Source: Actinomycetota bacterium (GTDB lineage Bacteria; Actinomycetota; Actinomycetes; Nanopelagicales; Nanopelagicaceae). From it: 45,143 nt of DNA. The stretch spans positions 1 through 45,143 of the forward strand of contig WLIT01000010.1 of the NCBI GenBank assembly GCA_009726125.1, read 5' to 3'. Below, one piece after another: positions 1 through 45,143 of this stretch (within the stretch, counting starts at the first letter, position 1; every line of letters starts with the position of its first letter). The notes under the pieces are model-generated. The model did not search any database. It saw only the letters and a list, made by a program, of their open reading frames with translations, and had not been told where the DNA came from. The position numbers and the translations under genes are program-made.

Positions 1-81
1 AACATCTTGTCCGCCACCATCAACTGCAATGAAACCAAAACCCTTTTCAGAGTTGAACCACTTAACTGTACCTGTTGCCAT
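1..81 (-). CDS. Cold-shock protein, N-terminal part (runs off the window)
   Basis: The reverse strand from base 81 reads 27 residues of a CspA-type cold-shock domain before the window ends, so the C-terminal ~40 residues are missing by truncation of the window only. The RNP-1 RNA-binding motif KGFGFI is at residues 13-18, preceded by the usual VKWFN stretch at 6-10. Such proteins bind single-stranded RNA or DNA and act as RNA chaperones. The ATG is preceded by a TAAGGAAAAA stretch that can act as ribosome binding site. The gene is transcribed away from the DUF3145 gene, so bases 82-375 hold its promoter and leader. Confidence 0.93.
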
Positions 82-375
82 GTAGCTTTTTCCTTACGGT
101 AAATGTGATCAATAAGAATTCCTTAAAGACCAGTCTTCCTCTGTACAGATTTACCGAGTGAACGGGTACTGCCAAGCGTCGGACTAGGCGAAAGTGTAAC
201 TGCATATCGGTCAATAGCGAAAAAATATTTCAGATGTAGGACTAGCCAAAGTGAGCAATAGCGGGCCATAATTGCGGCAGGAGTTAGTTCTAGAGACGCA
301 ATTTGAGCGTGTAATTGGTGGGCTGGGGAAGGTCGCACCAAGGCAACCTGATTGATGGTTCTAGGAGAAATTCGA
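82..375. other. Intergenic region between divergent csp and DUF3145 genes
   Basis: This 294-base gap is the longest non-coding stretch in the window. It must hold the promoter and 5' leader of the leftward cold-shock gene and the promoter of the rightward DUF3145 gene. I see no tRNA, no known riboswitch fold and no strong intrinsic terminator. Short antisense reading frames here look like chance. Cold-shock genes often have long structured leaders, which would explain the length, but I cannot point to a specific structure. Confidence 0.5.
363..367 (+). promoter_or_regulatory. Ribosome binding site deciding the DUF3145 start
   Basis: An AGGAG stretch lies 8 nt upstream of the GTG at 376. The in-frame TTG at 352 and ATG at 355 have no comparable site, so GTG 376 is preferred although the reading frame is open further upstream. 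Confidence 0.7.
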
Positions 376-888
376 GTGAATATATTACCGAGCAGTAATG
401 GGATGTTGGATGGAGATCTTCGGATCTACTCCGCTCCCAAGGCTTTGCTTCGACATATCCAATGGTCGCTAAATGAAATCTTTGGCTATCCCGTTGAATT
501 AAATTGGGAAGCGCAACACTTAGCTCCCGGTGCGCTCGCAACTCAATTGCAGTGGCGCGAATTGAAACCAGTGGCATCAAAGATTGCAAGCACACTTAAA
601 TCTTGGCATTACCTGCGCTTTGAAGTGCGCGAGTTTTCAAACATTAGTGGCGAAGGTGTTTTGTATCGCTGTACTCCTGATCTTGGGCTACATCAGGCAG
701 TGACGGCATCGACTGGCGATGTGATGATTCATGAAAATCGCTTGGTAACAATTCTGGAGAATTCTCGTAGCTATGAAACCCTGCGTAAATCAGTTTCGAA
801 CTCCCTTGGAATTGCCTGGGACTTGGAACTTGAGAGCTATCGCCGAGGGGTGGGTAGCGAAGGAGAAATCCGAGCGGTTAGTATTTAA
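376..888 (+). CDS. DUF3145 family protein
   Basis: A 171-residue protein that I recognise as the actinobacterial DUF3145 family, known for sitting next to the fatty acid synthase genes. Family-like features are the opening GDLRIYSAPKAL segment, a central WHYLRFEV stretch and a GEGVLYRCTPDLGLHQAVT segment followed by GDVMI. No catalytic motif, signal peptide or membrane segment is visible, so it is probably a cytoplasmic protein of unknown function. The GTG start is chosen on its ribosome binding site; an upstream TTG or ATG would add 7-8 residues. The next gene begins 2 nt after the stop, so the two are probably one operon. Confidence 0.85.
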   Translation: MNILPSSNGMLDGDLRIYSAPKALLRHIQWSLNEIFGYPVELNWEAQHLAPGALATQLQWRELKPVASKIASTLKSWHYLRFEVREFSNISGEGVLYRCTPDLGLHQAVTASTGDVMIHENRLVTILENSRSYETLRKSVSNSLGIAWDLELESYRRGVGSEGEIRAVSI

Positions 889-890
889 CT

Positions 891-1643
891 ATGAGCAATG
901 AATTTCAAGAGAAGAAATTATCCCGCCGATCTATCACGACCGTTTTTGCTGCGTTAATTCTTGCAGTTGGTATGGGATATGGGCTAAGTCTTGTAGGAGC
1001 TGGGCTCTCTTCGAAAGCTGGAAATTCAATTACCGTAACTGGTTCTGCTAAGACAGCTGCTGTTGCAGATAATGCGGTTTGGACCTTGAACGTTAGTGAG
1101 ATGTCACAACAAGTTTCGGTAGCCGTTAAGAAAATTGGATCTAGCGTTGATTCACTATCTAAGTATTTAATTGATGGCGGACTTTCCGCTGAGGCAATTG
1201 AAATCGGTGGCGTCACAACATATGCAAATAATGAATTTTTGAATGGCAACTCAACGGGTCGAGTTCTGAGTTATCAAGCAAATCAGAATGTGACTGTTCG
1301 CTCTGGGGATGTAGAACTAATTAAGAAGTTATCAAATGGCATGGGCTCGCTCTTACAGACCGGTGTAAATATAAATAACTATGGCCCAATGTTCTATGTT
1401 TCAAATTTAGATGAGTTACGTCCAAAACTTTTGGCCGAAGCAATGGTTGATGCCAAAGCTCGCGGTATTTCAATTACGAAGGCTGTTGGTTCAAAACTAG
1501 GTCCAGTCTTGGCAGTAACAAGTGGTCCGGTGCAAGTAACCCAACCTGATTCAGTTGATACCTCTGCTGGTGGAATGTATGACACATCATCAATTCCAAA
1601 GAGCGTCAGCGTTACAGTTTCAGTCAGCTTTAAAGTTAATTAA
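891..1643 (+). CDS. SIMPL (DUF541) domain protein, membrane-anchored
   Basis: A 250-residue protein with one N-terminal hydrophobic segment (about 15-37) after a basic start, then a SIMPL/DUF541 domain (about 45-248). The domain opening ITVTGSAKTA and the later ELRPKLLAEAMVDAKARG helix are typical of the family. The hydrophobic segment could be an uncleaved anchor or a signal peptide, placing the domain outside the membrane. The biochemical role of SIMPL proteins is not settled; some are surface or periplasmic proteins linked to stress. It begins 2 nt after DUF3145 and ends 5 nt before the end of convergent fabF, leaving no room for separate terminators. Confidence 0.85.
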   Translation: MSNEFQEKKLSRRSITTVFAALILAVGMGYGLSLVGAGLSSKAGNSITVTGSAKTAAVADNAVWTLNVSEMSQQVSVAVKKIGSSVDSLSKYLIDGGLSAEAIEIGGVTTYANNEFLNGNSTGRVLSYQANQNVTVRSGDVELIKKLSNGMGSLLQTGVNINNYGPMFYVSNLDELRPKLLAEAMVDAKARGISITKAVGSKLGPVLAVTSGPVQVTQPDSVDTSAGGMYDTSSIPKSVSVTVSVSFKVN

Positions 1644-1648
1644 CCTTC

Positions 1649-2899
1649 TCAGCCTTCAAAAGATTTAAAGACCAGCACGACGTTATGGCCACCAAAGCCA
1701 AATGAGTCGTTCAAGCAGGCGATAGATCCTTTTGGCAGATCTCGTGGCACATCGCGCACAACATCAACGGTTACCGCTTCATCCAAGTTTTCAATATTAA
1801 TTGTTGGTGGGGCTTTGTGGTGATACATCGCAAGTACGCAGAAAATAGATTCAATAGCGCCGGCGCCACCAAGTAGGTGACCGGTCATTGATTTAGTTGC
1901 TGAAACTGCAACATGTGAAATATCGCTGCCTAGCGCGTTGGTTAGCGCATTTGCTTCAGCAACATCGCCAGCTGGCGTAGAAGTTGCATGGGCATTTAAG
2001 TGAACAATTTCAGAGAGTGGAATTCCTGCATCCTCGAGCGCCAATTTAACAGCGCGAGTAACACCGGAACCTTCTGGATCTGGCGCGGCAATGTGAAAAC
2101 CATCGGAGGTTAAACCTTGTCCCATAACTTCGGCATAAATCTTTGCGCCACGAGCCTTTGCATGCTCTAACTCTTCAAATACTAAAACGCCGCCACCTTC
2201 GCCAAGTACAAATCCATCGCGATCTTTATCGTAAGGACGAGATGCTTTTTCTGGTGCATCGTTGCGAGTGGAGAGTGCCTTCATTGAAGCAAAACCTGCC
2301 ATCGGCAATTCGTGGATTGCAGCTTCTACGCCACCTGTAACAACGATATCTGCGCGATTATTGCGAATCATTTCAAGTGCGTATCCGGCAGCTTCTGCGC
2401 CAGATGCACATGCACTTACAGGTGTATGAACGCCTGCTCTTGCCTGAAGTTCAAGTCCAACATTTGCAGCAGGACCATTTGGCATAAGCATTGGAACTGT
2501 GTGCGGACTTACAAAGCGCGCACCTTTCTCTTTCAAAACATCGTATTGATCGAGCATCGTGATTACGCCACCGATACCTGATGCAATTACAACTCCGAGT
2601 CGCTCTTTATCAATATCAGGAGCGCCTGCATCTTTCCAAGCTTCACGCGATGCAATCATCGCGAATTGTTCTGATCTATCTAAGCGACGCATCTCTACGC
2701 GCTCCATTACTTCTGATGGTTCAACTGCAACTCTCGCCGCGAAGGTAACCGAGAAATCTTGCGCCCACTCATCTTCAAGTTTGCGCACCCCACTTTTTCC
2801 TGCAAGTAACGCCTCCCAAGTTGAGGGAACATCACCACCGAGTGGGGTAGTGGCACCAAGGCCAGTTACAACTACGCGACGTCTTTTTATTGAGGACAT
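1649..2899 (-). CDS. fabF: 3-oxoacyl-ACP synthase II (KAS II)
   Basis: A 416-residue elongating condensing enzyme of type II fatty acid synthesis; it condenses malonyl-ACP with acyl-ACP in the cytoplasm. The Cys-His-His triad is present: Cys164 in SACASG, His304 in NAHATSTPAGD and His341 after the conserved Lys336 (KSMTGH). The length is normal for the family. It is the last gene of fabD-fabH-acpP-fabF, 18 nt after acpP. No clear ribosome binding site precedes its ATG, so it may be translated by coupling or from an unstructured region. Its 3' end meets the convergent SIMPL gene. Confidence 0.97.
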   Translation of the reverse strand: MSSIKRRRVVVTGLGATTPLGGDVPSTWEALLAGKSGVRKLEDEWAQDFSVTFAARVAVEPSEVMERVEMRRLDRSEQFAMIASREAWKDAGAPDIDKERLGVVIASGIGGVITMLDQYDVLKEKGARFVSPHTVPMLMPNGPAANVGLELQARAGVHTPVSACASGAEAAGYALEMIRNNRADIVVTGGVEAAIHELPMAGFASMKALSTRNDAPEKASRPYDKDRDGFVLGEGGGVLVFEELEHAKARGAKIYAEVMGQGLTSDGFHIAAPDPEGSGVTRAVKLALEDAGIPLSEIVHLNAHATSTPAGDVAEANALTNALGSDISHVAVSATKSMTGHLLGGAGAIESIFCVLAMYHHKAPPTINIENLDEAVTVDVVRDVPRDLPKGSIACLNDSFGFGGHNVVLVFKSFEG

Positions 2900-2917
2900 T
2901 TAGAACTAATTTTCTAC

Positions 2918-3166
2918 TTACTTACCGTTTGCAACGATGAAGTTAACCGCATCGCCAACAGTTGCCATCTTTGTAACTTCATCATCAGGAATCTTTACGC
3001 CGAATTTTTCTTCAGCAGCAACGACAACTTCAACCATGCTAAGTGAATCAACATCTAGGTCGTCAGTAAATTTCTTATCCATCGCGATGATGTTGGCATC
3101 AATGCCTGCAACTTCAACAACGATCTCTTTGATTCCTTCAAGAACTACTTCAACTGTTAGTGCCAT
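2918..3166 (-). CDS. acpP: Acyl carrier protein
   Basis: An acidic 82-residue carrier protein. Ser41 in the DSLS motif is the 4'-phosphopantetheine attachment site, preceded by the typical DDLDV helix start. It carries growing acyl chains between FabD, FabH and FabF, whose genes flank it. The start is well defined by a strong AAGGAG ribosome binding site just upstream, as expected for one of the cell's most abundant small proteins. It lies 30 nt after fabH and 18 nt before fabF in one operon. Confidence 0.97.
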   Translation of the reverse strand: MALTVEVVLEGIKEIVVEVAGIDANIIAMDKKFTDDLDVDSLSMVEVVVAAEEKFGVKIPDDEVTKMATVGDAVNFIVANGK

Positions 3167-3173
3167 TTTGGTT

Positions 3174-3179
3174 CTCCTT
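3174..3179 (-). promoter_or_regulatory. Strong ribosome binding site of acpP
   Basis: The reverse strand reads AAGGAG 7 nt before the acpP ATG, the clearest Shine-Dalgarno sequence in the fab operon. It fits the need to make far more ACP than of the enzymes around it. Confidence 0.75.
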
Positions 3180-3196
3180 CTTTTCTTTTTCGTGCG

Positions 3197-4219
3197 TTAG
3201 TTACTTGGTTTAGGGGGTAGTTCAACTACTTGGCCGGCATATACGAGCCCTGCGCCAAATCCTATGATAAGAGCGCTCTTACCGTGAAGATTTGGCATCT
3301 CGGCGAGTAGCGCATCCATTGCCAGTGGAATCGATGCGGAGGAAGTGTTGCCCGAGGTACGAATATCGTGGGCAACAGCAACAGTGTCTGGCAATTTCAT
3401 TGATTTCACAAGTGACTCGATAATTCGATCATTTGCTTGGTGTGGAATAAATGCATCGAGAGTATCTGGAGTTAGACCCGCAGCCTCTAGTGCGCGAAGT
3501 GCGATTGGGGCAATTTCATATACCGCCCAGCGAAAAACAGTCTGACCTTGCTGAGTGATATTTGGCCAGCCGATATCTAATTTTCCAGGATTGTTTTTAA
3601 ACTCTAAGAATGATGGTTCAAGGAGAATTGCTTCGCGAGTTTCAGCGCTAGCACCCCAAACTGTTGGCCCAATTCCAATATCTTGTGAAGGTCCTATTAC
3701 TACAGAACCGGCGCCATCAGCAAAGATAAATGCAGTAGCGCGATCATCCGGGTCGGTGTAATCCGAAAGCTTTTCTGCGCCCATTACTAAAACATTCTTA
3801 GCCGTCTTATTTCGGACTAAATCATTTGCAAGTGCAACGCCATAACAAAAACCCGCACAGGCCGCTGAAATATCGAAGGCCGCCGCTTTTGTATTTCCAA
3901 GGCGAACAAGTAGCTCTGTCGCAGCGCTCGGTGCTTGGTATGGATAACTTATAGTTGCAAAGATAACAGCATCAATATCTTCAGCAGTTAACCCAGCGCG
4001 CTTAATTGCGATTACCGCAGATTTTTCAGCCATATCGATAAGTGATTCATCTGCGCTAGCAATATGACGAGTTTGAATTCCAGTGCGCTGTTGGATCCAT
4101 TCATCTGTTGAATCAATACGGCCAACTATCTCTGAGTTAGGAACAACTCGAGGTGGGCGATATGCACCAACTGAAAGGATGCGCGCACTCTGCACTTCTT
4201 GGGTAAATTTAAGTGACAT
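3197..4219 (-). CDS. fabH: 3-oxoacyl-ACP synthase III (KAS III)
   Basis: A 340-residue initiating condensing enzyme: it joins a short acyl-CoA to malonyl-ACP. Catalytic residues are Cys121 (AACAGF), His260 (PHQAND) and Asn291 (SGNTSSASIP). Length and motif spacing are normal. Its ATG shares one base with the TAA of fabD (TAATG), so translation is probably coupled. FabH sets the primer (straight or branched) used for membrane lipids; the substrate preference cannot be read from the sequence. Confidence 0.97.
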   Translation of the reverse strand: MSLKFTQEVQSARILSVGAYRPPRVVPNSEIVGRIDSTDEWIQQRTGIQTRHIASADESLIDMAEKSAVIAIKRAGLTAEDIDAVIFATISYPYQAPSAATELLVRLGNTKAAAFDISAACAGFCYGVALANDLVRNKTAKNVLVMGAEKLSDYTDPDDRATAFIFADGAGSVVIGPSQDIGIGPTVWGASAETREAILLEPSFLEFKNNPGKLDIGWPNITQQGQTVFRWAVYEIAPIALRALEAAGLTPDTLDAFIPHQANDRIIESLVKSMKLPDTVAVAHDIRTSGNTSSASIPLAMDALLAEMPNLHGKSALIIGFGAGLVYAGQVVELPPKPSN

Positions 4220-5142
4220 TAGTTAGCACCGTGCTTCGATATGAAGTCTGCCGCTGCAGCTAAATCTTCTGGACCTTTAAAAGCAAAAGTTTCAATCTCG
4301 CCTTGGGCGCGTTTTACCAAACCAGTAAGTGTTCCTGCAGGTGGAACTTCAATTACTCCGGTAACACCACATTTAGCCATGGTCTCCATGCATAAGTCCC
4401 AACGAACTGGACCAGCGATTTGACCGACGATTCGATCTAAAATTTCACGACCACTTTCAACAACTGCGCCATCCTTATTGGATATGAATGGAATGACTGG
4501 ATCGGTTGCAGTTAGTGATGAGGCAAGAGTTGCAAGATGTGAAACTGCAGGGGCCATAGTTGAAGTATGAAATGCACCAGAAACAGCGAGCGCACGAACT
4601 CTCGAACCTTCTGGTGGATTTTCAGCTAAAGCCGCGAGTGCACCCAAAGAACCAGCGGCAACAATTTGTCCGGCACCATTTTCATTTGCCGCTGTTAGGC
4701 CAGCTGCCTCGATAGCTTTAACAACTACATCGCGTTCGCCACCCAACACTGCAGACATTCCTGTTTCTGAACCCTTTGCTGCAATCGCCATTTGGGCGCC
4801 GCGCGCAGCAACTAATTTCATCGCAGAATCTCCATCAAGGGCGCCAGCAAAAACTGCTGCAGTGATTTCGCCAACCGAATGTCCTGCGGTGTAACTGATG
4901 CTTGAATGATTTTCGCCAAACAATCGCCCCGCACCTATAAGGCCACCGGCCACCAAGAGCGGCTGGGCATTTGCGGTATCGCGGATTTCATCAGCATTGG
5001 CCAGAGTGCCAAGGCGCTTTAGATCTAGACCTATTACTTCCGACCAGTTTCCTATTAACTCAGCCGCATTCGCATCCTCTAGCCACGGCGATAAGAACCC
5101 CGGAGTTTGGGAGCCTTGACCTGGAGCGAGTAGGGCGAGCAT
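4219..5142 (-). CDS. fabD: Malonyl-CoA:ACP transacylase
   Basis: A 307-residue acyltransferase that loads malonate from CoA onto ACP. The N-terminal GQGSQ motif (8-12), the nucleophile Ser89 in GHSVGE and the catalytic His192 (GAFHTS) are all present. It is the first gene of the fab operon, and a TANNNT box 6 nt upstream of its ATG suggests a leaderless transcript. In Streptomyces a fadR-like regulator lies upstream of fabD; here the next gene is the divergent etfB and no such regulator is present. Confidence 0.97.
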   Translation of the reverse strand: MLALLAPGQGSQTPGFLSPWLEDANAAELIGNWSEVIGLDLKRLGTLANADEIRDTANAQPLLVAGGLIGAGRLFGENHSSISYTAGHSVGEITAAVFAGALDGDSAMKLVAARGAQMAIAAKGSETGMSAVLGGERDVVVKAIEAAGLTAANENGAGQIVAAGSLGALAALAENPPEGSRVRALAVSGAFHTSTMAPAVSHLATLASSLTATDPVIPFISNKDGAVVESGREILDRIVGQIAGPVRWDLCMETMAKCGVTGVIEVPPAGTLTGLVKRAQGEIETFAFKGPEDLAAAADFISKHGAN

Positions 5143-5148
5143 CGGTGA

Positions 5149-5154
5149 AGTTTA
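5149..5154 (-). promoter_or_regulatory. Putative -10 box of leaderless fabD transcript
   Basis: On the reverse strand TAAACT is followed by 6 nt and then the fabD ATG. This matches the TANNNT-N6/7-start arrangement of actinobacterial leaderless genes and recurs at many genes in this window. No Shine-Dalgarno sequence is needed or seen. Confidence 0.55.
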
Positions 5155-5224
5155 AGGTTGAAGGTCGGGTACTGCCGAGTATTGAAATGAGCCTGAGATA
5201 GTGGCGTATTTGGTTACTGGTGAG

Positions 5225-5230
5225 TAACAT
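5225..5230 (+). promoter_or_regulatory. Putative -10 box of leaderless etfB transcript
   Basis: TAACAT is followed by 7 nt and then ATG 5238, putting the expected transcription start on or beside the start codon. This supports ATG 5238 over the upstream in-frame GTG at 5220, which would lie upstream of the -10 box. Confidence 0.5.
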
Positions 5231-5237
5231 TTGGCAC

Positions 5238-6047
5238 ATGAAAATTGCAGTGTGCGTTAAACAAGTTCCAGATTCATGGGCTGAAAAAAAGATGGCCGGT
5301 GGCGTTCTAGATCGCGCAAGTGTCGATGCAGTTTTAAATGATTTAGATGAATATGCAGTTGAAGAAGCGCTGCGAATTGTTGCAGCAAATTCACCAACCA
5401 AAGAAGTGGGTGAAGGAAGCGGTCACACAATTACTTTGATTTCTATGGGACCAGATCGCGCAACTGAAGCGATACGCAAAGCACTTTCTATGGGAGCAGA
5501 TGAAGCGATACATATTTGTGATGCTGGCTTAGGTGGTTCAGATGCGCTCGCAACTTCCTTGGTATTAAGTAAGGCGATTTCAGATGGCGGTTTTGATCTG
5601 GTTATTTGTGGGACTGAATCCACGGATGCGCGGATGAGCGTTATTCCTGCCATGTTGGCCGAGCGCTTAGGTTGGGCACAACTTACTTTTGCGGGTTCGG
5701 TAAGCGTTGATCCAAGTGCAACAAAAGTTTCGATCGCAAGATCAACAGAGCTAGGTATCGAAAATATGGAAGCAAGTTTTCCAGTTGTAGTAAGTGTGAT
5801 TGAAAAAATCAATGAGCCAAGATATCCATCATTCAAGGGAATTATGGCGGCGAAGAAGAAGACCATCACCGTTAAATCTTTATCCGATATTGGAATCTCG
5901 CCAGATCAAGTTGGAAGTAAAGCTGCTTGGTCAAACGTTAGAGATGCAGTCCTTCGCCCAGCTCGAAGTGCTGGAATTAAATTAGAAGATGGCGGAGATG
6001 GCGGCACAAAGTTGGCCGATTTCCTTGCAGAAAAGCGGGTTATCTGA
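5238..6047 (+). CDS. etfB: Electron transfer flavoprotein, beta subunit
   Basis: A 269-residue EtfB. The start MKIAVCVKQVPD is the family's usual N-terminus, which supports ATG 5238 over GTG 5220. A typical ISMGPDRATEAIRKALSMGADEAI segment and the later CGTESTDARMSVIPAMLAERLG region (nucleotide-binding face) are conserved. With EtfA it forms a soluble heterodimer that takes electrons from acyl-CoA and other dehydrogenases. The stop overlaps the etfA ATG by one base (TGATG). The divergent neighbour is the fatty acid synthesis operon; the redox partners are not in the window. Confidence 0.96.
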   Translation: MKIAVCVKQVPDSWAEKKMAGGVLDRASVDAVLNDLDEYAVEEALRIVAANSPTKEVGEGSGHTITLISMGPDRATEAIRKALSMGADEAIHICDAGLGGSDALATSLVLSKAISDGGFDLVICGTESTDARMSVIPAMLAERLGWAQLTFAGSVSVDPSATKVSIARSTELGIENMEASFPVVVSVIEKINEPRYPSFKGIMAAKKKTITVKSLSDIGISPDQVGSKAAWSNVRDAVLRPARSAGIKLEDGGDGGTKLADFLAEKRVI

Positions 6048-6985
6048 TGAGCGAAGTTTTAATTCTCGTAGACGCCGTTGACGGCAAGGTAGCAAAATCA
6101 ACTGGCGAACTTGCGACTTTCGCTAAAGCAATTGGCAAAGTTAACGCGGTTGTATTTGATGCAAGCTTGGCTTCACAACTAAGTTCTTACACAATTGATA
6201 ATGTAATTGTCTGTAACGGAATTGATGTCACAAAGTTTTCACCAGCGCCTGTTGCGCAAGCACTTGCACAACTAGTTGCCAGCAAGTCAGCCGCTGCCGT
6301 ATTAATCACCTCAAGTGCAAGAGGTAAAGAGATTGCGGGCCGCCTTGCAGTTGCGACTAATTCTGGAATCATTACTGATGCATCAACAATCGATTCCGAC
6401 CTTGTAACAACCCAATTGGTATTTGGGGGATCAACCACAGTTCACGCCGCAGTAACTCATGGAACAACTATTGCGACCTTGCGCTCTAACTCAATTGAGC
6501 CAACCGCTGGAAGTGGTACTCCAACAACTGAAGAGTTCACACCAACAATTTCTGATGCTGCAAAACTTGGCCAAGTTATTTCAACCGAACCTGTTGTAAA
6601 AGGCGGCCGTCCAGAATTAACTGAAGCATCAATTGTGGTTTCAGGTGGTCGAGGCACAAATGGCGATTTCAAACCAGTTGAAGCTTTCGCTGATGTACTA
6701 GGCGCAGCAGTCGGTGCATCGCGCGCTGCTACCGATGCCGGTTGGTATCCACATACTCACCAAGTTGGACAGACTGGAAAGACGGTAAGCCCTCAACTTT
6801 ATGTGGCATGTGGAATTTCAGGTGCCATTCAACATCGTGCAGGCATGCAGACCAGCAAGATGATTGTGGCAATCAATAAAGATTCAGAGGCACCAATCTT
6901 TGAATTGGCTGATTATGGGGTCATTGGCGATTTATTCAACGTCTTGCCGCAAGCAACCACGGCGATTGCCGCTAAGAAGGCTTAA
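6047..6985 (+). CDS. etfA: Electron transfer flavoprotein, alpha subunit
   Basis: A 312-residue EtfA. The N-terminal part pairs with EtfB; the C-terminal third carries the FAD-binding signature, including [10 protein letters not shown], the [11 protein letters not shown] helix, [10 protein letters not shown] and the [12 protein letters not shown] segment. These contact FAD in known ETFs. It is translationally coupled to etfB. Electrons would normally pass on to an ETF-quinone oxidoreductase, which is not in the window. A FixCX-type bifurcating set is not present nearby, so a simple catabolic electron-carrier role is the default reading. Confidence 0.96.
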
Positions 6986-6999
6986 TCAATTTACTTAGT

Positions 7000-7005
7000 T
7001 ATCCT
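7000..7005 (+). promoter_or_regulatory. Putative -10 box of leaderless cysteine desulfurase transcript
   Basis: TATCCT is followed by 6 nt and ATG 7012. It lies in the 26-nt gap after etfA, so the desulfurase-mnmA pair probably has its own promoter. Confidence 0.45.
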
Positions 7006-7011
7006 TAGCGC

Positions 7012-8171
7012 ATGACTATTTATCTTGATCATGCGGCTACCGCACCGATCAATGATGCCGCGATAGATGCGCTAAATACTCAGATGCGCAAACTCGGCAA
7101 TGCATCAAGTGTTCATAATCCGGGCCGTGCGGTTCGCAAGGATGTTGAAGATGCAAGACATAAATTATCTGAACTAGTTGGCGCTAATCCATCTGAAATT
7201 ATTTTTACTGGTTCGGGAACTGAAGCAAATAATTTGGCAATCAAAGGTTTTTTCTGGCAGGCCCCAGAGCGCAATGTGATTGTCACATCAGCATTTGAAC
7301 ACCATGCGATCTTGGATCCTGTCGAATGGTTAGTGGAACACGAAGCTGCCGAAGAGATTCGAATTCCAATTACAAAAGCAGGAGTAATTGATCTAGATTT
7401 CCTTAAAAATATCGTGGCAACTCGAGGCTCTGAAATCGCTGTAATAAGCGTTATGCATTCAAATAATGAACTTGGTTCAATCCAACCAATTGCCGAAGTT
7501 GTAAAGATTGCGGGCAATATTCCAGTTCACACCGATGCAGTCCAGAGTTTTGGAAAAGTTGAGTTTAATTTTGCAAAGTTAGGAGTTACCGCCGCAACTA
7601 TTAGTGCACATAAAGTGGGGGGCCCACTTGGAATTGCGGTACTAATTTTAAAGCGCGGTCTCGACTTAACCCCGATTTTGCATGGTGGGGGACAAGAACG
7701 TGAGATTCGAAGTGGAACGCTAAATGCGCCATCTATCGTGGCATTTACGGCAGCCGCAGAATTTGCAATCGCCAATCGTGAAATCAACTTCGCAAAGATT
7801 CGAGAGCTTAGAGATTATTTCATTGCAGGTCTAAAGAAGTGTGTTCCTGATGTAACAATAAATTCAATTTCAGATCCAGCACTTCCTGGAATAGTAAATG
7901 CAACTTTCTCCGGTACTGAAAGTGATGCGCTTCTTCTCTTGCTTGATACCGAAGGCATCAGCGCTTCGGCAGGATCTGCTTGCAGCGCAGGTGTCCCACG
8001 GCCAAGTCATGTTCTTGTTGCACTTGGACTTAGCGAAAGTGATGCGGATGCTTCACTTCGGATTTCTATTGGAACTACAAATACCAAGGCCGAGATTGAC
8101 CAAGTTTTAGCGGTAATGCCAAGTGTTGTTGAACGCGCACGCAACGCCTTTGTAGTTAGTGGGTTGAACTA

Positions 8172-8172
<1 letters not shown>
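7012..8172 (+). CDS. Cysteine desulfurase (NifS/IscS family)
   Basis: A 386-residue PLP enzyme that takes sulfur from cysteine as a protein-bound persulfide. The PLP lysine is Lys201 in the SAHK motif, a His pair (EHH) lies at 96-98, and the persulfide cysteine is Cys324 in GSACSAG. The catalytic loop is the IscS/NifS group I type. The stop shares one base with the mnmA start (TAATG), which strongly suggests it supplies sulfur for tRNA 2-thiouridine formation; it may also serve Fe-S assembly. No iscU or sufU is next to it. Confidence 0.94.
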
Positions 8173-11299
<3,127 letters not shown>

Positions 11300-11308
11300 A
11301 GTTCCACC

Positions 11309-11428
11309 ATGATTTTGCATTCAGAGACAGTTCGCGAACTTTCTGCCCCACCGATTTTCTTCGGGTTATTCGCCTTTGGATTATTGTCATTACTTCTCTA
11401 TTTAACACTACGTATGGACCGGGATTAA
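11309..11428 (+). CDS. Small single-pass membrane protein (39 residues)
   Basis: This frame is short but well supported. ATG 11309 sits 6 nt after a TAAAGT box. The product has a polar N-terminus, one hydrophobic segment (about residues 14-34) rich in Phe and Leu, and a short charged tail RMDRD, which suggests an inside-positive C-terminal end. It fills the ligA-nadD gap almost exactly and its stop overlaps the presumed start of nadD. I do not recognise a family; its function is unknown. It could affect nadD expression by translational coupling, or be an independent small membrane subunit. Confidence 0.6.
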   Translation: MILHSETVRELSAPPIFFGLFAFGLLSLLLYLTLRMDRD

Positions 11429-12002
11429 TCCCATCTCTAAAGTAGGAATTCTCGGCGGTACCTTTGATCCGCCACATCTTGGCCATCTTCATATAATTGA
11501 AGCTCTCGCTAATAAATTTGATCAAATTATGTTGATTCCAACTGGCGATCCATATTTGCGTCCAACAAAACCCGTAGCAACTCCTGGTGAACGCCTCGAG
11601 ATGTGTAGCAAGGCGCTTGAGGATTTATCAGATGAGTTACAAGAAAAAGTTATGGTCCTTGATATCGAAACTTCACGTAAAGGTGCGACCTATACCTTCG
11701 ATACCTTACAGTCGCTTCGGGCATTCTTTCCAAAAGATGAATTCACTCTAATCCTCGGTACCGATGCCGCCGCAACTTTCCATAAATGGAAGCGCAGTGA
11801 TGATGTTAAGAAACAAGTTGAAATTCTGGTTGTAAAACGTCCAGGAGAAACAAAGTCCGGTTTTAACGAGATAGAAATTGATGCACTTGAAATTAGTGCA
11901 TCACAAATCAGAGAAGATTTTGCAAAGGGAATAAATCCAGAAACAATCTCTCCTTCAGTGCTTAAATATATAAAGGATAGAGGCCTATATGGCAGCAGGT
12001 AA
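11424..12002 (+). CDS. nadD: Nicotinate-nucleotide adenylyltransferase, non-standard start
   Basis: NadD joins ATP and nicotinate mononucleotide to make deamido-NAD. The nucleotide-binding motif GGTFDPPHLGH lies at bases 11454-11486, and ISASQIR near the C-terminus is the second signature. The first in-frame ATG is 11529, which would cut off the essential motif, so translation must start earlier. Between the upstream in-frame stop at 11403 and the motif there is no ATG, GTG or TTG. The best candidates are ATT 11424, overlapping the small gene's stop, or ATC 11433. I place the start at 11424 with low certainty (192 residues). The gene overlaps rsfS by 14 nt. Confidence 0.8.
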   Translation: MNPISKVGILGGTFDPPHLGHLHIIEALANKFDQIMLIPTGDPYLRPTKPVATPGERLEMCSKALEDLSDELQEKVMVLDIETSRKGATYTFDTLQSLRAFFPKDEFTLILGTDAAATFHKWKRSDDVKKQVEILVVKRPGETKSGFNEIEIDALEISASQIREDFAKGINPETISPSVLKYIKDRGLYGSR

Positions 12003-12351
12003 GAGCGTTACGAATTTGGCACAGGTTGCCGCACAAGCAATTGCCGAAAAACTTGGCGTAGATATTGTTGCGTTAGATATGACAGAACAAATGGTTCTAT
12101 CCGAAGTATTTGTAATTGCGACTGGTTCAAATGAAGTTCAAGTCGGTGCAATTGCTGATGGCGTATTTAAAGCGCTGGCTGAAATTGGTGAGAAGCCAAT
12201 TCGTCGCGAAGGTAAAGGACAGTGGATCTTGCTCGATTACTCAGATCTGGTAGTCCATATCCAGAGCCAAGAACTTCGCAACTATTACATGCTTGATCGA
12301 CTTTGGAATGATTGTCCCCGAATTCCACTATCAGTATCTGAAGCAAGATAG
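11989..12351 (+). CDS. rsfS: Ribosome silencing factor RsfS/RsfA
   Basis: A 120-residue protein of the RsfS (Iojap/DUF143) family. It binds uL14 on the large subunit and blocks subunit joining when nutrients are low. Typical segments are VIATGSNEVQVGAIAD and the C-terminal GQWILLDYSDLVVHI followed by RNYYMLDRLW. It overlaps the end of nadD by 14 nt, the usual actinobacterial nadD-rsfS order. Its stop codon seems to form the start of the next gene's -10 box. Confidence 0.95.
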   Translation: MAAGKSVTNLAQVAAQAIAEKLGVDIVALDMTEQMVLSEVFVIATGSNEVQVGAIADGVFKALAEIGEKPIRREGKGQWILLDYSDLVVHIQSQELRNYYMLDRLWNDCPRIPLSVSEAR

Positions 12352-12354
12352 TTT
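12349..12354 (+). promoter_or_regulatory. Putative -10 box overlapping the rsfS stop codon
   Basis: TAGTTT begins with the rsfS TAG stop and is followed by 6 nt and ATG 12361, the leaderless spacing seen at other genes here. Confidence 0.5.
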
Positions 12355-12360
12355 TATCCA

Positions 12361-13026
12361 ATGAGCGATAACTCAAATCTTCGAATTGTTCTCTGGCGCC
12401 ATGGCCAGACCGATTGGAATGTAGAAAATCGCTATCAAGGCCACTCTGATATTCCGCTAAATCAGGTTGGTTTGTATCAAGTTGGTCAAGCAGCGAAAGT
12501 TCTGGCTGGCATGAACCCAACTCGAATCATCGCAAGTGATTTAATTCGCGCAAAACAGACGGCACAAGCTCTAGTTAATCTCACAAATATCAAGATGGAA
12601 ATTGATGCTGATCTTCGTGAGACAAATGGTGGAAATTGGGAAGGTAAGACTGGATCCCAAAACCGTGAAGAAGATGGCGAACGATTTAAGCTATGGATGT
12701 TCGGTGAAGATGTTAAGGCTGGTGAAGTTGGTGAATCGCGTACTGAGGTTGCAAAGCGCGCAAGAACCGCCGTTGATCGTGGAATTGCACATGCAACCGG
12801 AACCATAATTTTTGCAACTCATGGTGGAACATCTCGGGCTTTGCTCGGATCAATTTTGGAATTGCCTTTTGACAAGTGGGCAACTCTCGGCGGACTTTCA
12901 AATGCTTGTTGGTCAGTTATTGAACCAAATACCTTCATTAAAAGTGGATGGTCTTTGGTAGAACACAATGCGGGCTCGATTCCAGAGCCGGTTTTTGGCA
13001 ATGAATCTAATGTGACCGGGGCTTAA
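12361..13026 (+). CDS. Histidine phosphatase family protein (GpgP-like)
   Basis: A 221-residue member of the histidine phosphatase superfamily. The phosphohistidine motif RHGQTDWN is at residues 13-20 and the second catalytic His is in FATHGGTSRALLG. The position after nadD-rsfS matches mycobacterial Rv2419c, a glucosyl-3-phosphoglycerate phosphatase, so a sugar-phosphate or phosphoglycerate phosphatase role is plausible. The substrate cannot be decided from sequence, and no glucosyl-3-phosphoglycerate synthase is in the window. A TAGTTT box 6 nt before the ATG suggests an independent leaderless transcript. Confidence 0.87.
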   Translation: MSDNSNLRIVLWRHGQTDWNVENRYQGHSDIPLNQVGLYQVGQAAKVLAGMNPTRIIASDLIRAKQTAQALVNLTNIKMEIDADLRETNGGNWEGKTGSQNREEDGERFKLWMFGEDVKAGEVGESRTEVAKRARTAVDRGIAHATGTIIFATHGGTSRALLGSILELPFDKWATLGGLSNACWSVIEPNTFIKSGWSLVEHNAGSIPEPVFGNESNVTGA

Positions 13027-13029
13027 CTT

Positions 13030-13059
13030 TTGAGATAAAGTCTGCCCTCGAAGTAAATC
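13030..13059 (+). promoter_or_regulatory. Possible promoter of tRNA-Ala
   Basis: TTGAGA (13030-13035), an 18-nt spacer and TAAATC (13054-13059) resemble a sigma-70-type promoter. The expected start falls a few bases before the tRNA at 13073. This is a weak, visual assignment. Confidence 0.3.
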
Positions 13060-13072
13060 TCATTTATAAATT

Positions 13073-13145
13073 GGGGCTGTGGCGCAGCTGGTAGCGCACC
13101 TGCATGGCATGCAGGGGGTCAGGGGTTCAAATCCCCTCAGCTCCA
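13073..13145 (+). tRNA. tRNA-Ala (anticodon GGC)
   Basis: The 73-nt cloverleaf folds with acceptor GGGGCTG pairing CAGCTCC, including the G3:U70 wobble that marks alanine tRNAs. The anticodon loop is ATGGCAT, giving GGC, which reads GCC and GCU. The T-arm carries the GGTTCAAAT sequence. The discriminator is A; CCA is not encoded and must be added by a nucleotidyltransferase. It lies between the histidine phosphatase gene and leuS. Confidence 0.97.
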
Positions 13146-13205
13146 CTCAATAATAATTTCTATTTAGGTAAAACTTGAGTATTAGGTCATGGGAGAATTC
13201 ACGTT

Positions 13206-15662
13206 ATGCATGAGGCCTATGACATCCAATATGTCCAAGAGAAATGGTTGCCCATCTGGGACAAGTTAGAACCATTTAAATCTGGCCGCAGCGATGACAA
13301 GCGCCCCAAGAAATATGTACTGGATATGTTTCCTTATCCATCTGGTGATTTACATATGGGACATGCCGAGGCTTATGCACTTGGCGATGTAATTGCTCGT
13401 TATTGGATTCAAAAGGGCTACAACGTTATGCATCCAATTGGTTGGGATGCATTTGGTTTACCCGCAGAAAATGCCGCGATTAAGCGCAATGAAGATCCCC
13501 GTGCCTGGACCTATGAAAATATTGAAGTACAGAAAGCATCAATGCGCAGATTCGCATGTTCATTTGATTGGGATCGTGTTCTACATACTTGTGATCCGGA
13601 ATATTACAAATGGAATCAATGGCTTTTTCTTGAGTTATATAAGAAGGGTCTTGCTTATCGAAAAGATTCACCAGTCAACTGGTGTCCAAGTTGTCAGACA
13701 GTTCTTGCAAATGAGCAGGTTGTCGCTGGGCTATGTGAACGTTGTGATTCTGCGGTAACAAAGAAGAAGTTAAATCAGTGGTATTTAAAGATCACAGATT
13801 ACGCCGATCGTTTGCTCGATGACATGAAGGATCTTGAAGGCCAATGGCCCGAGAAAGTTCTGATGATGCAGCGCAATTGGATTGGTCGCTCCATCGGAGC
13901 CGAAGTTAAGTTTGTAATTGAAGGACGCGATGAACCGGTAACGATTTACACGACTCGTCCCGATACTTTGTATGGCGCAACCTTTATGGTTGTTGCAGTT
14001 GACTCGGCACTTGCCGCAGAATTAGTCGCTGGCTCTAAAGTCGAGGGCGATTTCAATAAATACTTTGAAGGCGTTAAGACTGTAACTGATATCGACCGCC
14101 TTGCCACAGATCGTCCAAAGAGCGGTATTTTCTTAGAGCGTTATGCAATCAATCCAGTTAATGGCGAGAAGTTGCCAATCTGGGCTAGTGATTATGTTCT
14201 AGCCGATTATGGAACTGGCGCAATCATGGCGGTACCAGCGCATGACCAACGCGATTTAGATTTTGCAAGAGCTATGAAACTTCCCGTGCAAGTTGTGGTT
14301 TCAAGCGATGAAGAAGATCCAAACGTCAGTGGAATTGCAACCACAGGTGATGGCAAATTAGTTAATTCGGGTTCGCTAAATGGTTTAGCTAAAGACGCGG
14401 CGATTGCGAAGATTATCGAAGAACTTGCTGCGAAAAAATTAGGTAAGGCTGCAAAGAATTATCGTTTGCGCGATTGGTTGATTTCACGTCAACGTTTCTG
14501 GGGAACACCAATCCCAATCATTCATTGTGAAACGTGCGGGGAAGTTCCAATTCCACAAGATCAACTTCCAGTCGAACTTCCATCTGCAACCGGCCTAGAT
14601 TTAAAGCCAAAGGGAACTTCACCACTTGGAGCCGCGGAAGATTGGGTAAATGTTGCCTGTCCTAAGTGTGGCGCCGCTGCAAAGCGCGATGCCGACACGA
14701 TGGATACCTTCTTCGACTCATCTTGGTACTTCCTCCGCTACACAAGCACTGATCGCCACGATGTGGCATTTGATAAAAGGGGCGTTGAAACTTGGTTGCC
14801 GGTTGATCAATATGTTGGTGGTGTAACGCATGCGATTCTGCACTTGTTGTACTCACGCTTCTTCACAAAGGTCTTGCACGATCTAGGGCATTTAAACTTT
14901 ATTGAACCATTTACCAGATTACTAAATCAAGGAATGGTCTTGATGGATGGATCTGCGATGTCGAAATCTCGCGGAAACTTAGTTCGACTCTCAGATGAAC
15001 TAGCAAAACATGGCGTAGATGCGATTCGTCTTGCACTTGTTTTTGCGGGGCCACCGGAAGATGATGTCGATTGGTCTGATGTTTCACCATCTGGCTCCGT
15101 TAAATTCTTAAATCGTGCCTGGCGGATTTCAGGAGATGTAACAAGTAAGGTCGGGGCTGATTTCGCTAAAGGTGATGTTTCACTTCGCAAAATAACTCAC
15201 AAATCCATTCACGATATTGGGTTTGCAGTTGAATCATTCAGATTCAATGTTGCAGTCGCTCGGGTAATGGAACTTGTAAACGCAACTCGTAAAGCAATTG
15301 ATTCTGGTTGTGGCCCTGCAGATCCTGCAGTTCGCGAAGCCGCAGAAGCAATCGCAATTTCGCTCTCGCTGGTCGCACCGTTTACCTCGGAGGAGATGTG
15401 GGAAATTCTCGGCCATAAACCTGGCGTTGCACTGGCTGGTTGGCCAGATGTTGATCCAAAATTATTGGAAGATGATGCCGTTACTGCGATCCTTCAGATA
15501 AATGGCAAGATCAAAGACCGAATTGAAGTCTCACCTAATATTTCTGATGGCGATTTGGAGAAGCTTGCAATGGCAAACCCAGAGATCGCCGCGGCGATTT
15601 CCGGTCAAACAATTAGCAAAATAATTACGCGCGCACCAAAATTAGTTAACATCGTTCTTTAA
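13206..15662 (+). CDS. leuS: Leucyl-tRNA synthetase
   Basis: An 818-residue class I synthetase charging tRNA-Leu. The HIGH-type motif is HMGH at 50-53 and the KMSKS-type loop is AMSKS at 584-588. The inserted editing domain includes [12 protein letters not shown] and an AVPAHDQRD segment (editing Asp), and a WCPSC...CERC zinc-type insertion is present. The ATG is preceded at some distance by GGGAG. In the Actinobacteria leuS commonly lies upstream of comEA-comEC-holA, as here. Confidence 0.97.
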
Positions 15663-15707
15663 TTCACAGGCGCTGGTCTAGTAGAAGTTAATAGCCAAAG
15701 GGCTGGT

Positions 15708-15713
15708 TAAGTT
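15708..15713 (+). promoter_or_regulatory. Putative -10 box of leaderless comEA transcript
   Basis: TAAGTT is followed by 7 nt and ATG 15721. It lies in the 58-nt gap after leuS and suggests that comEA starts its own transcription unit. Confidence 0.45.
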
Positions 15714-15720
15714 TCGCCTC

Positions 15721-16359
15721 ATGTTAAATGAGATTAAAGATGCAATTCGAGATAAATATTTAGATTTTGGCTTCACTGATGATCAGCGTAAAGCGGTACT
15801 GATTCTCTTCGCAGGCTTCCTTGCAGTTGGTGGAATCTTCTTCGCACTCTCGCAAGGTCGTGCGAGTGAACCCGCGCTCAACATAGTTCCAACAGTAATT
15901 ACACCAACGATTCCCGAAATTACCGAACTCTTAATTGTTGATGTTTCAGGTCGAGTTCGAAAGCCCGGTGTCTACTCACTTGAAAAGGGTTCAAGAGCAA
16001 TTGATGCGTTAGATCTTGCTGGTGGCGCGCTTCCGGGCGTTAGTTTGAGCGATATAAATTTGGCTCATATTTTATTTGATGGTGAACAGATAATTGTCGG
16101 GGCACCAAAAGTTAGTTACTCCTCAAGTTCTAGAAGTGCACCAAAGACGAAGGTACCGACAGCTTCATCGCCGTTAAGTTTGAACTCAGCGACTCTGGCG
16201 CAATTAGATACCTTGCCTGGCATTGGACCAGTTATGGCGAATCGAATCTTTGCCTACCGAAAATTAAATGGCCCCTTCGCATCAATTGAAGATTTGAAGA
16301 AGGTTTCTGGAATTGGTGATGTCACATTCGCAGAAATATCCAAGTTGGTTCGAATCTAA
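15721..16359 (+). CDS. comEA: ComEA-type DNA-binding protein
   Basis: A 212-residue protein with one transmembrane helix (about 22-45), a SLBB domain (about 75-130, including VDVSGRVRKPGVYSLEKG) and a C-terminal tandem helix-hairpin-helix domain (about 155-210, with LNSATLAQLDTLPGIG and GIGDVTFAEI). ComEA is the membrane receptor that binds double-stranded DNA outside the cell during uptake. ComEC, the channel, follows 17 nt downstream. Both domains are complete, so the gene looks functional rather than decaying. Confidence 0.93.
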   Translation: MLNEIKDAIRDKYLDFGFTDDQRKAVLILFAGFLAVGGIFFALSQGRASEPALNIVPTVITPTIPEITELLIVDVSGRVRKPGVYSLEKGSRAIDALDLAGGALPGVSLSDINLAHILFDGEQIIVGAPKVSYSSSSRSAPKTKVPTASSPLSLNSATLAQLDTLPGIGPVMANRIFAYRKLNGPFASIEDLKKVSGIGDVTFAEISKLVRI

Positions 16360-16376
16360 GAGATTATGACTATCGA

Positions 16377-18641
16377 TTGTTGGCGCTCGGACTAGCTATC
16401 TGGCTTGGTGCGGCAATTGCAGGAATTCTCGAGGCACCTTGGAGTTTTATCGCAATTCTTATCGCAATTGCGCTAGCTCAGATTAAACGCTCGCTCGCCC
16501 TGATATTGATTGCAGCTGTTCTTACCGGAAGTGCTGGAAGTGCGATCCGCCAGATCGGCCTTACTCACAATTTTGTGGCGAGAGTGCTTGTTGATAAACC
16601 TACGGTTGAAATCGTTGGAGTTTTAAAGACTGATCCAACATGGAGCAAGCCGAAAGTAATTGGCTCAAGATTTCGAAGTAAATCTATGACGATGCTAGCT
16701 TCAATTTCTAGCGTCACCATCGCTGGCGAAACTAGAGCAATCAGATTGCCGGTTCGAATCACTTCTCCGAAATTCGTGAAATTAATTCCAGGTGAGAAGT
16801 TTCGAGTGACGGGAGTGGCTTTCCCCACCGAAGAGAAACGTGTTACCGCACTCATTGCAACCCAGGGAAGTTTTCTTAAATTAGCTGATGCCACTTTCCT
16901 GCAGAGGTTATCTGCCAAGATTCGAGATTCATTCCGCAGGAGCGCCCAATCAATTGGCGGGGCAAGTGGTGCGTTAATTCCGGGACTTGTAATCGGTGAT
17001 ACCTCACTTGAAGAGCAGAGCTTTGTAACAGATATGAGGCGAGTAGGACTCTCGCACTTAACAGCAGTTAGCGGTGCTAATTTTGCAATCATCGCTGCAT
17101 TCTTACTCTGGCTTTCCCTGTGGATTTTCAAGAGAGTTAGATCCCGATTGATTTTGACCAGCGTTGTTTTAGTTGGATTTATTTTCCTTGTAAGGCCATC
17201 ACCATCAGTCTTGCGTGCAAGTGTTATGAGCGCTGTGATTTTGATTGCAAAAGCCAGGGGAGTTAAAGCAGATTCAGTTCCATCACTTGGGTTAGCAATC
17301 GCTTTCTTAATCTTGATGGATCCATTTCAAGCAATTGATCCAGGTTTTGCGCTATCGGTAGCGGCAACTGCCGGCATTTTATTATTGGCGCCTAAAATTC
17401 AAAGTTACTTTACCGAGAAATTTGGGCACGAGAAGTTTGCCGAAGTATTAGCAATTCCACTTTCGGCCACAATTATGTGTACACCGGTGATACTTGCGAT
17501 TTCTGGGATCTTTTCACTGGTATCTATTCCAGCAAATATTCTGGCTGAACCAGTTGTTGCTCCGATAACAATCGTTGGATTTATTGCGGCAATCCTCTCT
17601 CCGCTTACACCAGCCATATCCCATCTGCTTCTCGTACTTATTAAGCCTCTTGCCCAGATTATTGTCTGGATCTCTAATTTCGCTTCTGATCTTCCGGTTC
17701 TGTTATTACCCAAGAGCTATCTTGGTGCTGTTATCGCTCTTGGAGTTATTGCACTAATTAAATTGCGAAAGTGGTCAGCGCTAGCGTTTTCTGGTCTGGC
17801 TACGATAATTATTATTCTTCTTCCAGGGCAATGGCCAGGTAAGAATTGGGAAGTTGCTAATTGCAACGTTGGGCAGGGCGATGGACTCGTTATCAATCTT
17901 GGCAATAACGAAGCCATAGTTATAGATGTTGGACCGGATACGACGCTTATTGATAATTGTTTAAAAGATTTAGGAATAACCAAGATTCCACTGCTTGTAC
18001 TTTCACATTTTCACGCGGATCATGTTCATGGTTTGAGCGGCGTAATGTCTGGTCGAAAAATTTCAAATATTTGGGTAACAAATTACGGTGAACCCAAGAG
18101 TGAGCGCGACACCGCCTTTCTATTATTTGGTGATATTCCAAATCACCAAGCAGTTTCGGGCGAGCACGTTGAGTTTTCTAGCGCTAAGGGCCCAGTAACA
18201 ATTAGCGTTCTCTGGCCAGGAAAAAGCGTTCAAGAGTTTGCTGCAATGCCCGGTGATGGATCAAGTATTAACAATTCGAGTATTGCGCTACTAATTACAG
18301 TTGGTGGCCTTCAGATATTTAGCGCTGGTGACCTAGAACCACCAGCACAAGAAGCGCTAATGGCTAGTTCCAAAATCAGCGCGGTCGATATCTATAAAGT
18401 TTCACACCACGGTTCGGCCTACCAATATCAACCACTGATGTCGGCGCTAAAACCTAAGGTTGCGCTAATAAGCGTTGGGGCTGGCAATAACTACGGTCAT
18501 CCGGCCGCAAACACCATCAGCGCGCTCGAGTCGGTGGGGGCAAAAGTTATGCGAACCGATCAAGATGGCGCCATTGCAGTTGACTCGACCCTTAAGATTA
18601 GAACCAAGAGAGCCGATTGGTGGAATATTTCGTGGGGATAA
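16377..18641 (+). CDS. comEC: ComEC/Rec2 DNA-uptake channel
   Basis: A 754-residue polytopic protein: N-terminal membrane segments with a soluble DUF4131-type domain, a central Competence domain (with VGLSHLTAVSGANFAII), and a C-terminal metallo-beta-lactamase-like domain with the metal motif SHFHADHVHG and VSHHGS. ComEC carries single-stranded DNA across the membrane. There is no ATG in frame near the start; TTG 16377 is the first possible codon after an in-frame stop, and TTG 16380 is the alternative. The 3' end overlaps holA. Confidence 0.93.
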   Translation: MLALGLAIWLGAAIAGILEAPWSFIAILIAIALAQIKRSLALILIAAVLTGSAGSAIRQIGLTHNFVARVLVDKPTVEIVGVLKTDPTWSKPKVIGSRFRSKSMTMLASISSVTIAGETRAIRLPVRITSPKFVKLIPGEKFRVTGVAFPTEEKRVTALIATQGSFLKLADATFLQRLSAKIRDSFRRSAQSIGGASGALIPGLVIGDTSLEEQSFVTDMRRVGLSHLTAVSGANFAIIAAFLLWLSLWIFKRVRSRLILTSVVLVGFIFLVRPSPSVLRASVMSAVILIAKARGVKADSVPSLGLAIAFLILMDPFQAIDPGFALSVAATAGILLLAPKIQSYFTEKFGHEKFAEVLAIPLSATIMCTPVILAISGIFSLVSIPANILAEPVVAPITIVGFIAAILSPLTPAISHLLLVLIKPLAQIIVWISNFASDLPVLLLPKSYLGAVIALGVIALIKLRKWSALAFSGLATIIIILLPGQWPGKNWEVANCNVGQGDGLVINLGNNEAIVIDVGPDTTLIDNCLKDLGITKIPLLVLSHFHADHVHGLSGVMSGRKISNIWVTNYGEPKSERDTAFLLFGDIPNHQAVSGEHVEFSSAKGPVTISVLWPGKSVQEFAAMPGDGSSINNSSIALLITVGGLQIFSAGDLEPPAQEALMASSKISAVDIYKVSHHGSAYQYQPLMSALKPKVALISVGAGNNYGHPAANTISALESVGAKVMRTDQDGAIAVDSTLKIRTKRADWWNISWG

Positions 18642-19567
18642 CGTTGCTACAAGGCGGTGAAGCGCTTCTGGCTGACCGCGCAATCTCCCAAGTTATTTCA
18701 AAGTTCAAGGGCGCAACTGTTACTCAACTCGAGGCGAGCGAATTAGAACTAGGGGCAATCACAGATGCACTAGCGCCATCGCTCTTCGGTGATGCTCGGA
18801 TTATTGTTGTTAAAGAGATTCAGGATTTAGCCGCTGAACTTGGTGAAGAGATAACGACTTATTTAGATGCGCAAGATGAGAGCGTTGAATTAGTTTTATG
18901 GCATAAGGGTGGCGTTAAAGGAAAAGCGCTACTTGAGAAGATCAAGAAAGTTAAGCCAACGATAATTCCATGTGATGTTCTTAAGAAAGATGGCGAGAAG
19001 TCAGATTTTATTCGCGGTGAATTTAAGCGCCTTGGCCGCACAATTTCTACAGAGGCAGTTCAAGCCTTAATTGATGCGCTCGGAAGTGATATTCGCGAAT
19101 TAGGTGGCGCCTGCTCCCAACTCGCCGCTGATGTTGTTGCGGGCAAGATGATTGATGAAACTGACGTTCTGAAATTTCAGAATGGCCGAATTGAAACCAC
19201 TGGCTTTGATGTTGCGGATGCCGCTCTCGATGGCCCCCGAGATGTTGCCTTAATTGCACTTCGTAACGCACTTGCCACCGGAACTGATCCGGTTTTAATC
19301 ACAAGTGCACTTGCTGGTTCACTTAGAACGCTCGCAAAAGTTTCTGGCGCTGCTCGCGGCGTTAAATCATTTGACTTAGCTGGCCCACTCGGTCTTGCGC
19401 CATGGCAGATCGATAAGGCCCGTCGCCAACTTTCAAAGTGGACACCAGCTACCTTGGCTGGGGCAGTTGTAGCGGTCGCCCAAGCAGATGCCGATATCAA
19501 GGGCGCGGCAGTCGATCCGATTCACTCGCTAGAGCGTGCGATTATTGCAATTACATCTCGAGTTTGA
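18620..19567 (+). CDS. holA: DNA polymerase III, delta subunit
   Basis: A protein of about 315 residues that opens the sliding clamp within the clamp-loader complex. Features are the N-terminal LLQGGEALLADRAI segment, the ELGGACSQLA region in the middle domain and a C-terminal PPWQIDKARRQ-like stretch (here APWQIDKARRQL). The start is uncertain: TTG 18617, GTG 18620 and GTG 18632 are all in frame and all lie within the end of comEC. I use GTG 18620, which gives a 22-base overlap. comEC-holA-rpsT is a conserved actinobacterial order. Confidence 0.93.
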   Translation: MEYFVGITLLQGGEALLADRAISQVISKFKGATVTQLEASELELGAITDALAPSLFGDARIIVVKEIQDLAAELGEEITTYLDAQDESVELVLWHKGGVKGKALLEKIKKVKPTIIPCDVLKKDGEKSDFIRGEFKRLGRTISTEAVQALIDALGSDIRELGGACSQLAADVVAGKMIDETDVLKFQNGRIETTGFDVADAALDGPRDVALIALRNALATGTDPVLITSALAGSLRTLAKVSGAARGVKSFDLAGPLGLAPWQIDKARRQLSKWTPATLAGAVVAVAQADADIKGAAVDPIHSLERAIIAITSRV

Positions 19568-19593
19568 GTAGAAGGCCCATTCGCTGGTAATCT
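19564..19593 (+). promoter_or_regulatory. Putative rpsT promoter
   Basis: TTGAGT (19564-19569), an 18-nt spacer and TAATCT (19588-19593) form a reasonable -35/-10 pair. The -35 overlaps the end of holA. Transcription from here would give rpsT a leader of about 50 nt. Confidence 0.45.
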
Positions 19594-19601
19594 GCGCGTC
19601 T

Positions 19602-19620
19602 GCCTGGCAGAAGCCAAGGC
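19602..19620 (+). other. Hairpin in the rpsT leader
   Basis: GCCTGGC, an AGAA loop and GCCAAGGC can pair with one bulged base. The fold lies between the predicted promoter and the S20 start. No T-tract follows, so it is unlikely to be a terminator; it could be a leader structure for S20 regulation. Confidence 0.35.
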
Positions 19621-19652
19621 TTAGATTTCAAGAGATTAGAAGGTAGTTCGAA

Positions 19653-19922
19653 GTGGCAAATATCAAGTCGCAGATCAAGAGAATTCGTACCAACGAGAAG
19701 GCACAGCTACGTAACAAGTCTGCTCGTTCTTCGATTAAGACCGCGATCCGTCGCTTCCGCGATGCAGTGACTTCAGGCGACAGCAAGGTAATTGCTGAAG
19801 AACTTCGTCTAGCATCAAAGACACTTGATGTTGCAGTAAGCAGCGGCGTACTACATGCCAACGCAGCAGCAAACAGAAAGTCAGCGATGGCTAAGCAAGC
19901 TAATAAAGCTGGCACACGTTAA
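19653..19922 (+). CDS. rpsT: 30S ribosomal protein S20
   Basis: A basic 89-residue protein with the S20 N-terminus [17 protein letters not shown] followed by the [16 protein letters not shown] helix. S20 binds 16S rRNA early in 30S assembly. The GTG start is preceded by an AGAAGG ribosome binding site. It has its own probable promoter, a usual arrangement for a monocistronic ribosomal gene. Confidence 0.97.
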
Positions 19923-19981
19923 TTTTTGTTTTACCCAAAGCAAATCTCAATTAAGTATCGGCTAGTAATCTCGGGGGATAA

Positions 19982-21856
19982 ATGCCTGCCATTGATTTAG
20001 CCAAAGCGCCACAACCGGCTTCAACTAATCCCGCGCAAATTCGCAATTTTTGCATCATTGCGCATATCGATCACGGTAAATCAACTCTTGCCGACCGCAT
20101 GCTTGGAATAACTGAAGTTGTTGAACAGCGCAATATGCGCGCTCAATATTTAGATCGCATGGATATCGAGCGTGAACGCGGAATCACTATTAAGAGCCAG
20201 GCAGTACGTCTGCCGTGGCGCTCTGGCATCGATGGCGAGGAATATATCCTCAACATGATCGATACACCTGGGCACGTTGACTTTTCCTACGAAGTCTCCC
20301 GGTCACTTGCCGCCTGTGAAGGCGCAGTTCTATTGGTGGATTGTGCACAAGGAATCGAAGCCCAAACTTTAGCGAATCTTTATCTTGCGATGGAGAATAA
20401 TTTAACAATTATTCCAGTGCTAAATAAGATTGACCTACCTGCAGCACAACCAGAGAAATTTGCCGAAGAGTTAGCAAAGTTAATTGGTTGCCAGCCAGAA
20501 GATTGTCTGCGAGTTTCTGGAAAGACCGGCGCAGGAGTTACTGAATTACTCGACCAGATTGTTAAGCAAATTCCAGCGCCCGTTGGCGATGCAAATGCAC
20601 CTGCACGTGCCCTAATCTTTGACTCGGTATACGACACCTATCGTGGCGTTGTTACATACGTCCGAGTTGTTGATGGTCATTTATCTACCCGAGATCAAAT
20701 TCAAATGTTCTCAACCGGGGTACGCCATGAAATGCTTGAAGTTGGCGTGATCTCACCTGAACCTGTTGCTAGCAAAGGACTTGGTGTTGGTGAAGTAGGT
20801 TATGTAATTACTGGTGTTAAGGATGTTCGTCAATCTCGAGTCGGCGACACTATTACGACTTATCACAACCCAACTAAGAAAGCATTGGCTGGCTATAAAG
20901 ATCCAAAGCCGATGGTTTTCTCTGGCCTATTCCCACTAGATGGCGCTGAATATCCCATGCTCCGTGAAGCTTTAGATAAGTTGCAATTAAATGATGCGGC
21001 GCTTGTTTACGAACCAGAAACATCAGCTGCTCTTGGTTTCGGATTCCGTTGTGGTTTCCTGGGCCTGTTACACATGGAAATTGTTCGCGAACGTTTAGAA
21101 CGTGAAGCTGGCCTATCACTTATTTCAACTGCACCAAGCGTTGTTTATCGCGTTGTACGTGGCGATGGCAAAGAGTTAATTGTGACTAATCCTTCTGAAT
21201 TCCCAAACGATAAAATTGAAGCAGTATTTGAACCAATCGTGCGGGCAACTGTTCTTGCACCGGCTGAATTTATTGGAGCAATCATGGAACTCTGCCAAGA
21301 GCGACGTGGCACCTTGCTCGGTATGGATTATCTCTCTGAAGATCGCGTTGAAATTCGCTACACCTTGCCGCTAGCCGAAATCGTCTTTGATTTCTTTGAT
21401 CAACTTAAATCTAAAACTCGTGGTTATGCCTCACTTGATTACGAACCAATCGGTGAAGCTGAAGGTGATCTTGTGAAGGTCGATATCTTGTTACAGAGCG
21501 AGGGCGTCGATGCCTTTAGCGCAATTGTTCACAAAGATAAGGCCTATGCCTATGGCGTAATGATGACTGGAAAACTCCGTGAATTAATTCCAAGGCAACA
21601 GTTCGAAGTCCCAATTCAGGCTGCGATTGGCTCTCGAATTATTGCTCGCGAGAGTATTCGCGCGATTCGGAAAGATGTTCTTGCGAAATGTTATGGCGGA
21701 GATATCTCTCGTAAGCGCAAACTTCTTGAGAAGCAGAAAGAGGGAAAGAAGCGCATGAAGATGGTCGGCCGCGTTGAAGTTCCACAAGAAGCATTTATTG
21801 CCGCGCTTACTACCGATGCTGATGTTGATAAGGCAAAGGCGAAGGCCAAGGGTTAA
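19982..21856 (+). CDS. lepA: Elongation factor 4 (LepA)
   Basis: A 624-residue translational GTPase that acts on stalled or mis-positioned ribosomes and in 30S biogenesis. The P-loop AHIDHGKST is at 27-35, G3 DTPGHVDF and G4 NKIDLP follow, and the LepA-specific C-terminal domain with the [18 protein letters not shown] segment is complete. The length is normal. A GGGGGA stretch lies very close to the ATG. hemW follows 5 nt after the stop, as in most actinobacteria. Confidence 0.97.
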
Positions 21857-21861
21857 AACCC

Positions 21862-23013
21862 ATGACTCGGCCACTCTCGTTCTACATTCATATTCCATAT
21901 TGCGTTAAGCGCTGTGGTTACTGCGATTTTAATACTTACACTCCTGGCGAATTGAAGCCTGGCAGCGATATTGCTCAGGTATCAAATGGTTACATAGATC
22001 TATTAATTCAAGAGGGCAAGATTGCGCGCAGCGAGGTTAAGACAACCAAGCCCATCGCAACTATTTTCTTCGGTGGCGGAACCCCAACTCTTATGGAACC
22101 GGCAGATCTTGGTCGGGTACTTAATTCACTGGAAGCTGACTTTAGTTTTGCCTCCGATATTGAAATTACAATTGAAGCTAATCCAGATACCGTATCGAAA
22201 GCGAAGCTTGCAGCCCTCCACGAGATTGGTATAAATCGAATCTCATTTGGAATGCAGTCGGCTGTTCCACATGTCTTGGCAGTATTGGATAGAACGCATA
22301 ATCCGGAGAATGTAGTTAAGGCAACGACTTGGGCCCGTGAAGTTGGATTCGAGCAAGTCAGTGCTGATCTTATTTATGGCGCACCAGGTGAGAGTCTTAA
22401 AGATTGGGAGACGACGATTGATTCTGCACTTGCACTTCCGATAACTCATATCTCGGCATATGCGCTAATTGTTGAGAGCGGAACAAAACTTGCAGCACAA
22501 GTAAAACGAGGAGAAGTAATTATTCCGGAAGATGACCAGACCGCTGATAAATATTTAATGGCAGATGAAAAATTTAGAAAAGCTGGATTTAATTGGTATG
22601 AACTTTCCAATTGGGCAAAACCTGAGGGTGAATGTCGTCATAACATCGCATATTGGGAAGGTGCAGATTGGTGGGGCCTTGGTCCTGGTGCGCATTCACA
22701 TCTAAATGGAAAACGATTTTGGAATGTGAAACATCCAACTGCTTATCGTGAGCGTCTTGAAGCAGAGCAATCACCAGTAATGGATAGTGAAGAGTTATCT
22801 TTGGAAGAGATCGAAAGTGAGCGAGTTATGCTGGAGATTCGCTTACCTAGAGGGTTAGCAAAGAGTTCATTAGCTAGCGAGAGCCTTGCCAGATTAGAGA
22901 GTTATCTGACCGGCGGCCAGATTTCACAGGAACAGTGGGATCAAGGGCGAATCTCACTAACTATTTCGGGTCGGCTTATGACAGATCGAATCGTGCGCGA
23001 AATCTTGTTGTAG
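21862..23013 (+). CDS. hemW: Radical SAM haem chaperone HemW
   Basis: A 383-residue radical SAM protein. The 4Fe-4S cysteines are Cys14, Cys18 and Cys21 (CVKRCGYC), followed by Phe rather than the extra cysteine of true HemN, the mark of HemW. The GGGTPT SAM-binding segment follows. HemW binds haem and inserts it into respiratory enzymes; it is not a coproporphyrinogen oxidase despite older names. It is in an operon with lepA. Confidence 0.92.
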   Translation: MTRPLSFYIHIPYCVKRCGYCDFNTYTPGELKPGSDIAQVSNGYIDLLIQEGKIARSEVKTTKPIATIFFGGGTPTLMEPADLGRVLNSLEADFSFASDIEITIEANPDTVSKAKLAALHEIGINRISFGMQSAVPHVLAVLDRTHNPENVVKATTWAREVGFEQVSADLIYGAPGESLKDWETTIDSALALPITHISAYALIVESGTKLAAQVKRGEVIIPEDDQTADKYLMADEKFRKAGFNWYELSNWAKPEGECRHNIAYWEGADWWGLGPGAHSHLNGKRFWNVKHPTAYRERLEAEQSPVMDSEELSLEEIESERVMLEIRLPRGLAKSSLASESLARLESYLTGGQISQEQWDQGRISLTISGRLMTDRIVREILL

Positions 23014-23019
23014 TAGCGT
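23014..23019 (+). promoter_or_regulatory. Putative -10 box of leaderless DoxX-family transcript
   Basis: TAGCGT directly follows the hemW stop and is followed by 6 nt and ATG 23026. This favours ATG 23026 over the in-frame TTG at 23020. Confidence 0.45.
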
Positions 23020-23025
23020 TTGACT

Positions 23026-23370
23026 ATGCAATTAGCCCATAACATCCTGCTCGGCTTATTGGCCGTTATCTTTCTTGTCTCTGGAACCATGAAATTGAGC
23101 GGGAATCCAAAAGGGTTACAGGGTACGCGCGAAGTAAATATTGGTGATCGCATCGCTCGACTTATCGGATTAGTCGAAGCAGTTGCTGCAGTTGGTTTGA
23201 TTTATGCAATTAGATATCCAGAAGAGCTAATTGGCTGGCTTGCGATATTGACTCTTTGGGTCGCAATGGGTGTCGCGGTTTACGCACATTCAAAGGCTAA
23301 CAAGATGAAGAGCGCCGCTCCCGCAATAATTCTTCTAATTCTGCTCTCCGCAGTACTTGTTATCGCATAG
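23026..23370 (+). CDS. DoxX-like family membrane protein
   Basis: A 114-residue protein with four hydrophobic segments (about 4-22, 45-62, 68-86 and 96-113) and the family's early FLVSGTMKLSG segment. DoxX-like proteins are small membrane proteins of uncertain function, some tied to redox or thiol stress. No haem or metal motif is visible. It sits between hemW and hrcA, a place where actinobacteria often carry a small membrane protein gene. Confidence 0.75.
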   Translation: MQLAHNILLGLLAVIFLVSGTMKLSGNPKGLQGTREVNIGDRIARLIGLVEAVAAVGLIYAIRYPEELIGWLAILTLWVAMGVAVYAHSKANKMKSAAPAIILLILLSAVLVIA

Positions 23371-23382
23371 TCTGGAATCAAT

Positions 23383-24111
23383 ATGGAAATGACTATGCAA
23401 AATCGCCAACTAGAAATTCTGCGAGCAATCGTCGATGAATATGTTGCAACTGAAGAGCCAGTTGGCTCGAAGGTAATTGCGGAGCGCCACGGACTTGGCG
23501 TATCACCGGCAACAATAAGAAATGACATGGCCATCCTTGAAGATGCTGGATTGATTAAGCAGCCACATACAAGTGCTGGACGGATTCCAACTAATAGTGG
23601 CTACCGGTTATTCGTGGATAAAATTTCAGAGCTAAAGCCTCTCTCTACTGGTGAGCGTAGAGCAATTGAGAATTTCTTAGATGGCGCAGATGATATGGAT
23701 GATGTACTAACTCGAACCGCGAAGTTATTGGCACAAATCACTAAGCAGGTAGCGGTAATTCAATATCCAGATGAGGGGAGAGTCGTTCTAGCGGGGACTG
23801 CAAATTTAGCGCGCTCTACCCAGGAAGTTTCAATAGCGATTCACCCAATTCTCGAAGCCCTTGAAGAACAAGTTGTGTTGCTGCGTCTGCTTTCAGATGC
23901 GGGAACTTCACTTCAAGTAAGAATTGGTGATGAACAAGTTGAGAGTTCATTGCGCACAACGAGTTTGGTTTCTATGAGTTATGGAACTGGCACTACAGGA
24001 CATGGAGCGCTGGGAATTTTAGGACCAACGCGAATGGATTACGCAAGTTCAATGGCTGCTGTAAATACTGTCGCAAGATATATCGGCCACTTCTTAGGGG
24101 ATAAGGCGTAG
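23383..24111 (+). CDS. hrcA: Heat-inducible repressor HrcA, internally shortened
   Basis: A 242-residue HrcA, about 100 residues shorter than the usual ~340. The N-terminal winged helix (about 1-80, with [22 protein letters not shown] and HTSAGRIPT) and the C-terminal part ([32 protein letters not shown]) are well conserved. The segment normally between AVIQYP and GGTANLAR, holding the first half of the GAF-like domain and the inserted dimerising domain, is missing; the join is near residue 130 (about base 23770). The frame is intact. It probably still binds DNA, but dimerisation may differ. I see no CIRCE operator in the window. ATG 23395 is an alternative start closer to homologues. dnaJ follows with no gap. 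Confidence 0.88.
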
Positions 24112-25233
24112 ATGGCTGATTATTACGGAATCCTTGGCGTAGCTCGCGATTCATCCTCAGATGAAATTAAAAAGGTTTATCGCAAACTGGCCCGGGAATA
24201 TCACCCTGATATAAATCCAGATCCACAAGCATCTGAAAAATTTAAAGAGATAACAACTGCTTATGAAATTTTAAGCGATCCTGAAAAACGTCAACGCTAT
24301 GACATGGGCGGCGATCCGTTCTCACAATTCGGTGGCAGCCAGAACTTTGGATTTGGCGACATCATGGATGCCTTCTTTGGTGGCGGCGCATCAAATCGTG
24401 GACCACGTGCCCGAATGCGAGCCGGCCAAGATGCGCTGATAAGGGTAGAACTTGATCTTTCGGAAGCATGCTTTGGAACTGATCGAGAGTTGAATTTAGA
24501 AACGGCTGTAACTTGTGACAAATGTTCTGGCTCTGGTTGTGCAAGTGGTTCAAAGCCAAGCGTTTGTGGAATCTGTAAAGGGCGAGGTGAAACTCAACAA
24601 GTTACTCGTTCAATAATTGGCCAAGTTATGACGAGCCGACCATGCGCAGCATGTCAGGGATACGGTTCAGTTATTTCAGATCCATGTGGCGAATGTGCCG
24701 GCGATGGAAGAGTTAGATCTAGAAAAGTTATTCCGATAAAGATTCCTGCCGGAGTTGAAACCGGTAATCGAATTCAGATGACTGGTGCTGGTGAAGTTGG
24801 GCCTGGTGGTGGACCAGCTGGCGATCTTTATGTAGAAATTGTCGAGACCCAACATGACTTCTTGGTTCGTGATGGAAACGATCTTCATGTATCCATAGTC
24901 ATTCCAATGACATCTGCCGCTCTAGGTGCAAAGGTTTTGGTCGAAACCCTTGATGGCCCACGTGAAGTTGTGATTAAACCTGGCTTCATAAGTGGAAATA
25001 CCATGACCCTTAAAGAATTAGGAATGAACAAATTACGTGGCCATGGTCGTGGTGAATTAATAATTCATATTGAAGTTACAACGCCAAGCAAATTAAGTAA
25101 GGAGCAGGAAGAGCTCTTAAGGGCGCTTGCTAAATCTCGGGGCGAGAACACTGAAGATATTGAGATTCATCGCCGAAGCGCAGCCCATACCTCGGGCTTC
25201 TTCGGCCGCTTTAGAGATGCGTTTAATCGCTAA
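24112..25233 (+). CDS. dnaJ: Chaperone DnaJ
   Basis: A 373-residue class A J-protein. The J domain has HPD at 31-33, followed by a Gly/Phe region (about 66-95), four CxxCxGxG-type repeats binding two zinc ions (Cys135/138, 152/155, 178/181, 192/195) and the C-terminal substrate-binding domains. It stimulates DnaK ATPase and delivers unfolded clients. The start codon directly follows the hrcA stop. Pairing with hrcA matches the second dnaJ (DnaJ2) of actinobacteria. Confidence 0.96.
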
Positions 25234-25956
25234 ATGTTGACTTTATTTTTAGTTAAAGAGCTCTCAGAGGACGAAGTAATCGAAGTAGAGGGCGATGAAG
25301 CACACCACGCAATCAAAGTTCTGCGAATCAATTTGGGTGAAGAAGTTTTAATTTCTAATGGTGCTGGCAAATGGGTTAGGGCTAAGGTTGAAGATATTGC
25401 CAAAAAATCTTTCGCTGCGAGAGTTCTAGAGCGGGGATTTCAAGAGAGCAGAAATCCTAAATTAGTAGTTGTTCAAGCACTTCCTAAATCAGATCGAGTC
25501 AAGGAAGCGATTGAAATTCTTGTGGAATCTGGCGTTGATTTAATTATTCCTTGGCAATCTGAACGCAGTATTTCCAAATGGCAGAAAGACTCACTTGCTA
25601 AATGGCAGGGCGCTGCTGCTGCCGCTACGAAGCAATCTCGCAGATTTAGAACTCCGGAAATTATTGATCAATTGTCGCTATCCCAACTCTTGGAGATCGA
25701 AAGCGAAAAGAGTGCGATTCTTGTTATGCACGAATCTGCTGAAGTGAAGCTATCGACAGTTGTCTCAAGAAAATTTGCCGGACTAAATGAAATAGTTATC
25801 GTAATTGGCCCGGAGGGCGGCCTAAGCGATAATGAATTGACGCTCCTCTTAGGCGCTGGCGCTCATATTGTTGGGCTCGGGCCAGAAGTATTTCGAAGCG
25901 CGCATGCCGGCGGCGCCGCACTAAGCGCAGTTTCTGCTTTGATTGGCAGATGGTGA
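25234..25956 (+). CDS. rsmE: 16S rRNA m3U1498 methyltransferase
   Basis: A 240-residue SPOUT methyltransferase that methylates N3 of U1498 in 16S rRNA using SAM. The N-terminal PUA-like part has the HHAIKVLRI segment, and the knot region carries IGPEGGLSDNE and LGPEVFRSAHAG. In most homologues the latter reads LGPRILRTETA, so the knot loop is slightly divergent. It starts immediately after the dnaJ stop and overlaps the frame of the following HIT gene only if that gene used an upstream TTG. Confidence 0.93.
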   Translation: MLTLFLVKELSEDEVIEVEGDEAHHAIKVLRINLGEEVLISNGAGKWVRAKVEDIAKKSFAARVLERGFQESRNPKLVVVQALPKSDRVKEAIEILVESGVDLIIPWQSERSISKWQKDSLAKWQGAAAAATKQSRRFRTPEIIDQLSLSQLLEIESEKSAILVMHESAEVKLSTVVSRKFAGLNEIVIVIGPEGGLSDNELTLLLGAGAHIVGLGPEVFRSAHAGGAALSAVSALIGRW

Positions 25957-25963
25957 TTTCGAA

Positions 25964-26299
25964 ATGAGCTGCTTATTTTGCAAGATGGCGAGTGGTGAAA
26001 TTCCCGTGGCATTTGTATCTAAATCCGAGAGCGTCTTTGCGATTAACGATATTTCTCCGCAAGCCCCTGTTCATGTTCTGATTATTCCAAAATCACATCA
26101 CGAGAATGCAGCAGAACTATCGGCAGCAGATTCAGTTGTATTAGCCGAAATGCATGCGACTGCCGCAAAGATTGCTGCTGAACTCGGTTTGGACGGGTAT
26201 CGAAGCGTTTTCAATACTGGTGCCAGCGCAGGGCAGAGCGTTTTCCACGCTCACCTTCATCTTCTGGGTGGGCGTCAGTTCGCCTGGCCACCAGGTTAA
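25964..26299 (+). CDS. HIT family nucleotide-binding hydrolase
   Basis: A 111-residue HINT-type protein with the histidine triad HAHLHLLGG near the C-terminus and an N-terminal CLFCKMASGEIP segment. Such proteins hydrolyse aminoacyl-AMP and similar nucleotide conjugates; the physiological substrate is not known. ATG 25964 gives the family N-terminus; the in-frame TTG at 25943 lies inside rsmE and adds seven unconserved residues. rsmE-HIT-phoH is a common actinobacterial order. Confidence 0.92.
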   Translation: MSCLFCKMASGEIPVAFVSKSESVFAINDISPQAPVHVLIIPKSHHENAAELSAADSVVLAEMHATAAKIAAELGLDGYRSVFNTGASAGQSVFHAHLHLLGGRQFAWPPG

Positions 26300-26302
26300 A
26301 AG

Positions 26303-26308
26303 TAAGAT
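26303..26308 (+). promoter_or_regulatory. Putative -10 box of leaderless phoH transcript
   Basis: TAAGAT is followed by 7 nt and ATG 26316. It lies in the 16-nt gap after the HIT gene. Confidence 0.5.
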
Positions 26309-26315
26309 TTAACCA

Positions 26316-27332
26316 ATGGATTCAAGTAAAACTGCGCTGATAACAGTCCCGACTGCAATTCCCATGGTCGCACTTGTTGGTCCACAAGATTCTCACCTTC
26401 GCATCTTTGAAAAAACTTTCCCAAAGATTTCAATCACTGTTCGCGGTAATGAAATTTTTGCTGGCGGAGATTTAGTAGAGATAGCAAAATTTGGCGCTTT
26501 AATTCGTGAGTTATTAGTACTACTTCGAGCAGGTCAGAATTTGAATGCTGATGCAATTCTGCGATCAATTGAGATGTTCAATCATGAGCCACAAGATCAC
26601 CCAGCCGAAGTACTTTCCTTAAATATTCTAAGCAACCGTGGCAAAACTATTCGCCCAAAGACTGCAAACCAAAAGCGCTATGTTGAAGCGATTGATGAGA
26701 ACACAATTACTTTTGGTGTTGGCCCAGCCGGTACCGGTAAAACATATCTTGCGATGGCGAAGGCGATTCAAGCCTTGCAAGCTAAAGAAGTAAATCGAAT
26801 TATTTTGACAAGACCTGCCGTTGAAGCAGGAGAGCGACTTGGCTTCTTGCCAGGCACACTTCAAGAGAAGATTGATCCATATCTTCGCCCACTCTTTGAT
26901 GCGCTTCATGACATGATTGATCAGGATTCAATTCCACGTTTAATGCAGAGCGGAATTATCGAAATTGCACCTCTTGCTTATATGCGCGGGCGAACTCTTA
27001 ACGATGCATTTATTATTTTGGATGAGGCTCAAAATACCTCGGCTGAGCAGATGAAGATGTTCCTAACTCGCCTCGGCTTTGGATCAAAGATGGTAATTAC
27101 TGGCGATACAACACAGATTGATTTACCTCATGGCTCACAATCAGGGCTAAAGATTGTTCATGAAATTCTTGAGGGCGTGGATGACATAATTTTCATAAAG
27201 TTGGACTCAGAGGATGTAGTTCGCAACCGTTTAGTTGGCGACATAGTTAAAGCATATGGTCGTCACGATGAAGGAAAGTTAGTGCCACCAAACGTAACAA
27301 GATCAATTCGCTCTGGAAGTGGTGATCGCTAG
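26316..27332 (+). CDS. phoH: PhoH family ATPase
   Basis: A 338-residue PhoH-like protein. The Walker A motif GPAGTGKT is at 136-143, and Walker B with the following helicase-like motif reads ILDEAQNTS, then GDTTQIDLP. The N-terminal ~110 residues form the KH-like region of this subfamily. PhoH proteins are ATPases linked to RNA processing and usually sit next to ybeY, as here (5 nt gap). It probably works with YbeY in rRNA maturation or ribosome quality control. Confidence 0.94.
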   Translation: MDSSKTALITVPTAIPMVALVGPQDSHLRIFEKTFPKISITVRGNEIFAGGDLVEIAKFGALIRELLVLLRAGQNLNADAILRSIEMFNHEPQDHPAEVLSLNILSNRGKTIRPKTANQKRYVEAIDENTITFGVGPAGTGKTYLAMAKAIQALQAKEVNRIILTRPAVEAGERLGFLPGTLQEKIDPYLRPLFDALHDMIDQDSIPRLMQSGIIEIAPLAYMRGRTLNDAFIILDEAQNTSAEQMKMFLTRLGFGSKMVITGDTTQIDLPHGSQSGLKIVHEILEGVDDIIFIKLDSEDVVRNRLVGDIVKAYGRHDEGKLVPPNVTRSIRSGSGDR

Positions 27333-27337
27333 CCCTC

Positions 27338-27775
27338 ATGGGAATAGAAATTGCTAATAACAGTGGCGTGGAATGCAATGAAGAGCAGATAATCGATATT
27401 GCGGCATTTACTCTCGATAAAATGGGAATTCATCCTGACTCAGATTTAGGAATCACTCTTGTCGATGAAGATGAGATTACTAAGTTGCATATTCAATGGA
27501 TGGATCTTCCAGGCCCTACCGATGTGCTCTCCTTCCCAATGGATGAGTTGAAACCATTCTCGGCTAGCAATGGCCCCGGGATTATTGGCGATATTGTCTT
27601 GTGTCCCCAATTCGCAGCAAAGCAAGCGGTAAGCCATTCAACTTCAGATGAGATTTCACTATTAACGGTGCATGGCGTTCTACACTTATTAGGATTTGAT
27701 CACGCCGAACCAGAGGAACATAAAGTTATGTTCGCACTACAGGATAAGACCCTAGAAGAATGGCGCGCTCGGTAA
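27338..27775 (+). CDS. ybeY: Endoribonuclease YbeY
   Basis: A 145-residue metal-dependent RNase acting in 16S rRNA 3' maturation and ribosome quality control. The zinc motif HGVLHLLGFDH, with its three histidines, is complete, and the upstream PTDVLSFPMDE segment is typical. It lies between phoH and the CBS-domain gene; the next start codon follows its stop directly, so phoH-ybeY-CBS form one unit. Confidence 0.95.
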   Translation: MGIEIANNSGVECNEEQIIDIAAFTLDKMGIHPDSDLGITLVDEDEITKLHIQWMDLPGPTDVLSFPMDELKPFSASNGPGIIGDIVLCPQFAAKQAVSHSTSDEISLLTVHGVLHLLGFDHAEPEEHKVMFALQDKTLEEWRAR

Positions 27776-28759
27776 ATGAAAACTCTTAGATTTATCTTGG
27801 ATGCAATTGTCTGGTTGGTAATTGGTTTCTATATGGGGCGCACATTTGGAAAGTCTCATAATCTCAATTTCGCAAAGTTGATAACGATTCTTCCGAACTC
27901 AATAGTTATGGGCTTGCGAAAGGCGGGATTCAAATTACGCGCTGGGCAATTCTCAAATGAGGAAGAGCTGCGTGATGCCGTTGATCAGGCAAGCCAACAC
28001 GGATTAGTTGAAGAATCAGAGCGCGAGATGATTCAATCGGTATTTGAACTTGGCGATACCTTAGTTCGTGAACTTATGGTTCCACGCACCGACATAGTCT
28101 GGATTGAAGGAAATAAATCACTTCGACAAGGTTTGTCACTAGCACTTAGATCAGGCTTCACTCGCATTCCAGTAATTGATGAGAATTTAGATAAAATTAT
28201 TGGAATCGCATATGTAAAAGATTTGGCTCGTCGCACACATGAACATCGTGAATCCGAATTAGTCGAGATGGTCTCCGAGCACATTCGCAAGGCAACATTT
28301 ATTCCAGAAACAAAGACAGCTGCAGAATTACTAAAAGAGATGCAGCGCGATCAAATTCATATGGCTATTGTCGTTGACGAATATGGTGGTACTGCAGGAT
28401 TGATAACTATTGAAGATATTTTAGAGGAAATTGTCGGTGAAATCGCTGATGAATATGATGATGACGATCTTGAAATTGAATGGTTAAGTGAAACTACAGC
28501 CCGGTTATCTGCCAGATTGCATATTGAAGATTTTGCTGAAAAGTTTAAGATAGATATTCCAGAATCCGAGCGCGAAGATGTGGATAGTATCGGTGGGTTG
28601 TTAGCAAAAACTTTAGGTCGAGTACCAATCCCTGGAAGCACGATTTCAATAGCCGGCGTTAAGTTGACAGCAGAACGTCCAGTTGGTCGCCGCCATAGAA
28701 TTGCAACGGTATTAGCGGAACGAATTGCTGGTGAACAGGAGGCGCTCCTTGAGCAATAA
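27776..28759 (+). CDS. CBS-domain CorC/HlyC-type protein with shortened membrane part
   Basis: A 327-residue protein. A paired CBS module (about 105-230, with MVPRTDIVWI and VVDEYGGTAGLITIEDILEEIVGEI) is followed by an acidic linker and a C-terminal CorC_HlyC domain (about 240-320, with LPE-like IPESEREDVDSIGGLLA). Actinobacterial relatives usually have about 430 residues with a four-helix DUF21 domain first. Here only one clear hydrophobic segment (about 5-22) precedes the CBS part. It may bind nucleotides and regulate magnesium or cobalt efflux, as CorC does, rather than transport ions itself. Confidence 0.86.
   Translation: MKTLRFILDAIVWLVIGFYMGRTFGKSHNLNFAKLITILPNSIVMGLRKAGFKLRAGQFSNEEELRDAVDQASQHGLVEESEREMIQSVFELGDTLVRELMVPRTDIVWIEGNKSLRQGLSLALRSGFTRIPVIDENLDKIIGIAYVKDLARRTHEHRESELVEMVSEHIRKATFIPETKTAAELLKEMQRDQIHMAIVVDEYGGTAGLITIEDILEEIVGEIADEYDDDDLEIEWLSETTARLSARLHIEDFAEKFKIDIPESEREDVDSIGGLLAKTLGRVPIPGSTISIAGVKLTAERPVGRRHRIATVLAERIAGEQEALLEQ
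28737..28742 (+). promoter_or_regulatory. Ribosome binding site fixing a TTG start
   Basis: AGGAGG lies 6 nt upstream of TTG 28749. It is a near-perfect Shine-Dalgarno match, in the end of the CBS gene, and decides the start of the next gene. Confidence 0.8.
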
Positions 28760-29072
28760 TCCAGAAGATCAGAAACTTTTAACTCTTGCGAAGGCAACAA
28801 TGTTTAGAAGTAATTCGAAGTCAGCTGCGGCGCTCCGAGATAACACGGGGAGAACTTATGTTGCGATTCCAGTAAAGAGTGGTGAATTCGAAGTTGATGC
28901 CCTGCTTGCAGTATTAGTAGTTGCTAAGGCGAGCCAAATTACAGGTATCGAAGCGGTTGTCATTGCTGGCGAAAAACCCCTTGATTCAAGCATCGCAATA
29001 ATTCGTGAGCAAGATTCTGCCGCCAAACTATTTGTTGTTACAGAAGCGGATGACTTAATCGCAATTGAATAG
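28749..29072 (+). CDS. Cytidine deaminase-like protein without zinc site
   Basis: A 107-residue protein matching the actinobacterial family annotated as cytidine deaminase (Rv2365c-like) between the CBS protein and era. It has the fold-typical AAALRDNTGRTYVA strand pair but no HAE motif and no PCxxC, so the zinc ligands and catalytic Glu are absent and deaminase activity is not expected. Start TTG 28749 is chosen for its AGGAGG site; the gene overlaps the CBS gene by 11 nt. The function is unknown; era, normally next, is absent here. Confidence 0.72.
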   Translation: MSNNPEDQKLLTLAKATMFRSNSKSAAALRDNTGRTYVAIPVKSGEFEVDALLAVLVVAKASQITGIEAVVIAGEKPLDSSIAIIREQDSAAKLFVVTEADDLIAIE

Positions 29073-29073
29073 G

Positions 29074-29079
29074 TAGAAT
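29074..29079 (+). promoter_or_regulatory. Putative -10 box of leaderless FAH-family transcript
   Basis: TAGAAT is followed by 7 nt and ATG 29087, with no Shine-Dalgarno sequence between. Confidence 0.5.
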
Positions 29080-29086
29080 TAACGTT

Positions 29087-29878
29087 ATGCGTATCGTTAG
29101 ATTTTCCCCTAATTCTTCAGCCAATTTAGGCAGCGATCCATTATTTGGAGTTTTAAACGATGAAGATCAAATTCTGGTTTTACGTGGGGATCCACTATTT
29201 GGCGGAATCATTCCCACAGAATCTAAAGTTTCCCTAAGTGATGTGCGTTTGCTTGCACCGGTAATTCCACGAAGCAAGGTGGTGTGTGTTGGCAAGAATT
29301 ATGCAGACCATGCAGCAGAGATGGGATCGGTGGTTCCAAAAGAGCCAGTAATTTTTTTAAAACCTAATACTTCAGTAATCGGTCCGAATGACATTATCCA
29401 GTGGCCGCGAATGAGCGAGCGCATAGATTTTGAGGGTGAGCTAGCGATTGTCATAAGCCGCATTTGTAAGGATGTTCCGGTGGCTAAAGTTTCAGATGTG
29501 ATCTTTGGTTATACGATTGCAAATGATGTGACGGCAAGAGACTTACAAAAAGTCGATGGCCAATGGAGCCGTGCTAAAGGCTTTGACACATTCTGCCCAC
29601 TTGGACCTTGGATTGAAACTGAATTTGAAGTTGGGGCACAGAAGATAATTACAACCTTAAATGGCGAGGTGAAACAATCTGAACCACTCTCATCTATGAC
29701 CTTCAAGATTCCACAAATTATTGAATTCATAACCTCGGTCATGACCCTTCTTCCTGGAGATGCCATTCTCACTGGAACACCAGCGGGGATAGGCCCGATG
29801 CCTGCAGGAGCCGAAGTTATTGTGACGATTGAGGGAATTGGCTCACTCTCTAATAAGGTATCGCTTCGTGCCGACTAA
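29087..29878 (+). CDS. Fumarylacetoacetate hydrolase family protein
   Basis: A 263-residue FAH-fold enzyme. The VCVGKNYADHAAEMG segment and the metal-binding IDFEGELAIVI segment, with VTARDLQ and DAILTGTPAGIG further on, are the family signatures. Members cleave C-C bonds of diketo acids or decarboxylate oxaloacetate (FAHD1-like); the substrate is not decidable here. Its place upstream of gltX matches mycobacteria (Rv2993c-Rv2992c). It overlaps gltX by 11 nt. Confidence 0.9.
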   Translation: MRIVRFSPNSSANLGSDPLFGVLNDEDQILVLRGDPLFGGIIPTESKVSLSDVRLLAPVIPRSKVVCVGKNYADHAAEMGSVVPKEPVIFLKPNTSVIGPNDIIQWPRMSERIDFEGELAIVISRICKDVPVAKVSDVIFGYTIANDVTARDLQKVDGQWSRAKGFDTFCPLGPWIETEFEVGAQKIITTLNGEVKQSEPLSSMTFKIPQIIEFITSVMTLLPGDAILTGTPAGIGPMPAGAEVIVTIEGIGSLSNKVSLRAD

Positions 29879-31346
29879 CACATCTAACTCTTCTAATAAA
29901 CCGGTCCGCGTTCGATTTGCGCCATCTCCAACTGGCGATCTTCACGTCGGAAATATTCGTACTGCGCTCTTTGATTGGGCATATGCCCGTCACACCGGTG
30001 GCCAATTTATTTTTAGAATTGAAGATACCGATCGCGAACGCGTTACGGATGAATATATAAAAGCGGCACAAGATACTTTGAAGTGGCTTGGCTTAGATTG
30101 GGATGAGGGCCCTGAGGTAGGCGGTCCTTACGGTCCATATTTACAGAGCCAACGGCTAGATATTTATGAAGAATGGGCTGCGAAATTTTTAGCTCAAGGC
30201 GATGCCTACCACTGCTATTGCTCTTCCGAAGAACTCGAAGCGCGTCGCGAGGCACAGAAAGCCGCAAACGTTGCCCCAGGCTATGACGGCAAGTGTCGTT
30301 CGATTAGCGAAGGTGATTTAGCTAAGTACAAGAGCGAAGGGCGATTGCCCGTATTGCGAATGCGGATGCCAGATGGTTCGACAACATTTAACGATTCGAT
30401 TCGCGGCGATGTAACTTTCGATCACAACTTCGTTCCAGACTTTGTTTTAGTTCGCGGTGATGGTTCACCGCTATACACGCTGGCTGTTGCAGTTGATGAC
30501 ATCATGATGAAGGTAACTCACGTCTTGCGTGGTGAAGATCTACTTTCCTCAACGCCACGACAAATTCGGGTTTATCAAGCTATGGGTGTTGCTGAATCTG
30601 ATTATCCAACTTTTGCGCATCTGCCATTTGTTATGGGCCAAGATAATGCCAAACTCTCAAAGCGCAATGGCGAGGTTTCAATTGCCTGGTATCGCGAACG
30701 CGGTTTCTTGCCAGAAGCTATCTGCAATTATTTAGCGCTACTTGGTTGGTCACCTGGTGATGATAGAGAAAATGTAACTATGAAAGAGTTGACAGAGCTA
30801 TTCACCGTAGAGCGCGTTCATTCGAGTCCTGCTCGCTTCGATATGAAGAAGCTTGAGGCGATCAACGGCGACAAGATTCGTGAACTAACTCTTGATGAAT
30901 TACTAAAGCGAACAGCGCCGTTCTTAATCAAAGATGGCGTAATTACTGGCGCTCCAGCCGAGCTTGAAGTCGTGAAAAGCGCGCTGCCAATCATTCAAGA
31001 GCGCATTGCTACGCTTGCTGAAGTATCACAAATGCTTAAATTCTTATTTGTTGCGAAATTTGAAGTTGAGGCCGAAGAGCTACCAAAGATTAAAGATGAG
31101 CAGTCACAAATGGTTCTAAAGAAGGCAGATGAGATTCTGCGCGCTCTTTCGAATTGGGAGCACGAAACTATTCATGAAGCGCTTAAGAAGGCGCTTATCG
31201 AAGAGTTAGGTTTAAAGCCTCGAATCGCATTTAGCGCTCTTCGAATTGCAGTAACTGGAAGCCATATCTCGCCACCACTCTTTGAATCGCTAGAACTTCT
31301 CGGCCGTGAACGCTCGCTCGAGCGGATTGCAGCATCAATAAATTAA
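29868..31346 (+). CDS. gltX: Glutamyl-tRNA synthetase
   Basis: A 492-residue class I synthetase charging tRNA-Glu (and tRNA-Gln where an amidotransferase pathway is used). The HIGH-type motif is HVGN at 26-29, after APSPTG, and the KMSKS-type motif is KLSKR at about 262-266. GTG 29868, inside the end of the FAH gene, is the likely start; it has an AAGG stretch 9 nt before. An upstream TTG at 29829 is less likely. Fittingly, tRNA-Gln and tRNA-Glu follow directly. Confidence 0.96.
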   Translation: MPTNTSNSSNKPVRVRFAPSPTGDLHVGNIRTALFDWAYARHTGGQFIFRIEDTDRERVTDEYIKAAQDTLKWLGLDWDEGPEVGGPYGPYLQSQRLDIYEEWAAKFLAQGDAYHCYCSSEELEARREAQKAANVAPGYDGKCRSISEGDLAKYKSEGRLPVLRMRMPDGSTTFNDSIRGDVTFDHNFVPDFVLVRGDGSPLYTLAVAVDDIMMKVTHVLRGEDLLSSTPRQIRVYQAMGVAESDYPTFAHLPFVMGQDNAKLSKRNGEVSIAWYRERGFLPEAICNYLALLGWSPGDDRENVTMKELTELFTVERVHSSPARFDMKKLEAINGDKIRELTLDELLKRTAPFLIKDGVITGAPAELEVVKSALPIIQERIATLAEVSQMLKFLFVAKFEVEAEELPKIKDEQSQMVLKKADEILRALSNWEHETIHEALKKALIEELGLKPRIAFSALRIAVTGSHISPPLFESLELLGRERSLERIAASIN

Positions 31347-31377
31347 TCGGGTATCCTTGCCCAACAAATTCTTTATT

Positions 31378-31449
31378 TGGGGTATGGGGTAATTGGCAGC
31401 CCTGCTGATTCTGGTTCAGTGAGTCTAGGTTCGAGTCCTGGTACCCCAG
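31378..31449 (+). tRNA. tRNA-Gln (anticodon CTG)
   Basis: The 72-nt cloverleaf has acceptor TGGGGTA pairing TACCCCA with discriminator G. The anticodon loop TTCTGGT gives CTG, reading only CAG. The T-arm carries GGTTCGAGT. CCA is not encoded. It starts 31 nt after gltX and lies 43 nt before tRNA-Glu, so the two tRNAs may be cotranscribed. Confidence 0.96.
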
Positions 31450-31492
31450 CGCATTAAAAAAGTAAGAGAAAAACTTAATAGATCTAAATCAC

Positions 31493-31565
31493 GGCCCCGT
31501 CGTCTAGTGGCCTAGGACTCTGGCTTCTCAAGCCAGCTACGCGGGTTCGAATCCCGTCGGGGCTA
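31493..31565 (+). tRNA. tRNA-Glu (anticodon CTC)
   Basis: The 73-nt cloverleaf has acceptor GGCCCCG pairing CGGGGCT, a CTGGC-TTCTCAA-GCCAG anticodon arm (anticodon CTC, reading GAG) and a GGGTTCGAATCCC T-arm. The discriminator is A and CCA is not encoded. The convergent sulfotransferase gene ends only 3 nt beyond its 3' end. A second isoacceptor (TTC) must exist elsewhere to read GAA. Confidence 0.96.
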
Positions 31566-31568
31566 CAA

Positions 31569-32684
31569 CTACCTAGGAAAGCGCAATTTTCGTTTGATGA
31601 TTTTACGAAGTCGATGAAAAAACTCTTTGCTAATTGCTTTTTGCGGCATGCGTCGCAGGGAGCGCATATCAACACCAATCATTGCTTGTGCTGCGGTCGC
31701 AATTGAAATCTTTTCAACTGGCGTGTTTGTCCCAATTGGAATTCTAGAGAAATCACTCCTATCGATATCACCAATAATTTCTATTCCCAATAATTTAATT
31801 TTTGCCACGCTTTTTGCGTTGATTTCGGTGGCTGCAGTCATCGCCCATTCCGGGGTCATGATTTTTTCATCACTGGAATCGGCGCGCTCTGAGCTAGTTA
31901 GCGCTCTAATGTTGCCTTTACGGATAAAGATTTCATAAGAATCCCAATCGCCATCTATTGGATAGGTCTGGTTGATTTCAAGAAGTAGGGCAGCTTCAGC
32001 GAAGGTTAGTGAGCGATTTACTTCTATGTGTACTGGCTCTTTTAATAGACCAGCGGGAAGCCCTGAGACTTTAGTAAAAGAATCATAGAGATAAGTGGGA
32101 TTGGATTCATCTACACAAATAAGAGTAATGTTCTTCGGACCAAAAGCGTCACACCATGAAGCGATTACATCACCATGAAGATTTCGCTTCCAAAAAGAGG
32201 GCGTTAACTTTGCTTCGCCAGGCGCATCGAATATTGAATGCAACCATTGGTCGTATGAAACCTTAAGCCCATACTTCAAATATTGCTGATATGAACTTGC
32301 AAGCATGAAGGGGAGCGGGCGCCAGGTAAATACAATTTGAATTTCACGTTTTTTTAAAAGGCTTCGTATTTTTTGCACTTGCGCAGGTGAGGATTCAGAG
32401 AAAAACTCGCTACTAATAATCGCACTATTCTTTGAATAGTTAATCTTCTTTTCGAGTTTGTGCCATTCAACTGGTTGTGTGAATCTCCCACCCCGCTTCT
32501 TCCAGCCCCAAGTTTTTTCAATTATTGCCCACGCAGCTCGGTGGTGAGCCTTACCTGCTGTATGTGGATAGAAAAATCCATTTTCTTTTAAATCGCGTCT
32601 CACTTCGCTCAGAGCTTGTTGGAGCGCAGTTGTTCCAGTCTTATGGAAACCGGGATGAATAATAAGTTTTTTCAAGTTAGCCAC
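31569..32684 (-). CDS. PAPS-dependent sulfotransferase-like protein
   Basis: A 371-residue protein. The N-terminal HPGFHKTGTTALQQAL holds the 5'-phosphosulfate-binding loop (Lys15-Thr19), and TWRPLPFMLASS (Arg122, Ser130/131) fits the 3'-phosphate-binding motif. These are the sulfotransferase hallmarks; the acceptor is not predictable, though such stand-alone bacterial enzymes often act on glycans or lipids. It has no signal peptide, so it is cytoplasmic or peripheral. The GTG start overlaps the end of the TauE/SafE gene by 8 nt. It is the last gene of cysD-cysNC-permease-sulfotransferase, which supplies its donor PAPS. Confidence 0.82.
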   Translation of the reverse strand: MANLKKLIIHPGFHKTGTTALQQALSEVRRDLKENGFFYPHTAGKAHHRAAWAIIEKTWGWKKRGGRFTQPVEWHKLEKKINYSKNSAIISSEFFSESSPAQVQKIRSLLKKREIQIVFTWRPLPFMLASSYQQYLKYGLKVSYDQWLHSIFDAPGEAKLTPSFWKRNLHGDVIASWCDAFGPKNITLICVDESNPTYLYDSFTKVSGLPAGLLKEPVHIEVNRSLTFAEAALLLEINQTYPIDGDWDSYEIFIRKGNIRALTSSERADSSDEKIMTPEWAMTAATEINAKSVAKIKLLGIEIIGDIDRSDFSRIPIGTNTPVEKISIATAAQAMIGVDMRSLRRMPQKAISKEFFHRLRKIIKRKLRFPR

Positions 32685-33429
32685 CGATTAATCGGACGCC
32701 ATTAATCACAATGATTGTTATTCCGACAAAGATTCCGAGTTGGCGTTTTGGTAACCAAGAGACCAATTTTGCGGCAATTGGAGCCATTAAAACGCCACCA
32801 AGTGCCAGTCCACCAACTGCCGCCCAATCAATGTCGAGTCGAGCAATGTTTGCAAGAAAAGCAAGGCTTGCACAAACCGCAACAATGAACTCGGCAGCAC
32901 TTACAGTTCCAATGATCTTCTTTGGCTCAGTCTGTGTTGTTGCCATTAGCGTCGGAGTAACAACCGGACCCCAACCACCACCACCTGATGCATCAATGAA
33001 TCCGCCAGTAAATCCTAAATAAGTTAGATAATTCGGATTGGAGATTTCTACCAAGTTTGGTTGGTTTGCTTGAAAAATATTGCGGTAGAGCAGAACGAAC
33101 CCCAGAAGTAAGAGAATTGTAGAGATAAAGATTCGACCATTAGTTAGGTCGATTGAGGATAAGAAAGTCGCACCAAGTGCCGCACCAATCCCACCAGGAA
33201 TTGCTAGGCGCACCAAAATTTTGGTGTCAACATTTTCTCGATGCCAATGTGATATTCCGGATGCGAGAGTTGTACCTATCTCTGCTGCGTGAACAGCGGC
33301 AGATGCGACAGCGGCAGATGCACCAAGGGTTAAGAGAAGCGTTGAACTTGTTAGTCCAAAGCCCATGCCGAGTGAGCCATCAACGAGTTGGGCAATTGCG
33401 CCCGCAAGGGCAAATGGAAGCCAGGTCAT
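32677..33429 (-). CDS. TauE/SafE (TSUP) family anion permease
   Basis: A 250-residue, very hydrophobic protein with about eight membrane segments and the family's two Gly-rich half-repeats (GGIGAALGATF; GGFIDASGGGGWGPVVTPTLM). The family is named for sulfite or sulfoacetate export, but members in sulfate assimilation clusters (such as C. glutamicum CysZ) are thought to import sulfate. With sulfate-activating genes next to it and no sulfite-producing enzyme in view, sulfate import is the better inference. The ATG overlaps the cysNC stop by 4 nt (ATGA). Confidence 0.85.
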   Translation of the reverse strand: MTWLPFALAGAIAQLVDGSLGMGFGLTSSTLLLTLGASAAVASAAVHAAEIGTTLASGISHWHRENVDTKILVRLAIPGGIGAALGATFLSSIDLTNGRIFISTILLLLGFVLLYRNIFQANQPNLVEISNPNYLTYLGFTGGFIDASGGGGWGPVVTPTLMATTQTEPKKIIGTVSAAEFIVAVCASLAFLANIARLDIDWAAVGGLALGGVLMAPIAAKLVSWLPKRQLGIFVGITIIVINGVRLIGG

Positions 33430-35246
33430 TTTGCGATCTCCAGTACGATCTCTGAATTTATCTTCAAATCTTCTCTTCCATCTAATACTAGTTCAGCGTT
33501 AAGCGGCGCCTCGTACTCTTGTCCAACGCCGGTCATGTTTGGTAGGTCGCCTGCTGCAGCTTTCTTATACAAACCTTTAGGGTCGCGTTGTGCACACAGG
33601 TCTGGTGGAGTGTCTACCCAAATTTCAATAAATTTGCCTGGTGCAAATAGTTCGCGGGCTTGATCTCGGTCACCGCGGAATGGACTTACTAAAGCCACAA
33701 TCACAATTAAACCTGCATCCATCATTAACTTTGCAACCTCGGATACTCGACGAACATTCTCAGCGCGATCTTCTTTAGCAAATCCTAAATCTTTATTTAA
33801 GCCAAGACGTAAGTTATCGCCATCTAAGACATATACGTGGCGGCCAAGAGCATAAAGTTCTTTAGCCACTTCATTCGCGATAGTTGATTTTCCAGATCCG
33901 CTTAAGCCGGTAAACCAGATAACTTTTCCAATCTGGCCCTTCTGCGCCGCACGTTTCTCTGCACTAATTTCATAGGCTTGCTCCGTAACGTTTTCAGATC
34001 TACGCAAGGCGTGAACAATCATTCCGGCGCCAACCGTGTTTAGGTTCGCACGATCTACAAGGATAAAGTTTCCGGTCTCTCTGGAATCTGCATAATCCGA
34101 GAGCGCAATCGGTGAATCTGTTGCAAGTTCGACCACGCCTATTTCATTCATCTTTAAGGTTCGCGCCGAATCGTGTTCTCCCGATTCGATATTAACTTTA
34201 TGTTTAATTGTTGTAACTATTGCGGGCGTTGAACTTGATCCAGAAATCAATAGGTATGACCGGCTGTGAATTAATTCGGATTCACCAAGCCATACAATAT
34301 TTGCAGTAAAGCGATCCGCGGGGAGTTTTACATTCGAAGCTAGGTGTAAAACATCACCACGAGCAGCGTCCACTTCTGGTTCCAGAACTATATTTAAAGT
34401 TTGTTCATGTCCGGCGCTCTGTAAATCACCATCAAAGGTAATCATTTTTGCGATAGTTGCCCGCTTCTTACTTGGCAAAATTAGAACTTCATCGCCAACG
34501 CAAAATTTTCCATTTACCAAGGTGCCGGCAAGGCCGCGGAAGGTGTCAACGCGTGAAATATATTGAATTCCAAAGTGTGGGGATGTCATGTCATCAACAG
34601 CTAGCTCTTGATTCTGGATGTATTCAAGAAGCGTTGGGCCGTTATACCAATCTAAATTATCGCCCTTAAATACAACGTTATCGCCAACTAGAGCGCTGAC
34701 AGGAATGATTGCATGTTCCTTAATTCCGAGCCGAGTAATAGCTGGCGCGATATCTGCTGAAATTTCTAAAAACTTACTTTGCGAATAATCAAAAACATCC
34801 AATTTATTAATAACTATTGCAACACGACTTACACCCATCAGGGCGCAAATCGTTAAGTGGCGCAGAGTTTGTGGGCGAACCCCTCGAGCCGCATCAAGTA
34901 GAACAAGAGCAACATCTGATCTTGAAGCCGCAACTGCCATGTTACGTGTGTATTGCTCGTGTCCTGGGGCATCAGCAATTATTAAACGGCTTCCATTTAG
35001 AAGAGTCATTGATCGATATGCAACATCAATGGTGATTCCCTGTTCGCGCTCTGCTTCTAGGCCATCAGTAAGCAGTGAGAAATCAATTTCACCAGCAGCA
35101 ATTGTTGAGCCACCACGTCGGATAGTTCTTGCAGTTGCGACTGTGTCATGGGGAATGCTGTCGGTTTCTACGAGCAAGCGGCCAATCAAAGTTGACTTTC
35201 CATCGTCCACACTGCCGCAGGTTAATAATCTGATAACTGGTTTCAT
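33426..35246 (-). CDS. cysNC: Sulfate adenylyltransferase large subunit / APS kinase fusion
   Basis: A 606-residue fusion. The N-terminal CysN GTPase has P-loop GSVDDGKST (11-19), DAPGHEQYTRNM and NKLD, then the beta-barrel domains. The C-terminal CysC kinase (about 425-606) has GLSGSGKST near 446-454 and LDGDNLRLGL, and the PFRGDRDQAR segment. With CysD it makes APS from sulfate and ATP, driven by GTP hydrolysis, and the kinase converts APS to PAPS. Start ATG 35246 lies one base after the cysD stop. Such fusions are known from mycobacteria. Confidence 0.96.
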   Translation of the reverse strand: MKPVIRLLTCGSVDDGKSTLIGRLLVETDSIPHDTVATARTIRRGGSTIAAGEIDFSLLTDGLEAEREQGITIDVAYRSMTLLNGSRLIIADAPGHEQYTRNMAVAASRSDVALVLLDAARGVRPQTLRHLTICALMGVSRVAIVINKLDVFDYSQSKFLEISADIAPAITRLGIKEHAIIPVSALVGDNVVFKGDNLDWYNGPTLLEYIQNQELAVDDMTSPHFGIQYISRVDTFRGLAGTLVNGKFCVGDEVLILPSKKRATIAKMITFDGDLQSAGHEQTLNIVLEPEVDAARGDVLHLASNVKLPADRFTANIVWLGESELIHSRSYLLISGSSSTPAIVTTIKHKVNIESGEHDSARTLKMNEIGVVELATDSPIALSDYADSRETGNFILVDRANLNTVGAGMIVHALRRSENVTEQAYEISAEKRAAQKGQIGKVIWFTGLSGSGKSTIANEVAKELYALGRHVYVLDGDNLRLGLNKDLGFAKEDRAENVRRVSEVAKLMMDAGLIVIVALVSPFRGDRDQARELFAPGKFIEIWVDTPPDLCAQRDPKGLYKKAAAGDLPNMTGVGQEYEAPLNAELVLDGREDLKINSEIVLEIAK

Positions 35247-35247
35247 G

Positions 35248-36153
35248 TTAGAAGTACCCTTCGGTCTTCTTTTTCTCCATGGAATCTTCTTTATCGCCAT
35301 CAATTAGCCGAGTTGCGCGCTCTGATAATTTAACTTCAGAAACTTCAGCAAGTACCTCAGCAATTGTTTTTGCGGTTGATTCGACTGCGGCGGTCAGGGG
35401 ATAGCAACCTAAAGTTCTAAATCTAATTAAGCGGTTCTCTGGCGTTTCACCATTAATAAGTGGAAAACGTTCATCATCAACCATAAGCATTTGATCACCG
35501 CGCCAGACAATTGGACGCTCTTTTGCAAAGTAAAGTGGATTGATTGGGATCTCATTTGAACTTATGTAGTTCCAGACATCAAGTTCGGTCCAATCAGAGA
35601 TTGGAAAAACTCGCATGCTCTGTTCTGGCCGAATTCTGGTGTTATAGGTGCGCCAGAGTTCGGGTCGTTGTTCGCGTGGATTCCAACGATGACCGAATTC
35701 TCGAACGCTAAAAATTCGCTCCTTAGCTCGGCTCTTCTCTTCATCTCGGCGTGAGCCTCCGATTGCTGCATCGAAACCAAATTTATCGAGTGCTTGTCGA
35801 AGTCCAACAGTTTTCATGATTCGGGTGTACTCCGAAACCCCACTCGTAAATGGATTTACGCCTTCAGCTACACCTTCTTGGTTTGTGTGAACTATTAGAT
35901 CAAGCCCATATTTAGAAGCTATTTCATCGCGAAATGAAATCATCTCTTTAAATTTCCAAGTGGTATCGATATGTAGAAGCGGAAAAGGAATTGGCGCAGG
36001 GTAGAAAGCCTTACGAGCTAGATGCAATAAAACCGAAGAGTCTTTTCCGATTGAATAGAGCATCACTGGCTTTTGGAAGGCCGCGGCCGTTTCTCGAAGA
36101 ATCTCGATCGATTCATTTTCAAGAGCCTTTAGAATTTCTGGTGAGCTCTGCAC
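35248..36153 (-). CDS. cysD: Sulfate adenylyltransferase small subunit
   Basis: A 301-residue ATP pyrophosphatase-type subunit. The PP-loop [12 protein letters not shown] begins at residue 34, and the [28 protein letters not shown] and [12 protein letters not shown] segments are all typical. It catalyses sulfate adenylylation with CysN. GTG 36153 is the start, preceded at leaderless distance by a TAAGAT box, so it opens the four-gene sulfur operon. Confidence 0.96.
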
Positions 36154-36159
36154 GTTGGA

Positions 36160-36165
36160 ATCTTA
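36160..36165 (-). promoter_or_regulatory. Putative -10 box of the leaderless cysD operon
   Basis: On the reverse strand TAAGAT is followed by 6 nt and the cysD GTG. No separate regulator gene for this operon is visible. Confidence 0.5.
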
Positions 36166-36207
36166 GTTATTTGAAGTGAGAATTCTGGAGAAAATAGGCT
36201 GGTGCCG

Positions 36208-36924
36208 CTATTTTTTAGCGAGATGCTCGGTAAGTCTTGCAGCCGTTGCAACTACCGCAGCCGCATGAATTCGTCCAGGTTGGCGACCAAGTCTTTCAAC
36301 TGGACCGCTAATACTTACCGCAGCGATAACTTTATTGTTCGGTCCTCTTACCGGCGCTGAAACCGATGCGACGCCGGCTTCACGTTCACCGACAGATTGT
36401 GCCCAGCCGCGACGACGAACCGCGGCAAGTGAGGCAGCGGTAAATTTAGAGTTATTTAGCGCACGATGTAATTTGTCAGCATCTTCCCAGGCAAGAAGGA
36501 TTTGTGCGCCAGAACCTGCTTGCATAGTTAGAACCGTTCCGGTCGGAACCGAATCACGAAGTCCAGATAGACGTTCTGCTGTAGCTACACAAATTCTCTG
36601 ATCACCTTGGCGGCGATAGAGCTGGGAGCTTTCCCCGGTTGCATCGCGAAGCGCGGTTAGCGCGGCGCCAGAAACTGCGAGCAGGCGATCTTCACCAGCA
36701 GCAGCTGCAAGTTCAGAGGGGCGAAGACCCAGAATAAAGCGACCTGCATAATCTCTTGAGACCATACGATGGAATTCAAGTGCTACAGCTAAGCGATGTG
36801 CGGTTGGCCGGGCGATTCCAGTTGCAGCAACAAGTTCAGATAATGAATGGGGGCCAGCTTCCAGGCAGGCGAGAATCTTTACGGCTTTATCTAATACGCC
36901 AACTCCGCTATTCTTTCTGTCCAC
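36208..36924 (-). CDS. ndgR: IclR family regulator (NdgR/LeuR-like)
   Basis: A 238-residue IclR-type regulator: N-terminal winged helix (about 5-65, with SLSELVAATGIARPTAHRLAVAL) and C-terminal effector domain. The NSGVGVLDKAV start and the place divergent from leuC match Streptomyces NdgR, which controls leuCD and other amino acid genes. GTG 36924 gives the homologue N-terminus; upstream ATGs (36948, 36945) would put the coding region across a palindrome that may be its operator. The symbol is by analogy. Confidence 0.87.
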   Translation of the reverse strand: MDRKNSGVGVLDKAVKILACLEAGPHSLSELVAATGIARPTAHRLAVALEFHRMVSRDYAGRFILGLRPSELAAAAGEDRLLAVSGAALTALRDATGESSQLYRRQGDQRICVATAERLSGLRDSVPTGTVLTMQAGSGAQILLAWEDADKLHRALNNSKFTAASLAAVRRRGWAQSVGEREAGVASVSAPVRGPNNKVIAAVSISGPVERLGRQPGRIHAAAVVATAARLTEHLAKK

Positions 36925-36936
36925 GATGTAATACTG

Positions 36937-36957
36937 GCATCTCATCATTTGAAATGC
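36937..36957. promoter_or_regulatory. Imperfect palindrome, possible operator between ndgR and leuC
   Basis: GCATCTCA, 5 bases and TGAAATGC form an inverted repeat with 7 of 8 arm positions matching. It lies between the preferred regulator start (36924) and leuC (36989), a place suited to control both genes. IclR proteins bind such short palindromes. The match to a known NdgR site is not tested. Confidence 0.45.
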
Positions 36958-36988
36958 AAGTGTTTAGGGAAAAAATTAAGGGGCTGTG

Positions 36989-38386
36989 ATGGGAAAGACG
37001 TTAGCCGAAAAGATTTGGGCTGATCACATTGTTCGCGAACATGAAGGCGAACCAGATCTTCTTTATATCGATCTGCACTTAATTCATGAAGTTACTAGCC
37101 CGCAGGCATTTGATGGTCTGCGTTTAGCTAATCGTAAAGTTCGTCGCCCTGAACTCACAATTGCAACCGAAGATCACAACGTTCCAACGCTTAATATTGA
37201 TAGACCAATCGCCGATCCAGTTTCTAAATTGCAGGTCGACACCTTGAGGAACAATTGCGCAGAATTCGGTCTTCGTATTCACTCACTTGGCGATGTGGAG
37301 CAAGGGATTGTTCACGTAGTAGGTCCCCAACTGGGAATTACCCAACCTGGAATGACAATAGTTTGTGGCGACTCGCATACCTCAACACATGGCGCCTTTG
37401 GTGCACTCGCCTTCGGTATTGGAACATCTGAAGTAGAGCACGTGCTTGCAACGCAAACGCTTCCTCTTGTTCGCCAGAAGACAATGGCAATTAACGTTGA
37501 AGGTACTTTAAAACCCGGCGTTACGAGCAAAGATATTATTTTGGCAATCATCGCGAAGATAGGAACTGGTGGCGGTCAGGGTTATGTCCTTGAATACCGT
37601 GGCTCAGCAATTCGCGCACTTTCAATGGAATCTCGTATGACCGTTTGCAATATGTCGATTGAAGCAGGTGCTCGTGCAGGGCTTATCGCACCTGATGAAA
37701 TCACCTTTGAATATTTAAAGGCTAAGCCTCATGCTCCTAAGGGCGCTGACTGGGATTCAGCAGTTGCATATTGGAAGACGTTGCAATCTGATTCTGACGC
37801 CAAATTCGATGTTGAAATTTCACTAAATGCCGATGAGCTAGAGCCATTTGTAACTTGGGGAACGAACCCGGGTCAAGGTTTGCCGCTCAATTCAAAGGTG
37901 CCAAACCCAGCAGAAATTACTGATCCTGAAGCGCGAAGCGCAGCAGAACGGGCACTTACATACATGGGCTTAGTTGCAGGAACGCCGCTTAAAGAAATCA
38001 AAGTAGACACAATCTTCTTGGGTTCGTGTACCAATGGACGAATTGAAGATTTACGTTCAGCTGCGGATGTTTTAAAAGGTAAGAAAATTTCGAAAGAAGT
38101 TCGCATGCTAGTAGTACCAGGTTCTGCGCGCGTTAGATTGCAAGCGGAAAGTGAGGGGCTAGATAAAGTATTTCTAGATGCTGGTGCGGAATGGCGTACT
38201 GCCGGTTGTTCAATGTGTTTAGGAATGAACCCGGATCAACTTGCTGTCGGCGAACGAGCAGCATCTACTTCAAACCGAAATTTTGAAGGGCGTCAAGGCA
38301 AGGGCGGACGTACCCACTTGGTAAGTCCACTTGTCGCGGCGGCAACTGCAATTCGTGGAACCCTTTCATCACCGGCAGATTTGTAA
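36989..38386 (+). CDS. leuC: 3-isopropylmalate dehydratase, large subunit
   Basis: A 465-residue aconitase-family enzyme of leucine synthesis, isomerising 2- to 3-isopropylmalate. The 4Fe-4S cysteines are Cys347 (GSCTNGR), Cys407 and Cys410 ([12 protein letters not shown]). ATG 36989, 6 nt after an AGGGG site, fits the [10 protein letters not shown] family start; the GTG one codon upstream is the alternative. It is divergent from the IclR regulator and cotranscribed with leuD 20 nt downstream. Confidence 0.97.
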
Positions 38387-38406
38387 GAGGAAGGCTATAA
38401 AAAAAT

Positions 38407-39006
38407 ATGGATAAATATTTAACTCACACTGGAAGCGTTCTGCCACTTCGTCGCAGCAATGTTGATACCGACCAAATCATTCCTGCCGTTTACTTAAAAC
38501 GCGTAACCAAGAGCGGCTTTGAAGATGGGCTATTTGGCGCTTGGCGCAGCGATCCCGAGTTTGTTCTGAATAAAGCAGAGTTTGAGGGCGCAACAATTCT
38601 TGTTGCTGGTGTTGATTTTGGAACTGGATCCTCTCGTGAGCATGCAGTTTGGGCCTTGCAAAATTATGGCTTCAAAGTAGTTCTCTCTAGCCGCTTTGCC
38701 GATATCTTCCGAGGCAATTCGCAGAAGGCTGGATTGCTTACTGTCGTTGTTGAACAATCCGAGATTGAAGCAATTTGGGCTGCTGTTGAAGCTGACCCTA
38801 AAACCCAAGTAACAGTTGATCTTGAAGCCAAGGCGGTCAGTTATAACGGTAAATCAATAGCATTTGAAATTGATGATTACACCAGATGGCGTTTGATGGA
38901 AGGCCTTGATGACATCGGTCTAACACTTAAAAACATTGATTCTGTAAGCAAATTTGAGCAATCACGCCCAAGTTTTAAGCCTAAAACGCTTCCTGTACTT
39001 TCCTAA
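38407..39006 (+). CDS. leuD: 3-isopropylmalate dehydratase, small subunit
   Basis: A 199-residue swivelling-domain subunit that completes the leucine enzyme with LeuC. The [17 protein letters not shown]-terminal segment and the [11 protein letters not shown] active-site loop are typical. An AGGAAGG stretch precedes the ATG at a long spacing. Two hairpins downstream suggest that the leuCD transcript ends before hup. Confidence 0.97.
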
Positions 39007-39022
39007 TTGCTATTCATCTAAA

Positions 39023-39047
39023 AACTCTAAAGTAATTATTTAGAGTT
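39023..39047 (+). terminator. Perfect 9-bp hairpin after leuD
   Basis: AACTCTAAA, a 7-base loop and TTTAGAGTT pair perfectly 17 nt after the leuD stop. No long T-tract follows, so it may act as a transcript-stabilising hairpin or with the second hairpin next to it as a tandem terminator. Confidence 0.5.
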
Positions 39048-39059
39048 CTCTCCGCATAA

Positions 39060-39085
39060 AAAGTGCTTTTTTTGCACTTTCTTTT
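39060..39085 (+). terminator. Intrinsic terminator of leuCD
   Basis: AAAGTGC, a loop of seven T and GCACTTT, followed by CTTTT, form a short terminator hairpin. With the hairpin just before it, it separates leuCD from hup. Confidence 0.6.
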
Positions 39086-39211
39086 AGTTGGCTTCATTTA
39101 ATTTAATTCCGACACGCCACAATATATGCGGTGTGTTATTTAGATGTCGGCGTAGATTTCTAACCACGTTAGGCGAACGTCTAACATTTATGCGTAAAAA
39201 GGGGATTTATT

Positions 39212-39658
39212 ATGAACAAGGCCCAGTTCATCGCAGCATTGGCACCTCACTTCGGCGATAACAAGAAGGAAGCTGCTCGTGCAGTAGATGTAGTTTTTGA
39301 CACAATCGTTCGCAACATTTCAAAGGGCGAAGATGTAATGATCAACGATTTCGGTAAGTTTAAGAAAGTTGATCGTCCAGCACGCAAGGGCCGTAACCCT
39401 TTCACTGGTGAAACAATTCAAATCAAGGCGAGCAAGAAGGTTCGTTTCTTGCCAGCAAAGGCGCTAAAGGAAGTTATTTCTGGCGCACGTAAACTTGAAG
39501 CTGCACCAAAGCCACCTGTAAAGGTTGTTGCTAAGCCAGCAGCTAAGAAAGCTGCTGCTAAGAAGAAGCCAGCTAAGAAGGCTGCTGCTAAGAAGAAGCC
39601 AGCTAAGAAGGCTGCTGCTAAGAAGAAGCCAGCTAAGAAGGCTGCAAAGCGTCGCTAG
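39212..39658 (+). CDS. hup: HU-type nucleoid protein with lysine-rich tail
   Basis: A 148-residue protein: a canonical HU domain (1-90, with the FGKFKKVDRPARKGRNPFTGETIQIKA-type arm, seen around residues 47-75) and a histone H1-like tail (about 100-148) built of KKAAAKKKPA repeats. The tail is typical of actinobacterial HupB/HupS and adds DNA binding and compaction. AAGGGG precedes the ATG by about 8 nt, and a strong terminator follows, so it is monocistronic. The leuD-hup order matches Streptomyces. Confidence 0.95.
   Translation: MNKAQFIAALAPHFGDNKKEAARAVDVVFDTIVRNISKGEDVMINDFGKFKKVDRPARKGRNPFTGETIQIKASKKVRFLPAKALKEVISGARKLEAAPKPPVKVVAKPAAKKAAAKKKPAKKAAAKKKPAKKAAAKKKPAKKAAKRR
39541..39651 (+). 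repeat. 30-bp tandem repeat coding for the HU tail
   Basis: Three 30-bp units (39541-39570, 39571-39600 and 39601-39630) differ by a single base, and a partial fourth follows. Each encodes AKKAAAKKKP. Near-identity at the DNA level points to recent slippage or conversion, so copy number may vary between strains. Confidence 0.9.
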
Positions 39659-39676
39659 TAGTTAATTTATTTAAAG

Positions 39677-39706
39677 GAGGGAGCCAGAAATGGTTCCCTC
39701 TTTTTT
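39677..39706 (+). terminator. Strong intrinsic terminator of hup
   Basis: GAGGGAGCC, a 6-base loop and GGTTCCCTC pair over 9 bp (one G-U), followed by six T. It is the best intrinsic terminator in the window. Confidence 0.88.
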
Positions 39707-39715
39707 AATGGGACT

Positions 39716-39721
39716 TAGGAT
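39716..39721 (+). promoter_or_regulatory. Putative -10 box of leaderless plsC transcript
   Basis: TAGGAT is followed by 6 nt and ATG 39728. It lies just after the hup terminator, as expected for a new transcription unit. Confidence 0.55.
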
Positions 39722-39727
39722 ACAGAC

Positions 39728-40492
39728 ATGCAATTTCAACCGCCCAGTGGTTATCCGCTCGGTACCAATAGAACTTTTAAATATGTTTCTTCAATCGTTA
39801 TACCAATTCTAAATTTATTCACAAAACGCAATTGGCTCGGGAGTGAAAACTTGCCAAAGAGCGGCGCGGTAATTGCAATTTCAAATCATATTTCCTATGC
39901 GGACGCGCTAGTTTTTGCACATTTCTTATATGGAAATGGTCGCGCGGTTAGATACTTAGGAAAAGATTCGGTATTTAAGATTCCAGTACTTGGCCGGATT
40001 CTTTTATCAGCAGGTCAGATACCAGTTGCGCGAGAGAGCGATAAAGCTTCACATGCCCTCGATAGCGCGCTCGGTTTATTGAAAGCCGGACACTGTGTTG
40101 GTATTTATCCAGAGGGCACATTGACTCGCGATGAGAATTTATGGCCGATGGTCGCAAAAACGGGCGTGGCAAGGTTGGCGATTATTAGCAAGGCCTCGGT
40201 AATTCCAATCGCACAATGGGGCGATCAAAATCTATTGGCCCCATATTCAAAGCGTGTCGTTCTTTGGCGTCGTACAAAGATTACTTATCTGGCGGGACCA
40301 GCCTTGGATTTCAGTAAATGGTATGGAAAAGAGGAGGATCAAGCGGCGCTTGTGGAAGCTACCGCATATGCAATGGCCGAAATTACGAAATTGTTGGAGC
40401 AAATTAGGGGAGAATTAGCGCCTCATGAAATATTTGATCCACATAAATCGCCTCTTCCTCGAACCGGTAATTTTAAGAAAAAGAAGGATTAA
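39728..40492 (+). CDS. plsC: 1-acyl-sn-glycerol-3-phosphate acyltransferase
   Basis: A 254-residue acyltransferase of phospholipid synthesis. The catalytic NHISYAD motif has His54 and Asp59, and YPEGTLTRD is the substrate-binding block, reading EGT without the usual following Arg. One hydrophobic segment near the N-terminus (about 20-31) can anchor it to the membrane. The next gene, gpsA, supplies glycerol-3-phosphate; it begins 4 nt after the stop, so the pair works in one pathway. Confidence 0.9.
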   Translation: MQFQPPSGYPLGTNRTFKYVSSIVIPILNLFTKRNWLGSENLPKSGAVIAISNHISYADALVFAHFLYGNGRAVRYLGKDSVFKIPVLGRILLSAGQIPVARESDKASHALDSALGLLKAGHCVGIYPEGTLTRDENLWPMVAKTGVARLAIISKASVIPIAQWGDQNLLAPYSKRVVLWRRTKITYLAGPALDFSKWYGKEEDQAALVEATAYAMAEITKLLEQIRGELAPHEIFDPHKSPLPRTGNFKKKKD

Positions 40493-40496
40493 GTAA

Positions 40497-41495
40497 ATGT
40501 CTAAGTTCACAGTTCTTGGATCTGGTGCATGGGGGACAACCATGGCACAAGTACTTTGCGATGCTGGTCAAGAAGTTTTAATTTGGGGTCGCAATACCGA
40601 TGTTATTTCTGAAATCAATACTAAGAAATCAAATACTAAATATTTACCTGGCGTCTCGCTTCCAAAAGCAATGCGGGCTACAAATGATATTCAAGAAGCC
40701 TTTAAGTTCGGCGAAGCAATAGTCCTTGCAATTCCAGCGCAATCACTTCGCGAGAATATGTCTGCGTGGGTATCGACATTTCCCCAAGATAAACCGGTAA
40801 TTAGTACGTTAAAAGGTATTGAAGCTAATTCCCAACTACGAATGACTGAAGTTGTAACTGAGATTTTGGGAATTCCACCCGCACGCATTGGCTTAATTAC
40901 AGGACCAAACCTTGCGGGCGAACTTTCACTTCGCCAACCTGCTGGCGCAGTTGCAGCATCTTCGAACACTGAAATTTCGCAGATGATGGTTGATGCATTC
41001 ACAACTCCTTATTTCCGGGTTTATCCATCAGAAGATTTAGTTGGTTGTGAACTTGCTGGTGCCGCTAAGAGCGTTATCGCACTCGCTGTTGGTATGGCTA
41101 TCGGACTAGAACTCGGTGAGAACACACAAGCAATGATTATTACTCGAGGCCTAAGTGAAGTTGCGAGATTTGGTGATGGTTATGGAGCCAACCCACTTAC
41201 ATTTCTAGGTTTGGCCGGAATGGGCGACTTAGTTGCATCTTGCGGATCTGGCCTATCGCGTAACCGAACATTTGGTGAAGCCCTTGGGCGCAGCGGAACG
41301 ATGGCACAAGCAAGATTAGAAGTCTCTAAAACTGTTGAGGGAGTGGCATCTGCCGCTGCAATCCTTGAACTTGCACATCGTGTTGGTGTAGAAGTTCCAA
41401 TTATCGAAGTAGTTTCAGAAGTTGTTCGTGACCGGATTTCACCAAGTGCTGCCCTGGCCAGAATTATGACTGTAAGCATGGCTGCTGAGTTGTAA
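40497..41495 (+). CDS. gpsA: Glycerol-3-phosphate dehydrogenase [NAD(P)+]
   Basis: A 332-residue enzyme reducing dihydroxyacetone phosphate to sn-glycerol-3-phosphate for lipids. The dinucleotide-binding motif GSGAWG is at 8-13, the GPNLAGEL segment follows, and the catalytic Lys is in AAKSVIALAVG. AAGGA before the ATG is the ribosome binding site. The stop overlaps the ddl start by one base (TAATG). Confidence 0.97.
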   Translation: MSKFTVLGSGAWGTTMAQVLCDAGQEVLIWGRNTDVISEINTKKSNTKYLPGVSLPKAMRATNDIQEAFKFGEAIVLAIPAQSLRENMSAWVSTFPQDKPVISTLKGIEANSQLRMTEVVTEILGIPPARIGLITGPNLAGELSLRQPAGAVAASSNTEISQMMVDAFTTPYFRVYPSEDLVGCELAGAAKSVIALAVGMAIGLELGENTQAMIITRGLSEVARFGDGYGANPLTFLGLAGMGDLVASCGSGLSRNRTFGEALGRSGTMAQARLEVSKTVEGVASAAAILELAHRVGVEVPIIEVVSEVVRDRISPSAALARIMTVSMAAEL

Positions 41496-42532
41496 TGAGC
41501 AAAATTAAAGTTGGAATAGTTTGCGGTGGCAAATCGAGTGAACATGAGATCTCGTGTATCTCCGCAGCTGGCGTTTTATCGGCAATCGACCGCGAGAAAT
41601 ATGAGCCACTATTGATTGGAATCACTAAGTCAGGGAAATGGGTTCTGCCACCGCGCGATTACAACCTGACAATTCAGGGTGATGTATTGCCTGAAATAGC
41701 TAATGAGTTGCCAGAAACAAGTATTGAGAAGTTGGATATTGATTTGTTGTTTCCCGTACTACACGGCCCTTATGGTGAAGATGGAACCTTCCAAGGCCAG
41801 TGCGAAATGGCGGGAATTAAATATGTCGGTTCGGGAGTACTCGCCAGTGCGGTTGGAATGGATAAATCATTCGCTAAACCAATATTTGAATCACATGGCT
41901 TAGAAGTTGCGCCTGGAATGATTATTCATCAAAGTGATTGGCAAGTCGATGAAGTTCGAATTCTTGCTAGCGCTACAGAATTTGGAAATCCGCTCTTTGT
42001 GAAACCAGCTCGAAGTGGATCTAGTCGCGGAACGAGCAAAGTTAAAAACGTTAAAGAGTTGAAGACTGCAATTAATTTTGCCCTTCAATTTGATACCAAA
42101 GTTTTGGTTGAAAGTGCAATTGTTGGACGAGAGATTGAATGCGCAGTTCTACAAGTAAATGGAGTAGCACTCTCTTCGCCAGTTGGTGAGATTAAAATTC
42201 TGGGAGACCATGAGTTTTATGATTTCGAAGCGAAGTATCTAGATGATTCAACTGAAGTAATAGTTCCAGTTCACCTGCCGTTTGGCGTCCAGGAAGAGAT
42301 TCAAAATTATGCGACGCTGGCATTCGACGCGCTTGGTTGCGAAGGTTTGGCTCGAGTGGATTTCTTTTACACCGGAACAAAAATTGTTATTAATGAAATC
42401 AATACGATGCCTGGATTTACAGCGACATCTGTCTTCCCAAAACTATGGGCTGCGGCTGGAATTGGCTACACCGAGCTGATTACAAATTTGATTGAGTCAG
42501 CCCTATCACGCCCGTTAAACGTAACGCGCTAG
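41495..42532 (+). CDS. ddl: D-alanine--D-alanine ligase
   Basis: A 345-residue ATP-grasp ligase making the D-Ala-D-Ala end of the peptidoglycan precursor in the cytoplasm. The N-terminal CGGKSSEHEISCISA, the HGPYGEDGTFQG loop, PARSGSSRG and the C-terminal NEINTMPGFT metal/substrate segment are all intact. The plsC-gpsA-ddl unit joins lipid and wall synthesis. Its 3' end meets the convergent Lrp-domain gene with an 11-nt gap. Confidence 0.97.
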   Translation: MSKIKVGIVCGGKSSEHEISCISAAGVLSAIDREKYEPLLIGITKSGKWVLPPRDYNLTIQGDVLPEIANELPETSIEKLDIDLLFPVLHGPYGEDGTFQGQCEMAGIKYVGSGVLASAVGMDKSFAKPIFESHGLEVAPGMIIHQSDWQVDEVRILASATEFGNPLFVKPARSGSSRGTSKVKNVKELKTAINFALQFDTKVLVESAIVGREIECAVLQVNGVALSSPVGEIKILGDHEFYDFEAKYLDDSTEVIVPVHLPFGVQEEIQNYATLAFDALGCEGLARVDFFYTGTKIVINEINTMPGFTATSVFPKLWAAAGIGYTELITNLIESALSRPLNVTR

Positions 42533-42543
42533 CTTAAACGAAT

Positions 42544-42780
42544 TTAGTAAGAAGTTACTGGGCAAGTCAGAGTGCGAGTAATGCCGGGAACTGCTTGAAC
42601 TTTTGCCAAGATTCCACGACCGAGGTCTTCCATACTTGGCGATTCGGCTCGCATAATTACATCATATGGACCAGTAACGCCTTCGGCCAGAGTGACTCCA
42701 GGAATTGCAGAAACTGATTTAGCAACGCTTGAAGCCTTACCGACTTCAGTTTGAATAAGGATGTATACCTGAACTGACAT
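42544..42780 (-). CDS. Stand-alone Lrp/AsnC ligand-binding (RAM) domain protein
   Basis: A 78-residue protein made only of the Lrp/AsnC effector domain, with no helix-turn-helix. Its VQVYILIQTEVGKASSVA start and TGPYDVIMRAES segment are typical of the actinobacterial version found between ddl and thiL. Such domains form oligomers that bind amino acids and may modulate other regulators. An AGGAG site precedes the ATG. Confidence 0.9.
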   Translation of the reverse strand: MSVQVYILIQTEVGKASSVAKSVSAIPGVTLAEGVTGPYDVIMRAESPSMEDLGRGILAKVQAVPGITRTLTCPVTSY

Positions 42781-42906
42781 TTGATTTACTCCTAAATATT
42801 TCTGCCCTCCACAGCGTCGTGATTGCAGAGTTACAGGCTAGCGCCTCTAGAGTTCGTTTGGGAATAATTAAATTGACCTAAAAAGTCTGGCGAGAAAGGG
42901 TGCAAA

Positions 42907-43812
42907 TTGGCTTCAGAGTCCGAATTAATAGCCGCCCTCTCCAACATATTTGCCGGATCCGATCCCAATTTAATCGTGGGAATTGGCGACGATGGCGCCG
43001 TAATAAAAGCTAACCCTCAAAATCTGGTGGCCGCAACGGACATGGCGGTTGAAGGTGTTCACTTTAAAAGAGAGTGGTCGAGCCTGCACGATATTGGTGC
43101 GAAATTAACTGCGGCGAACTTAGCTGATATTTATGCGATGGGTGGAACCCCTAAGTATTTATTAGTCAGCGCCGGATTAACTAAGGATTTTGGAATACCT
43201 GAGATTGAAGAATTGGCCAATGGCATTAAGAGCGAAGCAGATTTAGTTGGTGTTTCAATTGTTGGCGGCGATCTTTCAAGCGCAGAAAAATTAGTTATAT
43301 CTATTACTGCCTTAGGTGAAGTAGAAAAACCAATCACTCGCTCCGGTGCAAAGGTGGGCGATGTCGTAATTATTTCTGGTCTTTCTGGAAAATCAGCGGC
43401 AGGGCTGCACCAATTGCAGAACGGTATTTCGGACTCTCCTTATATTCGCGCTTATAGAAAGCCTGATGTAAATTACAAATTGGCTGCTAACTTTCAAAAC
43501 GTTAATTCAATGTGTGATGTAAGCGATGGCCTGCTCTCGGAGTTAAACCACATCGCATCAGCGTCAAAGGTTGGGATTGAGATAGATATTGAGTTAGTGA
43601 AAGCTATTTCGGGCTTCGATGCGCTGGCCAAAATCGCTGGATCTGATATCTGGCAATGGGCATTAACTGGAGGCGAGGACCACGTATTTGTCGCAACGAC
43701 TTCTGCGCAGATCCCAGATGGTGCTTATGCAATAGGGAAGGTAGTCGCAGGAAATAAAGTTACGGTTCCAGGAATAGCGGAATTACCATCAAGTGGTTTC
43801 CGCCATTTCTAA
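42907..43812 (+). CDS. thiL: Thiamine-monophosphate kinase
   Basis: A 301-residue enzyme of the PurM/ThiL fold that makes thiamine diphosphate from the monophosphate. The metal-binding GIGDDGAV, ATDMAVEGVHF, NLADIYAMGGTPKY and the CDVSDGL segment are in order. The TTG start has an AAAGGG site 6 nt upstream. In Streptomyces thiL is soon followed by rpmB; here an ACC deaminase gene lies between. Confidence 0.95.
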   Translation: MASESELIAALSNIFAGSDPNLIVGIGDDGAVIKANPQNLVAATDMAVEGVHFKREWSSLHDIGAKLTAANLADIYAMGGTPKYLLVSAGLTKDFGIPEIEELANGIKSEADLVGVSIVGGDLSSAEKLVISITALGEVEKPITRSGAKVGDVVIISGLSGKSAAGLHQLQNGISDSPYIRAYRKPDVNYKLAANFQNVNSMCDVSDGLLSELNHIASASKVGIEIDIELVKAISGFDALAKIAGSDIWQWALTGGEDHVFVATTSAQIPDGAYAIGKVVAGNKVTVPGIAELPSSGFRHF

Positions 43813-43834
43813 TTTACTGTGAGAGTATTTGCAG

Positions 43835-44851
43835 ATGTCTAGAGCCAAACTTGAATCATTTCCCAAAGCGAAACTAACCTTTGGTCCATCACCACTACAA
43901 CGTCTCGATCGCCTTACCGAGCATCTCGGTGGAAAAGTTGAAGTTTGGGCTAAGCGCGAAGATGTTAATTCTGGGCTGGCATATGGTGGTAACAAAACTC
44001 GCAAACTTGAATACTTAGCGGCAGAAGCGTTGGCACAAGGTTGTGACACCCTAGTATCAATTGGTGGTGTGCAATCGAATCACACTCGACAAGTTGCGGC
44101 CGTTGCAGCTCATCTCGGACTTAAGTGTGTACTAGTGCAAGAGCATTGGGTTGATTGGGACGAAGTTAATTATGAAAAAACTGGAAATATTTTATTGAGT
44201 CGCATTATGGGCGCCGAAGTGCGTCTTGATCCCGCAGGTTTCGATATTGGTTTTAGAAAATCTTGGGAAGAGGCTATTTCTGATGTTAAAGCGCGTGGTG
44301 GAAAGCCGTATCCAATTCCAGCAGGAGCATCTGATCACCCGCTCGGTGGACATGGTTTTGCAGGCTGGGCTTTTGAAGTTGAAGATCAGGAAGCCGATCT
44401 TGGAATTAAATTTGATAACTTTATTGTTTGTTCGGTAACAGGTTCTTCACAAGGCGGAATGATTGCGGGGTTTGCACATTCGAATCGAGCAGAATCAGTA
44501 ATTGGAATCGATGCCTCTGCAACTGTTGAAAAAACTTGGGAACAGATTAAGCGAATTGCATCTCGCACAGCCACAGCGATAGAACTTGGCCGCGAACTTC
44601 GTGATACTGAAATTGTTCTATTGGATCGCTGGCACGATGGAATTTATGGAGTTGCTGGACCGAAAACTATTGAGGCAATTAAGTTGGTTGGCCAACTTGA
44701 AGGAATGATTACTGATCCGGTTTATGAAGGTAAGTCAATGGCAGGAATGATTGATTTAATTAAAGAGGGATATTTCAAAGAGGGTTCGAAAGTTCTTTAC
44801 GTGCACCTTGGTGGCCAACCAGCCATCAACGGATACACAACAGCTTTTTAA
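43835..44851 (+). CDS. acdS: 1-aminocyclopropane-1-carboxylate (ACC) deaminase
   Basis: A 338-residue PLP enzyme of the tryptophan synthase beta fold, very like Pseudomonas AcdS with a constant offset of three residues. The PLP lysine is Lys54 (GGNK), Ser81 the nucleophile-side Ser, and Tyr271, Tyr297, Glu298 and Leu325 match the residues that separate ACC deaminase from D-cysteine desulfhydrase. His83 replaces the usual Gln. It would convert ACC to 2-oxobutyrate and ammonia. ATG 43835 is preferred; TTG 43829 is in frame. It ends 7 nt before convergent rpmB. Confidence 0.93.
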
Positions 44852-44858
44852 AGCAGAA

Positions 44859-45044
44859 TTAACGAGTTACTTTTCCAGCCTTTAGGCATGAAGCACAAAC
44901 GTTCTGGCGCTTAGGTGTTCCACTAACAAGAGTGCGAACGCGTTGGATATTTGGATTCCAACGACGACGGGTCTTGCGCATTGAGTGGGAGACCTTGTTG
45001 CCGAAGCTAGGACCCTTGCCGCAGATATCGCAGTTTGAGGACAC
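44859..45044 (-). CDS. rpmB: 50S ribosomal protein L28
   Basis: A 61-residue L28 of the zinc-binding form, with cysteine pairs CDIC and CASC. The [21 protein letters not shown] segment near the N-terminus is typical. GTG 45044 is chosen because it gives the family start and has an AGGGAGA site 6 nt upstream. It is probably monocistronic, with its promoter in bases 45058-45143. Confidence 0.96.
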
Positions 45045-45050
45045 GGTATT

Positions 45051-45057
45051 TCTCCCT
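45051..45057 (-). promoter_or_regulatory. Ribosome binding site fixing the rpmB GTG start
   Basis: The reverse strand reads AGGGAGA 6 nt before GTG 45044. It excludes an in-frame upstream ATG at 45065, which would place this site inside the gene. Confidence 0.7.
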
Positions 45058-45143
45058 TGAATCAAGTTAAATTACGGGTTTCGCAATAAGTCGCAAAGAT
45101 TACCCCGTCTACGCAGGGATTGGCTAATCCGCGCGAGAAGATA

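Follow-up and report, generated by a model that had tools for sequence, protein, structure and literature searches.

A probable PAPS-forming operon with a divergent sulfotransferase-like gene and no recognizable sulfate reduction genes in a Nanopelagicaceae genome

Why would a very small genome that carries no recognizable genes for sulfate reduction keep a full set of genes for activating sulfate? The question is raised by the window, a stretch of 45,143 nucleotides that is one whole contig of a 1.31 Mb draft genome of the family Nanopelagicaceae (32 contigs, 94.8% complete). Four genes, cysD, cysNC, a TauE-type permease gene and a sulfotransferase-like gene (ST_A), form one tight operon on the minus strand at positions 31569–36153. 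The original prediction had read this operon as making PAPS for sulfation and not for reduction. The absence of cysH and PF01077 matches and the comparison across the family strongly support that reading: PAPS very probably serves transfer of the ST_A type rather than reduction, with enzyme activities predicted from the genes.

The cysD gene (35248..36153, minus strand) encodes the sulfate adenylyltransferase small subunit (TIGR02039, 478 bits, cut-off 397) and cysNC (33426..35246, minus strand) a fusion of the large subunit and APS kinase (NF004035, 737.5 bits, cut-off 715); both subunits exceeded curated NCBIfam cut-offs. The APS kinase domain of CysNC matched PF01583 (8.8e-64), so that PAPS, and not APS alone, would be made. 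The listed open reading frame of cysNC spans 33426–35303 from a TTG; the ATG at 35246 fits the start in relatives and, provided that cysNC starts there, 1 nt separates it from cysD. The gene for a TauE/SafE (TSUP) family permease, a putative sulfate importer (32677..33429, minus strand; PF01925, 135.8 bits, cut-off 32.6), overlaps cysNC by 4 nt and is itself overlapped by 8 nt by ST_A (31569..32684, minus strand), which encodes a divergent PAPS sulfotransferase-like protein of 371 aa. The open reading frames, both overlaps and the 1-nt gap were found as originally described. Upstream of cysD, at a distance of 54 nt and in the same orientation, is an IclR-family regulator gene (36208..36948, minus strand) whose product exceeded the cut-offs of PF01614 and PF09339. 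This order recurred at the corresponding site, both flanks being visible, in eight genomes of the window's genus (the window's included), which is far beyond chance; gene order kept across relatives ruled out chance association or miscalled genes. Co-occurrence of the four genes in relatives, proposed earlier as a check, therefore held for order and site in these eight genomes and failed for TauE in two of them (G015 and G108).

A search of the window's genome with PF01507 matched cysD only, and therefore no cysH was found in this 94.8% complete draft; the sulfite reductase family PF01077 had no match in the same draft. The original prediction would have been overturned by cysH and sulfite reductase genes elsewhere in the genome, and these searches returned neither. 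The family sample comprised 151 evenly drawn genomes, including the window's. CysD was found in 51 of these and ST_A in 32, the latter count leaving out G033, whose match was weak and partial (E 1.4e-5) and would have made it 33. The PF01077 family was found in three genomes (G076, G077 and G094), which do not overlap with the 32 ST_A genomes. In G094, the reductive cluster ran PF01077 protein, CysH, CysD, CysN, the last being a 426 aa protein lacking the kinase (L094). CysH, CysD and CysN of this cluster exceeded NCBIfam cut-offs; the siroheme protein exceeded none and was called a sulfite reductase because of its neighbors. The siroheme protein, CysH and CysD genes also adjoin in G077, and PF01583 matched in neither G077 nor G094. 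In G076, a siroheme gene and the start of a CysH gene were found at a contig end (L095), and a different contig carried a CysD-CysNC-TauE cassette with an adjacent, incomplete PF13469 sulfotransferase gene (L072). Separate reductive clusters and PAPS cassettes in relatives thus indicate two distinct gene sets in the family. No relative was seen in which a CysD-CysNC operon ran on into reduction genes; where ST_A was missing, the cassette mostly lay beside another sulfotransferase.

Whether ST_A is a sulfotransferase is a matter of distant similarity. The window protein matched PF00685 at E 0.04 (13.7 bits) and was filed as sulfotransferase-like because it misses the cut-off of 22 bits, while the homologue in L039 exceeded it (24.5 bits). 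Across the 46 members, PF00685 matched at E 0.1 or better in 21 (best 2.2e-5). Two motifs, H10-x-GFHK-x-GT and FT-x-RP...S130-x-YQQ, were invariant in 46 of 46 sequences (alignment A2), and we take them to resemble the 5' and 3' phosphate sites of PAPS sulfotransferases; K15, T18, R122 and S130 are among the conserved residues. Three of six outside relatives, at 24–30% identity, matched Sulfotransfer_4, one of them over the cut-off. By sequence, the PDB search returned one chance match and no relative of ST_A. Profile comparison with one set of alternative sulfotransferases recovered the first motif alone at 12% probability, and comparison with the other set recovered nothing. ST_A is likely a very divergent PAPS sulfotransferase-like family; the label of PAPS-type sulfotransferase given at the outset is supported by the motifs and by L039 and goes too far for the window protein, which is below the PF00685 cut-off. 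A second ST_A, 41% identical, was found elsewhere in the window's genome, and the earlier suggestion to look for further sulfotransferases there yielded this gene and no PF13469 protein. Close relatives of ST_A were found in records titled Candidatus Nanopelagicaceae, Nanopelagicales, Planktophila or plain Actinobacteria, and the window is taken to come from this (acI) group. A few records with such relatives bear implausible titles, e.g., Bifidobacterium breve.

The genome encodes two IMPase-family proteins that are candidates for the removal of PAP, which must be removed. One of them nears the HisN model (263.8 against 275.2 bits), neither came near a CysQ cut-off, by which a dedicated PAP phosphatase was rejected, and PF01368, searched alongside, had no match. 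Sulfate import had been part of the original reading. What stands is its membership of the TSUP family, and since the TSUP protein CysZ of Corynebacterium glutamicum is reported to be a high-affinity sulfate importer (PMC5840216), sulfate import is the best guess for TauE. By this analogy TauE most likely brings in sulfate. The proposal is weakened by the two same-site genomes that have no TauE and by the PF01925 search of the window's genome, which returned three genes, i.e., two TauE-family genes besides the operon's, so that the operon's TauE is not the sole one. No SulP permease was matched in the window's genome, and no PDB relative of TauE was found by sequence.

The operon occupies a site at which genomes of the genus differ. 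The site is marked by the end of a tRNA-Glu(ctc) (31493..31566, plus strand; ARAGORN), 3 nt beyond whose 3' end lies the stop codon of ST_A, and its conserved other flank is the IclR-family regulator. In total, 27 genomes of the window's genus were searched with the IclR protein. The cassette lay between gltX and IclR with both flanks visible in eight of these, the window's included, and with one flank per contig in three (G066, G138 and G155). In nine genomes a single stretch ran from gltX to IclR and lacked the cassette: G090, G120, G144, G060, G027, G126, G078, G102, and G153. In G084 the IclR side alone was visible, with no cassette there, and the verdict covers these 21 genomes and not G072, G154, G096, G132, G152, and G114. 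DNA of G120 aligned with the window from the end of gltX through both tRNAs to position 31580, about the tRNA end, and again from 36209, the IclR end; the 4.6 kb in the window correspond to 13 nt in G120. The empty-site genome G090 is otherwise very close to the window's (IclR 99.6% and gltX 97.4% identical). The site difference reflects either insertion or loss of the cassette.

A dedicated sulfation pathway had been called unexpected in a streamlined freshwater bacterium. Across the family, the cassette occurs in more than a single genome, with a patchy distribution (CysD in 51/151, ST_A in 32/151). CysD or a strong APS-kinase match was present in 29 of the 32 ST_A genomes vs. 24 of the 119 others (Fisher p 2e-13, uncorrected for ancestry). 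The three ST_A genomes lacking both (G096, G110 and G140) are 75–79% complete. APS-kinase presence, counted in 50 genomes, excludes matches below 100 bits; at E 0.001, 100 genomes match. The genes around the cassette were tallied in 51 genomes with CysD or APS kinase, G077 and G094 being left out. ST_A lay beside the cassette in 15 of the 51 (contexts read by eye), including G066 and G138, pieced together over two contigs, and G049, which has a split ST_A. Another sulfotransferase or sulfotransferase-like gene lay beside it in 19, including G076, cut by a contig end, and G033, whose gene is only weakly alike. ST_A was elsewhere in the genome in 14, namely 13 genomes of genus g17 (five contexts read) and G035. 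The remaining three, with no sulfotransferase shown, were G056, G057, and G146 (60, 85, and 73% complete). Seven of seven alternative sulfotransferases that were scanned passed a PF13469 or PF00685 cut-off, and the remaining ones were classed as such because they resemble these seven. Cassettes in other genera had other neighborhoods.

A tree of CysNC contained 38 rows, of which 35 were labelled by sulfotransferase type (G033a, G033b and G076 unlabelled); the reductive CysN of G094 was excluded. On this tree sulfotransferase type needed four changes (minimum 3, shuffled mean 14.7), and genus needed 11. G127, of genus g16, grouped with the ST_A-type CysNC sequences. G084, which belongs to the window's genus and has a different sulfotransferase, grouped with G087 of g2. 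G076 and G033b, both without ST_A, fell inside the ST_A-type part. Co-location with a sulfotransferase, together with a CysNC tree that follows its type, indicates that the PAPS-making cassette travels with its own, exchangeable sulfotransferase, and that the two, PAPS synthase and sulfotransferase, for the most part move together.

No genes for glycan or lipid assembly lie beside the window's cassette; such genes lie beside the second ST_A and share a stretch with the cassette in loci L104, L110, L113, and L120. Proteins encoded around the second ST_A matched a polysaccharide pyruvyl transferase, a MobA-like nucleotidyltransferase, two CDP-alcohol phosphotransferases, GT2, a glycerophosphodiester phosphodiesterase, and VanY; one further protein there had no family assigned. 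Labels such as CDPOH1 (the first of the two CDP-alcohol enzymes) and NTPtr were coined in this analysis, and the names DUF1800 and DUF1501, also given here, are provisional. CDPOH1 presence (38/151) means the strong group, whose weakest best match is 5.2e-40, the next genome being at 1.2e-10; at E 0.001, 144 of 151 genomes match, the excess being taken as other CDP-alcohol transferases. Strong CDPOH1 was found in 29 of 32 ST_A genomes vs. 9 of 119 others (p 7e-20), among CysD genomes in 27 of 28 with ST_A vs. 1 of 23 without, and within the window's genus in 8 of 9 with ST_A vs. 2 of 12 without, all three comparisons being uncorrected for ancestry. G090 and G120 (both about 82% complete) have the CDPOH1 cluster gene and neither ST_A nor CysD, and seven further genomes have CDPOH1 without ST_A. 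Among 59 family loci from named records, 27 contained CDPOH1, 18 contained CysNC, and four contained both (L104, L110, L113, and L120).

In G127 the genes form a single run: ST_A, CysD, CysNC, TauE, ST_A, nucleotidyltransferase, CDPOH2, an unassigned gene, CDPOH1, and GT2 (L038). No other sampled g16 genome had a strong ST_A or CDPOH1 match, which suggests that G127 acquired both together. Shared ancestry is offset only in part by the tree and G127. In G049, of g13, both ST_A and a CDPOH1 were found, the latter 75% like that of the window's genome, but this assembly is 78% complete and may be contaminated. The best NCBIfam match of CDPOH1 was NF041135 (77.9 bits, cut-off 580), a model for inositol-1-phosphate cytidylyltransferase / CDP-inositol inositolphosphotransferase, which was also one of many matches of the linked nucleotidyltransferase (31.9 bits, same cut-off). 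The model describes one bifunctional protein, whereas here there are two separate genes scoring far under the cut-off, and inositol as a component of the acceptor is only a lead. Since ST_A co-occurs with the CDPOH1 cluster and the second ST_A adjoins it, the acceptor is probably best sought in a surface glycoconjugate made by that cluster; at somewhat less than even chances, we would put the acceptor as the product of the CDP-alcohol phosphotransferase, nucleotidyltransferase and GT2 genes, be it a surface glycoconjugate or a lipid. Cassettes of the other types are bordered by pairs of GT2 genes. Taken together, these contexts are read as pointing to sulfated surface glycoconjugates, the kind of which would differ with the sulfotransferase.

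On the proposed route, TauE would most likely supply sulfate, CysD and CysN would convert sulfate and ATP to APS, and the fused CysC would convert APS to PAPS. ST_A would then take the sulfuryl group of PAPS and place it on a hydroxyl of a precursor, either a cytosolic one or one in the inner membrane leaflet. The ST_A sequence opens directly with the PAPS-site motif, and because this motif stands at the very start we infer that ST_A would act inside the cell before export. The sulfated precursor would then be exported; the acceptor would be a surface glycoconjugate or lipid that contains phosphate and perhaps inositol. Transmission, exchange and loss would affect the cassette and its sulfotransferase together.

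Three other readings were weighed. CysDNC often serves assimilation, the draft genome is 94.8% complete, and Pfam calls the permease family a sulfite exporter; the operon might thus feed cysteine synthesis, with reductases missing from the draft or unrecognized and TauE exporting surplus sulfite. Such incomplete or hidden assimilation is highly improbable. Neither the window's genome nor any of the 32 ST_A genomes had a PF01077 match, 16 of the 33 first-pass ST_A genomes were at least 90% complete, and four published acI genomes are reported to lack assimilatory sulfate reduction (PMC5301498). The reduction genes that do exist in the family sit in another cluster with a kinase-free CysN, and on this ground, with the lack of cysH and PF01077 matches in the 94.8% complete genome, a reductive role of the operon was rejected. 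It is also improbable, if less strongly so, that ST_A is some other P-loop-like protein and that the cassette makes PAPS or APS for a different use. The sub-threshold Pfam match, the lack of a PDB relative and the failed profile match to alternative sulfotransferases would suit such a protein, but its PAPS-site-type motifs are invariant in all 46 sequences, nearly half of which match PF00685 with one homologue over the cut-off; Sulfotransfer_4 is matched by half of the outside relatives, in one case over the cut-off, and proteins passing PF13469 or PF00685 take the place of ST_A elsewhere.

With PAPS-dependent sulfation as the preferred reading, its target might instead be an excreted small molecule, such as a secondary metabolite, waste product or signal. 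Consistent with this, the operon adjoins no glycan or lipid gene in the window, and in two g9 loci with genes in view the neighbor of ST_A encodes a DUF885 protein. Sulfation of a small molecule is nevertheless unlikely: the second ST_A is clustered with GT2, pyruvyl transferase-type, CDP-alcohol phosphotransferase and VanY genes, ST_A and CDPOH1 co-occur, and GT2 gene pairs adjoin the other cassette types.

We therefore favor sulfation of a surface glycoconjugate or lipid, and offer a wider proposal as a tentative one: most PAPS cassettes in the freshwater acI family may serve decoration, as exchangeable units that re-dress the surface, and ST_A may be a new family acting on an undescribed CDP-alcohol-derived (phosphoinositol-like) glycoconjugate. 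If this is true, re-dressing of the surface by cassettes would perhaps be an answer to phages or grazers. That a genome of this size, lacking reduction genes, keeps a cassette which consumes ATP to activate sulfate implies that the sulfated material is worth its cost. The patchy spread with exchange of sulfotransferases would serve as a concrete marker by which surface variation can be followed, and ST_A and the cluster linked to it would direct a search for the sulfated molecule. Among the matches listed from the open-licence literature, no report of sulfotransferases or sulfation in acI was found, which is weak evidence of absence, and the co-mention of Planktophila and sulfotransferase among them concerned the plant maca.

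Several known systems resemble this one in part. CysZ of C. glutamicum is likewise a TSUP-family protein, encoded within a sulfate assimilation operon; that operon serves sulfate reduction, and CysZ is likened to TauE at the level of the family. In the sulfation of Nod factors by NodPQ and NodH, likewise, a single sulfotransferase that modifies an exported glycolipid has an ATP sulfurylase/APS kinase set at its service; there the product is a symbiotic signal with a known acceptor. As for actinobacteria, nodH in Frankia is a sulfotransferase gene for a surface signal, and the available account of the Frankia nod region describes nodH copies and names no PAPS genes (PMC5059922). That sulfated polymers are marked by PAPS genes next to sulfotransferases is already established, as reported for Vibrio sp. 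KMM 8419: its capsule loci also group PAPS synthesis genes with sulfotransferases and may have been horizontally transferred, but there cysDNC is a second copy within an 80-gene capsule locus and the sulfated capsule is proven (PMC11641403). Here, by comparison, no second cysDNC set was found in the 1.3 Mb genome, which has no recognizable reduction genes, and the sulfotransferase-like protein belongs to another family. The kind of system is already known; what is new, as far as can be seen, is the divergent sulfotransferase-like family, the setting in which it occurs, the exchange, and the connection with CDP-alcohol enzymes.

Two different genes of the divergent PAPS sulfotransferase-like family ST_A flanked a single CysD-CysNC-TauE set in genome G127 (L038:8009-13963), so two acceptors may draw on a shared source of PAPS there. 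In G033 (L071:804-10388), a 980-aa protein beginning with GMHRSGTS and a 347-aa protein weakly resembling ST_A were encoded immediately ahead of a CysD-CysNC pair, perhaps representing another sulfotransferase arrangement. The ST_A gene of the draft genome G049 was broken into two reading frames (L091:10826-12029), reflecting either decay or a sequencing error. The short contig L066 (G015:C35:1-3550) encoded a CysD only 58% like other CysDs and a CysN-like protein 38% like others, and is probably a contaminant from another group.

Other genes also varied around the site between gltX/tRNA-Glu and the IclR gene, where the cassette is present or absent within the genus. A gene pair, presumably of the DUF1501/DUF1800 type, lay between gltX and this site in G090 (L203:1387-3948), G050 (L045:5574-8110), and G039 (L086:5013-7552) and was absent from the window, indicating that the region gains or loses genes besides the cassette. 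At the cassette's place, four cassette-less genomes contained a small gene encoding 162-169 aa with a signal-like start (L208:2742-3242, L209:3159-3668, L210:9686-10186, and L211:7227-7715).

CDPOH1 and CDPOH2, the two CDP-alcohol phosphotransferases of the gene cluster co-occurring with ST_A, differed at the last Asp of the family motif. This Asp was retained in 27 of 28 CDPOH1 sequences. In CDPOH2 (L037:4853-5635), it was replaced by His, as seen in all 23 homologues from the named-record loci, a substitution suggesting that CDPOH2 may be inactive or altered.
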